The position numbers and the translations under genes are program-made. Shown piece after piece: positions 1-44,573 of a stretch of 44,573 nucleotides of DNA. How positions within the stretch are numbered: position 1 is the first letter of the stretch; the number at the start of each line of letters is the position of its first letter. Below the pieces are notes generated by a model that was not told the origin of the DNA, made no database searches, and saw only the letters and a program-made list of their open reading frames with translations. Origin of the DNA: Desulfobacca sp. (lineage in GTDB: Bacteria > Desulfobacterota > Desulfobaccia > Desulfobaccales > Desulfobaccaceae); the NCBI GenBank assembly GCA_028695935.1, contig JAQVHY010000008.1, forward strand, positions 1 to 44,573, in the 5' to 3' direction.

Positions 1-340
1 TAACCATTTCATTGATCGTGTTGACGTTGGGCAACAGGACGATCCCCTGCTGGTTGGCGTCTGGATGGCCAGGATTATATTCCTCTTTTAACCCCCGGCC
101 GTCTTCGACGATCTCCACCACTGCAACTTTTTCAGCCGGGGAAGTCCACTCCGTAGTCAGCAGATTCTGAAAGTCCTCTGTCGCAGTGGCTTCCAGCACC
201 ACCGATTTCCGCAGGTAGGGACCTCCTTGCGGAGTGCGGGTAGTGTGGACATTGGCCAGGTTTTCCGCAATCACATTCATGCGGGTCCGTTGGGCCGTAA
301 GACCGGAGGCGCTAATTTCCATAGAGCTTAGTAAATTCAA
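1..340 (-). CDS. flgC: Flagellar basal-body rod protein FlgC (3' part cut by window edge)
   Basis: FlgC is one of the proximal rod proteins of the flagellar basal body, assembled through the flagellar export apparatus in the periplasm. About 113 codons are visible before the window ends. The translation has the conserved rod N-terminus: SSMEISASGLTAQRTRMNVI followed by AENLAN, then a PYLRK segment. The start is TTG at 338-340, directly after the flgB stop codon, with GGAGG seven bases upstream, so the two genes are translationally coupled. The non-ATG start explains why simple searches can miss it. Seen: ORF, start context and rod motif. Known: flgB-flgC adjacency is typical. The rest of the gene lies outside the window. 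Confidence 0.93.
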   Translation of the reverse strand, partial: MNLLSSMEISASGLTAQRTRMNVIAENLANVHTTRTPQGGPYLRKSVVLEATATEDFQNLLTTEWTSPAEKVAVVEIVEDGRGLKEEYNPGHPDANQQGIVLLPNVNTINEMV

Positions 341-727
341 TTAGGTTCCTCCTTCAATTGCTCCCCGCAGGGTGTCTAATTTCTTAATTAACATCTGCAG
401 GTTGGCATGGAAGAGTAAATTATTCTGGGTCAGTTTGATCATTTCTTGATCAATATCAACTTGTTCTTGGGTATCCTGGACCTCGCCGGACAAACCTGGG
501 CCTCCTGCGGGGATATGATGGGGATTGGTGCGGTTGAGTCCGATGGGTCCGTTGCCGTTGAGATAACTAGTTAGCGCCGTCTTAAAATCCAGATCCTGAC
601 GAGTATAGTTAGGGGTATCAAGATTGGCGACATTGGTGGCGATGATCTCCTGACGTCGGGTTCGGAAGGTCATGGCCTTATTGAGCAGATTAACGATCGG
701 ATCACTCAGACTCCCCCAGTTTGACAT
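341..727 (-). CDS. flgB: Flagellar basal-body rod protein FlgB
   Basis: FlgB forms part of the proximal rod that joins the MS ring to the distal rod and hook. The 128-residue product has normal length for the family. It carries the rod-protein N-terminal signature (ATNVANLDTPNYTRQDLDFK, about residues 30-50) and the C-terminal amphipathic region with DIDQEMIKLTQNN and LLFHANLQMLIKK used for coiled-coil packing in the rod. The ATG has a good ribosome binding site (GAAGGAGACTGGC before the ATG). It lies 23 bases downstream of the FlrC-like regulator and abuts flgC, so all three are probably one transcript. No separate sigma-54 promoter fits in the short gap. Confidence 0.96.
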   Translation of the reverse strand: MSNWGSLSDPIVNLLNKAMTFRTRRQEIIATNVANLDTPNYTRQDLDFKTALTSYLNGNGPIGLNRTNPHHIPAGGPGLSGEVQDTQEQVDIDQEMIKLTQNNLLFHANLQMLIKKLDTLRGAIEGGT

Positions 728-750
728 GCCAGTCTCCTTCTGCCTGGGGC

Positions 751-2112
751 CTAAACATAGGCATTTTTGTACTCATGTAATTTATTTCTCAGGGTCCGGA
801 CACTGATTCCCAATAGTTTAGCGGCATGGGTCCGGTTGCCCTCGGTCTCATCCAAAGCCTGAAAAATCATCTGCCGTTCCATATCGCGGAGACATAAGGG
901 CGACATCGGTTCGGCTTCCTCGGGGAGACAATGATATTCCGGGTTGGCGGGAAAGAGTTCCTCCGGGCAAATACCATTGCCCTGGGAGAGCAATACTCCC
1001 CGGGCAATGGCATTTTCTAACTCCCGCACATTGCCTTTCCAAGTAGCTTTTTCCAGTGTGGCCCGCGCCGCCGGCGTGAGGGGTATAGCTTCTTTGCCGT
1101 GCAGCTGCGCATAATGGTTGAGGAAATAATCAGCCAGAAGCGAGACGTCGCCGCGGCGTTGACGCAAGGGCGGCAGAGTCAGGTTAATTACATTAAGCCG
1201 GTAATAAAGGTCCTCCCGGAACTCCCCCTGGTCCACGGCCCCGGCCAGATCGCGGTTGGTGGTACCTATGACCCGAACATTGATGGGAATAGGACAGGTG
1301 CCCCCTACTCGATCAATCTCATTTTCCTGAAGCACCCGGAGGAGCTTGGCCTGTAACTGGGGATGCATCTCGCTGATTTCATCCAGGAGCAGGGTGCCAT
1401 TTTGGGCAATCTCAAATTTTCCTAATTTTTTCATAATGGCCCCGGTGAAGGCCCCTTTTTCGTGTCCGAAAAGCTCGCTTTCCAGCAAACCTTCTGGTAA
1501 AGAGGCACAATTCACCGCCACAAAGGGACCGGCGGCGCGATCACTATGAGCGTGAATATAACGAGCAAATAGCTCCTTGCCGGTGCCCGATTCGCCCTGA
1601 ATCAAGACCGTGGCCCGGCTGGGGGCAATGGTTTCGGCGATTTTTAACAACCGCTGCATAGTTGGATCGCGAGTTATGATCTGCCGGTTTTTTCTCTGGC
1701 TTCCCCGAGGCGCGGAATCGACTCTGGCTCCCTGGTTATGGTTGCCGTTCTTCAGAGCCAGGGCGAGCGTCTCTTGCAGGCGCTCGCTGGTCAAGGGCTT
1801 GGCCAGATAATCCCAGGCCCCTTGCTTCATCACGGCCACCGCCCTAGCCACCGTCGGCCGGTCGGTTAAAATAAGTACCGGAGTGGTTGGAGCATGTTGT
1901 TTGAGTTCTTGAAGTAATTGTAAACCATCGATGCCGGGCAGATGGTCAGCAATAGCTACCAAGGCAAATAACTGTTTTTTTAATAATTGCCGAGCTTCTT
2001 GGAGTTTGCTAGTTTGAATTAACTCTAGCTCCCGGAATGCCAAACACCGGTCATGAGCTACTCCCCAGTGGGGTTCATTATCGACAACAAGAATTGCTTT
2101 GGAGCCCATCAT
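751..2112 (-). CDS. Sigma-54-dependent response regulator, FlrC/FlbD-like
   Basis: This 453-residue protein has the NtrC layout. A receiver domain (1-120) has D11, the phosphorylatable D56, T83 and K105. An AAA+ ATPase follows, with Walker A GESGTGKE at 173-180 and the sigma-54 contact loop GAFTGA at 220-225. A Fis-type helix-turn-helix near the C-terminus reads [20 protein letters not shown]. It should activate sigma-54 promoters, and its position just before flgBC points to flagellar class III-like genes, as for FlrC or FlbD. The receiver has only one acidic residue in the first pocket (VVDNEP, where DDEP is usual), which may alter Mg2+ binding. No cognate kinase is visible. The flagellar role is inferred from context; the family is certain. 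Confidence 0.93.
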
Positions 2113-2184
2113 GCTTACCTTAAGGATCAGTGACCATCGATGATATTGAAAAATTAAACTATTAGGCTAAATAAATTCGTACTA

Positions 2185-3657
2185 TTAAAAATTTTTATAT
2201 GACTTAGCTACCTGCCGGTTTAAACCCTGCAGGTGAATCCGGGCCAGCTCCTGCCAAAGATGTTCATTAGATTGAGCTAAGGCTTGGAAAGCCTGTTGAG
2301 CCTGAGGAAATTGCCCGGCCTTCAGGTGACAGAGGGCTTCGAGAGCCGTACCCACCGGGGTTGCTGGATTATTTGTCTGGCCGTCGGTGAGCTGTTGATA
2401 AAGTTGCGCAGCTTGACCATAATCGCCCTGAAGTAGATAATAGCGGGCTAATTGCTGACGCAGTTTAGCAGTAGCGGCGGTCGGCAAATTTTGCCCCAGG
2501 ACCTCCTGCCAGGCCAAATTTTCCGGCCATTGGTGCCCGGATTGTTGACAGGCCTGGGCCAAGGCGCTCCAGTATTCGGGGCACTGGGCCACCTGGGCCA
2601 GTTGCAGCGCCTTCTGCAAACTCTCCACGGCCTCAGAGGGTCGGCCAGTAGCCAGTTGCGCCCAACCTAGCCGGGCCAAGCATTCCGGCGAGAGTGGCCC
2701 ACCTTCCTGTTGCCATTGTTGGAGAGATTTTTCGAGCCGGGCAAAGTCGCGCTGTTCCCAATAAATGTCGGCCAGATATCGCCGGGCTTCTTGACGTTGC
2801 GGACCATGGCCTAACTCTAGCACCGATTCCAGGAACTCTTGTGCGGCTGTATTTAACCCTTTGGAATGTAATAGTTTTCCTAAAAACAGGGCCACTGGCC
2901 AGGGCCGCCAGGCCACCGGATGTTGTTCCCAGAGTTTCAAGACGTCCTCAATGGCCTGAGGATTATCGGCGAAACTTTCCGCTAAAGAGGGAGTGATCGC
3001 CTCCCAGGCCCGGGCCAGAGTTGACTGCAATTCTTCCCGTGCGCCGGCGGTGCCCTGGTCGAGTTCCCTAAGATTGACCACCCGGGTTAAATAATGCTGA
3101 AAGGCCTTAAGCGGGTCACCTTGTTCTAATTGCCGGTAAAAATCCAGGGTGTACAGATGGAAACGGGCCCCACCGACAACTTGGGGTTGTGAGGAGAATT
3201 GAGTGGCCAATTGGTAACACTGGATAGCCACCTCTCGCTGTCCTAGCCGTGACTGGACTTTCCCCAGTTCTAAAAACGCCTGGCCATATTGGGGGTGAGC
3301 TGGAAAGAGATTGATAAAGCGGAGGAGGGATTGACCGGATTGCTCTAACTGTCCTTGGTGCGCCTGTTCCCGAGCGCTGTGCAGGAGGTCTTGAGGCTCT
3401 AAACTTAGGAGTTCTCGGCCTTCATTGGTTGCGATGGTTGTCTGGTTCTGGAATGGCGCGGCTGACTTACTAGTAGAAGTTTCCGGACCAGATTTATCCT
3501 GCACGGTAGCTGCCGGTTGATTAACGGCACGGCGCGGTTTATTTACATTGTTAGCCCGGGAACTGGATGCCACGGCAGCGCCCGGCCCCCAACTGCCCCC
3601 CGCCAGCCACCACACCAAGGCCAGTAAAACCATGATTAAGCCCCGGTGGGCCCCCAT
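2185..3657 (-). CDS. Exported TPR-repeat protein of unknown function
   Basis: This 490-residue protein starts at ATG 3657, two bases after the upstream stop codon and behind GGAGGGGAGG; a longer reading frame exists but lacks this site. An N-terminal hydrophobic segment (about residues 8-25) suggests export or membrane anchoring. A low-complexity Ser/Ala/Pro/Gln linker follows to about residue 85. The remainder is helical and rich in TPR-like patterns, for example HPQYGQAFLELGKVQSRLGQ and GWAQLATGRPSEAVESLQKA. No enzyme motif is visible. It sits between two sigma-54 regulators in a flagellar cluster, so it may be a periplasmic scaffold linked to flagella or envelope, but that is inference only. 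Confidence 0.7.
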   Translation of the reverse strand: MGAHRGLIMVLLALVWWLAGGSWGPGAAVASSSRANNVNKPRRAVNQPAATVQDKSGPETSTSKSAAPFQNQTTIATNEGRELLSLEPQDLLHSAREQAHQGQLEQSGQSLLRFINLFPAHPQYGQAFLELGKVQSRLGQREVAIQCYQLATQFSSQPQVVGGARFHLYTLDFYRQLEQGDPLKAFQHYLTRVVNLRELDQGTAGAREELQSTLARAWEAITPSLAESFADNPQAIEDVLKLWEQHPVAWRPWPVALFLGKLLHSKGLNTAAQEFLESVLELGHGPQRQEARRYLADIYWEQRDFARLEKSLQQWQQEGGPLSPECLARLGWAQLATGRPSEAVESLQKALQLAQVAQCPEYWSALAQACQQSGHQWPENLAWQEVLGQNLPTAATAKLRQQLARYYLLQGDYGQAAQLYQQLTDGQTNNPATPVGTALEALCHLKAGQFPQAQQAFQALAQSNEHLWQELARIHLQGLNRQVAKSYKNF

Positions 3658-3658
3658 T

Positions 3659-3991
3659 TTACCTCCCCTCCTGGAGTTGCCGTCGGTTAAGCTCTTCGAG
3701 CAGATGGATGATCTGGTCATTCTGTTTGATCAGGGTGAGATTGGTTTTGACCGCAAACTGGGAGGATACCGCGATCTGCTCTAGCAAGGCCTCCTGGCGA
3801 TCACCATAGGTGACCCCGCCTTTGTTCAGATTTTGCATGGCTTCCCAGAAATCTTTGGACAGGATCAGATAGGTGCCGCCGCTAACGGGAGGAGAGCCAT
3901 TACCCCCCGGATGGCCGAGGGGGGCCAGGATGGCCTCTAAACCTAGCCAGCAGATCACTAGACTACTAATTAACAGCCATCTTATGGTCAC
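3659..3991 (-). CDS. Small membrane-anchored protein, unknown function
   Basis: I do not recognise this family. From GTG 3991 the product has 110 residues. It begins with a hydrophobic stretch (TIRWLLISSLVICWLGLEAI) that looks like a signal anchor, then a Gly/Pro-rich spacer. The C-terminal half is predicted to be helical and possibly coiled-coil (NLTLIKQNDQIIHLLEELNR). An ATG at 4036 would add 15 residues but has no ribosome binding site; the GTG is preceded by GGGGG. The next gene starts almost directly after its stop, so it is coupled to the TPR protein. The pair probably works together at the inner membrane or periplasm. Confidence 0.6.
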   Translation of the reverse strand: MTIRWLLISSLVICWLGLEAILAPLGHPGGNGSPPVSGGTYLILSKDFWEAMQNLNKGGVTYGDRQEALLEQIAVSSQFAVKTNLTLIKQNDQIIHLLEELNRRQLQEGR

Positions 3992-4226
3992 ATCGCCCCC
4001 ACGGATACTTTTCAGAACATTTGAAGCAAATGTCATACCAAATATAAATTTAATAATGAAAACAGGGAAGTATGCCTATGACCGCTTTATTGCCGGAAAT
4101 CGGCGGTCTAACCTTTTAAGTTAATTAGATCAATAAGTTATTAAAAAGGGGGTGTCAAAGATGGCTAGACGGGCGTCAAAAATGCGTTAGGGCGTCCTGT
4201 TTTTGACAGTCAGGGTAGTGCGAGGG

Positions 4227-5639
4227 TCAGAAAAGTTTGGGGGGTAAATCGGAACTTTCTGGGGGTTTGCTGATTTTTTGTTTTTTAATCTTTTCGATTA
4301 AGGTTGTCCGGTTGAGATGCAGCAGTTGGGCGGCTTGATTTTTGACCCAGCCGGTTTTGTCGAGCGCCCGAATGATCAATTGCCGTTCGAACTCCGAAAC
4401 CGCCTCATTCAGTTGAATACCATCATCCGGAATATCCGCGGTGAGCAGGTTTTCGTGGGGGACAGTGGTTAAAAATCGCTCTGGCAGATCCGAGACCTCT
4501 AAGATTTCCCCATCGGCCAGAATCACCAGACGTTCCAAAAGATTCTCTAGTTCTCGCACATTTCCGGGCCAGGAATAATGCAGCAGGAGATTCATCGCCT
4601 CAGGGGTGAAGCATTTGACCTTCTTACCTTTTTTTCGAGAAAATTCAGTCAAGAAGTGTTTTACTAAAAGGGGGAGGTCACCATTCCGTTCTCTTAAGGG
4701 CGGTAGTTTAATAGGAATAACATTGAGGCGATAATATAGATCTTCCCGAAATCTTCCTTGTTGGACTAACTTTTCTAGTTCTTGGTTGGTGGCGGCGATT
4801 ACCCGAATATCCACTTTGATGGTTTTCAGGCCGCCGATGCGCTCAAATTGATGGTCCTGTAAGACGCGGTTGATTTTTACTTGCAGATTGGGACTCATAT
4901 CCCCAACTTCATCCAGGAAAATGGTCCCGCCGTTGGCCTGTTCAAAACGCCCGTAACGGGTCCGGATGGCATGGGTGAAGGCCCCCCGTTCATGGCCGAA
5001 CAATTCACTTTCCAGCAACTCTTCCGGGATGGCGGCACAATTTACCGGAATTAGAGGCCCTTCCCGACGGTCACTGTTATAATGGATGGCTCGGGCAATA
5101 AGTTCTTTACCGGTTCCGGACTCCCCCAAGATCAACACCGTGCTGTCGGTGTCAGCCACCTTGCGAATAATATCAAAAATTTTACAGATTGCTTCGCTCG
5201 TGCCGATTATATTACTAAACCCATATTTTCGTTTTAGCTGTTTTTTAAGCCGGATATTCTCTTTTTTCAAGCGCCGATGTTCCAGGGCCCGGTCGATGAC
5301 CATCAACAGGGCGGTGCTCTCGATGGGCTTGCAGAGGTAATCGTGCGCCCCTAAACGCATGGCCGCGACGGCGTTAGGGATAGTGCCATGTCCGGTGATG
5401 ATGATGCAGATGGTTTCCGGGAAGTGGTTCACCAGGTACTTCAGGATTTCCATGCCGTCTAACTTGGGCAAAAACAGGTCGGAGAGGACCAGGTCAAATC
5501 CCCGTTCCTGGAGCATTTGTAGAGCTATTGCGCCGTCGGCGGCAGTTTCAACTTCGTACCCCTCGGACTCCAAGAGTTCGCCGAGACCGGTCCGGATAGC
5601 TGGTTCATCGTCGATGATCAATACAGCTTCGTGAGCCAT
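4227..5639 (-). CDS. Sigma-54-type response regulator with GAFTHA loop, FleQ/FlrA-like HTH
   Basis: This is a 470-residue NtrC-type regulator. The receiver has D10-D11, phosphorylation site D54, T82 and K104. The AAA+ domain has Walker A GESGTGKE at 172-179. The loop that normally reads GAFTGA, which contacts sigma-54, reads GAFTHA at 219-224; the His codon is at 4971-4973. The C-terminal helix-turn-helix ([20 protein letters not shown]) resembles the RTTLVEK motif of FleQ/FlrA flagellar master regulators. It is the first gene of the minus-strand flagellar cluster and has a good sigma-70 promoter. A role as upstream activator of the cluster is plausible. The loop variant could mean altered sigma-54 coupling or a lineage-specific allele. 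Confidence 0.9.
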
Positions 5640-5673
5640 ACCTCCCCCTGAGGGTACAAAAACGCTAGTTTAA

Positions 5674-5703
5674 AGGATAATTTGCTCAGTGGGTTGATGT
5701 CAA
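5674..5703 (-). promoter_or_regulatory. Sigma-70-type promoter for the regulator/flagellar cluster
   Basis: On the minus strand a perfect -35 TTGACA (5698-5703) is followed after 18 bp by TATCCT (5674-5679), about 35 bp before the ATG of the GAFTHA regulator. The start codon is preceded by a GGGGGAGGT purine run. Confidence 0.55.
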
Positions 5704-5819
5704 GAAATACCTGATTTAAAGATCTGGAACGCCACGATAAGATGATTATTAGAAAATAAAATTTAAACAAAAATGCGAGGGGATGTCAAGATCATGGGCT
5801 TATCAGAAAAAGCCTTTAC

Positions 5820-5825
5820 TATAAT
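5820..5825 (+). promoter_or_regulatory. Possible -10 element of the small membrane protein gene
   Basis: A perfect TATAAT lies about 55 bp upstream of the GTG start at 5880. The matching -35 region is poor (GGCTTA at 17 bp spacing), so this is a weak call. Confidence 0.25.
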
Positions 5826-5879
5826 TGCTTAATATGTTATTGGAATAGTGCCTGCCTTTTGTTCCAGAGGAGAAAATTG

Positions 5880-6299
5880 GTGCTTAAGACCATGATAATT
5901 CTAGCCGTGGCCTATGGCTTGCTGGTGGTCATGCGTATATCCCGAGGTGCCATGTTTTCACCCCGTCGCCGTTTGGGAGCTAATTTTCTACTCTATGGAT
6001 TTGCTACATTTGGGATAATGGCCGGTGCCGGCTTGGTGTGGTTGATTATTTATGTCTCACAAGTGTCCAGCTCCCCTTCGTCGGCTGGAGCCAACCCTGA
6101 TCCGGCCCTTATCTTGCCTGTCAGTCAGAAAATGGACCACAGCCAGGAGGTAAATATAGCCGGTCTGCGGGCTACCCAAAACTTTAAAGCGAGGACCCAA
6201 CCGGCTTATGTATTGCTACATCCGGGCGGACCAGATCTGGCCAGACCGGCGGAATCAGAGTGGGGTACTCTCAGGTTACGGTCTCCGGGCAGAAAATAA
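5880..6299 (+). CDS. Small membrane protein, unknown function
   Basis: I do not recognise this family. The start is taken as GTG 5880 because AGAGGAG lies at the right distance; TTG 5859, TTG 5877 and ATG 5892 are in-frame alternatives. The 139-residue product has two hydrophobic segments, about residues 4-19 (MIILAVAYGLLVVM) and about 35-63 (FLLYGFATFGIMAGAGLVWL and following), with a basic loop between them. A polar C-terminal tail of about 75 residues is rich in Pro, Ala and Arg. It is divergent from the regulator gene and is followed by a repeat element. Nothing points to a function. Confidence 0.55.
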   Translation: MLKTMIILAVAYGLLVVMRISRGAMFSPRRRLGANFLLYGFATFGIMAGAGLVWLIIYVSQVSSSPSSAGANPDPALILPVSQKMDHSQEVNIAGLRATQNFKARTQPAYVLLHPGGPDLARPAESEWGTLRLRSPGRK

Positions 6300-6439
6300 G
6301 CCTTAGTCCAAACACCGCTTTCCCTCCAGCACCAGGGTTTTCAGAAAAAAAACCGATTAATCGATTTAGTTTTAACTACCCCCCGCCGCCCTAAAAAGAT
6401 ATACATTGTTTAGTCCCTGATTTCTGGCGATTTTAACTA

Positions 6440-6590
6440 GTTTTCATCCGGAAACTCCCCCGCCCCTGGTGGCAGGGGGTTGGGGTGAGGGGGACGTTAA
6501 TTTCAATATATTGAGATTATATAATATTTCTTCACCCCCACCCTAACCCTCCCCCCTCAAGGGAGAGGGGAAAGCGGTTTTCCGGATGGA
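6440..6590 (+). repeat. Palindromic interspersed repeat, copy A
   Basis: This GC-rich imperfect palindrome of about 150 bp has ends GTTTTCATCCGGAAAC on the left and TTTTCCGGATGG on the right. Inside are two GC hairpin arms and a central AT-rich part containing the perfect palindrome TCAATATATTGA (6503-6514). Related copies lie at 35713-35862 and 40664-40820 (both inverted relative to this one) and at 41540-41615 (internally deleted). A short TAACT occurs just outside both ends and may be the remains of a target duplication. The rest of the 386-bp gap before murJ (6300-6439 and 6591-6685) holds nothing recognisable. Confidence 0.8.
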
Positions 6591-6685
6591 TCCTAACTGG
6601 GGATAACCAGTAAAGAGTTGGAATCGTATGGTTCGGAGCTCGCGGAGCACCCCATCGCTAATCTGAGTCAGCGGTTTACCCCATT

Positions 6686-8287
6686 ATGACCTCCCCGGTG
6701 TCCACTCAGACTGGAACTATTGCTCGCTCAGCGGGAACGGTGGGCTTGGCGGTATTCTGTAGCCGCATCCTGGGACTGGTGCGAGAGCAGGTATTTGCCG
6801 GACTGTTTGGCGCCGGTTATGCAATCGACGCCTTTGTGGTGGCCTTCCGGATCCCCAATCTCCTCCGGGACTTATTTGCTGAAGGAGCTTTGAGCTCGGC
6901 CTTTGTCACCGTCTTTACTGATTATGATCAGCGGCGGGGGGCGGCGGCCACCTGGCGGCTGGCCAACAACACCTTGATTATTCTGGGTCTAGTGGTAGCC
7001 CTGATCGCGGCTTTGGGGATCATCTATGCCTTGCCGCTAGTGGAACTCTTGGCCCCGGACTTTGGGAAGGTCCCGGGCAAGCTGGGTCTCACCTCCTTGA
7101 TGACCCAGATCATGTTTCCCTTTCTACCCCTGATTTCGCTGGCTGCCCTAGTTATGGGGATCCTCAATAGTAAGGGGCGGTTTTTTATCCCGGCCCTGGC
7201 CTCCAGTTTCTTCAATTTAGGCTCTATTGTGATCGGCGTCGCCCTGACTCTGGTGGCCCCTTGGTTCGGTTATCCAGCCATTGTGGGCATGGCCGTCGGC
7301 ACCCTGGTCGGCGGCTTACTACAGTTGTTCGGGCAATTACCGGTGCTGTTCCGGGTGGGATATCGCCCGCAATTATGTTTCGATCTTGGGGATGAGGGAC
7401 TGCATCGGATTTTTCGCCTCATGGCTCCAGCCGTGATCGGCCTGTCCGCCACGCAGATCAACATCTTTATCAACACCTTTTTTGCCTCTAGTTGTGCAGA
7501 GGGCAGCGTCTCCTGGTTAAACTATGCCTTCCGCCTGATGCAATTTCCCATTGGCATCTTCGGGGTCGCCCTATCCATTGCCACTTTGCCGGTAGTCTCG
7601 CGTTATGCCTCCCAGCAGGATCTGGCCGGCCTGAAATCGGCATTTAGCTCGGCCTTAAGCATGGCGATGATTATCTCCGTCCCGGCCGCGGTCGGGCTGG
7701 TGGCACTGGCCCGCCCCGTGATTGCGCTGATTTTCGAACACGGCCGGTTTTCGGCTTACGATACCCAGCAGACCGCGGCGGCATTGGCGCTTTATGCCCT
7801 GGGATTGTTTGCCTATGCCGGGGTGAAGATCGTGGTACCGGTATTTTACGCCTTGGATGACACCCGGTTCCCGGTGATTGGCAGTTTTATCACCGTGGCG
7901 GCTAACCTGATAATCATTACCTTCACCCTGGAAGCCTTCCAGCATCGGGCTATTGCCCTGTCCACGTCTTTAAGCGTGTTCGTTAATTTTATCTTTTTAG
8001 GCGCGGTGCTCTATCGCAAATTAAAGGGCTATCCGGTAGGCTATTTATGTCGTACTCTGGTCAAAGTGACGTTAGCCTCCCTGGTTATGGGTCTCGTGGT
8101 CGGGCAATTACACCCGTGGCTGGCGGCCCTGGTCGGTCAGGGATTGGGGGGGCAGATGATCAGCCTCCTGGCGACCATCCTCATCGGTGCCGGTCTTTAT
8201 TTTCTGTTAGTTCATATGCTTAAGATTCCAGAAGTTCAGGAGTTAAGGCGGCAGGTGGCCAGGCGTGGAAAAGGCCGGGCATCTTAA
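6686..8287 (+). CDS. murJ: Lipid II flippase MurJ (MviN)
   Basis: MurJ moves the peptidoglycan precursor lipid II across the inner membrane. The 533-residue product has the usual length and the multi-helix hydrophobic profile of the MOP exporter fold. It shows the family N-terminus (SRILGLVREQVFAGLFGAG, about residues 25-43) and the conserved segments AIDAFVVAFRIPNLLRDLFA and EGALSSAFVTVF. Later motifs include INIFINTFFAS and the VARPVIALIFEHGRF-like region. The ATG at 6686 has no clear ribosome binding site. It is followed 18 bp later by nth, so the two are probably cotranscribed. Confidence 0.95.
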   Translation: MTSPVSTQTGTIARSAGTVGLAVFCSRILGLVREQVFAGLFGAGYAIDAFVVAFRIPNLLRDLFAEGALSSAFVTVFTDYDQRRGAAATWRLANNTLIILGLVVALIAALGIIYALPLVELLAPDFGKVPGKLGLTSLMTQIMFPFLPLISLAALVMGILNSKGRFFIPALASSFFNLGSIVIGVALTLVAPWFGYPAIVGMAVGTLVGGLLQLFGQLPVLFRVGYRPQLCFDLGDEGLHRIFRLMAPAVIGLSATQINIFINTFFASSCAEGSVSWLNYAFRLMQFPIGIFGVALSIATLPVVSRYASQQDLAGLKSAFSSALSMAMIISVPAAVGLVALARPVIALIFEHGRFSAYDTQQTAAALALYALGLFAYAGVKIVVPVFYALDDTRFPVIGSFITVAANLIIITFTLEAFQHRAIALSTSLSVFVNFIFLGAVLYRKLKGYPVGYLCRTLVKVTLASLVMGLVVGQLHPWLAALVGQGLGGQMISLLATILIGAGLYFLLVHMLKIPEVQELRRQVARRGKGRAS

Positions 8288-8305
8288 CATTTAAGGGGTA
8301 ACAGA

Positions 8306-8950
8306 ATGACTAAACAAGAAAAAATCGGGCCGATGCTGGAGCTTTTGGACCAATATTACCCGGAGGCGCACACCGCCTTGATCTTTAGCAATCCCCTAGA
8401 ACTGTTAGTGGCCACGGTCCTGTCGGCGCAATGCACCGATGTCAAGGTCAACCAGGTTACTCCGATATTATTCCAGCGCTATCCCACGGCCCGGCATTAT
8501 GCTGCGGCTCCCTTAGCAGAATTGGAAGAGGCTATCCATAGCACCGGCTTTTTTCGCCAGAAGGCCAAGAGCCTGAAGGAAATCGGCCGGGTGTTGGCGG
8601 AGAAGTTTAAGGGCCAGGTCCCGGCCCGGATGGAAGATCTGGTGCAACTGCCGGGGATCGGCCGCAAGACCGCCAACGTCATTCTGGGCAATGCCTTCGG
8701 GGTCCCGGGCATTGTGGTGGATACCCACGTCAGTCGAGTGGCCTCCCGCTTGGGCCTCACCAGTAACAAGGATGCGGTCAAGATCGAGCATGAGCTGATG
8801 GCCCTGGTGCCCCAGGAGCGCTGGATCAAATTTTCTCATCAACTCATCTGGCACGGCCGTCAGATCTGTAATGCCAAGAAACCTCGCTGTGCACAGTGTC
8901 CGTTATTGCCCTATTGTGATTATGGACAGCGGCAGCAACCCTTAGGTTAG
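8306..8950 (+). CDS. nth: Endonuclease III
   Basis: This bifunctional DNA glycosylase/AP lyase removes oxidised pyrimidines in base excision repair. The 214-residue product has normal length. The helix-hairpin-helix LPGIGRKTAN contains catalytic Lys121, and Asp139 lies in VDTHVSRV. The C-terminal 4Fe-4S ligands follow the canonical spacing C-x6-C-x2-C-x5-C (CNAKKPRCAQCPLLPYC). A ribosome binding site AAGGGG precedes the ATG by seven bases. It follows murJ closely, an association by transcription and not by shared function. Confidence 0.97.
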   Translation: MTKQEKIGPMLELLDQYYPEAHTALIFSNPLELLVATVLSAQCTDVKVNQVTPILFQRYPTARHYAAAPLAELEEAIHSTGFFRQKAKSLKEIGRVLAEKFKGQVPARMEDLVQLPGIGRKTANVILGNAFGVPGIVVDTHVSRVASRLGLTSNKDAVKIEHELMALVPQERWIKFSHQLIWHGRQICNAKKPRCAQCPLLPYCDYGQRQQPLG

Positions 8951-9007
8951 CCTAGGTTGGGATGATATTTTAGGAACCGTAAGCTCTAGCGATGACCGGA
9001 AATTATG

Positions 9008-9036
9008 TTGACAGTCGCTGAAAATCGTGGCATAAC
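9008..9036 (+). promoter_or_regulatory. Sigma-70-type promoter before the DUF3568 lipoprotein
   Basis: TTGACA at 9008-9013 is followed after 17 bp by CATAAC at 9031-9036, about 32 bp before the start codon of the lipoprotein gene. Confidence 0.5.
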
Positions 9037-9068
9037 AGCGGCATCAATCCCACAGGGGGAAAAGCAGA

Positions 9069-9473
9069 ATGTTAACTAGACTGCCCAAAAGAATTTTAGG
9101 GTTGGTATTGTGTCTGGTTTGGGCTAGCGGTTGTGTCGCCACTACCGCGGCCGGCATCGGCGCGGCCGCCGGGGTGGGGGGCTACAAATGGCTTGAAGGT
9201 AGCATGGAAAAAGAATATCCTTATCCTTTTGCCCAGACCTGGGAAGCCACCTTAGCCGCGGTAGAACATTTTCGCATGAAGACGGTAGAAAGAAAGGTTT
9301 CTCCCCTGTCCGGAAGGATTGAAGCCTCCCAACCGGACGGGACTTTGGTGCGCATCGAAGTTCAGGCCAAGCCTAATCAGATTACTGCGGTGGCAGTACG
9401 GTTTGGCTACCTGGGGAACAAAGATGCCTCCTTAATGTTTCATAACCAGGTGGCCCAAGAGCTAAGGATGTAG
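9069..9473 (+). CDS. DUF3568 family lipoprotein
   Basis: This 134-residue protein has a lipoprotein signal peptide: a basic start, a hydrophobic core and a lipobox ending at Cys22 (WASGC). A short Gly/Ala-rich stretch follows (AAGIGAAAGVGGYKW). The mature part has the DUF3568 pattern: PYPFAQTWEATLAAVE, a KVSPLSGRIEA segment, and a GTLVRIEVQAKPNQITAVAVR beta-rich end. The function of this family is not established; it is common in deltaproteobacteria. The ATG follows a purine-rich AGGGGGAAAAGCAGA. The gene has its own promoter and a terminator downstream, so it is probably monocistronic. Confidence 0.75.
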   Translation: MLTRLPKRILGLVLCLVWASGCVATTAAGIGAAAGVGGYKWLEGSMEKEYPYPFAQTWEATLAAVEHFRMKTVERKVSPLSGRIEASQPDGTLVRIEVQAKPNQITAVAVRFGYLGNKDASLMFHNQVAQELRM

Positions 9474-9551
9474 CCGAATCTTCCTTCAAGCTGATGGTCA
9501 GAGTTCTGGTCAAATTCTTTCCCAGGCGGACAGAAATCTGATGCCCTCCAG

Positions 9552-9574
9552 AGCCCATTACGATGGGCTTTTTT
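9552..9574 (+). terminator. Rho-independent terminator
   Basis: A perfect 7-bp stem, AGCCCAT/ATGGGCT with loop TACG, is followed by a run of six T. It ends the DUF3568 lipoprotein transcript. Confidence 0.85.
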
Positions 9575-9630
9575 ATTAGCGCTCGCCCAGGCCCGAACTG
9601 AAAATCAACCCGAAGGAAAATTGATTTTTA

Positions 9631-9659
9631 TTGACTTAAGGCGGTTATTTTTTTACAAA
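9631..9659 (+). promoter_or_regulatory. Sigma-70-type promoter for pncB-dedA
   Basis: TTGACT (9631-9636), a 17-bp spacer and TACAAA (9654-9659) lie 34 bp before the pncB start codon. Confidence 0.5.
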
Positions 9660-9693
9660 TAATGGCTAACTGGAGGAAACAGGAGAATTAAGC

Positions 9694-11067
9694 ATGAGAC
9701 ATCAACCGCTGGGGGAACGGCTGGCGCTGTTTTCAGATCTCTATGAGCTGACCATGGCGGCCAGCTACTTTGAGGCAGAGAAGTTTGAAGAGGCTACCTT
9801 TAGCCTGTTCATCCGCCAGTATCCCTCAGATCGGGCTTATTTTGTGGCGGCTGGGCTCGAAGAAGTCCTGCGCTATCTGGAAACTATCCGGTTTTCGGAA
9901 GCTGATCTGGCCTACCTGGAAAGCACCGGCCTGTTTAAACCTCGCTTTCTTGATTACCTCAAAGACTTACGCTTTACCGGCGAAGTCTATGCCCTACCGG
10001 AGGGGAGCATATTCTTTAAGGATGAACCCATCCTGGAGGTCACCGGGCCGATCATCGAAGCCCAACTGGTAGAGACTTTTATCATCAATGCCATTAATTT
10101 TCAGACCCTGATTGCCACCAAGGCCTCGCGCTCCAGTCATATTGCCGGGCTGCGCCGCCTGGTGGATTTTTCCATGCGGCGCACCCAGGGCGTGGACGCC
10201 GGTCTCAAGGTGGCGCGGGCCAGTTATCTGGCCGGTTTTATCGGCACCAGTAATGTCCTGGCCGGGAAACTTTATGAGATCCCGATCTACGGCACCATGG
10301 CCCATTCTTATATCACCAGTTTTGAGCATGAACTCGATGCCTTCCGGGCCTTTGCCCGAGACTTTCCGAAAAATACCATCTTATTGATCGATACCTACGA
10401 AAACATCGCCGGGGCTAAAAAGGCCATCCAGGTGGCCCAGGAAATGGCCGCCCGGGGCGAAAAACTGCGCGGCGTTCGTCTGGACAGCGGCGATATGGCG
10501 GCCATCAGCATCGCGGTGCGGCGGTTATTTCAAGAAGCCGGGTTGGATTATGTCCAGATTTTCGCCAGCGGGGGGTTTGACGAATTCAAGATTGCTCGGG
10601 TGCTGGAAGCGGGTGGACAGATTGATGCCTTTGGGGTGGGCACCAAGATGGGGGTGTCGGCGGACGCTCCTTATTTTGATATTGCCTATAAGCTGGTGAA
10701 GTATGGTTCCCGACCGGTGATGAAACTTTCTACCGGCAAGGTCACCCTGGTGGACAAGAAGCAGGTTTTTCGCCGCCTTGATGACCAGGGCCAGATGCAG
10801 GAGGATACCATTGCCTTGCGAGATGAGACCATTGCCGAGGCCACCCCGCTGTTGTCCAAGGTCATGGAAAAGGGCCAATTAATCCGCCCGCTGCCGGGCT
10901 TAAAAGACAGTCGGAAGTTTTTTTTAGAGGAATTTGCCCGCTTGCCGGAGAAATATAAGGTTCTCCAACAGCCCCCGCAATATCCGGTTAACATCAGCAC
11001 CGCCTTACAGGAACTGGAGGGTAGGGTGGAGCACGAGATTCAGGTCACCGAGTTAGGTCAGGTTTAA
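9694..11067 (+). CDS. pncB: Nicotinate phosphoribosyltransferase
   Basis: The enzyme joins nicotinate and PRPP to give nicotinate mononucleotide, the entry point of the NAD salvage (Preiss-Handler) pathway, with ATP use coupled through a phospho-histidine. The 457-residue product starts with the family pattern LALFSDLYELTMAASYF. It has FSMRRTQGVDAGLKVARASY, the GTMAHSY segment with the likely phospho-acceptor His204, and RLDSGD at 262-267 in the phosphoribosyl-binding loop. An FGVGTKMGVSADAP motif follows. AGGAG lies eight bases before the ATG. dedA follows after 22 bp. Confidence 0.95.
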   Translation: MRHQPLGERLALFSDLYELTMAASYFEAEKFEEATFSLFIRQYPSDRAYFVAAGLEEVLRYLETIRFSEADLAYLESTGLFKPRFLDYLKDLRFTGEVYALPEGSIFFKDEPILEVTGPIIEAQLVETFIINAINFQTLIATKASRSSHIAGLRRLVDFSMRRTQGVDAGLKVARASYLAGFIGTSNVLAGKLYEIPIYGTMAHSYITSFEHELDAFRAFARDFPKNTILLIDTYENIAGAKKAIQVAQEMAARGEKLRGVRLDSGDMAAISIAVRRLFQEAGLDYVQIFASGGFDEFKIARVLEAGGQIDAFGVGTKMGVSADAPYFDIAYKLVKYGSRPVMKLSTGKVTLVDKKQVFRRLDDQGQMQEDTIALRDETIAEATPLLSKVMEKGQLIRPLPGLKDSRKFFLEEFARLPEKYKVLQQPPQYPVNISTALQELEGRVEHEIQVTELGQV

Positions 11068-11089
11068 TCAATTAAACTAAAGGATACTT

Positions 11090-11716
11090 ATGGGAATTAC
11101 TGAAACCTTGTTGGAGTTGTTTACCCGTTTGATTTCCACCCTGGGCTATGGCGGGGTGTTCGTCTTGATGACCTTGGAGAGTATGGTCGCCCCGGTGCCC
11201 AGCGAGATGGTCATGCCTTTTGCCGGATTTCTTATCTTTACCGGTCAATTTCAGACCATCTGGGTGATCGTCGCCAGCACCTTGGGCTCCATTGCCGGTT
11301 CCCTGTTATCCTATGGCATGGGCTATAAAGGGGAAACCGTGGTGTTGCGCTACGGGCGCTACTTGCTCCTCAACCCGCATCACCTGAAATGGACCGAGGA
11401 CTTCTTTGCCCGGCATGGCAAGAAGACCATCTTTATTTCCCGGTTTATTCCGGTGGTGCGCCACCTGATTTCAATCCCGGCCGGCTTAGGCAAGATGCGG
11501 TTGCTCCCTTTCATAATCTATACCGCGATTGGCGCCACCATGTGGAATGCCTTTCTGACCTATCTGGGTTTTTGGCTCCGGCAGCACTGGGTGATCATCC
11601 ATCACTATTCTCATACCCTGGACTTCCTGGTGATCGGCGGTGCCGTCCTGGCTCTGGCCGGGTATTGGGTCTGGCGCCGACGTCGGTTACGCCCCGCCCC
11701 CAAGGTAGTGCCCTAG
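11090..11716 (+). CDS. DedA family membrane protein
   Basis: DedA proteins are inner-membrane proteins. Some members are now linked to undecaprenyl phosphate or phospholipid translocation and to envelope homeostasis. The 208-residue product has the family signature: LESMVAPVPSEMVMPFAGFL near residues 29-48, a GSIAGSLLSYGMGYKGE segment, and the reentrant-loop motif FISRFIPVVRHLISIPAGL, followed by terminal membrane helices. AAGGA stands five bases before the ATG. It probably shares a transcript with pncB. The exact substrate cannot be read from sequence. Confidence 0.88.
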   Translation: MGITETLLELFTRLISTLGYGGVFVLMTLESMVAPVPSEMVMPFAGFLIFTGQFQTIWVIVASTLGSIAGSLLSYGMGYKGETVVLRYGRYLLLNPHHLKWTEDFFARHGKKTIFISRFIPVVRHLISIPAGLGKMRLLPFIIYTAIGATMWNAFLTYLGFWLRQHWVIIHHYSHTLDFLVIGGAVLALAGYWVWRRRRLRPAPKVVP

Positions 11717-11767
11717 CACCTCCAATCTCGCATCTAGGAAGTTAGCGCCGACAACTGGCTCTTTGGC

Positions 11768-11794
11768 GTAGGGGCGGGGTGTCCCCGCCGCTAC
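11768..11794. repeat. GC-rich hairpin, REP-like
   Basis: The arms GTAGGGGCGGGG and CCCCGCCGCTAC pair at 11 of 12 positions around a three-base loop. No T-run follows, so it is not a standard terminator. It lies between dedA and the bidirectional terminator. Confidence 0.4.
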
Positions 11795-11837
11795 CAGGCG
11801 TTTAACTGACCAGCCTTGGGGTAAGCCCCCTCACCTC

Positions 11838-11897
11838 TAAAAAAGTAAAGGCATTGCTTCGCCCTTAACTTCGGGAAAAAGCAATGCCTTGGTTTTT
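11838..11897. terminator. Bidirectional rho-independent terminator
   Basis: A perfect 12-bp stem, AAGGCATTGCTT (11848-11859) and AAGCAATGCCTT (11879-11890), is followed by GGTTTTT on the plus strand and preceded by CTAAAAAAG, which is a T-run on the minus strand. It lies between the converging dedA and glycine-zipper genes and can serve both. Confidence 0.85.
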
Positions 11898-11948
11898 GGC
11901 AGATATTTCGATTAAGCTGGGTTATTAATTTGGGTCTGATTTACTGCG

Positions 11949-12182
11949 TTAATCCCGGCCGTGATATTTTTCGTAACGGTCGTAGAGATAACCACCCAGG
12001 AGGCCAGCGCCGGCACCGATACCGGCCCCGACCGCCGGAGACCCGGCAATCGCCCCTACCGCGGCGCCACCCGCGGCGCCAATCGCGCCTCCTGATAAGG
12101 TTCGTTGTTCAGTATATGACATTCCGGCGCAGCCGCCCAATAACATTGTCAATACCAAGATCAAAGCTAATTTTTTTATCAT
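11949..12182 (-). CDS. Small glycine-zipper lipoprotein
   Basis: The 77-residue product starts at ATG 12182, overlapping the upstream stop as ATGA and behind GGAGGAG. The lipobox LLGGC puts the lipidated Cys at residue 18. The mature part is a Gly/Ala-rich zipper (GGAIGAAGGAAVGAIAGSPA and onward), like outer-membrane glycine-zipper proteins such as the YMGG/SlyB-like group, ending in a short charged tail. The role is unknown; such proteins often sit in the outer membrane. It is translationally coupled to the exported protein upstream. Confidence 0.75.
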   Translation of the reverse strand: MIKKLALILVLTMLLGGCAGMSYTEQRTLSGGAIGAAGGAAVGAIAGSPAVGAGIGAGAGLLGGYLYDRYEKYHGRD

Positions 12183-12571
12183 CGCTTCTCCTCCTGTTTT
12201 CCCTCGGGAGGGCATACTTTGGCGCTTTCTCGAAGTATGACCTCAATCACGCTCGTACTCAAGGACTCTGGGTGAGTCTGGTAATACTGATCGACTTCTT
12301 GAACAATATCAGCGACGGTCTTGTTTTTCAAATCCTCGACAAAGGCCCGGGCAATACAAGAATCACGCCCGCTACCCCCGGCCCGAAGACTAAAATCAGC
12401 CATGTTGCCCACCCCTTTAATGTAGGTTATTCGGGCCTCATAATCTAGTTCCTGCCAATATTTACCATCCAACAGAAAGGCTTGCTGCTGAGCATCGCTT
12501 ATCGAGACCAGCCCCAGACAGCAACAGATGCCGATGAGGAAAATCTTTTGGCCATAATTTAGGTATTGCAT
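12179..12571 (-). CDS. Small exported protein, possibly Rap1a/Tai-like
   Basis: This 130-residue protein has an N-terminal signal sequence (about residues 9-27) and a mature helical domain with FLLDGKYWQELDYEARITYI followed by KGVG. Two Cys in the mature region (DSCIAR and AKVCPP) could form a disulphide. The pattern loosely resembles the Rap1a/Tai fold of small periplasmic proteins, but I cannot confirm this. No toxin partner is nearby, so an immunity role is not supported. A good promoter lies upstream, and the glycine-zipper gene overlaps its stop. Confidence 0.6.
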   Translation of the reverse strand: MQYLNYGQKIFLIGICCCLGLVSISDAQQQAFLLDGKYWQELDYEARITYIKGVGNMADFSLRAGGSGRDSCIARAFVEDLKNKTVADIVQEVDQYYQTHPESLSTSVIEVILRESAKVCPPEGKQEEKR

Positions 12572-12667
12572 GTTTTAATCCTTCCTGGACTTGGCTAATA
12601 ATTTTTTCCGCTCGCTGCCGCTCAGTCCTCTGAACCCGGAAGCACGATGTTTACGATGGCGGAAATT

Positions 12668-12697
12668 ATTTTACTCTAGACGAACCAAGGGTGTCAA
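12668..12697 (-). promoter_or_regulatory. Sigma-70-type promoter for the two small exported-protein genes
   Basis: On the minus strand TTGACA (12692-12697) and TAAAAT (12668-12673) are separated by 18 bp, giving a leader of about 90 bases before the ATG at 12571. The gap 12572-12814 holds nothing else I recognise. Confidence 0.6.
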
Positions 12698-12814
12698 TGC
12701 GCGGCATTAAGGTAACTACAGCATGCCGCCCCCTTTCTACCCCACGGCGCTGGTAAGTCCACCCCCTATCAACCCGTTTTAACCAAGGTTTTCTCAGGCA
12801 CCTAAAGCACAGCC

Positions 12815-13252
12815 TTAGCGACGACGGATGGTAGCGGTCTGGCGTAATTGCTTGGGGGAGGTATTCTTTATTTTACTGGGCTGTTGGTCACCGCGGGCAA
12901 TTTTCAGATTTTGTTTGGCGGTCCCGGTCTTGGCCTTGGCTTTATGTGCCCGGTTTACTTTTTTGACCTTAGGGGCTTTAACGGACTGGGGCTTTTTCGC
13001 CTGCCCCTGCTTGATTCTGACCGCCGGTGACTTTGGGGGTGTAACCTGGTTAACCTGGGGTTGCAGCTTGCCCTGCACTGAGGGTGGCGCTACCGGGGGC
13101 GGCGGCTCTACCACCGGCGGCGGTACGGTCAGCGTTGAATTATCCGCTAGGGGCGAAGCCGCGGGCGGCGCGATCTCCCGCTGGGCCAGGACTTCGGTGG
13201 CCAGAGAAAAAGATATGAGACTGACGGACAGTAAATAAACAATTTTTTTCAT
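12815..13252 (-). CDS. Exported Pro-rich, basic protein of unknown function
   Basis: Start ATG 13252 is preceded by AAGGG at seven bases; an ATG at 13279 would add nine residues but has a poor site. The 145-residue product has a clear signal peptide (KKIVYLLSVSLISFSLATEV, cleaved near LAQ). A Pro/Val-rich segment follows (VPPPVVEPPPPVAPP). The C-terminal half is strongly basic and rich in Lys, Ala, Gln and Thr, with no predicted globular fold. The composition suggests a periplasmic or cell-wall-associated disordered protein that might bind anionic polymers; this is inference. It lies just downstream of a tRNA gene and may be read through from its promoter. Confidence 0.5.
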   Translation of the reverse strand: MKKIVYLLSVSLISFSLATEVLAQREIAPPAASPLADNSTLTVPPPVVEPPPPVAPPSVQGKLQPQVNQVTPPKSPAVRIKQGQAKKPQSVKAPKVKKVNRAHKAKAKTGTAKQNLKIARGDQQPSKIKNTSPKQLRQTATIRRR

Positions 13253-13321
13253 TTTTCTGCCCTTTTTATAATCCTTCATCGACCTGGTTTAAGGCCAGTG
13301 AAATAATGTGGATAGGCTAGT

Positions 13322-13398
13322 TGGTGGCGGTGCAGGGATTCGAACCCCGGACACTGCGGATATGAGCCGCATGCTCTGACCACCTGAGCTACACCGCC
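13322..13398 (-). tRNA. tRNA-Met (anticodon CAU)
   Basis: The 77-base gene folds as a full cloverleaf. The acceptor GGCGGTG pairs with CACCGCC, the D-arm reads GCTCAGGTGGTCAGAGC, and the anticodon stem TGCGG/CCGCA encloses loop CTCATAT with anticodon CAT. The T-arm is CCGGGGTTCGAACCCTG, the discriminator is A, and CCA is encoded. The Watson-Crick 5' end argues against initiator tRNA. CAU could also be an Ile2 tRNA after lysidine modification; the overall form is closer to elongator Met. Confidence 0.93.
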
Positions 13399-13411
13399 AA
13401 GCAATTTAGTT

Positions 13412-13441
13412 GATATATTATCAGAATTATCTCTTTGTCAA
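13412..13441 (-). promoter_or_regulatory. Promoter of the tRNA gene
   Basis: On the minus strand TTGACA (13436-13441) is followed by an AT-rich region with TATATC at 18 bp or TAATAT at 15 bp, ending 14-17 bp before the tRNA 5' end. Confidence 0.5.
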
Positions 13442-13661
13442 TTGAAAAATACAAGGGCCATAGCATTTGCCCCCTGGACTAACCCGTAAATCTAAAAATT
13501 AGGGCTTACCGGTCTTGATGGCCAGCCTTTTTGATCAAAAAATCCCAAGCAGAAAAATTTGCGGCCAGGGTTAAGCGTCCCAGGTTAAATAATTTTTCCC
13601 TGCCGTTAAAAATTTAAATAATCAAAACCGAAATTTAGATCTACCTGGGTTAGCAAAAATA

Positions 13662-13690
13662 TTGACAATCCGTTACGGATTTGTTATTCA
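13662..13690 (+). promoter_or_regulatory. Candidate hppA promoter with palindromic operator
   Basis: TTGACA (13662-13667) is followed at 17 bp by TATTCA (13685-13690), a weak -10. The spacer contains a perfect 7-bp inverted repeat, AATCCGT-T-ACGGATT (13667-13681), placed where a repressor would block RNA polymerase. A second imperfect palindrome, TGTGTGAATATTTGCACA, lies at 13696-13713. Confidence 0.4.
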
Positions 13691-13730
13691 ACGAATGTGT
13701 GAATATTTGCACATTTATGGCTTTGAAGCA

Positions 13731-13906
13731 ACCCGGGTAATCGGCGATCCCGGTAAGCTGCTGCCCACAGGCTGGGCCCTGGCGGCAGTTGTTAGATTAT
13801 TCAGATTAAAGTTAAAGTAAGGGAGGTGAATGGGAGCTTCAGAAGCTAAAGCAAGGTTGTTGTCTGGGCAATAGTTTTTAGAATTTTATTGTTAAGGAGG
13901 ATATTG
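13731..13906 (+). other. Structured 5' leader of hppA
   Basis: The leader is about 200 bases if the promoter above is used. It has two predicted hairpins: CCGGG/CCCGG (13733-13737 with 13749-13753, with an inner ATC/GAT) and CTGCTGCC/GGCGGCAG (13758-13765 with 13781-13788). These are followed by a short ORF and then the hppA ribosome binding site. It does not match a riboswitch consensus that I can recognise. The part between the tRNA promoter and the hppA promoter (13442-13661) shows no feature. Confidence 0.35.
13830..13874 (+). CDS. 14-codon ORF in the hppA leader (possible leader peptide)
   Basis: An ATG at 13830 stands directly after GGGAGGTGA and opens a 14-codon frame encoding [14 protein letters not shown], ending with TAG 32 bases before the hppA ATG. 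The ribosome binding site is as good as that of hppA. The ORF spans a short palindrome, AGCTTC-A-GAAGCT. It could be a leader peptide controlling hppA, or chance. No run of one amino acid suggests classical attenuation. Confidence 0.3.
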
Positions 13907-15952
13907 ATGGATATTATCAACTTTGCCTTATTATGTGGCCTGCTGGCAGTGGCCTACGGCCTGTTTACCACTACCTGGATTTTGAAGCAGGATGCTGGTT
14001 CCGAACGGATGCAAGAGATTTCCGATGCAGTTCGGGAGGGGGCTAACGCCTTCTTGAACCGGCAATATAAAACCGTAGCCATGGTCGGGGTGGTCATCTT
14101 TGTGATTCTGTTTATGGTCTTGGGTAAATTTGTCGCCATCGGTTTTGCCCTCGGTGCCCTTGGTTCGGCTCTGACCGGCTATATTGGTATGTATGTGTCC
14201 GTGCGCGGCAATGTCCGCACCGCCCAGGGGGCTTTCACCAGTATGGCTCATGCCTTAAAGATCGCCTTCCGGGGTGGTTCGGTGACCGGTCTGTTGTGTG
14301 TCGGCCTGGCCCTGTTGGGTGTTGCCGGTTATTACAAGTTGGTTTCCGGTATTGCTCCGGACGCAGCCATGCACGCCTTAGTCGGCCTGGGTTTTGGTTG
14401 TTCCTTAGTGTCGGTATTTGCCCGGTTGGGCGGCGGTATCTATACCAAGGCGGCTGACGTTGGCGCTGACCTGGTGGGTAAGGTCGAAGCCGGCATCCCC
14501 GAAGATGACCCCCGCAACCCCGCGGTTATTGCTGACAACGTCGGTGACAATGTCGGGGACTGCGCCGGTATGGCCGCCGACCTCTATGAAACCTACACCG
14601 TTACCGTAGTAGCTTCCATGCTGCTGGCCCACACGATCTATGGTGGTGGGTCGATGGCGATCCTGTTCCCGCTGCTGATCGGCGGGGTCTCGATTGTGGC
14701 CTCAGTAATCGGCACTTATTTTGTCAAACTGGGCAAATCCGAGTATATCATGGGCGCCCTGTACAAGGGGCTGATCGTTGCGGGTGTATTGGCAACCATC
14801 GCCTTTTATCCCCTGGCCAATAAATATATGGCCGGAGTGGTGGCCAAAGATGGTTTTGCGATACCAACCTTTAACGTCTTCATGTTGGCCGTGATCGGCA
14901 TCTTGGTTACCGGTCTGATCGTCATGATCACCGAGTATTTTACCTCCAAGAGCTTTGCCCCGGTAAAGTCTATTGCCCTGGCCTCGACTACTGGCCACGG
15001 CACTAATGTTATCCAGGGCTTGGCCGTATCCATGAAAGCCACGGCGCTGCCGGTATTAGTAATTGTCGGCGCCATTCTGTGGGCCTTTGTCCTGGGGGGC
15101 GGCGCCGAACATGCGGGGACCGGTCTTTATGCCATCTCCCTGACCGCGGTGGCCATGCTGTCGATGACCGGGATCGTGGTAGCCATTGACTCTTATGGTC
15201 CGATCACCGACAATGCCGGTGGTATCGCCGAAATGGCCGAACTGCCCGAAGAGATCCGCAACATCACCGATCCTCTGGATGCCGTAGGCAACACCACCAA
15301 GGCGGTTACCAAGGGCTATGCTATCGGCTCCGCCGGGTTGGCGGCTCTGGTGTTGTTTGCCGAGTACTCCCGCTCTTTCGGTGAAGCGCTATCCTTTGAA
15401 CTGGCTGACCCGCGGGTACTGGCCGGACTGTTTATCGGCGGTTTGCTGCCCTTCCTGTTCTCGGCCCTCTGTATGGAGGCGGTAGGTAAGGCGGCCGGCG
15501 GGGTGGTCGAGGAAGTCCGCCGCCAGTTCCGGGAGCTGCCGGGGATCATGGAAGGCACCACCAAACCTGAATATGGCACCTGCGTGGACATCGTCACCAA
15601 AGCGGCGCTGCGGCAGATGATGGTTCCGGCCCTGATTCCGGTGCTGGCGCCGATTATCGTCGGCTTTGCCCCGGGTCTGGGTAAAGTGGCCCTGGGCGGC
15701 ATGCTGATCGGCTCCATCGTCACCGGCATCTTCCTGGCCCTGGCCATGACCTCGGGCGGCGGTGCCTGGGATAACGCCAAGAAGGCCATCGAAGACGGCC
15801 TTTACGGCGGCAAAGGCTCCGATGCCCATAAGGCGGCGGTCACTGGCGACACCGTCGGCGACCCCTACAAAGATACTGCGGGTCCGGCGGTTAACCCAAT
15901 GATCAAGGTGGTCAATATCGTCGCCCTGCTGCTGGTGCCGTTGCTGGGTTAA
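13907..15952 (+). CDS. hppA: Membrane-bound proton-translocating pyrophosphatase, K+-independent type
   Basis: The enzyme hydrolyses pyrophosphate and pumps cations out of the cytoplasm. The start is ATG 13907, behind AAGGAGG at six bases; a TTG at 13889 would place the site inside the gene. The 681-residue, about 16-helix product carries the active-site motif [20 protein letters not shown], then [19 protein letters not shown] and late [14 protein letters not shown]. The diagnostic motif reads [12 protein letters not shown], with Lys465 and Thr468. Family knowledge links Lys and Thr here to K+-independent H+ pumps, whereas Ala and Gly mark K+-dependent ones. The gene is monocistronic, between a long leader and a strong terminator. 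Confidence 0.96.
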
Positions 15953-15985
15953 ATAAATTTATTACTAAGAAACCGCGTCTCTAAG

Positions 15986-16027
15986 ACCGCGGGGGTTGGC
16001 ACTGTGCAAACCTCCGCGGTTTTTTTT
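15986..16027 (+). terminator. Rho-independent terminator of hppA
   Basis: A 12-bp stem (ACCGCGGGGGTT with AACCTCCGCGGT, one G-T pair) has an 11-base loop and is followed by seven further T. Confidence 0.9.
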
Positions 16028-16091
16028 ATCCTAAGCTCGGGCTGACCTGAGCAAGAAATACCCTAGCCTGACCCAGGCCGTAAAAAAAATC

Positions 16092-16120
16092 TTGGACTTT
16101 GGGGGTGAAGACTTTAAGAT
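16092..16120 (+). promoter_or_regulatory. Possible promoter for glycosyltransferase-lptF
   Basis: TTGGAC (16092-16097), 17 bp and TAAGAT (16115-16120) lie 21 bp before the GTG start codon. The match is moderate and the leader would be short. Confidence 0.35.
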
Positions 16121-16141
16121 AATCTGCTAATAAGTAGTAAA

Positions 16142-17815
16142 GTGGATAAACGGTTGATTATTAAGAAGGGACACGTCTCCCCAATGGGGGCTGTGCTCCT
16201 GCTGCTGGCCCTGGCCGCGGGCCTGTTGTTTTTCCGGCTGGGGGTGCCGGGATTAATGGACCCGGATGAGGGCCGGTATGCCGAAATTGCCCGGGAGATG
16301 TGGGTCAGCGCGGATTGGATTACTCCGCATCTTAATCAGGTAAAATACCTGGAGAAACCGCCGCTGGTGTACTGGCTGACCAGCTTAAGTCTGGCCGCCC
16401 TGGGAAAGACCGAAACCGCGGCCCGACTGGTCCCGGCCTTATGCGCCCTGGGAGGGACACTGGCAGTATACGGTTTCGGTCGGGTGATGTTCAACCCCCA
16501 GGCCGCGCTAATGGCCGCGGCGGTGCTGCTTACCTCGGTAGGCTATGTGATTATGGGGCGTCTCCTGACCCTGGACATGCCGCTCACCTGCTTTCTGACC
16601 TTAGGGGTAGGTCTGGCCTATCTGGCGCTCAGCCGCGACCGCCGCGCCTATCTACCCTGGGCCTACCTGAGCTTGGCGCTCGCCCTCCTAACCAAAGGAC
16701 TGGTAGCCCTGGTTTTGCCGGGGCTAATTTTTGGGGCCTGGGCCTTAGCACGGCGGGATTGGCAGATTCTGTTAAGACTTTGGGATTTCCGGGGGTCGCT
16801 GATCCTGCTACTGGTGGGCCTGCCCTGGTTTGTGCTGGTCAGCATCGATAACCCCGAATTCCTAAAATACTTCTTCTTCCAGGAGCATGTGGAGCGTTAC
16901 CTGACTTCCTATAGCCATCATGGGGAGCCGGGGTATTATTTTGTCGGTATCCTGACCGTAGGACTGTTACCCTGGACTTTTCTCTTGCCCTGGGGGCTAG
17001 GGCAGGGGTTAAGCCCGAAAAGCCCGATTGACCGGCAAGATACCTTATTCCTGGGGCTCTGGGCCGGGGTAGTGTTGCTCTTTTTTTCGCTGTCCCGGGC
17101 CAAGTTAGCCCCTTATATCTTACCGGCGCTACCCCCCCTGGCTCTGCTCCTGGGTAGGGCGGTAGATGGGGGGGGGCAGGGGCCAGGTCTGGGTTTAAAT
17201 TCCCGCGGGATAAATTGGAGTCTGCTGCTCTGGCTGGGGTTGGGGCTGGCAATGGTATTGATTTTTCTAGCCCTAATGGCTTCCTGGAGCCAAAAATTAA
17301 GCAAGCTGGATTTTTTATCTCCTTATCCGCTGATCGGTCTGATCATTCTGGCAGTCACACCGGCCCTGACTCTGGCCTGCCGGGGTTGGCCCAGAGCTCG
17401 CTGGGTTATGTTGCTGATCGGCGCGGTGGCCCTGAACAGCACGGTAATTTTAGGGATGGAGCGGGTAGCGGGCCAGCGCTCGGGTCGGGCGCTGGCCCAG
17501 GTGATCAATGCGAATTGGCAGCCGGGAGAAGCCTTGATCGGCTATCGGGTCTACTTACAGAGCTTGGAATTTTACACCGGCCAGGATTTTTTCCTCTATA
17601 ATATAAAGGGTGAACTTAAATTTGGCAGTCAACACACCCCAGGCGTTGATCTGTTTCTGGAACAACCAGCAGCCCTTCGGAAACTGGTGCAGCAGCGGCC
17701 CCGGGTTTATCTGCTGGTGCAAGATGAGGATTGGCCAGAGGTGCAAAATCTCTTCCCCCAACAATTTCAGGTCTTGAGCGTCTGGCGCAAAGGCCTGTTG
17801 GTTGCCAACCAGTGA
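16142..17815 (+). CDS. ArnT/PMT-like integral membrane glycosyltransferase (GT-C fold)
   Basis: The 557-residue protein has about 11-13 hydrophobic helices and the N-terminal periplasmic-loop motif DPDEGRYAEIAREMWVSADW, followed by PHLNQVKYLEKPPLVYW, as in ArnT and related polyprenyl-phosphate-dependent glycosyltransferases. ArnT moves aminoarabinose to lipid A; other relatives use other sugars, so the exact donor is open. The C-terminal third forms a soluble periplasmic domain. The start is GTG 16142 with no good ribosome binding site; ATG 16184 is an alternative. Its stop overlaps the LptF-like gene by four bases (GTGA), supporting an envelope or LPS role. Confidence 0.85.
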   Translation: MDKRLIIKKGHVSPMGAVLLLLALAAGLLFFRLGVPGLMDPDEGRYAEIAREMWVSADWITPHLNQVKYLEKPPLVYWLTSLSLAALGKTETAARLVPALCALGGTLAVYGFGRVMFNPQAALMAAAVLLTSVGYVIMGRLLTLDMPLTCFLTLGVGLAYLALSRDRRAYLPWAYLSLALALLTKGLVALVLPGLIFGAWALARRDWQILLRLWDFRGSLILLLVGLPWFVLVSIDNPEFLKYFFFQEHVERYLTSYSHHGEPGYYFVGILTVGLLPWTFLLPWGLGQGLSPKSPIDRQDTLFLGLWAGVVLLFFSLSRAKLAPYILPALPPLALLLGRAVDGGGQGPGLGLNSRGINWSLLLWLGLGLAMVLIFLALMASWSQKLSKLDFLSPYPLIGLIILAVTPALTLACRGWPRARWVMLLIGAVALNSTVILGMERVAGQRSGRALAQVINANWQPGEALIGYRVYLQSLEFYTGQDFFLYNIKGELKFGSQHTPGVDLFLEQPAALRKLVQQRPRVYLLVQDEDWPEVQNLFPQQFQVLSVWRKGLLVANQ

Positions 17816-18963
17816 AATTATCCCTACCCCAAAGTTGGCCAAGGCCGCGGCTCTGGATTATCCACCGCTATTTATTACAAGAATACCTGGGTCCCTTTGT
17901 GGTCAGTCTTTTGGTGTTCACGCTGATTCTGTTCATGGGCCGGATCATGCGGATCATGGAAATGATCATTGTCAAAGGGGTGGGCCTGGCGGATATTTGC
18001 CGATTTTGTTTTTTCATCATGCCTTACCTATTAGTATTTACGCTGCCCATGGCCGCGATGGTGGCGGTGCTGTTAGTTTTTTTACGGCTTTCCGCGGATC
18101 GCGAGATCATGGCCTTGAAAACCGCCGGGGTCAGCGTTACCCAGTTGGTCCCTTCAGTCCTGGGTTTTGCCGTGACTACTGCCTTACTGTGCCTGATCTT
18201 ATCGCTTTTTGCCAGTCCTTGGGGCAACCGGTCCATGCGCCAGTTGTTGCTTGACGTCACCAAACGCCGTGCCGACCTGGGGATTCGAGAGCAGGTGTTT
18301 AATACCGACTTCCCGCAATTGATGGTCTTTGTCAATCAGGTTAGGTCCCAGGGCGAGATCCTGGAAGGTATTTTTATCTCTGATGAACGTGACCCAGGGT
18401 TGCCAAACACCATTGTCGCCCCTCATGGTCGTTTTTATTTTGACTACCAGAGCCAGCGGCTGATGCTGGAACTGTTCAATGGGCGAGTCATTCGGGTCAG
18501 CCAGGATTTGAATAATCTTCATGCCGTGGAATTTGAGAGCTACCAGATCCCGTTGGAGCTTTTTCAGTTGGCTGCCGATCGACATCTCTCCGAGGATGAA
18601 ATGTATCCCACCGAGTTACGCCAGGCCCTGGCCCAACAGAAACCAGGAACCCTGGAATATAATCGCCTCATTATCGAATTGGGTCGGCGTTTCTCCCTAC
18701 CTGTTGGCGGATTTCTGCTGGTGCTGATGGCTTTTCCTTTAGGGATTTCTACCCGGGGCGGCGGCCGTTCCTTAGGGTTGATCATCGGTCTGATCAGTTT
18801 TGTGCTTTATTATCTTTTGCTTACCACTTCCTGGCGTCTGGGGCTGAACGAAACGGTGCCGCCGGCCTGGGCCCCCTGGTTGCCTAATTTGCTGTTTGGT
18901 TTCCTGGCCGGTTATCTGTGGTTTCGCTGTACCCGAGATCTAGCGTTTTCTGTTAATAACTAA
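17812..18963 (+). CDS. lptF: LPS export permease LptF/LptG family
   Basis: LptF and LptG form the membrane part of the LptB2FG transporter, which extracts LPS from the inner membrane. The GTG start at 17812 overlaps the upstream stop as GTGA. The 383-residue product begins with the YjgP/YjgQ signature IIHRYLLQEYLGPFVVSLLV and has three N-terminal helices. A periplasmic jellyroll region follows (about residues 125-260, including GIFISDERDP and IVAPHGRFYFD), then three C-terminal helices with RFSLPVGGFLLVLMAFPLGI. Its N-terminal arrangement suits LptF better than LptG. No partner gene is adjacent; def follows after a promoter. Confidence 0.9.
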   Translation: MKLSLPQSWPRPRLWIIHRYLLQEYLGPFVVSLLVFTLILFMGRIMRIMEMIIVKGVGLADICRFCFFIMPYLLVFTLPMAAMVAVLLVFLRLSADREIMALKTAGVSVTQLVPSVLGFAVTTALLCLILSLFASPWGNRSMRQLLLDVTKRRADLGIREQVFNTDFPQLMVFVNQVRSQGEILEGIFISDERDPGLPNTIVAPHGRFYFDYQSQRLMLELFNGRVIRVSQDLNNLHAVEFESYQIPLELFQLAADRHLSEDEMYPTELRQALAQQKPGTLEYNRLIIELGRRFSLPVGGFLLVLMAFPLGISTRGGGRSLGLIIGLISFVLYYLLLTTSWRLGLNETVPPAWAPWLPNLLFGFLAGYLWFRCTRDLAFSVNN

Positions 18964-19095
18964 AATGGCCTTATGATCTGCACTCTTACTCGTTTACCTT
19001 AGTCGGCCTAATTTTAGGTCAGGCTCATTGAGCAGCCGGGCCATGACCAGCTCTTCTCGAAGTAATTGATTTTTTAACGTAAAATTAACCTAAGG

Positions 19096-19124
19096 TTGAA
19101 CTAGCAGCAATAATGTTTTAAAAT
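19096..19124 (+). promoter_or_regulatory. Sigma-70-type promoter for def-fmt-DUF116-rsmB
   Basis: TTGAAC (19096-19101), 17 bp and TAAAAT (19119-19124) lie about 68 bp upstream of def. A weak hairpin, CCCGA/TCGGG, follows within the leader. Confidence 0.6.
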
Positions 19125-19192
19125 AAATAATATATCCAAAACTTATTGAAACCCGAGAACTGTCGGGCTTTGGTCGAGGCAAATGTTAAGCT

Positions 19193-19696
19193 ATGGCTAT
19201 TTTACCAATTCTTAAGTATCCTGATCCGGTATTGAAACAACCGTCCGTACCCGTAGAAGAAATTAACGATGAAGTCCAAAAGCTAATAGATGATATGACC
19301 GAAACCATGTATCAGGCCCCTGGCATTGGTTTGGCCGCCAATCAGGTGGGTGCCTTGCATCGGGTAATCGTTTTTGATGTTTCTCCGCCTGAGGAGAGAC
19401 CCAAACCGGTGGTTATTGTAAACCCGAAGATTATTGCCGCGGAAGGCGAAGTCAAATATACTGAGGCTTGCCTATCGGTAGGCGATTTCAGTTCCGAGGT
19501 GCGTCGCAAGGCCCGGGTTACGGTATCGGGTCTGGATCGCCAAGGTCATCCCCTGGAAATCGAGGGCGAGGGTCTGTTGGCCATAGTGCTGCAGCACGAG
19601 ATCGACCATCTCGATGGGCGGTTGTTTATCGATCGTATCAGCCGCCTGAAACGTGGTCTTTATATGCGACAGATTCAGAAGCAGATGAAAAAATGA
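19193..19696 (+). CDS. def: Peptide deformylase
   Basis: The enzyme removes the formyl group from the initiator methionine of new proteins, using a bound metal. The 167-residue product has motif 1 GIGLAANQVG, motif 2 with ligand Cys93, and motif 3 HEIDH with His135, Glu136 and His139. Motif 2 reads EACLS, where most deformylases have EGCLS (Ala92 in place of Gly). All catalytic and metal-binding residues are kept, so activity is expected. There is no clear ribosome binding site at the ATG. The stop overlaps fmt as ATGA, the classical pairing of the deformylase and formyltransferase. Confidence 0.95.
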   Translation: MAILPILKYPDPVLKQPSVPVEEINDEVQKLIDDMTETMYQAPGIGLAANQVGALHRVIVFDVSPPEERPKPVVIVNPKIIAAEGEVKYTEACLSVGDFSSEVRRKARVTVSGLDRQGHPLEIEGEGLLAIVLQHEIDHLDGRLFIDRISRLKRGLYMRQIQKQMKK

Positions 19697-20637
19697 TCGG
19701 TCGCCCTTGGCGTCTGATCTTTATGGGGACTCCGGAGTTTGCCCGGCCCAGTCTAGAGGCCTTGCGGGACGCTGGGCAGGAGATCCTGGCCGTAGTCACC
19801 CAGCCGGACCGGCGTTATGGTCGGGGGCAAAAATTTGCTTCTCCGTTGATTAAGGAAGTGGCGTTAGCGGCAAATCTGCCGGTCCTGCAGCCGCCCAACT
19901 TGCGACCCCCCGAGGTCATTAAGACCCTGGCAGAGTTTGAACCCGAGTTGCTCGTGGTAGTGGCTTTTGGCCAGCTTTTACCCGCGGCCGTATTGGCCAT
20001 TCCGTCGGTGGGGGCTTTAAATGTCCATGCTTCTCTGCTCCCCCGGCACCGGGGCGCGGCTCCGATCAATTGGGCGGTGATCCAGGGCGATAAGGTCACG
20101 GGGGTAACCATCATGTGGCTGGATACCGGGCTGGATACCGGGCCGATTTTTTTAAGCGAAGCAGTGGAGATTTCTGAAGAGGATACCGCCGGGACTCTGG
20201 CTGCCCGATTAGCTCCCTTAGGGGCGAGGCTGTTGCTGCAAGCGCTGGATAAGCTCCGCCAAGGGGAAATAGTCCGGCAACCGCAACCTACGGTGGGCGT
20301 CAGTTGGGCACCGCCGCTGACCAGAGAGATGCAGCGACTGGATTTTAACCAGCCCGCGCCCGAGGTGGCGCGCTGGGTGCGGGGTCTGGATCCTCGTCCA
20401 GGAGCCTTTACATATTATCAGGGCAAGAAACTGAAGGTTTTTCAGGCCCGGGTCAGTCAGGAGCAAGGCAAGGCCGCGCCATCCGGACTGATACTGCAAG
20501 TCACTAGCCAGGGAGCCGAAGTGGCCTGCGGTCAGGGGAGGGTCTGGGTGCCAGAAGTCCAGTTGGCTGGGTCTAAACGCATGTCAGCCCAGGATTTTGG
20601 GCGCGGACATCCTTTGGTGCATCAACGGTTGGGTTAA
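19693..20637 (+). CDS. fmt: Methionyl-tRNA formyltransferase
   Basis: Fmt formylates Met-tRNA for translation initiation, using 10-formyltetrahydrofolate. The start is ATG 19693 in the ATGA overlap with def; a much longer upstream frame is a shadow of def. The 314-residue product has normal length. It begins with RLIFMGTPEFARPSLEAL and holds the formyl-transfer motif SLLPRHRGAAPINWA, then GDKVTGVTIMWLDTGLDTGP. The C-terminal tRNA-binding domain begins near LTREMQRLDF. Its neighbours are the usual ones. Confidence 0.97.
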   Translation: MIGRPWRLIFMGTPEFARPSLEALRDAGQEILAVVTQPDRRYGRGQKFASPLIKEVALAANLPVLQPPNLRPPEVIKTLAEFEPELLVVVAFGQLLPAAVLAIPSVGALNVHASLLPRHRGAAPINWAVIQGDKVTGVTIMWLDTGLDTGPIFLSEAVEISEEDTAGTLAARLAPLGARLLLQALDKLRQGEIVRQPQPTVGVSWAPPLTREMQRLDFNQPAPEVARWVRGLDPRPGAFTYYQGKKLKVFQARVSQEQGKAAPSGLILQVTSQGAEVACGQGRVWVPEVQLAGSKRMSAQDFGRGHPLVHQRLG

Positions 20638-20669
20638 GAGGTTGTTGATATCAAACTGACGAGGGGGGG

Positions 20670-21551
20670 ATGAGCAACCAATCGCCGGAGCAGTCCCCAT
20701 CGATCATTCTTGATGGCGGCAATTCTATCCGTCCGCAAAAACGAATATTTATCGGGCTGTTAATCGCGACCTGCTGCCTCCTGGCGATTCTGCTGGGAGT
20801 CTTGTGGTATGTCCCCTATGTTGGTCTGACCAACATCCATCCCGATTTACCGTTGATTTTGGGGATGTTTTTTGGCCTGCTGTCCCTGGTTGCGGTGGGA
20901 GGCGTTTTATTCCTTATCCTGACCATTCTGCTCGGTCGAGATCTGTTTTTTTCCAAGCGGTTGCGGGGCATTGTGGTCAAGATCATATTTCCCCTGATGG
21001 TGCTGGTGGGAAAGATCTTTGGGGTCAGTAAAGTTAAGGTCCAGCGCTCTTTTATCGAAATTAACAACAATCTCGTTCTGGCCCAACATCTGCACGCCAC
21101 GCCCGATAAACTGTTGCTGCTGATGCCTCATTGTTTGCAATTTCATGAGTGTCCGGTAAGGATTACCGGCAACGTGGTCAACTGTAAACGCTGTGGTAAA
21201 TGTCATATCAAAGGTTTGGTGGAAATTTCCGAAAAATATCACGTGGGATTGGCAGTGGCGACCGGGGGCACGTTGGCTCGCCGCATCGTTATTGAAAAGC
21301 GGCCCCAGGTAATTATTGCCGTGGCCTGCGAACGGGATCTTACCAGCGGTATCCAGGATTCCTATCCCCTGCCGGTTTATGGGATTACCAATAAACGCCC
21401 CCATGGACCTTGTTATGACACTCAGGTTGATCTGGACAGAGTCGAAGAAGCAGTAAAAGTCTTTTTAAACGTCCAACCTGAGGCTCAACCGGAAGCTCAA
21501 CCAGTGGCTGCACCCGCCTCGGAAGCGAGGTGGCAAAGTCAGACTCATTGA
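20670..21551 (+). CDS. DUF116 family membrane protein with Cys clusters
   Basis: This 293-residue protein has N-terminal membrane helices (about residues 26-50 and 60-90) and a cytoplasmic DUF116 domain. Cysteines at 155, 161, 172, 175, 178, 220 and 248 include CKRCGKC, a pattern fit for an Fe-S cluster or zinc. The function of DUF116 is not established. The gene is repeatedly seen beside fmt and rsmB in deltaproteobacteria and Firmicutes, which hints at a link to RNA modification or folate chemistry, unproven. The C-terminus has a short Pro-Glu-Ala-Gln repeat (QPEAQPEAQP). The ATG follows a GAGGGGGGG run. Confidence 0.82.
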   Translation: MSNQSPEQSPSIILDGGNSIRPQKRIFIGLLIATCCLLAILLGVLWYVPYVGLTNIHPDLPLILGMFFGLLSLVAVGGVLFLILTILLGRDLFFSKRLRGIVVKIIFPLMVLVGKIFGVSKVKVQRSFIEINNNLVLAQHLHATPDKLLLLMPHCLQFHECPVRITGNVVNCKRCGKCHIKGLVEISEKYHVGLAVATGGTLARRIVIEKRPQVIIAVACERDLTSGIQDSYPLPVYGITNKRPHGPCYDTQVDLDRVEEAVKVFLNVQPEAQPEAQPVAAPASEARWQSQTH

Positions 21552-21576
21552 TTCCCCCCGGGCCCTGGCTCTGAAG

Positions 21577-22905
21577 GTGCTGGAGAGCGCGGCCCCACGC
21601 CGCCGTTCCCCTGAGAGTCTGATCCACCAAATTTTAGAGCAGCAATCTTCCCTGTCACGGCCGGACCGTGCCTTATTATTGGAACTGGTCCAGGGCGTCC
21701 TGCGCTGGCAGTTGCGCCTCGATTACGTTATCAGCCAGGTATCACGACTACCCCTGAAAAAGCTACATCCCCTGGTCTTAAATCTGCTGCGCTTAACCAC
21801 CTACCAGTTGCTGTTTTTGGAGCGCATCCCGGCGCCCGCGGCGGTCAATGAAGCCATCCGACTGGCCAAGCGGCGACATCTGCCCCCGGCGCTGATAGCT
21901 TTTTTAAACGCCACCTTAAGACGACTGGCCGAGATCGGCCGCGGCATCCCTTTGCCGGAGCCGTCTGCCGATCCGGTCTTAGCGCTGGCGGTGGCTACCT
22001 CCCACCCCCCCTGGCTGGCCGCCCGCTGGCTCACGCGGTTGGGGGAGGCCGGGGCCGGTCAACGTTGCCAGGCCAATAACCGCATCCCGCCGCTCACCAT
22101 ACGAGTTAATACCACCAAGATCAGCCCATCCCGGTTGCAGCGGGTACTGGCTCAGGAAGGGGTGGACGCTCAGCCATGCCGATTTTCTCCTCTCGGTCTA
22201 ACCATCCAGGCCCTGAAGCAGCCCCCGATGAGCCTGGAGTCCTATAACCAGGGTTTATGGCTGTTCCAGGATGAGGCGGCCCAACTGGTTACCTACCTGA
22301 TCCAGGTGGAGCCGGGGCAACGGGTGCTGGAGATCGCCGCCGGCCGGGGAGGCAAGAGCAGCCAGCTAGCCTCTCTACTAGGGTCCAAGGGAAATCTGAC
22401 CGTCCTGGATTTAAGCCACTGGCGCTTGGTGGAACTGCGTCGGCTTCTGGCCCGCATGGGGCTAATAGAACCCCGCGCCCTGGTCGTGGATGCCACCCGG
22501 CCTTTACCGATCCGAGCTTCCCCTGGTTTTGAGCGCATACTGATTGATGTCCCATGCTCGGGTCTGGGCACCATCCGGCGGCACCCGGAATTACGGTGGT
22601 GGCGGTCCGAAGCTGATTTTCCCCGCTATGCCGCCCGCCAGTTGACCATGCTGCGGCAGGCCGCGCCTTTTCTGCGGCCCGGCGGTCTGCTGCTTTACAT
22701 TACCTGTTCCACCGAACCAGAGGAAAACGAAGACGTGGTAGAGGCTTTTTTAACGGCTGAACCTCAATTTCGCCTTCACCATGATCCTACCGCCCTGCCG
22801 GAGGCCGCCCGTCACCTGCTGGAACCCTCCGGATACTTCCGGAGCCTGCCAGAGCGGGACGACCTGGACGGCTTCTTTGCCGCGGCGCTGATCCGCAAAT
22901 TTTAA
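21577..22905 (+). CDS. rsmB: 16S rRNA m5C967 methyltransferase RsmB
   Basis: RsmB methylates C967 of 16S rRNA using S-adenosylmethionine. The product has an N-terminal NusB-like RNA-binding domain (about residues 1-140) and a Rossmann methyltransferase domain. That domain has VLEIAAGRGGKSSQLASLLG, the DVPCSGLGTIRRHPELRW motif with Cys327 and the catalytic TCSTEPEENEDV motif with Cys377. The annotated start is GTG 21577, but it has no ribosome binding site and trims the usual N-terminus. The in-frame sequence DSPRALALK just upstream looks like coding sequence, and the only candidate start there is ATT 21547, overlapping the DUF116 stop. Confidence 0.94.
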   Translation: MLESAAPRRRSPESLIHQILEQQSSLSRPDRALLLELVQGVLRWQLRLDYVISQVSRLPLKKLHPLVLNLLRLTTYQLLFLERIPAPAAVNEAIRLAKRRHLPPALIAFLNATLRRLAEIGRGIPLPEPSADPVLALAVATSHPPWLAARWLTRLGEAGAGQRCQANNRIPPLTIRVNTTKISPSRLQRVLAQEGVDAQPCRFSPLGLTIQALKQPPMSLESYNQGLWLFQDEAAQLVTYLIQVEPGQRVLEIAAGRGGKSSQLASLLGSKGNLTVLDLSHWRLVELRRLLARMGLIEPRALVVDATRPLPIRASPGFERILIDVPCSGLGTIRRHPELRWWRSEADFPRYAARQLTMLRQAAPFLRPGGLLLYITCSTEPEENEDVVEAFLTAEPQFRLHHDPTALPEAARHLLEPSGYFRSLPERDDLDGFFAAALIRKF

Positions 22906-22941
22906 CCATTCCTAAACCTTGATTTTTAACCAATAAATATT

Positions 22942-22957
22942 ATCGTTTAATAACGAT
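22942..22957. promoter_or_regulatory. Inverted repeat upstream of msrAB
   Basis: The palindrome ATCGTT-TAAT-AACGAT is perfect over 6-bp arms. It lies about 65 bp before the preferred msrAB start in an AT-rich region and may be an operator; there is no T-run to make it a terminator. Confidence 0.3.
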
Positions 22958-23022
22958 GTGTGATCAGGGTAAGCGTGAGGATAGCTTTTCCTTCGGTCCC
23001 CAAGATAAGCCAGGGGGGGGTT

Positions 23023-24144
23023 GTGCTAATCAGGCAAATTATCGTAATGCTATTATGCTTAGGGGTATGTGCCCCAGAAGCTTATAGTTTTCAGAAATGC
23101 CCTCCCGACCAGCTAACACGAGGTGAGAAGATGACTTCCCAATCCGAGCATCTGGCGACCTTTGCCGGCGGCTGCTTCTGGTGTTTAGAGGCTGACTTTA
23201 AGAAAGTTGATGGAGTGCAGGCAGTGACTTCCGGCTATACCGGCGGTAACCGGGAGAACCCTACCTATGAGGAGGTTGTAACCGGAAGCACGGGGCATGT
23301 TGAAGCCATCCAGGTGCGCTACGATCCGGGAAAAATCTCCTATCAAGAATTATTAGAGATCTTCTGGCGGCATATCGATCCTACTGACCCGGGTGGTCAA
23401 TTCGTGGATCGCGGGGCGCAATATCGCACGGCCATTTTTTACCATGATGCGGAGCAACGGCGCCTGGCGGAGGAGTCGAAACAGGCCCTGGCCCGGTCCG
23501 GCCGGTTTTCGCAGCCGATTGTCACCGAAATTGTCGAATTTACCAGATTTTATCCGGCCGAAGCCTACCATCAGGATTATCATCAAACCCAGCCGCAGCG
23601 TTACCAATATTACCGCCAGCACTCGGGGCGTGATCAGTTCCTGCAAAAGGTTTGGGGTCCGACGGAAAAACCGGGGATTAAACAGGCGGGTAATCCAGCC
23701 TACACTAGACCAAGCGATGACGTTCTGCGTCAGCGGCTGACTCCCTTACAATATCAGGTGACCCAGCAGGAGGGCACGGAACCGCCCTTTCAGAATGAAT
23801 TTTGGGATAATAAGCGACCGGGTATCTATGTAGATGTGGTTTCCGGCGAACCGCTCTTCAGTTCTCTGGACAAATTTGATTCGGGGACCGGCTGGCCCAG
23901 TTTTACCAAGCCCTTGGAGCCGGAAAACATCATGGAGAAGTCTGACCGGCGTCTATTGCCGGTCCGCACCGAAGTGCGCAGCAAACATGGGGATTCCCAT
24001 TTAGGTCATGTCTTTCCCGACGGGCCGCCGCCTACCGGAAGGAGATATTGCATCAATTCGGCCGCGCTGCGCTTCATTCCTCAAGAGGAATTGGAAAAGG
24101 CGGGCTATGGGAAGTATCGGAGTCTGTTCCCGGACCAGGAATGA
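23023..24144 (+). CDS. msrAB: Peptide methionine sulfoxide reductase MsrA-MsrB fusion, exported
   Basis: The fusion repairs both S- and R-methionine sulfoxide. MsrA has GCFWC with catalytic Cys51. The MsrB half shows [19 protein letters not shown] and the catalytic [11 protein letters not shown] with Cys343. The CxxC zinc pairs of most MsrB proteins are absent (YVDVVSGEP replaces the usual Cys-containing segment), so this is a zinc-free form. From GTG 23023, behind a run of G, the protein begins with a signal-like hydrophobic segment ([20 protein letters not shown]), suggesting periplasmic repair. A second start, ATG 23131 with AGGTG at five bases, would give a cytoplasmic form. A GTG at 22960 is also open. 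Confidence 0.93.
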
Positions 24145-24243
24145 ACCCACTTAAAAACATCTGGTCCTATGCCGTAATCGGTTAAAATACAGGTAGTTCA
24201 AATTCTTGGATATAAAATACTTGTAGAACAGTTGGAGGTAACT

Positions 24244-24630
24244 ATGGAGTTGAAAGAATATTTTGATAATGCGGCGGGCCATGGGATTTTGGCCACTGCC
24301 GACGCTGAGGGGCGGGTAAATCTGGCCATGTTTGCCAAACCACATATCATGGACGACCAAACCATTGCCTTCATTATGCCGCATCGCCTGACCCTTAGTA
24401 ACTTGCAGGCCAATCCTCATGCCGCCTATCTATTCATGGAAAACGGTCCGGGATATAAGGGGAAAAGATTGCATCTGACCAAGATCCGCGAAGAGCAAGA
24501 CAGCGATTTGCTCTATTCCTTGCGCCGGCGGAGTCCTAGCCCAGCCCGTGATCAGGACGGCCCCCGCTTCCTGGTCTTTTTCCAGGTTGACAAGATCCTA
24601 CCGCTGATCGGTCCCGGTCTGGAAATTTGA
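24244..24630 (+). CDS. Pyridoxamine 5'-phosphate oxidase-related flavin-binding protein
   Basis: The start is ATG 24244 because GGAGGT stands four bases before it. The 128-residue product has the split-barrel flavin-binding pattern of the PNPOx-like family: GHGILATADAEGRVNLAMFA near the start, IAFIMPHRLTLSNLQANPHA in the middle, and YLFMENGPGYKGKRLHLTKI. The substrate is unknown; members bind FMN, F420 or heme and reduce small molecules. It is an isolated gene after msrAB and converges with the M24 peptidase. No terminator is clear in the 65-bp gap. Confidence 0.75.
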   Translation: MELKEYFDNAAGHGILATADAEGRVNLAMFAKPHIMDDQTIAFIMPHRLTLSNLQANPHAAYLFMENGPGYKGKRLHLTKIREEQDSDLLYSLRRRSPSPARDQDGPRFLVFFQVDKILPLIGPGLEI

Positions 24631-24695
24631 GCCAATTTAGGTAAAATTAGCAGGTTCACCAGGCTTACCAATTAACCTGAGCGTCATGGTCCTGC

Positions 24696-25892
24696 TTAAA
24701 TTTGCTTAACCAATATGCCTTTGGGGGTAATGGTGAGCCATTCTATGCCGTTCGGTGTAATCCGGCCGGTATCTTCCTGGCCGATCATGCCGATCTTTGG
24801 CAGAAAAAATTTAGGCTCAAAGGCCATTACCATATCAGTTTCCAAGGCATGGGGAAAATGGGCGCTGAGCAAGGGGAATTCGTCGGCCTCCAGTCCTACC
24901 CCATGGCCGATGAAGCGTACCCGATCCTGGCCGATCCCCATGAAATAATCTTGGCGGCCCTGAGCCTGCACTGCTTGCCAGAGACGATGATAAAGGTCTC
25001 CCGGCATCACCCCCGGACAGGCCTCGGCGGCAAACATCCGGTACAGGTCCTCGACCACGGCAAAGGCTTCCCAGGCCTCATCCGGCAGCCAGCCCAGGGC
25101 ATACATCCGGGTCTGATCGATGATATAGCCATTGACGCAGGCCAGAAAGTCAATGCTGATCGGCTCCCCTGGTACCAAGGGCTTGGAGCTCGCCCCTTGC
25201 GGGAAGGCCGGACTGACCCCGGAGCCGCCGCTGGGCGTGTCCGTATAGGCCGCCTTTAGCCCCGAGGTGCCGGAGAGTACATGGCCGAAAAACAGTTCCA
25301 GATTCCAGCGCCGGAGGCGCGCCTGACCTTGATCACCTAAGCGCCGCAAATGATAGATCACCTCGGCATCTAACTCCAATTCCGTCATCCCCGGTTTGAG
25401 CAGTTCGACAGCAACCTGCAAAGCCTGGTCCAAGAGGGCTGCAGCCCGCCGCAATTGCTCGATTTCATAGGCACTTTTGACCATTCGCTGGTAACGGATG
25501 ATGGTTGATAAATCCTTAATCGGGTGGGACGGGAAAACCTGCTGGCCCAGCTTCAAGTACAGGGCCGCAGGCAATACATCAAGCTCCAGACCCACGCGGG
25601 CTTGCCGCGGAAGGCCGATTTTATCCAATAAGTGGCGAAGGTCCTTAAAATTTTTAAAATGCTTTACCGGCCACACCGAGCCTTCGGTAGCGAGGCGCTG
25701 GCAAGGCCGCCGCACCAGCAACTGCGGCTGGTCCTGGGCCGGCACGGCCAGAAAACCGTCCACCACCGTGCCGGTATAATAAAACAGGTCGGTATTTTGG
25801 CCGATCAGCGCCAGGTCGAGATTATGCTTTACTAACTGGCGCTGCAGGTGAGCCACGCGCGCCTCGATTTCGGGGAAGGGAACTCTTTCCAT
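24696..25892 (-). CDS. M24 family metallopeptidase (Xaa-Pro dipeptidase-like)
   Basis: The start is ATG 25892 in a TGATG overlap with the LutC-like stop; longer readings only shadow lutC. The 398-residue product has a creatinase-type N-terminal domain (from RVAHLQRQLVKHNLDLALI) and a pita-bread M24 domain. That domain shows the metal-ligand motifs SIDFLACVNGYIIDQTRMYA, IGHGVGLEADEFP, MAFEPKFFLP and IGQEDTGRI, supplying Asp, Asp, His, Glu and Glu. It should cut dipeptides or peptides ending in Xaa-Pro, although M24 relatives can have other substrates. Being locked into an operon with LutB and LutC is odd for a general peptidase. Confidence 0.88.
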   Translation of the reverse strand: MERVPFPEIEARVAHLQRQLVKHNLDLALIGQNTDLFYYTGTVVDGFLAVPAQDQPQLLVRRPCQRLATEGSVWPVKHFKNFKDLRHLLDKIGLPRQARVGLELDVLPAALYLKLGQQVFPSHPIKDLSTIIRYQRMVKSAYEIEQLRRAAALLDQALQVAVELLKPGMTELELDAEVIYHLRRLGDQGQARLRRWNLELFFGHVLSGTSGLKAAYTDTPSGGSGVSPAFPQGASSKPLVPGEPISIDFLACVNGYIIDQTRMYALGWLPDEAWEAFAVVEDLYRMFAAEACPGVMPGDLYHRLWQAVQAQGRQDYFMGIGQDRVRFIGHGVGLEADEFPLLSAHFPHALETDMVMAFEPKFFLPKIGMIGQEDTGRITPNGIEWLTITPKGILVKQI

Positions 25893-26422
25893 CAGGACTC
25901 CGGACAATAGATTAGCACCTCCAGGCTTTCGGCGCCCTGGGCACCCAGGACCAGGGTTTTTTCGATATCCGCGGTCCGGCTGGGGCCGGTAAGCCAACTG
26001 ACCAGCCCCGAGGGCTCCTGGGCGGTCAACTCTAAGGCCTGGGCCAGAGTCAGCCCGGCCCGCTCTTGGGGGACGATGATGATATGTTGGCGAGGGCACC
26101 CGGATAGTCGAAAAGCCAAAGGTGATTGGGCGGTGATGATTAGGCTGCCGGTCTCCGGGATGGCCCCGGCCGCGACCGTGACTAGGGTATTAATTTGTGC
26201 CATCCCGGCCTGATCGGGAGGCATCTCCGACAGGAAGTTAAAGTCGGTGACGCCCTGGGCCGCTAAGCGGGGTGCGACCTTCTGCAACCAGGGATGATCC
26301 TCTAAAACCAATGGTTGATTGGCGCGTTCAGCCAGGGCCTGGGCCAACTGCTCCAGCCCGATAATTTCCCGCCCATGAGCCTGGGCTTCGGCTAGCCGGA
26401 TTAGAAGTAGTTCAAAGTCCAT
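25892..26422 (-). CDS. lutC: LUD-domain protein, LutC-like
   Basis: The LUD domain is found in LutC, a component of the LutABC iron-sulfur lactate oxidation system. The product has the family end TGPSRTADIEKTLVLGAQGA and the preceding VAAGAIPETGSLII pattern. The start is taken as ATG 26422 (176 residues); a GTG at 26455 adds 11 residues, and neither has a good ribosome binding site. It follows the LutB-like gene by 67 bp and overlaps the M24 gene by one base. No lutA is present nearby, so the complex may differ from classical LutABC. Confidence 0.85.
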   Translation of the reverse strand: MDFELLLIRLAEAQAHGREIIGLEQLAQALAERANQPLVLEDHPWLQKVAPRLAAQGVTDFNFLSEMPPDQAGMAQINTLVTVAAGAIPETGSLIITAQSPLAFRLSGCPRQHIIIVPQERAGLTLAQALELTAQEPSGLVSWLTGPSRTADIEKTLVLGAQGAESLEVLIYCPES

Positions 26423-26489
26423 AGCCGGATTAAAAATTATTGAGCCTCTTCGCACTCTATCAAGACCAAGTCAAAGCAGACATTAAGAA

Positions 26490-27797
26490 CTAATTTTTTC
26501 TTTCTTCCATCGATCGATGATAACTCTTGGGAGCGAATTCGGGCAACCGCCGTCCCGAGCCCCACAGATAGCTTTGCAAAGAAGTAGGCAGATGGTTCCT
26601 GACCAACCGCAACCCGGGTTCCAGACTGCGATACAGACGGGGCCGGGCCATGATCGCCGCAGTAGCCCGCACCAAGAGGCGCAGGGCTTGATGCCGGACA
26701 CTCTGGGAGCGCAATCGCGTGATCTGGTTGGCCAGGTCGATTTTTACCGGGCAGATCAGACTACAGGCCCCGCATTGACTGCACAGGTCGGCTAGATCAG
26801 CGCCGTTACCCAAAAACGGCGCCAACAGGATACCGATGGCGCCGGGATAGACTTGGCCATAAAGATGGCCGCCGCCGAGTTGAAAAATCGGGCAAATATT
26901 CAGGCAGGCCCCGCAACGCAGGCAGTAAAGCGCCTCTCGTGCTTGCGGGTGCGCGGCCAGCCGCCGCCGGCCATTATCCAACAGCACCAGATAAAAGGCC
27001 TGAGGAGCTGATCCCTGATTTTTAAGGCCGTGGATAAAATTAACATACGCGGTCAAGCGTTGGCCGGTGGCGCTGGCCGGTAACAGGCGCAGCAAGACCT
27101 CGAGATCGGCAAGGCTGGGAATTATCTTTTCAATCCCCATCAGCGCCAGGTGCACCGGGGGGACAGTGGCCGTGAGCCGCAGGTTGCCTTCGTTTTCTAT
27201 CATCACCAGGGTGCCGCGGGCCGCGGCGGCAAAATTGACCCCGGTAATCCCCATCTGGGCGTCCCCAAAGCTGGATCGCAGAACCGCCGCGCCCTGACGG
27301 CTGAGGAGGGCCGGATCGGTCTGGCGCGGCACCCCCAGGCGGGCGTGAAACAGGTCGGCGATCTGCTCCCGGTTGAGGTGCAGGGCCGGGGCGGTAAGAT
27401 GACCAGGGCGCTCCCCGGCCAGTTGGACGATAAATTCGCCCAGATCGGTTTCGGTCACCGACAGCCCGGCCGACTCCAGGGCGGAATTAAGACCGATTTC
27501 TTCGGTAGTCATCGATTTGGCTTTGACCACCTTGTTAACCTGGTGGCGCCCTGCGACTTCTAAGATTAGCCGCCGCGCCTGGGCCGCATCCCGGGCATAG
27601 ATCACCTCGCCCCCCCAGCTTTGGACCTGGCGCGTCAATTGCTCCAGGTAATCATCCAGATGGGCGATGACCTCGGCCTTTATAGTCCGGGCCTGCTCCC
27701 GCCAAGCTTCCCACTCCGGGTAGGTCTGCACTAGCTGTTCCCGGGCGGCCAGGGCCCGGTGGGTGGCGACTCGCACTGCGGGGTAAACTACCGCCAT
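26490..27797 (-). CDS. lutB: LutB/LldF-like iron-sulfur protein
   Basis: LutB is the central iron-sulfur subunit of the LutABC lactate oxidation system and resembles LldF. The start is ATG 27797; a TTG at 27842 overlaps the upstream stop but is less likely. The 435-residue product has an N-terminal LUD domain (KAKSMTTEEIGLNSALESAG, GVNFAAAARGTLVMIENEGN) and two C-terminal ferredoxin-type motifs, CLRCGACLNICP and CSQCGACSLICPV, for two 4Fe-4S clusters. Lactate or another 2-hydroxy acid is a reasonable substrate, but without LutA this remains inference. Confidence 0.9.
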   Translation of the reverse strand: MAVVYPAVRVATHRALAAREQLVQTYPEWEAWREQARTIKAEVIAHLDDYLEQLTRQVQSWGGEVIYARDAAQARRLILEVAGRHQVNKVVKAKSMTTEEIGLNSALESAGLSVTETDLGEFIVQLAGERPGHLTAPALHLNREQIADLFHARLGVPRQTDPALLSRQGAAVLRSSFGDAQMGITGVNFAAAARGTLVMIENEGNLRLTATVPPVHLALMGIEKIIPSLADLEVLLRLLPASATGQRLTAYVNFIHGLKNQGSAPQAFYLVLLDNGRRRLAAHPQAREALYCLRCGACLNICPIFQLGGGHLYGQVYPGAIGILLAPFLGNGADLADLCSQCGACSLICPVKIDLANQITRLRSQSVRHQALRLLVRATAAIMARPRLYRSLEPGLRLVRNHLPTSLQSYLWGSGRRLPEFAPKSYHRSMEERKN

Positions 27798-27838
27798 TTT
27801 ACTTATCGATTTTATAAAAACTACCGATCTAATGCTAA

Positions 27839-28531
27839 TCAACCAAACTGATGCAATTTTTCCGGGGCTTCGATGGCGGTGTCCAGGAATTCATTCAGCT
27901 GGTCGGCAATCCAGGCATGTTCGCTGAGCTGGCTGATGGACTGGTGGATCGAACTTTTAAGCTCTGCCGGCAACACCTGATCGGTGGCCAGACGGTCTTT
28001 CAAAAAGGCCACCAGAGTTTTACAAGAAATTAACTGTTTGGCCTTCCCGGAGCGGGTAAAGATGTCCTTAATGTCTTGGTTTATCCGCTCGGTGGCGAGG
28101 CCGTGCAGAAAGCGCTGGGGAGAGCCGCCGCTGAACAGCGAGGTAAAAAAATAACGGAAATAATAAAATCGTTTTCCGGTTCGCCAGATCTGGTCGAGAT
28201 TTCCCTGCTGCTCCGGCGCCTGCCCATAAGTCTCCAGGGCATCGCGATAAGGGCGCTCCAGCCGCCCCAGAATTACGTTTTTAATCAGAAACAGGTTGAT
28301 CAGAAACATCCCCAGCACGCTGGTATTGCGCAGCGAGGGCGGGATTTCGCTGGACCAGTTCCAGAGAAAATAGATAAACAGCAATAACATTACAATGGTG
28401 CGTATTAAACCAAGCTTGGAGGCCACATGACGGGGATCATGACGATGGCCGAAAAAATAAGCCAGCAGCAGGAATAGCAGGACCACTTGAACATAGGCGC
28501 TTAACAGTAAATTAATGATATTATCAATCAT
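27839..28531 (-). CDS. Membrane protein, unknown function, upstream of lutBC
   Basis: I do not recognise this family. The 230-residue product has about three hydrophobic segments: VQVVLLFLLLAYFFG (about residues 14-28), IRTIVMLLLFIYFLW and VLGMFLINLFLIKNVIL. These are followed by a cytoplasmic or periplasmic helical domain of about 130 residues rich in charged positions. GAGG stands eight bases before the ATG. The LutB-like gene begins 41 bp downstream, so it is probably the first gene of that operon. It may anchor or regulate the complex, which is speculation. Confidence 0.6.
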   Translation of the reverse strand: MIDNIINLLLSAYVQVVLLFLLLAYFFGHRHDPRHVASKLGLIRTIVMLLLFIYFLWNWSSEIPPSLRNTSVLGMFLINLFLIKNVILGRLERPYRDALETYGQAPEQQGNLDQIWRTGKRFYYFRYFFTSLFSGGSPQRFLHGLATERINQDIKDIFTRSGKAKQLISCKTLVAFLKDRLATDQVLPAELKSSIHQSISQLSEHAWIADQLNEFLDTAIEAPEKLHQFG

Positions 28532-28639
28532 TTCAGTATCCTCGTAGTTAAACTCTCCTCACTCAGATAATCCCCACAGTTTTTTATAACCCAGTTCTGA
28601 TCCTCACCAGAGATTTTTTAGCCTGATGACCTAAAGAAA

Positions 28640-31147
28640 TCATCTCCAATGCGAATAGTGGGTAACTCTTTGTTTGGCGAGCTGAAGGAAATGCCGATGA
28701 CGGGTTCCGGTTAGCCGGAGATGACGATAAACCGTCACTTTGGCCAGGTCCTCAAGGAAAATCCAGACAATACAATATCCCCAGACCAGCCCTACCTGAC
28801 TCCAATTGATCGGCGCCATCAGTCCGATGGGATAGACTACGAACAGGGTGGCGGCCAGCTTGGTGATAATCGCCGACCACAACAGCGTAGCCGAAGGATA
28901 GGGTTTGGACAGAAACATGCGCGGAGTGCGGGCCACAAACAGCGTTAAGTGGCCGGCCACTGCCAGTTTCAGGAAGATAAAGGTCTGAATCTGGGCAATA
29001 TCAAGGAGCAGCCAGGACTTGGCGATGAGCAGCAGACCGAAGGTTTCAATCACCCCGATCAATCCCAAGACCGTGGCCACGGTGAGCACCCGGTGCATAT
29101 TCCAACTCACCGGTTGGGGGTCGATCAAGGTGTTATCCGAGGCAATGGTCATGATCGGGACATCGTTGAAGAAGGCCAACAGGATGATCATAATCGCGGT
29201 GATCGGGTAAAAATTGTAGACCAGCATCGCCAGTACCACAAAAAACATGATGCGGATGGTTTCGATGATGCGGTAGATGGCGTAACTGTTCATGCGTTCA
29301 AAGATCTGGCGGGCTTCCTCCACCGCCTTGACGATCACCGACAGACCGGGCGCGGTCAGGACCAGGGCGGCGGCGGCCCGGGCCGCGTCCGTAGCGCCGC
29401 TCACGGCAATGCCGACGTCGGCCTGTTTAATGGCCGGCGCGTCGTTGACGCCATCCCCGGTCATGCCGACGATATGTCCGGCCGCCTGCAGCGCCTTGAC
29501 AATGCCGTATTTATGTTCTGGAAAGACCTGAGCATAACCGTCGGCCTGTTCGATTTCCCGCTCCGCTTCCGGACTCAGGTGGGCCACATCCACCCCTTCC
29601 TGGAAAATTTGGTCGGCGGGCTGAATATTGCCGCCTAATCCCAACTGCTGGCTGACCTCCCGGCCAATCGCGACATTGTCGCCAGTGACCATCTTGATCT
29701 TGATTCCATGGTTTTTGGCATTGGCAATGGTCGCGGCCGAATCCTCGCGCGGCGGGTCAAACAGCGACAGGATGCCCATAAATTGCCAGGGACCCTCATC
29801 CCGAGCACAGGCTACCCCTAAGGTCCGGTAACCCTTGACCGCCAGGTCGACTACTACCTGTTGGGCCCGGGTGATGTCATCCGGGGCCATCTGACAGAGG
29901 CCGATGATCACCTGCGGCGCGCCTTTGGTCACCTTGAGGGTCTGGTTCTGAGCATCCTTGATAAGGCTTTCGGTGCGTTTGTGGATCGGATCGAAGGGGA
30001 CGAATTTGGTCTGAGTGTAGTTGTCTAATACAGACCTGTCTTGAAGTCCGGCGATAACCGCCAGGTCGATAGGATCCTGATCTTCTGCTTTAGAAGCCAA
30101 GGAGCCATAAAAGATCAGTTCCTGCTCATCGGTAGCGCCAAAGAGGACACAGTCTCCCAGGCTAAGGCGATTCTGGGTCAGGGTGCCGGTCTTATCCGAG
30201 CATAGAATGTCGATCCCGGCCATTTCTTCAATGGACTCCAGCCGTGAAACCACCGCCCTCATTTTTGATAAGGCCATGGCCCCGACCGCCATGGTCACCG
30301 AGAGCACCGCGGGCATGGCCACGGGGATGGAGGCCACGGTGAGAATCAGGGCAAATTGGATCAGTTCCAGGAAGGGGGCACCCCGCTCCAACTGGACCAG
30401 CATCAGCACCGCGACCAATCCCAGGCTGATGTAGATCAGATAATCCCCGATTTGCAGGACGGCTTTCTGGAAATGCGAGGGTGCCCCGGCGGCCTGGACC
30501 AGACTGGCGGTGCGGCCAAAAAAGGTGTTAGGGCCGGTGCCGGTTACCAGGGCCAGCATTTCGCCTTGCTTGGCCACCGAGCCCGAATAAGCCAGATCCC
30601 CGACCTTGAGGTTGACCGGTAAGGATTCGCCGGTCAGCGCCGATTGATCGACGCTCAGGAAGTCGCCCTCCAGGAGCTTGACATCGGCCGGGATGACGTC
30701 CCCCAGTCGCAGGCGGATAATATCACCCGGGACCAGCTCGCGGGCAGCGATATCGGTCCATTGGCCGTCCCGGCGCACCCGAGCGTTGAGGGCTAATTGT
30801 TTCTTCAAAGCCTCCAGGGCATTGGCGGCCTTAAATTCCTGCCAGAAGCCGATGGAGGCATTGAAGACCAAGAGTAGCATGATGATGGTAAAATCATCCC
30901 AATCGCGCACAATCAGCGATAAAATCGCCGCGGCCTCGATCATCCAGGGTATGGGCCCCCAGAAATAACTCAAAAATTTGACGAGGGGACTGGCCTTTTT
31001 TTCGGCCAGTTCATTGGGGCCATATGCTCCCCGGCGTTTGCTGGCCTCTGCGGATGATAGACCATCAACGGTCGCCGCTAGTTTTTGCATCAGTTCAGCA
31101 ACTGAAATCCTCTGGGCCTCTTCCGGACTAATATTGTGGTTATCCAT
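28640..31147 (-). CDS. Plasma-membrane-type (P3A) H+-ATPase
   Basis: The protein belongs to the P-type H+-ATPases that pump protons out using ATP. The start is ATG 31147; a TTG 33 bases upstream is open. The 835-residue product has TGES at 172-175, PVAMPAVLSVTMAVGAMA, the phosphorylation site DKTGT with Asp318, and GDGVNDAPAIKQADVGIAVS. The transmembrane segments have RQIFERMNSYAIYR and FFNDVPIMTIASDN, matching the Arg and Asp regions used for proton transport in plant and fungal pumps. The long C-terminal regulatory tail of the plant enzymes is absent, as usual in prokaryotes. The direction in vivo and regulation cannot be read from sequence. Confidence 0.92.
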   Translation of the reverse strand: MDNHNISPEEAQRISVAELMQKLAATVDGLSSAEASKRRGAYGPNELAEKKASPLVKFLSYFWGPIPWMIEAAAILSLIVRDWDDFTIIMLLLVFNASIGFWQEFKAANALEALKKQLALNARVRRDGQWTDIAARELVPGDIIRLRLGDVIPADVKLLEGDFLSVDQSALTGESLPVNLKVGDLAYSGSVAKQGEMLALVTGTGPNTFFGRTASLVQAAGAPSHFQKAVLQIGDYLIYISLGLVAVLMLVQLERGAPFLELIQFALILTVASIPVAMPAVLSVTMAVGAMALSKMRAVVSRLESIEEMAGIDILCSDKTGTLTQNRLSLGDCVLFGATDEQELIFYGSLASKAEDQDPIDLAVIAGLQDRSVLDNYTQTKFVPFDPIHKRTESLIKDAQNQTLKVTKGAPQVIIGLCQMAPDDITRAQQVVVDLAVKGYRTLGVACARDEGPWQFMGILSLFDPPREDSAATIANAKNHGIKIKMVTGDNVAIGREVSQQLGLGGNIQPADQIFQEGVDVAHLSPEAEREIEQADGYAQVFPEHKYGIVKALQAAGHIVGMTGDGVNDAPAIKQADVGIAVSGATDAARAAAALVLTAPGLSVIVKAVEEARQIFERMNSYAIYRIIETIRIMFFVVLAMLVYNFYPITAIMIILLAFFNDVPIMTIASDNTLIDPQPVSWNMHRVLTVATVLGLIGVIETFGLLLIAKSWLLLDIAQIQTFIFLKLAVAGHLTLFVARTPRMFLSKPYPSATLLWSAIITKLAATLFVVYPIGLMAPINWSQVGLVWGYCIVWIFLEDLAKVTVYRHLRLTGTRHRHFLQLAKQRVTHYSHWR

Positions 31148-31297
31148 GATATCTGGCCTGACTTGGTTTCTCGAGGTCAAGTTGAGTTTGAATTAACCGC
31201 GCCACCCGCTACCGTCCCCTCCTGGTGCTGAAGGATGCAAGATTTTAAGTGATGGGGGTGGGTGCCGATCCAGCTTTTCCATTGGGAGCGGGGGTGA

Positions 31298-32305
31298 TTA
31301 AGCCAGTCCGCACTCTTTAGAAAAACGCACCGCTTCCCGGACCATCTGATTGGTATAACCCCATTCATTGTCGTACCAGCTCATGACCTTAACCAGGTCA
31401 CCGTCCACCACCTGGGTCATGTTCAGGTCCACTATGGAGGCGTGCGGGTCCTTGATGATATCAGAAGAAACAATGGGATCTTCGGCTACGCCCAGGATAT
31501 CTTGATAGCGGGCGCTCTGGGATTCCTCTTTAAAGATGCGATTGACCTCATCTACCGTGGTCGGCCTTTCGGTCATAAAGACAATGTCCGCCAGCGACCC
31601 GCAGGCGACCGGACCGCGTACCGCCACCCCATCAAATTTGCCCTTAAATTGGGGCAGGGTAATGGCCGTGGCCTTGGCCGCGCCGGTGGTGGTGGGCACA
31701 AAATTAGCGGCTCCGGCCCGCCCCCGGTTAAAATGGCGATTGGGACCGTCAACAATCGCCTGGGTAGCGGTATAGGCATGAATGGTGGTCATGATGGCCT
31801 TTTTGACCCCGATTCTTCTCCACATAACCTCCACCACCGGGGAGATACAGTTGGTGGTGCAACTGGCACAGGAGATCACATGGGCGGACTCTTCCGGGGT
31901 GCAGACGCCGGGAACGATGACACAGACATCCGGACCTTTGGGAGGGGCAGAGAGGATGATATAGCGGGCGCCGGCCTGCACATGTTTGGCCAGACCATCC
32001 CGGTCGGTAAAGACGCCGGTGCATTCAAAGACGATATCAATCCCCAGATCTTTCCAGGGGAGTTGAGTCGGGTCTTTTTCGCTGAAAAATTGGTATTTTT
32101 TCCCTGCTACGACCAAATGATTGCCGTCGCTCTCGACTTTTTGGTCATAACGGCCGTAAACCGTGTCGTACTTAAGCAGGTACACCAGGTTATCCAAGGG
32201 CATCAGATCATTGACGGCCATTAACTCTAATTCCGGGGTCTCCAGGATGATCTTTAAAGCTGCCCGGCCAATTCTACCCATACCATTAATCGCGACCTTT
32301 GCCAT
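31298..32305 (-). CDS. gap: Glyceraldehyde-3-phosphate dehydrogenase
   Basis: The enzyme oxidises glyceraldehyde 3-phosphate in glycolysis and works in reverse in gluconeogenesis. The 335-residue product starts with VAINGMGRIGRAALK and has the catalytic segment SCASCTTNCISPVVE. HAYTATQAIVDGPNRHFNRG and SWYDNEWGYTNQMV are further family motifs. AVNDL near residue 32, with Asp, points to NAD rather than NADP. AGGAGG precedes the ATG by seven bases. The gene lies 71 bp downstream of ppiD; no separate promoter is evident. Confidence 0.97.
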   Translation of the reverse strand: MAKVAINGMGRIGRAALKIILETPELELMAVNDLMPLDNLVYLLKYDTVYGRYDQKVESDGNHLVVAGKKYQFFSEKDPTQLPWKDLGIDIVFECTGVFTDRDGLAKHVQAGARYIILSAPPKGPDVCVIVPGVCTPEESAHVISCASCTTNCISPVVEVMWRRIGVKKAIMTTIHAYTATQAIVDGPNRHFNRGRAGAANFVPTTTGAAKATAITLPQFKGKFDGVAVRGPVACGSLADIVFMTERPTTVDEVNRIFKEESQSARYQDILGVAEDPIVSSDIIKDPHASIVDLNMTQVVDGDLVKVMSWYDNEWGYTNQMVREAVRFSKECGLA

Positions 32306-32376
32306 TGTGGACCTCCTTGCTAGTTAAGGATTCTTGGATGTTGCCGAACCTGGCCGAAATTTCCAGGGCGGCGGGA

Positions 32377-34266
32377 TTATGAGGGCAATTCGTAGATCTT
32401 AATGTTCGCCCGCTGTCGTTCAGCCGCCAGCCACTGGGCGAACAACAATTGCCGTTTATGTTCCAGGACGGAACGATAAAGCTGATCCCGGACTTTTTGA
32501 AATTCCTCGGTACTGGGTGCCCGCTGCGCCTTAAAGGCCAACAAATAGTATTGTCCCTTCCAGGTGATGGGTTTCTTGACATAGGGATGCTCGTGAGAGA
32601 GCTGGAAGGCCGCCAGGGACAAATCTTCCGCCTGCCGCAGGCCCGGAAACCCCTGGGCTCGGGTAAAGAAACCACTGTTATGCAGCGGCAAGCCGGCCTG
32701 GGCCGCGACTTTACCCAAAGACTCGCCTTCTTGGAGACGGGCCAGCAAACTCTGGGCCGCCTTTTCGGCCTGAGCTGCGGCTTGCTGCTGCTTGACGGCC
32801 TGGCGTACCTGATCGGCAATCTGGTTCAGAGGTGGGATGTGACTCTCTTGGCGCTCTAGGGGCTGTAGAATTACCAGGCCCTTAGTCAAGGGGATAATTT
32901 TACTGATTTCTCTTGGTTTCAGGTTTAAGGCCGTCTGGTTGAACTGCGGATAGCTCCCCAGACCCGGAACCGGGTCCGGTAGAGCCAGGAATGGGGTTTC
33001 TTGAAGCTGCAATTGGTGTTTTTGGGCTACTTCGGTCATGGTCGCGGTGGCCAGTTCCGCTTTAAGCTGTTGCGCGGCTTCCTGGGCCAAACCGCGGGCC
33101 TGCTGTTCCTTAAAGCGGGTTTCGACCTGGGCGCGCACCTGCTTAAGAGGTGTCACTTCCTGCTCTTTAATTTCCTCCACCCGAAGGATATAGTAGCCTT
33201 TGGGGGTACGAGCCAGGCCGACCTGTCCTGCCGGGAGGGAAAACGCCACTTTTTCCCATGCGGGCAGATTCTGCCCGCGGCTGACATAGCCCAGGTCACC
33301 GTCCTGGTCGCGACTGGCCTGATCTTGAGAGTAAGTCTGGACCAGTTGGGCAAAGTCTTCTCCGGCCTGGGCCCGACTCAGAATCTCCTCGGCCTGTTTT
33401 TTTATACGCTGCAGCTCAGGTTTTGAGGCTCCTTTCGGTTCCGCCAACAGCAATTGCCTTACCCGGATGGTTTTCGGGCGGGCATATTCGTCCTGATGAT
33501 CTTGATAGAAGGACTCCAGTTCTTCGGGAGTAACTTTGACTCGATCCACATAATGGCTATCAGGCAGAAATAGATAACGGACCCGGACCCGATCGGGCTG
33601 CCGGAAGTCGTCCTGGTGGGCTTTATAATAGTCCGCGACTTCGGCCTCCGAGACCTTTTGCTCGGCCAGATATCGCTCTGGAGAGACTACTAAGTAATCA
33701 ACCTTCACGGCCTCGCGCTCCAGGCGAAATAATTCTTGGAGCTCGGCCTCCGAAACCTTGGCAAACGAGGTAATCAGTTGGACGGTCTTTTTGATCAGCA
33801 GACCCTGGCGTTCCCGGGCTTCAAAATCAGCCGGGGAAAGCCGGTTCCGGGCCAGAATGGCCAGATAGCGCTGGTGGTTAAAGCCCTGTTCATCCTGAAA
33901 CGCGGGGTATTGTTTGATATGGTCCTGCAATTCCGTGGTGGTAACCATAATTCCCAGTCGCGACGCGGCTTGTACGATCAGGATCTCTTCGATCAGACGG
34001 CCCAGGGCCTGTTCTTTGAGGTTAAGTGATTTTATCAGTTCCTCATCGGCCTCATCACCTAATTTGTCGCGGTATAATCTTAATAGCACATTGTAAGTCT
34101 TCATATAAACCGAAAGGTGGATCGGCGTCCCATTGACCGTGGCGACTTGTTGGAACGCGGCCGACCGGAAGCCGCCAATGCCCCAGAAGACGAAGACCAC
34201 CACGATGATGCCCACCGCCAGGACAATGAACCAGGAGCGGGCGTACTTACGCATTAAATTAAGCAC
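32377..34266 (-). CDS. ppiD: Periplasmic PpiD-like folding chaperone (SurA/PpiD type)
   Basis: PpiD-type proteins are inner-membrane-anchored chaperones near the Sec translocon. The GTG start at 34266 has AAGGA about ten bases upstream. The 629-residue product begins with the usual LNLMRKYARSWFIVLAVGI anchor, followed by a SurA-N-like helical domain. A parvulin domain lies roughly at 265-365 (from VRQLLLAEPKG to GYYILRVEEIKE), followed by a second, degenerate segment and a long helical C-terminus. Whether the parvulin domain is catalytically active cannot be judged. It follows cpoB by three bases. Confidence 0.9.
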   Translation of the reverse strand: MLNLMRKYARSWFIVLAVGIIVVVFVFWGIGGFRSAAFQQVATVNGTPIHLSVYMKTYNVLLRLYRDKLGDEADEELIKSLNLKEQALGRLIEEILIVQAASRLGIMVTTTELQDHIKQYPAFQDEQGFNHQRYLAILARNRLSPADFEARERQGLLIKKTVQLITSFAKVSEAELQELFRLEREAVKVDYLVVSPERYLAEQKVSEAEVADYYKAHQDDFRQPDRVRVRYLFLPDSHYVDRVKVTPEELESFYQDHQDEYARPKTIRVRQLLLAEPKGASKPELQRIKKQAEEILSRAQAGEDFAQLVQTYSQDQASRDQDGDLGYVSRGQNLPAWEKVAFSLPAGQVGLARTPKGYYILRVEEIKEQEVTPLKQVRAQVETRFKEQQARGLAQEAAQQLKAELATATMTEVAQKHQLQLQETPFLALPDPVPGLGSYPQFNQTALNLKPREISKIIPLTKGLVILQPLERQESHIPPLNQIADQVRQAVKQQQAAAQAEKAAQSLLARLQEGESLGKVAAQAGLPLHNSGFFTRAQGFPGLRQAEDLSLAAFQLSHEHPYVKKPITWKGQYYLLAFKAQRAPSTEEFQKVRDQLYRSVLEHKRQLLFAQWLAAERQRANIKIYELPS

Positions 34267-34269
34267 GGT

Positions 34270-35238
34270 TTAATTTCCTTTTATCTTAGCCGGGGGGCTA
34301 CCCGAAGCGGCCGACTTGGCTGTCATCAAGCCGCGGGCCTGCTGGGCCGCGGCACTCTGCGGATAGTCCGCGACGATCTTTTCCAGGATCAGGTTATAGA
34401 CCTTGGTCTTACCCTGGGCCTTGAAGGCCAGGGCTTGTTTCAAGAGGGCGGGCGGGGCCAATACGCTTTTGGGATACTGATCAACGACCTTGTTGAATTC
34501 CACGATGGCCTCATCCAATTGCCGCTCCAGGTAAAAGGTGTCCGCCAGGTGATAGCGGGCTTCCAAGGCCTTAGAGCCTTTGGGGTAGTCAGTGAGATAC
34601 TGGTTGAATTTCTGCCGGGCCGCTTTATACGATTTCTTGTTAAACAGCTCCAGACCTTCTTGATAAACTTTGATGTTCTCGGGTTTAGCCGGGGCGGTCG
34701 GTGCTTGGGCGGCTTTCGGGGGAGTGGGGGCTGTCTCCGGGCTAGCCGGGGCCGCAGCCGGCGGTGAGGGCGTCGGAGCTACGGGAGATGCCGGGGCCGC
34801 GACAGGCGCCGGAGCGGGAGCCGCGGTTTGGCGCTCCTCAGTTTCCTCCGGCTCTGAGACCGGGGGTGATGCGGTTTCGACCTTAGCTGGTGTTGCGGGT
34901 GGTATATCCGGCTTCTGAGCCCGGGCCTCTTGCATCTGCTTTAGTTGATAACGGTTTTCCTCTAGTTGGCCTTCCAACATCTGCAATCTAGCCTGTAATT
35001 CATCAATTTTGCTACTTAGTTCGGCCAATTTTTCAGAGGCCGGACTGGGAGCCGCGGCCGTCTCCATCGGGGTCGAGGCCACCTTTGGGGTCGGTGAGGT
35101 TGCAGTTTCAGACGCTGCCCCATGGGTATTAGTTGAGCCCATGCGTCCCCCATAAAGGAAAGGGTCGCAGGCACTCAGAAGCAGGGCGCAAAACCCCAAA
35201 AGCCACCAATACTTGCGGTTCCGCCTAATTTTTGGCAT
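34270..35238 (-). CDS. cpoB: CpoB/YbgF-like lipoprotein with TPRs
   Basis: CpoB (YbgF) is a periplasmic partner of the Tol-Pal system that coordinates peptidoglycan synthesis with outer-membrane constriction. The 322-residue product has a lipobox, LLSAC, where typical E. coli CpoB is soluble. A coiled-coil segment follows (KLAELSSKIDELQARLQMLE, about residues 70-105), then a Pro/Ala-rich linker and three C-terminal TPRs (SYKAARQKFNQYLTDYPKGS, QLDEAIVEFNKVVDQYPKSV). GGGGG precedes the ATG. It follows pal at a distance of 655 bp with an intervening repeat element. Confidence 0.88.
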   Translation of the reverse strand: MPKIRRNRKYWWLLGFCALLLSACDPFLYGGRMGSTNTHGAASETATSPTPKVASTPMETAAAPSPASEKLAELSSKIDELQARLQMLEGQLEENRYQLKQMQEARAQKPDIPPATPAKVETASPPVSEPEETEERQTAAPAPAPVAAPASPVAPTPSPPAAAPASPETAPTPPKAAQAPTAPAKPENIKVYQEGLELFNKKSYKAARQKFNQYLTDYPKGSKALEARYHLADTFYLERQLDEAIVEFNKVVDQYPKSVLAPPALLKQALAFKAQGKTKVYNLILEKIVADYPQSAAAQQARGLMTAKSAASGSPPAKIKGN

Positions 35239-35678
35239 AGGTCCCCCTAGGCTTGGTCCGTGGTTAACTTTAAATATAACATTAATCTTGATCTGTTGCG
35301 AATCCCAGGACTAGTCCACTTTTGGGTATTCTATAAAAACTGATATTGAATAGAGCTGCTTGCCATAGTTTAATTATGGCTCAAGGGTGATCCAATTGTA
35401 AAAACTCTGGTGGCCCGGGTTGGCCACCGGGGCCGACGCTGACTAAAGCCGGGGGTTCAAAGAAGCCAGGTTATTTTCCAATAAGTTCAAAATGGTGCCC
35501 TTATTTCCCAAACTTGGCGGGGGCAGAATAGGTACCAATGAGGCGTCATGGACAACACAAAGTTTTTATTAGCAAAACAAATTCTCACCGATGATTGCGT
35601 TCCCAGATTCGGCTGGGGAATTAGCCCCTTTTGGGCGCGTAGGACGCGCCTTATTACGGACAATTTTAGGGCAGCAAT

Positions 35679-35706
35679 AATTAACCCTCCAGACCTCAAT
35701 AGACCA
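35679..35706. repeat. Left imperfect direct repeat flanking palindromic copy B
   Basis: These 28 bases recur with few differences at 35864-35892. Shared words are AATTA, CCCTCCAGACC and AGACCA. Both lie just outside the palindromic element. Confidence 0.65.
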
Positions 35707-35712
35707 GTCAGG

Positions 35713-35862
35713 ATACATCCGAAAACCCATTGTCTTCCTCCCCCTTGATGGGGAAGGGCAGGGTGGGGGTGAAAAATATCTTATTATCTCAATACGTTGA
35801 GATTTATGCCCCCTCCCCCAAACCCCCTCCCAGCAAGGGCGGGGGAGTTTACGGATTAAAAC
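35713..35862 (-). repeat. Palindromic interspersed repeat, copy B (pal-cpoB gap)
   Basis: This is the same family as copy A in inverted orientation, with more diverged ends (TACATCCGAAAAC and TTTACGGATTAAAAC). The core still has the CACCCCCACCCT strand and a central TCAATACGTTGA palindrome. It fills part of the 655-bp gap between pal and cpoB. The rest of the gap (35239-35678) has no gene I can support. It contains a GGTGGCC/GGCCACC hairpin at 35409-35428 and a GGCGCG/CGCGCC hairpin at 35634-35650. Confidence 0.75.
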
Positions 35863-35863
35863 T

Positions 35864-35892
35864 AATTAGCCCTCCAGACCCCCCAAAGACCA
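35864..35892. repeat. Right imperfect direct repeat flanking palindromic copy B
   Basis: This is the partner of 35679-35706. It ends one base before the pal stop codon. It may be an old duplication that the palindromic element entered. Confidence 0.65.
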
Positions 35893-35893
35893 A

Positions 35894-36466
35894 TTAATCT
35901 TCTGGAGCGCCAATAACCAGATGGGCCCGACGGTTACGGGCATAGGCGCTTTCATCATGGCCCGGATCCACCGGCTGTTCCTCGCCATAACTAACGGTGG
36001 CCAGGCGATTGGGGGCAATGCCCAGGTTAATTAAATAGCTTCTGGCGCTATCCGCCCGTCGTTCCCCCAAGCCTAGATTATAATCACTGCTGCCCCGTTC
36101 GTCACAGTGGCCTTCGATGGTCACCATTACTTCGGGATGTTTACGGAGGAACCCGGCTTTCTTTTTTAACAGCTCCTGTGACTCGGGGGTCAGAGTATAT
36201 TGGTCATACTCAAAATACAGGTCTTCGCTTTCAAAGGCAATCCCTTCCGGGCCATAAGCCTGGGCCCGGGCCGTGATGCCGCGCCGACTGCGGCCCTGGC
36301 GTTGGGCCGCGCCCTCCAGTTCCTCTTCCTGAATCCCGCCGATTTCTTCGCCTTCGGTTGCGGTTTGGGGCTGAACTACCGTCTTTTTCGCACAACCGCC
36401 ACCTACCAAGATTAACCCGCAAAGAAAGACACTTAACCACCAACCTAAATAGCTATTCTTTATCAT
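35894..36466 (-). CDS. pal: Peptidoglycan-associated lipoprotein Pal
   Basis: Pal is an outer-membrane lipoprotein that binds peptidoglycan and TolB during cell constriction. The 190-residue product has a signal peptide ending in a lipobox (GGGC). A Glu/Gln/Arg-rich linker follows, then an OmpA-like domain. That domain shows VYFEYD-like LYFEYDQYTLTPESQELL, TIEGHCDERGSSDYNLGLGE and RRADSARSYLINLGI, and ends at RNRRAHLVIG. It is the last gene of tolQ-tolR-tolA-tolB-pal and is separated from tolB by 85 bp. Confidence 0.96.
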   Translation of the reverse strand: MIKNSYLGWWLSVFLCGLILVGGGCAKKTVVQPQTATEGEEIGGIQEEELEGAAQRQGRSRRGITARAQAYGPEGIAFESEDLYFEYDQYTLTPESQELLKKKAGFLRKHPEVMVTIEGHCDERGSSDYNLGLGERRADSARSYLINLGIAPNRLATVSYGEEQPVDPGHDESAYARNRRAHLVIGAPED

Positions 36467-36551
36467 AACCGCGCTCGCAGTTTAAATTATTGTTAAATTA
36501 TAAAAACAACAAAAATTTTTTTACAGCAAACCGCAAACCGAAAACCGAAAA

Positions 36552-37871
36552 CTACTTCGGGGACCAGGCCGGTTGGGTCTGTTGCCCCGGCATAGTGGTC
36601 AGCCGGGTCATGCTGCTCCGGGCCACATTGACCAGATAGATGGCGGTCTGATCGCCCCGGGTGGAGCTACAGGCGATAAAGTTGCCGTCCGGTGACCAGG
36701 TGGGGCTTTCGTTATTGCCCTCTTGAGTTACTTGTTTCGCGCCCCCGCCCTGGGCTGATATAGTAAAGATCTGAAATTGACCGCCCTGGCGGCTGGCATA
36801 GGCAATCTGATCGCCCTTAGGCGACCAGGCCGGGGACACATTGTAGGCCCCGGAAAAAGTCAGACGTCGGGGCTGACCGCCCTGGACGGACATCACATAG
36901 ATCTGCGGATTGCCCCCGCGGTTGGAGACAAAGGCGATCTGACGGCCATCCGGCGAAAAGCTGGGGGATAGGTCAATAGTCGGACTGGTGGTCAAGCGCT
37001 CCTTGATGACTCCCTGGGCATTGAGCAGGTAGATTTCCTGGTTGCCATCCTTGTTCAAAGTAGCCGCGATCAGATTTCCCGGCCCCCAGGCCGGGGTGAT
37101 ATTCAAGGTGCCATTAGATTTTAGCTGGCGCACGGCCTTGGTCGCGCCCCGAACCGCGTACAGGGCCGGAAAGCCACGGCGATAAGAACAGAAAATGAGC
37201 TCCTGGCCATCCGACGACCAGGCCGGGGTCAGGGTAATGGTTCTAAGCCTGGTTAACTGCTCAGTTTTATTGTTGTTTAAATCAATGACGTATAACTCTT
37301 TAAGGTCTTTGCGGCCATTAATAAAGGCAATCTGGCCCCGCGGCACCCCGCCCCGTTGTCCGGTAAGATGGAAGATTACCTCCTCGATAAACTGGGTGAC
37401 CATCTGGCGGGCAGTACTGGCCGGACCCCGGTAACGTTTGCCCAGCAGCATCTGCCCGGAGCCGGGATCATAGAGGCGCATTTCCAACTGCAGTTGCTGC
37501 CCCTCGGTCTGAAAGCCGCTGGTTATCACCAGGTGGCAGCCGATCTGGGTAAAATAATGGAGCCGGGCGGTATCGGGCGTCAGTCCGCCGGGAGCTTGGG
37601 CATCATAAGTGCCGGGATCTAAGACCGTGAACCAACCGGAATTCTTCAGACAGAAATTGGCCTGGGAGGTCAATTCCGATCCCAACCGCGGAGCCGCACC
37701 AGGAACGCCTAAAGGTTGGGGCTGGGGCACGGCAATAGTATATTTTTTGGACAAAGGAGCTCGAATATCGATATATTCCCGGGCCGGAGCTGCCAAGACG
37801 CTGAATATAACTAATAGCAGGCCCAGCCCGCCAAAGCCGATTTTTACCATTAGGTGTGGGGTGATTCTCAT
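36552..37871 (-). CDS. tolB: Tol-Pal translocation protein TolB
   Basis: TolB is a periplasmic six-bladed beta-propeller that links TolA and Pal. The start is ATG 37871, two bases after the tolA stop; an ATG at 37892 would add seven residues inside tolA. The 439-residue product has an N-terminal signal (GFGGLGLLLVIFSVLA), a small alpha/beta domain, then repeats of the propeller pattern. Examples are LTPAWSSDGQELIFCSYRRG, DLSPSFSPDGRQIAFVSNRG and VSPAWSPKGDQIAYASRQGG. It lies within the Tol operon. Confidence 0.95.
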   Translation of the reverse strand: MRITPHLMVKIGFGGLGLLLVIFSVLAAPAREYIDIRAPLSKKYTIAVPQPQPLGVPGAAPRLGSELTSQANFCLKNSGWFTVLDPGTYDAQAPGGLTPDTARLHYFTQIGCHLVITSGFQTEGQQLQLEMRLYDPGSGQMLLGKRYRGPASTARQMVTQFIEEVIFHLTGQRGGVPRGQIAFINGRKDLKELYVIDLNNNKTEQLTRLRTITLTPAWSSDGQELIFCSYRRGFPALYAVRGATKAVRQLKSNGTLNITPAWGPGNLIAATLNKDGNQEIYLLNAQGVIKERLTTSPTIDLSPSFSPDGRQIAFVSNRGGNPQIYVMSVQGGQPRRLTFSGAYNVSPAWSPKGDQIAYASRQGGQFQIFTISAQGGGAKQVTQEGNNESPTWSPDGNFIACSSTRGDQTAIYLVNVARSSMTRLTTMPGQQTQPAWSPK

Positions 37872-37873
37872 TT

Positions 37874-39259
37874 TCAAGAGCTTGCCTTCCATTCTGGGCT
37901 AAAGGTGACGCCAATTTCTAACTGCTCCACCCCGGCTGGCAGCGCCGGTAAGGGAGTGCTGCGGGTGATGGCGGTCATGGCCGATTGATCATAGAGCCGA
38001 TCCCCGGATTCTTGTTCGAACCAGGAGGCGGCGATGGTGCCATTGGCGTTTACCCGGATGACGATCACAGTTTTCAGATCTTTCAGGTTACTGCGTTGTA
38101 AACTATGAGGTTGCCATTGGGCCCGGATCAGATCGGCCGCCCGTTGCATATAGGCCTGAGTAATGGGCGTGGCGCGACCCTGAGCCCCGCCGGGGGCCGG
38201 CCCCGAACCGCCGCCACCGCTCTTGCCCGGCGCGACCCAGCGGGCCCGGACTTTTCCGGCCTCTAATTTGGCTGCCACCTGCGACACGGCCTCCCGCAGG
38301 GCTTGGTCCCGGGCTGCCGCCGCCAGGCCTTTTTCGACCCCCTGCACCGCTTCTTGGATACTCTGATCACGGGCAGCCTGGCCCATGGGGCTAGATGCGC
38401 CCGCACCGGGCTGTTTTTCTTGGGCCTTAGTAGCTGCCGCGGGTTTGGCGGCCGACGGTTGCCCTTCAGCTTTGGTAGCCTTAGCTCCGGTGGTCGATTC
38501 CGGGGCTGGCTTCTCGGCTGGGGGTGAAGGCTCCCGCACCTGGGTTTTGGTAGCCGTAGCGCTCTTGGCCCCAGGTTTGGCCGGTGCCTGGGGTGCAGGT
38601 GAGGCAGCCGGGGGCGCGGGCGACGGTTTGGGCTTGACGGACTTAGCGGGCGGCGTCGAGGTTGTTGTGGGCCGGGCCACAGTTTTTTTCAAAGCCTTTG
38701 GTAGCGCCGGTTTCGGGGTCGCGGGTGGGGAAGTCTTCACCTGGGCCTGGGGTGCCGGCTTCTCTGGCTTAGGCTCAGGGACCGCAGCCGGGCGCGGCGC
38801 CGGAGTTGGTTTAGCCACTGGGGATTTTTTGGCGACTGGGGCCGGCGGCTGGGGCGCGGGCTTGGCCGGAGCAGGGCGAGGGGCTTCGGGCACCGATTTT
38901 TTGGCCATCTGGCGCTGGGGTTCCGGAGCGGCAGGGGCAGGCCGGGCCGGAGGTTCGGTATGCTCTACTGGTTTCTGCTCCTTAGGTGCCGCTTCTGATA
39001 TTTCCATGCCACTTAGACCATCGGTGGTCGGCGTACCAGGTTTGGTACTCATAATGCTCGGACCGGCGGGCGGCAAATTTACCAGATCCACCGTATAACT
39101 GGGAGTTATTTCGAGCCGGGTCGGGGCCATAGGCTTCATGAATAAGACTGCGGCAAAGAGGACCAGATGGCAGACCAACGATAGCACCAGCATCATTCCC
39201 AGACGGTCTGTCGGGGTCTGTGGTTCAATGTCTATCCGGTTGAGCTTCAGATCTGTCAT
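37874..39259 (-). CDS. tolA: TolA-like energy-coupling protein
   Basis: TolA transduces proton-motive force from TolQR to TolB-Pal. The ATG at 39259 overlaps the tolR stop as ATGA. The 461-residue product has one N-terminal helix (LVLSLVCHLVLFAAVLFM, about residues 25-42). A long Pro/Ala/Lys-rich periplasmic linker runs to about residue 330, ending in helical AARDQALREAVSQVAAKLEA repeats. The C-terminal TonB/TolA domain includes TVIVIRVNANGTIAASWFEQ and AMTAITRSTPLPALP. The low-complexity linker causes a long antisense open frame (38385-39098), which I reject. Confidence 0.9.
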   Translation of the reverse strand: MTDLKLNRIDIEPQTPTDRLGMMLVLSLVCHLVLFAAVLFMKPMAPTRLEITPSYTVDLVNLPPAGPSIMSTKPGTPTTDGLSGMEISEAAPKEQKPVEHTEPPARPAPAAPEPQRQMAKKSVPEAPRPAPAKPAPQPPAPVAKKSPVAKPTPAPRPAAVPEPKPEKPAPQAQVKTSPPATPKPALPKALKKTVARPTTTSTPPAKSVKPKPSPAPPAASPAPQAPAKPGAKSATATKTQVREPSPPAEKPAPESTTGAKATKAEGQPSAAKPAAATKAQEKQPGAGASSPMGQAARDQSIQEAVQGVEKGLAAAARDQALREAVSQVAAKLEAGKVRARWVAPGKSGGGGSGPAPGGAQGRATPITQAYMQRAADLIRAQWQPHSLQRSNLKDLKTVIVIRVNANGTIAASWFEQESGDRLYDQSAMTAITRSTPLPALPAGVEQLEIGVTFSPEWKASS

Positions 39260-39681
39260 TGCGGCTGGTCCAGCGGCGTTTCGGTTACCATGCCCAGTTT
39301 TTCTACTCCCGCGGCCTTGAGGCGGCCCATCACCTGGACCACTATGCCATAGGGCACGGTGCGGTCCGCCTTTAAATAGACCGGCCCTGGTCCATGCAAC
39401 TTTTCCGCCGCGGCAATATCGGCGGCCAGGGTGTCGAGGGAACCCGGCCGGTCATTGATATAGATTTCCCCTTGGGTGGAGATCGAAATGATTACCGGCG
39501 TCTTTTTGGCTTCTAGTGGTCCGGCCGCGGTCTGGGGGAGATTGACATCCAACCCTTGGGTCATCATCGGCGCGGTCACCATAAAAATAATCAATAGCAC
39601 CAACATCACATCCACTAAGGGGGTGACGTTGATATCGGACACCGGCTCCCGATTATTATGGTTAAAGCTCCCGGCGGGCAT
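39256..39681 (-). CDS. tolR: TolR, ExbD family
   Basis: TolR is the small inner-membrane partner of TolQ in the proton-driven motor. The start is ATG 39681, overlapping tolQ by 20 bases; longer readings only shadow tolQ. The 141-residue product has the single helix with the key Asp: DINVTPLVDVMLVLLIIFMV. A TAPMMTQGLDVNLPQT segment and a periplasmic ExbD-like domain follow (VYLKADRTVPYGIVVQVMGR). Confidence 0.95.
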   Translation of the reverse strand: MPAGSFNHNNREPVSDINVTPLVDVMLVLLIIFMVTAPMMTQGLDVNLPQTAAGPLEAKKTPVIISISTQGEIYINDRPGSLDTLAADIAAAEKLHGPGPVYLKADRTVPYGIVVQVMGRLKAAGVEKLGMVTETPLDQPQ

Positions 39682-40474
39682 GGCCTGGGGCTTCCTGGGG
39701 CTGCGACCGGCGCAGCAGATCGCGCTCAATAATATTAAGCAAATCCGCGGCAAAATTGCTCATTTCGGCTTCCAAGACTCTTACTTTGCTGAGAAAATAG
39801 TTATAGGCAATTACCGCCGGGATGGCGGCCAGCAACCCCGCGGCGGTGGCGATCAGGGCTTCGGCGATCCCCGGGGCGACCATGCTCAGGGTGGCGCTGC
39901 CTTTGAGGGCGATGCCCCGGAAGGCGTTCATGATGCCCCAGACCGTGCCGAACAGCCCGATAAACGGGGCAGTATTGCCGGTAGTGGCCAAAAAGGTCAG
40001 GAATCGGGACAGTCGGGTAGTCTCGGCACTGATCGCCCGGCGCAGGGTGCGGCTGACATTGTCTAATCCCGCCCGCAGAGAAACCGTACCCCGATAATCC
40101 TGACCCGGATTTTCCGTGGCATTCTTGGTCTGCCGCAACTTGCCCAATTCAATATAGCCCAGCCGGTAGATCTCGGCTACCGGCGAAGCCCGCAGGTGCC
40201 GCGTATCATGGTAGGCGGTGGACAGATTCTTGGCACTCCAGAAGGTGTCCAAAAACTCCAGCGTCTGCTTTTTGGCCCGGGTCAACAGCACCAGTTTGGC
40301 AAAAATGATGGCCCAGCACACTACGGAAAAAAACAGCAGGACGGCCATCACCCCCTTGACCATGGGGCCGGCCGCCCGGATAATCGGTAATATATTCAGA
40401 TCCGAAGTTCCGGGGGCCGTCGCCACATCTGCCCAGGAGGAGCTAATCAAAGGAAAAAGTATAGAAATATCCAT
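39662..40474 (-). CDS. tolQ: TolQ, MotA/TolQ/ExbB family proton channel
   Basis: TolQ forms the pentameric stator of the Tol motor. The 270-residue product is slightly longer than the E. coli protein because of a helical insert between the first helix and the channel part. It has an N-terminal helix (MVKGVMAVLLFFSVVCWAII) and the family motif TTGNTAPFIGLFGTVWGIMN. GIAEALIATAAGLLAAIPAV comes next, with the conserved Thr positions of the proton path. There is no ribosome binding site, which fits the very short leader predicted from the promoter. Confidence 0.95.
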   Translation of the reverse strand: MDISILFPLISSSWADVATAPGTSDLNILPIIRAAGPMVKGVMAVLLFFSVVCWAIIFAKLVLLTRAKKQTLEFLDTFWSAKNLSTAYHDTRHLRASPVAEIYRLGYIELGKLRQTKNATENPGQDYRGTVSLRAGLDNVSRTLRRAISAETTRLSRFLTFLATTGNTAPFIGLFGTVWGIMNAFRGIALKGSATLSMVAPGIAEALIATAAGLLAAIPAVIAYNYFLSKVRVLEAEMSNFAADLLNIIERDLLRRSQPQEAPGHARREL

Positions 40475-40489
40475 ATCTTTAAGCTGGTA

Positions 40490-40518
40490 ATTTTATGTTT
40501 CCGTCTAGATTTTGTCAA
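40490..40518 (-). promoter_or_regulatory. Sigma-70-type promoter of the tol operon
   Basis: On the minus strand TTGACA (40513-40518), a 17-bp spacer and TAAAAT (40490-40495) end only 15 bp before the tolQ ATG. Transcription would start about 8 bases before the codon, giving a nearly leaderless message. The region 40519-40663 has nothing else I recognise. Confidence 0.65.
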
Positions 40519-40663
40519 GCCAGATTTAGGATGACTCAGGTATGAAAATATCTTATAGAATTTAAACATAATCGTCAGATTTAGGGAATCAAAATTCTCG
40601 GATCTGCCGCAAACTCATAAAAAGCTTGACAGGGCAAGCCGGACCGGGTCAATATTTTAATTG

Positions 40664-40820
40664 GTTTTCATCCGGAATCTTATATTTTCCCTTGCCCCGC
40701 TCGCGGGGAGAGGGTTAGGGTGGGGGTGAAAAAAATATTATATCATCTCAATATGTTGAAATTTACGTCCCCCTCCCCCCAGCCCCCTCCCACCAGGGGC
40801 GGGGGAGTTTCCGGATGAAA
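40664..40820 (-). repeat. Palindromic interspersed repeat, copy C (upstream of gdpD)
   Basis: The element spans 157 bp, inverted relative to copy A, with near-perfect terminal repeats GTTTTCATCCGGAA and TTTCCGGATGAAA. It has both GC hairpin arms (CCCCGCTCGCGGGG; CCCACCAGGGGCGGGGG) and the central CTCAATATGTTGAAA. It stops 27 bp before the gdpD ATG. Confidence 0.8.
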
Positions 40821-40847
40821 GCCACCTATCATCCTAAGGAGGTCAAG

Positions 40848-41540
40848 ATGGTGCGCATCATGGGGCATCGGGGGGCGCCGGCCTATGAACCGGAAAATAC
40901 CCTGCGGTCGGTGCGTCGCGCCCTGGAGATGGGCGTTGAAGCCGTGGAGATTGATGTCCAACTCACCCGCGACGGGCGGCTGGCGGTTATTCATGACGAG
41001 ACCGTGGACCGGACTACCAATGGCACCGGCCGGGTCCGGGATTTAACCTGGGAAGAACTGCGGCGTCTGGATGCCGGGCAGGGCGAACGCATCCCCGCCC
41101 TGGAAGAGATGGTCGCACTGGTACGGGGGCGGGCCCATCTGGTGGTCGAGCTCAAGCAGCCCGAGGCGGTTCCGGCTCTGGCCCAATTTTTCCAAGAGCA
41201 TGCCTTGTTTGACGACGCCCATGCCATCTCCTTCTGGCATCCCGCGGTCAAGGCCTTAAGGCAGATGGAGCCGCGTATCAAGACCGGGGTGTTGCTGGTC
41301 GGGCACCCGGTGGATCCGGTAGCCCTGGCCCGGGCCGCTGACGCCGAGGCGCTGGTCCTCAATTTTGCCTTTGTTAATCGGGAATTGGTCCACACTGCCA
41401 AGGCCGCCGGCCTGATGGTGTTTATCTGGAACATCGATACCATTGAGCTGTTAAAGCCGTTTCTGGAACTGGAATTGGATGGCATCGGTAGTAATCGCCC
41501 CGATGTCCTGATTGACTATTTAAGAACCCACCCTCGTTAG
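40848..41540 (+). CDS. Glycerophosphodiester phosphodiesterase
   Basis: GDPD enzymes cut glycerophosphodiesters to glycerol 3-phosphate and an alcohol. The start is ATG 40848, with AAGGAGG at five bases; an earlier ATG at 40815 lies inside the repeat element. The 230-residue product has the catalytic HRGAPAYEPENT region with His7 and Glu16. A second metal-site region carries Glu34, Asp36 and catalytic His49 in VEIDVQLTRDGRLAVIHDET, followed by VDRTTNGTGRV. No signal peptide is present, so it is cytoplasmic. It is bracketed by two copies of the same repeat family. Confidence 0.93.
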   Translation: MVRIMGHRGAPAYEPENTLRSVRRALEMGVEAVEIDVQLTRDGRLAVIHDETVDRTTNGTGRVRDLTWEELRRLDAGQGERIPALEEMVALVRGRAHLVVELKQPEAVPALAQFFQEHALFDDAHAISFWHPAVKALRQMEPRIKTGVLLVGHPVDPVALARAADAEALVLNFAFVNRELVHTAKAAGLMVFIWNIDTIELLKPFLELELDGIGSNRPDVLIDYLRTHPR

Positions 41541-41615
41541 TTTCCATCCGAAAACTTCCCCGCCCCTGGTGGGAGGGGGTTGGGGGGAGGGGAACAATGG
41601 TTTTCCGGATGAACA
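41540..41615 (+). repeat. Shortened palindromic repeat, copy D, with 7-bp flanking repeat
   Basis: This internally deleted copy keeps the left arm and the right terminus (GTTTCCATCCG and TTTTCCGGATGAACA). CTCGTTA occurs directly on each side, at 41533-41539 and 41616-41622, like a target-site duplication. The left copy includes part of the gdpD stop codon. Confidence 0.75.
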
Positions 41616-41659
41616 CTCGTTAAGGTAGTTCTGCAGCAGGGCTTTACGGTAGCTCTCGG

Positions 41660-41688
41660 TTGACTTAATTAATCCGGATAGATATATT
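41660..41688 (+). promoter_or_regulatory. Sigma-70-type promoter of the YhdH/AcuI-like gene
   Basis: TTGACT (41660-41665), 17 bp and TATATT (41683-41688) lie about 80 bp before the GTG start codon. Confidence 0.6.
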
Positions 41689-41767
41689 TAAAAGCCTATT
41701 TTTGACTCTTGATAACCATGATAGGAAGACATTTTAAAGCGGTCATTGTTTAAGCCAGGAGGATGCC

Positions 41768-42775
41768 GTGGAGCCAAAAATTTTCAAAGCCTTGGTGGTC
41801 CGGGAAACCGCGGAGAATGAATTTATCAGAGAGCTCTCGAATAAATCGCTCGATGAGTTGCCGGCTGGCGAGGTATTAATTAAAGTCAGTTACTCCTCCT
41901 TAAACTACAAAGATGCGCTCTCCGCCTCGGGCAATAAAGGGGTGACCAAAAAGTATCCCCACACTCCCGGAGTTGACGCCGCCGGGGTGGTGGTGGACAG
42001 CGTGGTTGATGACCTGCGCCCCGGAGAGGAAGTGATAGTCACCGGCTACGATCTGGGGATGAATACCTCCGGAGGGTTCGGGCAATATATTCGGGTACCG
42101 GCCCACTGGGTGGTAAAACGGCCCGATAATCTCTCCCTGCGAGAAAGCATGATCTACGGGACCGCGGGCTTTACCGCGGCCCTGTCCGTCTTCCGGCTGA
42201 CGGAGTATGGGATTACCCCCGACCGGGGAGATATCCTGGTTACCGGCGCGACCGGCGGGGTAGGGAGTATTGCGGTCTCAATCCTGGCGCAAAGCGGCTA
42301 CCGGGTGGTAGCCGCCAGCGGCAAACAGGAGCAAAAACCATACCTGCTCGATCTGGGGGCCCAGGAGGTCATCAGCCGGGAACAGGCCCAGGATACCTCC
42401 GGCCGACCGTTGTTAAAAGGCCGCTGGGCCGGGGCCATCGACACGGTCGGCGGCGACTATTTGGCCACCGCCCTGAAATCCACCAATTATGGCGGGGCGG
42501 TTACCTGCTGCGGTAATGTGGCCTCCCCGGAACTGCATACCACCGTATATCCTTTTATTTTGAGAGGCATTAGTCTGTTAGGAATCGATTCGGTAAATTG
42601 CCCGACCGCCACCCGTTGGCAGATCTGGCAGAAGCTGTCGCAAGAATGGAAATTGCCGCACCTCGATCGCCTGGCTAGCGAGATTTCCCTGGCCGACCTG
42701 GATCACCATATTGACTTGATTTTACAAGGAAAACAGACGGGACGGGTGATTGTCAATCTAGATAAGGAGATTTGA
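41768..42775 (+). CDS. YhdH/YhfP-type NADPH-dependent reductase (acrylyl-CoA reductase-like)
   Basis: This is a zinc-free medium-chain dehydrogenase/reductase of the YhdH/YhfP group, which includes the acrylyl-CoA reductase AcuI. The 335-residue product has SYSSLNYKDALSASGNKGV, the YPHTPGVDAAGVVVDSV motif and TGYDLGMNTSGGFGQYIRVP. The nucleotide-binding loop reads VTGATGGVGSIAVSILAQSG. The start is GTG 41768, behind AGGAGG. The in vivo substrate is not shown by context; the aconitase follows after 33 bp and may be cotranscribed. Confidence 0.88.
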   Translation: MEPKIFKALVVRETAENEFIRELSNKSLDELPAGEVLIKVSYSSLNYKDALSASGNKGVTKKYPHTPGVDAAGVVVDSVVDDLRPGEEVIVTGYDLGMNTSGGFGQYIRVPAHWVVKRPDNLSLRESMIYGTAGFTAALSVFRLTEYGITPDRGDILVTGATGGVGSIAVSILAQSGYRVVAASGKQEQKPYLLDLGAQEVISREQAQDTSGRPLLKGRWAGAIDTVGGDYLATALKSTNYGGAVTCCGNVASPELHTTVYPFILRGISLLGIDSVNCPTATRWQIWQKLSQEWKLPHLDRLASEISLADLDHHIDLILQGKQTGRVIVNLDKEI

Positions 42776-42808
42776 ACTTTAATACCTGATTAGAATTTAA
42801 GGATGAAT

Positions 42809-44573
42809 ATGGCAACTACGGTCACGGAACAGATCATTACCGTTCATCTGGTCTCCGGACAAGCGCTCCGGGGCGAGGAGATTGCTCTTAAGATAGACCA
42901 GACCCTAACCCAGGATGCGACCGGGACGCTGGCCTACCTGGAATTTGAATCCCTGGGCGTGCCCCAAGTGCGCACCCAGGCCTCGGTGAGCTATGTGGAT
43001 CACAACTTGCTCCAGGCGGACTTCAAGAATGCCGATGACCATCGCTTTTTACAATCGATCGCGGCGCGCTATGGGATAAACTTTTCTCCGCCGGGCAACG
43101 GCATCTGTCACCAGGTGCATCTGGAGCGGTTCAGCGTCCCCGGCCAGACTCTGCTGGGCTCGGATAGTCATACCCCCACCGCGGGCGGGGCCGGGATGCT
43201 GGCCATTGGGGCCGGGGGTCTGGATGTGGCCCTGGCCATGGCCGGGCAACCGTTTAACCTGGTGATGCCCGAAATCATGGGCATCCGGCTGACCGGTAAA
43301 TTGCCACCCTGGGTATCCGCCAAGGATGTTATTTTGGAATTGCTCCGTCGCTTGACCGTGAAAGGCGGGGTCGGAAAAATCATGGAATATTTCGGCCCCG
43401 GCGTCGGGAATCTTACCGTCAGTGAGCGGGCGACGATCGCCAACATGGGCGCGGAACTGGGCGTCACTACCTCGGTGTTCCCTGCCGACCGCCAGACTCA
43501 GCGGTTTCTGGCCTTGCAGGGCCGAGCCGAGAGTTTTCGGCCCTTAAGGGCTAGGGGCACCAAGGGCTTTGGCCAGATTCTGGACCTGGAGCTGGAGACG
43601 CTGACGCCCCGGATTGCCTGTCCGTCGTCCCCGGATAAGGTTAAGGAAGTCCGGGAAGTGGAAGGCACGCCGGTGCACCAGGTGATCATCGGGTCGTGCA
43701 GCAACTCTTCCTATCGGGATCTGATGGTGGTGGCGCAGGCGTTGCAGGGGCGACAGGTTCATCCCCAGGTAAGCTTGGAAATCAACCCTGGTTCCCGACA
43801 GGTGTTGGAAAATGTCGCCCTGGCCGGCGGGCTGCTGACCTTACTCCAGGCCGGGGCCAGGATTCATCAACCTGGGTGTTTGGGGTGCATTGGCATGGGG
43901 CAGGCCCCGGCAACGGGTACCGTGTCCATCCGTACCTTCCCGCGCAATTTTCCGGGCCGCAGCGGCACCAAGGATGACCAGGTTTATCTGGCCAGCCCGG
44001 AGACCGCGGTAGCCGCGGCCATTTTTGGGAAGATCGCCGACCCTCGCCGTTTAGGAGATTTTCCCCGAATCGCCCCGCCCCGTCGTTATCTGGTCAATGG
44101 TCGCCAGATTCAGACCCCTAAACCGGAAGCGTCGGCGGGTGAAATTGTGCGCGGACCCAATATCCGGCCGTTTCCTGAACTGACGCCCTTGCCGGAGAGC
44201 TGGACCGGTGAGGTGCTGTTAAAAGTCGGGGATCATATCACCACGGACCAGATCATGCCGGCGGGCAGCCAGATCTTGCCGTTACGCAGTAATATCCCGG
44301 CGATCAGTGAATATGTGTTCGCGGCGATTAATGCTGATTTTCCCCGGCGGGCGCGGGAGACCGGCGAAGGGGCGATCATTGGCGGGGAGAATTATGGCCA
44401 GGGGTCCAGCCGGGAACACGCGGCCCTGGCACCCCGCTATCTGGGCGTGCGGGTCAAACTGGCCAAGAGTTTCGCCCGTATCCATCAGGCCAATCTGATC
44501 AACTTCGGGATTCTGCCCCTGATCTTTGCAAACCCGGCAGATTATGAGCGGCTCACCGTTGGGAAGCGCTTAC
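42809..44573 (+). CDS. Aconitate hydratase (3' end outside window)
   Basis: Aconitase interconverts citrate and isocitrate in the citric acid cycle. About 588 codons are visible before the window edge. The start is ATG 42809, with AAGGA at five bases; ATG 42803 is in frame. The 4Fe-4S ligands are Cys297 in GSCSNSS and Cys357 and Cys360 in PGCLGC. LLGSDSHTPTAGGAGMLAIG is the substrate-binding region, and the swivelling C-terminal domain begins with VGDHITTDQIMPAG, then GQGSSREHAALAPRYLGV. It looks like the shorter aconitase form of roughly 640 residues found in deltaproteobacteria, so little is missing. Confidence 0.94.
   Translation, partial: MATTVTEQIITVHLVSGQALRGEEIALKIDQTLTQDATGTLAYLEFESLGVPQVRTQASVSYVDHNLLQADFKNADDHRFLQSIAARYGINFSPPGNGICHQVHLERFSVPGQTLLGSDSHTPTAGGAGMLAIGAGGLDVALAMAGQPFNLVMPEIMGIRLTGKLPPWVSAKDVILELLRRLTVKGGVGKIMEYFGPGVGNLTVSERATIANMGAELGVTTSVFPADRQTQRFLALQGRAESFRPLRARGTKGFGQILDLELETLTPRIACPSSPDKVKEVREVEGTPVHQVIIGSCSNSSYRDLMVVAQALQGRQVHPQVSLEINPGSRQVLENVALAGGLLTLLQAGARIHQPGCLGCIGMGQAPATGTVSIRTFPRNFPGRSGTKDDQVYLASPETAVAAAIFGKIADPRRLGDFPRIAPPRRYLVNGRQIQTPKPEASAGEIVRGPNIRPFPELTPLPESWTGEVLLKVGDHITTDQIMPAGSQILPLRSNIPAISEYVFAAINADFPRRARETGEGAIIGGENYGQGSSREHAALAPRYLGVRVKLAKSFARIHQANLINFGILPLIFANPADYERLTVGKRL

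Follow-up and report, generated by a model that had tools for sequence, protein, structure and literature searches.

REP/REPIN repeats and their RAYT enzymes (TnpA_REP) are among the described systems closest to the elements considered here. In that system a short palindromic repeat, often seen as inverted pairs, is dispersed in trans, the enzyme genes are few and are flanked by the same repeat, and the class of repeat tracks the clade of the enzyme. Triplex repeats of the BoxC/PIT class form another group, noted since the 1990s, and to our knowledge no agent is known for them. The accessible text of Holder et al., 2015 describes an intrastrand triplex motif (TM), the E. coli form of which was formerly named BoxC or PIT, that is intergenic, present in high copy and found in many genomes (PMC4666352). 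E. coli has a type A and a type B (TTA and CCG linker), all five E. coli inverted pairs consist of one A and one B, and the authors saw no mobility genes in the neighbourhood of the E. coli copies, TM_ECO (PMC4666352). The same text cites earlier observations of a polymerase block in vitro, and earlier work in which PIT elements had no promoter or terminator activity (PMC4666352). A third comparison is with MITEs derived from insertion sequences (ISs), here of the ISNCY family; judged by titles, the open-access literature searched showed no MITE of ISNCY or ISDol1.

The window, a stretch of 44,573 nucleotides from Desulfobacca sp. (GCA_028695935.1, contig JAQVHY010000008.1), contains four copies of a short repeat which the sequence-only reading had described as a MITE or REP-like element mobilised in trans, with shared terminal inverted repeats, two GC arms and an AT palindrome at the centre. 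All four copies were found base by base where that reading had placed them. Copy 1 (6440..6593, forward strand) is full length at 154 bp, with a type-B-like arm, the AT palindrome and a type-A-like arm, and lies on the forward strand between the target duplications TAACTA (6434..6439) and TAACTG (6594..6599), identical at 5/6 bases. By eye its left arm (6455..6494, forward strand) is a type-B-like stem-loop with a third purine strand, diverged and missed by the strict triplex detector, while its right arm (6533..6569, reverse strand) is a type-A-like triplex motif with one mismatch to a 37-bp pattern found across phyla. Copies 2 (35711..35862, 152 bp) and 3 (40664..40822, 159 bp) are in reverse orientation on the reverse strand, and their flanks are mismatched (CAGTCA / TAATTA and TAATTG / CACCTA), as is expected of old copies. 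Copy 4 (41540..41616, forward strand) is a short form of 77 bp made of the left terminus, the left arm and the right terminus, between perfect forward-strand duplications of TCGTTA (41534..41539 and 41617..41622); the centre and right arm are absent, and a lone triplex-motif arm remains at 41558..41591 on the forward strand. In copies 1 to 3 the terminal inverted repeats and the two GC arms are as first described; the shared plan of two arms about an AT centre does not hold for copy 4. Short forms may have originated by deletion between like stretches, an interpretation by analogy with an allele of E. coli SE15 described below.

The triplex detector was positive in all four window copies, with one or two arms per copy, and a hairpin fold of the whole element gave z = -3.19 (hairpin only, with no triplex model). 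The copies are non-coding and intergenic, as had been claimed, and copy 1 has no gene assigned to its 154 bp. Copy 4 abuts the stop codon of the upstream ORF: this TAG takes its TA from the end of the target and its G from the first base of the element. One ORF is listed from 40815, inside copy 3; in our reading 40848, behind AAGGAGG, is likely the better start, which puts copy 3 25 bp upstream of this ORF, presumably a glycerophosphodiester-phosphodiesterase-like gene. The sole Rfam match in the window at the gathering threshold is a tRNA gene (13325-13398, reverse strand).

Elements of this family end in GTNTNCATCCGGAAAC and are inserted at the palindrome YTANNTAR, of which the 6-bp TANNTA is duplicated. 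In the 3.17-Mb draft of the same genome, the terminus pattern TANNTAGTNTNCATCCGGAAAC, with 3 mismatches allowed, was matched at 185 places (100 of them listed) and its reversal at none. A looser terminus pattern of 15 bases had 301 matches where its control had 102, and with a 171-base query, for which 40 of 159 candidates were scored, 45 matches reached E<=1e-3. Within this genome 65 distinct elements were read with both ends (up to 5 mismatches at each end, taken from fetched stretches), far from four only, and these span 64-240 bp, mostly 150-156. Terminus matches were found in all seven genomes of the family searched, at 185, 87, 32, 31, 27, 23 and 7 places, with reversed controls in the same order of 0, 0, 0, 3, 1, 3 and 1, so that the genome with 7 places is a weak case.

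The target was read from an alignment of 49 copies with their flanks, in which the outer sequence beyond the similarity is the palindromic YTANNTAR; it leaves out duplicate loci (L001, L006, L013, L017 and L025), the nine loci of other genomes and any alignment of under 110 bases. In the 38 of these copies whose ends are clear, left and right flanks agree at the two free N positions in 30/38 and 29/38 pairs, compared with 13.5 and 17.9 in mismatched pairs, while the positions just outside TANNTA agree in 10 (13.0 expected) and 15 (14.8 expected). As the N positions agree in excess and the next outward ones do not, the duplication is six bases long, and longer duplications of 7 or 8 bp are not supported. 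Across the 65 elements, 23 have 6/6 target bases identical and another 23 have 5/6 (7% and 26% of mismatched pairs, respectively), which puts 46/65 at 5/6 or better compared with 33% of mismatched pairs. Some unusual arrangements were also seen. An array at G000:C139:12396-12716 (L058) has three left termini and part elements head to tail every 89 bp, followed by one reversed copy, and an element at G000:C110:8254-8505 (L070) carries about 90 bp of extra AT-rich sequence centrally, likely a nested insertion. A terminus pair 1,495 bp apart (L062) was rejected, being ordinary coding sequence by eye.

An IS with the same termini, which the sequence-only reading had proposed looking for, exists in relatives and belongs to the ISNCY family of DDE elements. 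In one relative (G006) a terminus pair 1.7 kb apart encloses a 453-aa ORF (P0001) that scores 470.8 bits on the NCBIfam model ISNCY_1 (NF033593, cut-off 325) and also matches Pfam DDE_Tnp_1; the targets of this copy are unequal (L121, TAGATA / AAATTA). A complete IS is found in another family of the same order (L122, genome G011); each of its ends has TAATTA followed inward by GTTCCCATCCGGAAAC, and the intact 454-aa ORF between them encodes an ISNCY_1 transposase (486.8 bits, cut-off 325). We take the parent to be of the ISDol1 type within ISNCY. Matches to the G006 transposase occur in 9/59 genomes. The draft that contains the window gave no match to this protein, none to the ISNCY_1 family model and no visible ISNCY fragment, and none of its four DDE_Tnp_1 loci has a terminus at up to 5 mismatches. 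A missed ISNCY copy in this draft is possible, since in another draft (G018) several IS fragments sit at contig ends. The sequence-only reading would have fallen had there been only four copies and no related transposase, and it fails to fall on both counts; mobilisation of a MITE in trans is supported by the 65 elements together with a DDE IS that shares their ends and target. We regard it as confirmed that the elements are MITEs, non-autonomous relatives of an ISNCY-family DDE IS, with transposition itself being inferred. Ends, target, duplication, high copy number and a complete IS in the same order are all direct observations of this mobility layer.

Other combinations of ends and interiors were observed. 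Two G006 loci (L088 and L116) have the same kind of ends around a different interior with a GTAGGGGCGAGGCATGCCTCGCCCCTAC-type palindrome, and so several repeat types ride in these ends. Conversely, the same GC arms are enclosed by other termini at four loci (L033 at G015:C47, L165, L196 and L213), by eye about CTAGTGT..TGTCCC in L033, L165 and L213; a second type of MITE end may carry the arm pair there.

The GC arms run in the order pyrimidine strand, loop, purine strand, short linker and purine third strand in mirror order, and in the elements their flavour is CCCTCCCCC-loop-GGGGGAGGG-linker-GGGTGGGGG. Judged on this architecture and its allowed triads, the arms are putative intrastrand triplex motifs of Holder's TM class; there are no data for triplex formation in solution. 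They do not match the E. coli TM_ECO consensus (CCCTCNCCC...GGGNGAGGG...GGGNGAGGG) and, because their flavour differs from it, are filed in the TM class and not as BoxC. The core of the MITE, as far as sequence can tell, looks like the A/B pairs of E. coli, with two unequal motifs in inverted orientation. In the genome of the window the 37-base right-arm pattern, with 3 mismatches allowed, picks out 55 arms, and the reversed control picks out none. Across GTDB species genomes at least 111 stretches contain an exact copy of that pattern, and among the 80 arm matches listed are Deltaproteobacteria, Nitrospirae, Alpha- and Betaproteobacteria, Chloroflexi, Brocadiales, Bacillota, Armatimonadetes, Actinomycetota and Spirochaetia.

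A DUF559 (PF04480) reading frame starts at the arm in three of the 80 cross-phylum arm loci, and a better profile gave four DUF559 matches in 566 kb, three of which adjoin an arm. Most arms therefore have no DUF559 nearby, as expected if most are non-autonomous. In the reverse test DUF559 genes were collected regardless of arms. Among the DUF559 loci of relatives, 12/30 carry the arm flavour of the window (up to 7 mismatches), and in every one of these no more than ~125 bp separates the domain from the nearest arm; a second arm, at roughly 250 and 365 bp, is present in two of them. Reading of the first set of flanks (set 1) revealed other flavours with the same triplex architecture. The triplex detector was written after that reading and then frozen, and only set 2, from other genomes of the phylum and mostly from other families (3/19 share a family with set 1), is held out. 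With one locus that has no reading frame excluded (L288), a motif is adjacent in 25/29 DUF559 loci of set 1 and in 18/19 of set 2 (15 upstream and 13 downstream), over a background, more than 300-400 bp from the gene, of 8 hits in 59.4 kb and 9 hits in 41.3 kb, respectively. Control ORFs have an upstream motif in 3/49 cases. In set 1 the detector found no motif at four loci, all of them frames of 259-602 codons that match DUF559 only weakly, although a motif does accompany some of the other long frames.

A motif lies on both sides of the gene in 15 loci of set 1 and 10 of set 2 (only 25/48 overall), and the (+) upstream and (-) downstream form is present in 20/48. In 35/48 the end of the upstream motif falls in the span from 40 bp ahead of the domain start to 10 bp beyond it; the downstream motif often overlaps the end of the gene. 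Inverted repeats flanking DUF559 genes reach or exceed the 95th percentile of 133 random control places in 54/70 loci, 41 of them above the control maximum, after exclusion of five weak loci and two with too little flank. A gene's own upstream and downstream flanks rank as a pair in the top 5% against the flanks of other genes in only 38/70, owing to flavours being shared among genes. Distance between DUF559 proteins correlates with distance between upstream motifs (Mantel r 0.511, 0/5000 permutations, in the 45 of 72 loci used), and still does so for pairs under 70% identity (r 0.459, 0/2000 permutations), although shared ancestry of the gene and its flank may contribute in part. What these loci show directly is adjacency, an orientation common among them, and motif flavours that diverge together with the nuclease clades. 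In three loci (L262, L269 and L280, alignment A1) the DUF559 frames have C-terminal tails, for example SPRPSPPSGERE or PPLTPPLKGGE, that resemble a translation of the downstream motif.

Beyond these two sets the association is less complete. On plasmids, 16 of 40 DUF559 matches were read, from Deinococcota, Cyanobacteriota, Alpha- and Gammaproteobacteria, and a motif is present in 10/16; the background is higher here, at 9 hits in 17.0 kb, although a single locus accounts for 6 of these. Viral contigs have it in 3/8 good DUF559 loci and, in remote viral relatives of DUF559, in 0/9. The strict detector thus misses 6/16 plasmid loci and 5/8 good viral loci, and some of those missed have other hairpins by eye. 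Two Deinococcus plasmids (L330 and L333) have related hpaB/hpaE regions in which the neighbours of the DUF559 unit differ, a hint that the unit has moved.

In the genome of the window DUF559 is matched three times, and each match has motifs on its two sides whose flavour differs from one match to the next. Beside one of them (C21:28514-28828) is a window-type arm that fits the pattern exactly (C21:28457-28493), and the others lie between motifs of the CCCCCCTTT.. and CCCCTCTCCC.. flavours (G000:C36:6699-7025, L306, and C103:21849-22166, L307). On this evidence three nuclease-repeat pairs coexist in one genome. In E. coli MG1655, TM_ECO 9 (1,351,204-1,351,239) lies 168 bp from ycjD (1,351,407-1,351,760), a gene annotated as DUF559. 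Around ycjD, K-12 DH5alpha has a single detected motif, on the 3' side only, and strain KE47 has two on that side. A query containing ycjD is covered to at least 80% in 3362/5426 genomes, and an efflux operon occupies its place in the two strains without it that were read, as also reported in the accessible part of an earlier study (PMC12817139). Other E. coli alleles were compared for signs of movement. At fepB-entC they differ by 186 bp around a motif pair, at alx-sstT the SE15 allele looks like a deletion between two CCCTCTCCC stretches, and in strain G3 the stretch is longer and of another kind. None of the alleles compared amounts to a clean insertion event, and they are compatible with deletion.

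Six proteins match PF04480 at 132-150 bits, and the family profile matches a solved homologue, the endonuclease-like protein 3hrl of the PDB, at 2.8e-39. In the parts of the literature open to us, DUF559/YcjD/Vsr-like proteins are treated as PD-(D/E)XK or putative mismatch-repair nucleases (PMC1189080, PMC12907096), and a 2005 study handles YcjD as a PD-(D/E)XK protein with a profile that detects Vsr (PMC1189080). Supplements excluded, no title or passage of the open-access literature, as far as it could be accessed, ties a DUF559/YcjD nuclease to a repeat. The term REP-like used by the sequence-only reading fits the arms in a way that it did not anticipate, as triplex motifs that accompany DUF559 nuclease genes; the link to RAYT is not supported.

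One rival account is an ordinary ISNCY-derived MITE, with GC arms that either remain from the parent IS or are merely local hairpins without a system of their own. ISNCY does explain the ends and the target, and another genus of the family (G004) has other interiors between the same ends. The arms, however, are absent from the complete ISs (L097 and L122), neither of which has a triplex motif inside, and so are not part of the IS. They also live outside these ends: in relatives beyond the family the same arms lie between other ends, CATCCGG termini being missing in 5/9 loci from other genomes, and of 17 arms read, five lack a terminus altogether (L294, L296, L299, L303 and L308) and the other 12 have one on one or both sides. 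With exact arm matches in many phyla and the architecture of Holder's TM, we find this account very improbable. Still harder to credit is that the arms are REP/BIME repeats mobilised by a REP-associated tyrosine transposase (Y1_Tnp), the agent suggested for checking by the sequence-only reading. Inverted pairs of unequal hairpins, intergenic and in high copy, speak for such an enzyme, and the genome does have seven Y1_Tnp matches, one of them (L042) with a terminus-like TTCATCCGGAAA about 80 bases away, while the L058 arms lie about 2.8 kb from a Y1 match. Yet the detector finds the triplex motif in 0/7 of the Y1 loci, where the arm patterns give only scattered partial matches, and the arms are carried by DUF559 genes instead.

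Two further accounts accept the neighbourhood of DUF559 and motif and read it differently. DUF559 could home to, or insert at, existing motifs as a parasite resembling a homing endonuclease, without mobilising them. The DUF559 profile weakly matches the mobile intron protein 3r3p (E 0.0068), motifs far outnumber DUF559 genes, and the position of the upstream motif just before the gene, with the downstream one often overlapping its end, would suit such an insertion. The inverted flanks around the gene and the tracking of clade by flavour suggest instead a unit that travels together, although homing and mobilising are not exclusive; we consider homing alone unlikely but still a live possibility. 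Alternatively, the motifs beside DUF559 could be regulatory, as hairpins or triplexes controlling expression of a toxic nuclease or acting as plain bidirectional terminators, and the upstream motif is indeed in a typical leader position in the 35/48 loci noted above. This would leave the genome-wide dispersal of the same flavours and the inverted A/B arrangement unexplained, and sits poorly with the lack of promoter and terminator activity of PIT in the earlier work that the accessible text of Holder et al., 2015 cites (PMC4666352), and we think it improbable.

Our preferred reading, to which we assign a probability of roughly 0.78, is that the elements are ISNCY-type MITEs moved in trans, with a cargo consisting of a triplex-motif pair that is spread by DUF559; the transposition and the action of the nuclease are both inferred. 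An ISNCY transposase acting in trans would bind GTNTNCATCCGGAAAC at both ends and insert the element into YTANNTAR with duplication of TANNTA, and the source transposase would since have been lost from this genome, or is unassembled. The core would be an inverted pair of triplex motifs, a DUF559 bracket without its gene, and the MITE would have arisen once such a gene-less pair came between ISNCY ends. We infer that the DUF559 nuclease may recognise the folded or single-stranded motif and may spread it by nicking or cutting followed by repair copying, in the manner of RAYT and REP, although the folds of the two enzymes are unrelated. That the motif is a substrate of DUF559, as REP is of RAYT, is probable, but is an inference by analogy without biochemistry.

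Compared with IS-derived MITEs, the elements of the window share their short length, the lack of an ORF, the terminal inverted repeats, the target duplication and the ends of a complete DDE IS; they differ in that the interior is a triplex-motif pair and not a deleted IS, and in that the partner is unseen in the genome. With Holder's TM, BoxC and PIT they have in common the stem, the loop, the mirror-symmetric purine third strand, the intergenic position and the high copy number, whereas the flavour here is not that of E. coli, the motif is carried inside a DDE MITE and a neighbouring nuclease gene has been identified. The DUF559-motif system would work like REP/RAYT, with an enzyme that is a Vsr-like DUF559 of the PD-(D/E)XK kind in place of an HUH tyrosine transposase.

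More broadly, the BoxC/PIT triplex repeats may be the non-autonomous half of a pan-bacterial DUF559 (YcjD) mobile system, an idea on which we are evenly divided. The autonomous unit would be an inverted motif pair around a DUF559 gene and the bare motif pair its dispersed form, each nuclease clade would serve its own motif flavour, and bare pairs could hitch-hike inside DDE MITEs, as they appear to do in the window. With a clade-matched nuclease as a neighbour, the question of what spreads triplex repeats becomes directly testable, in E. coli K-12 with ycjD. If so, the REP-RAYT principle could have been invented twice, independently, and a widespread domain of unknown function could gain a role. 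The window shows that triplex repeats are also able to spread inside transposon ends.
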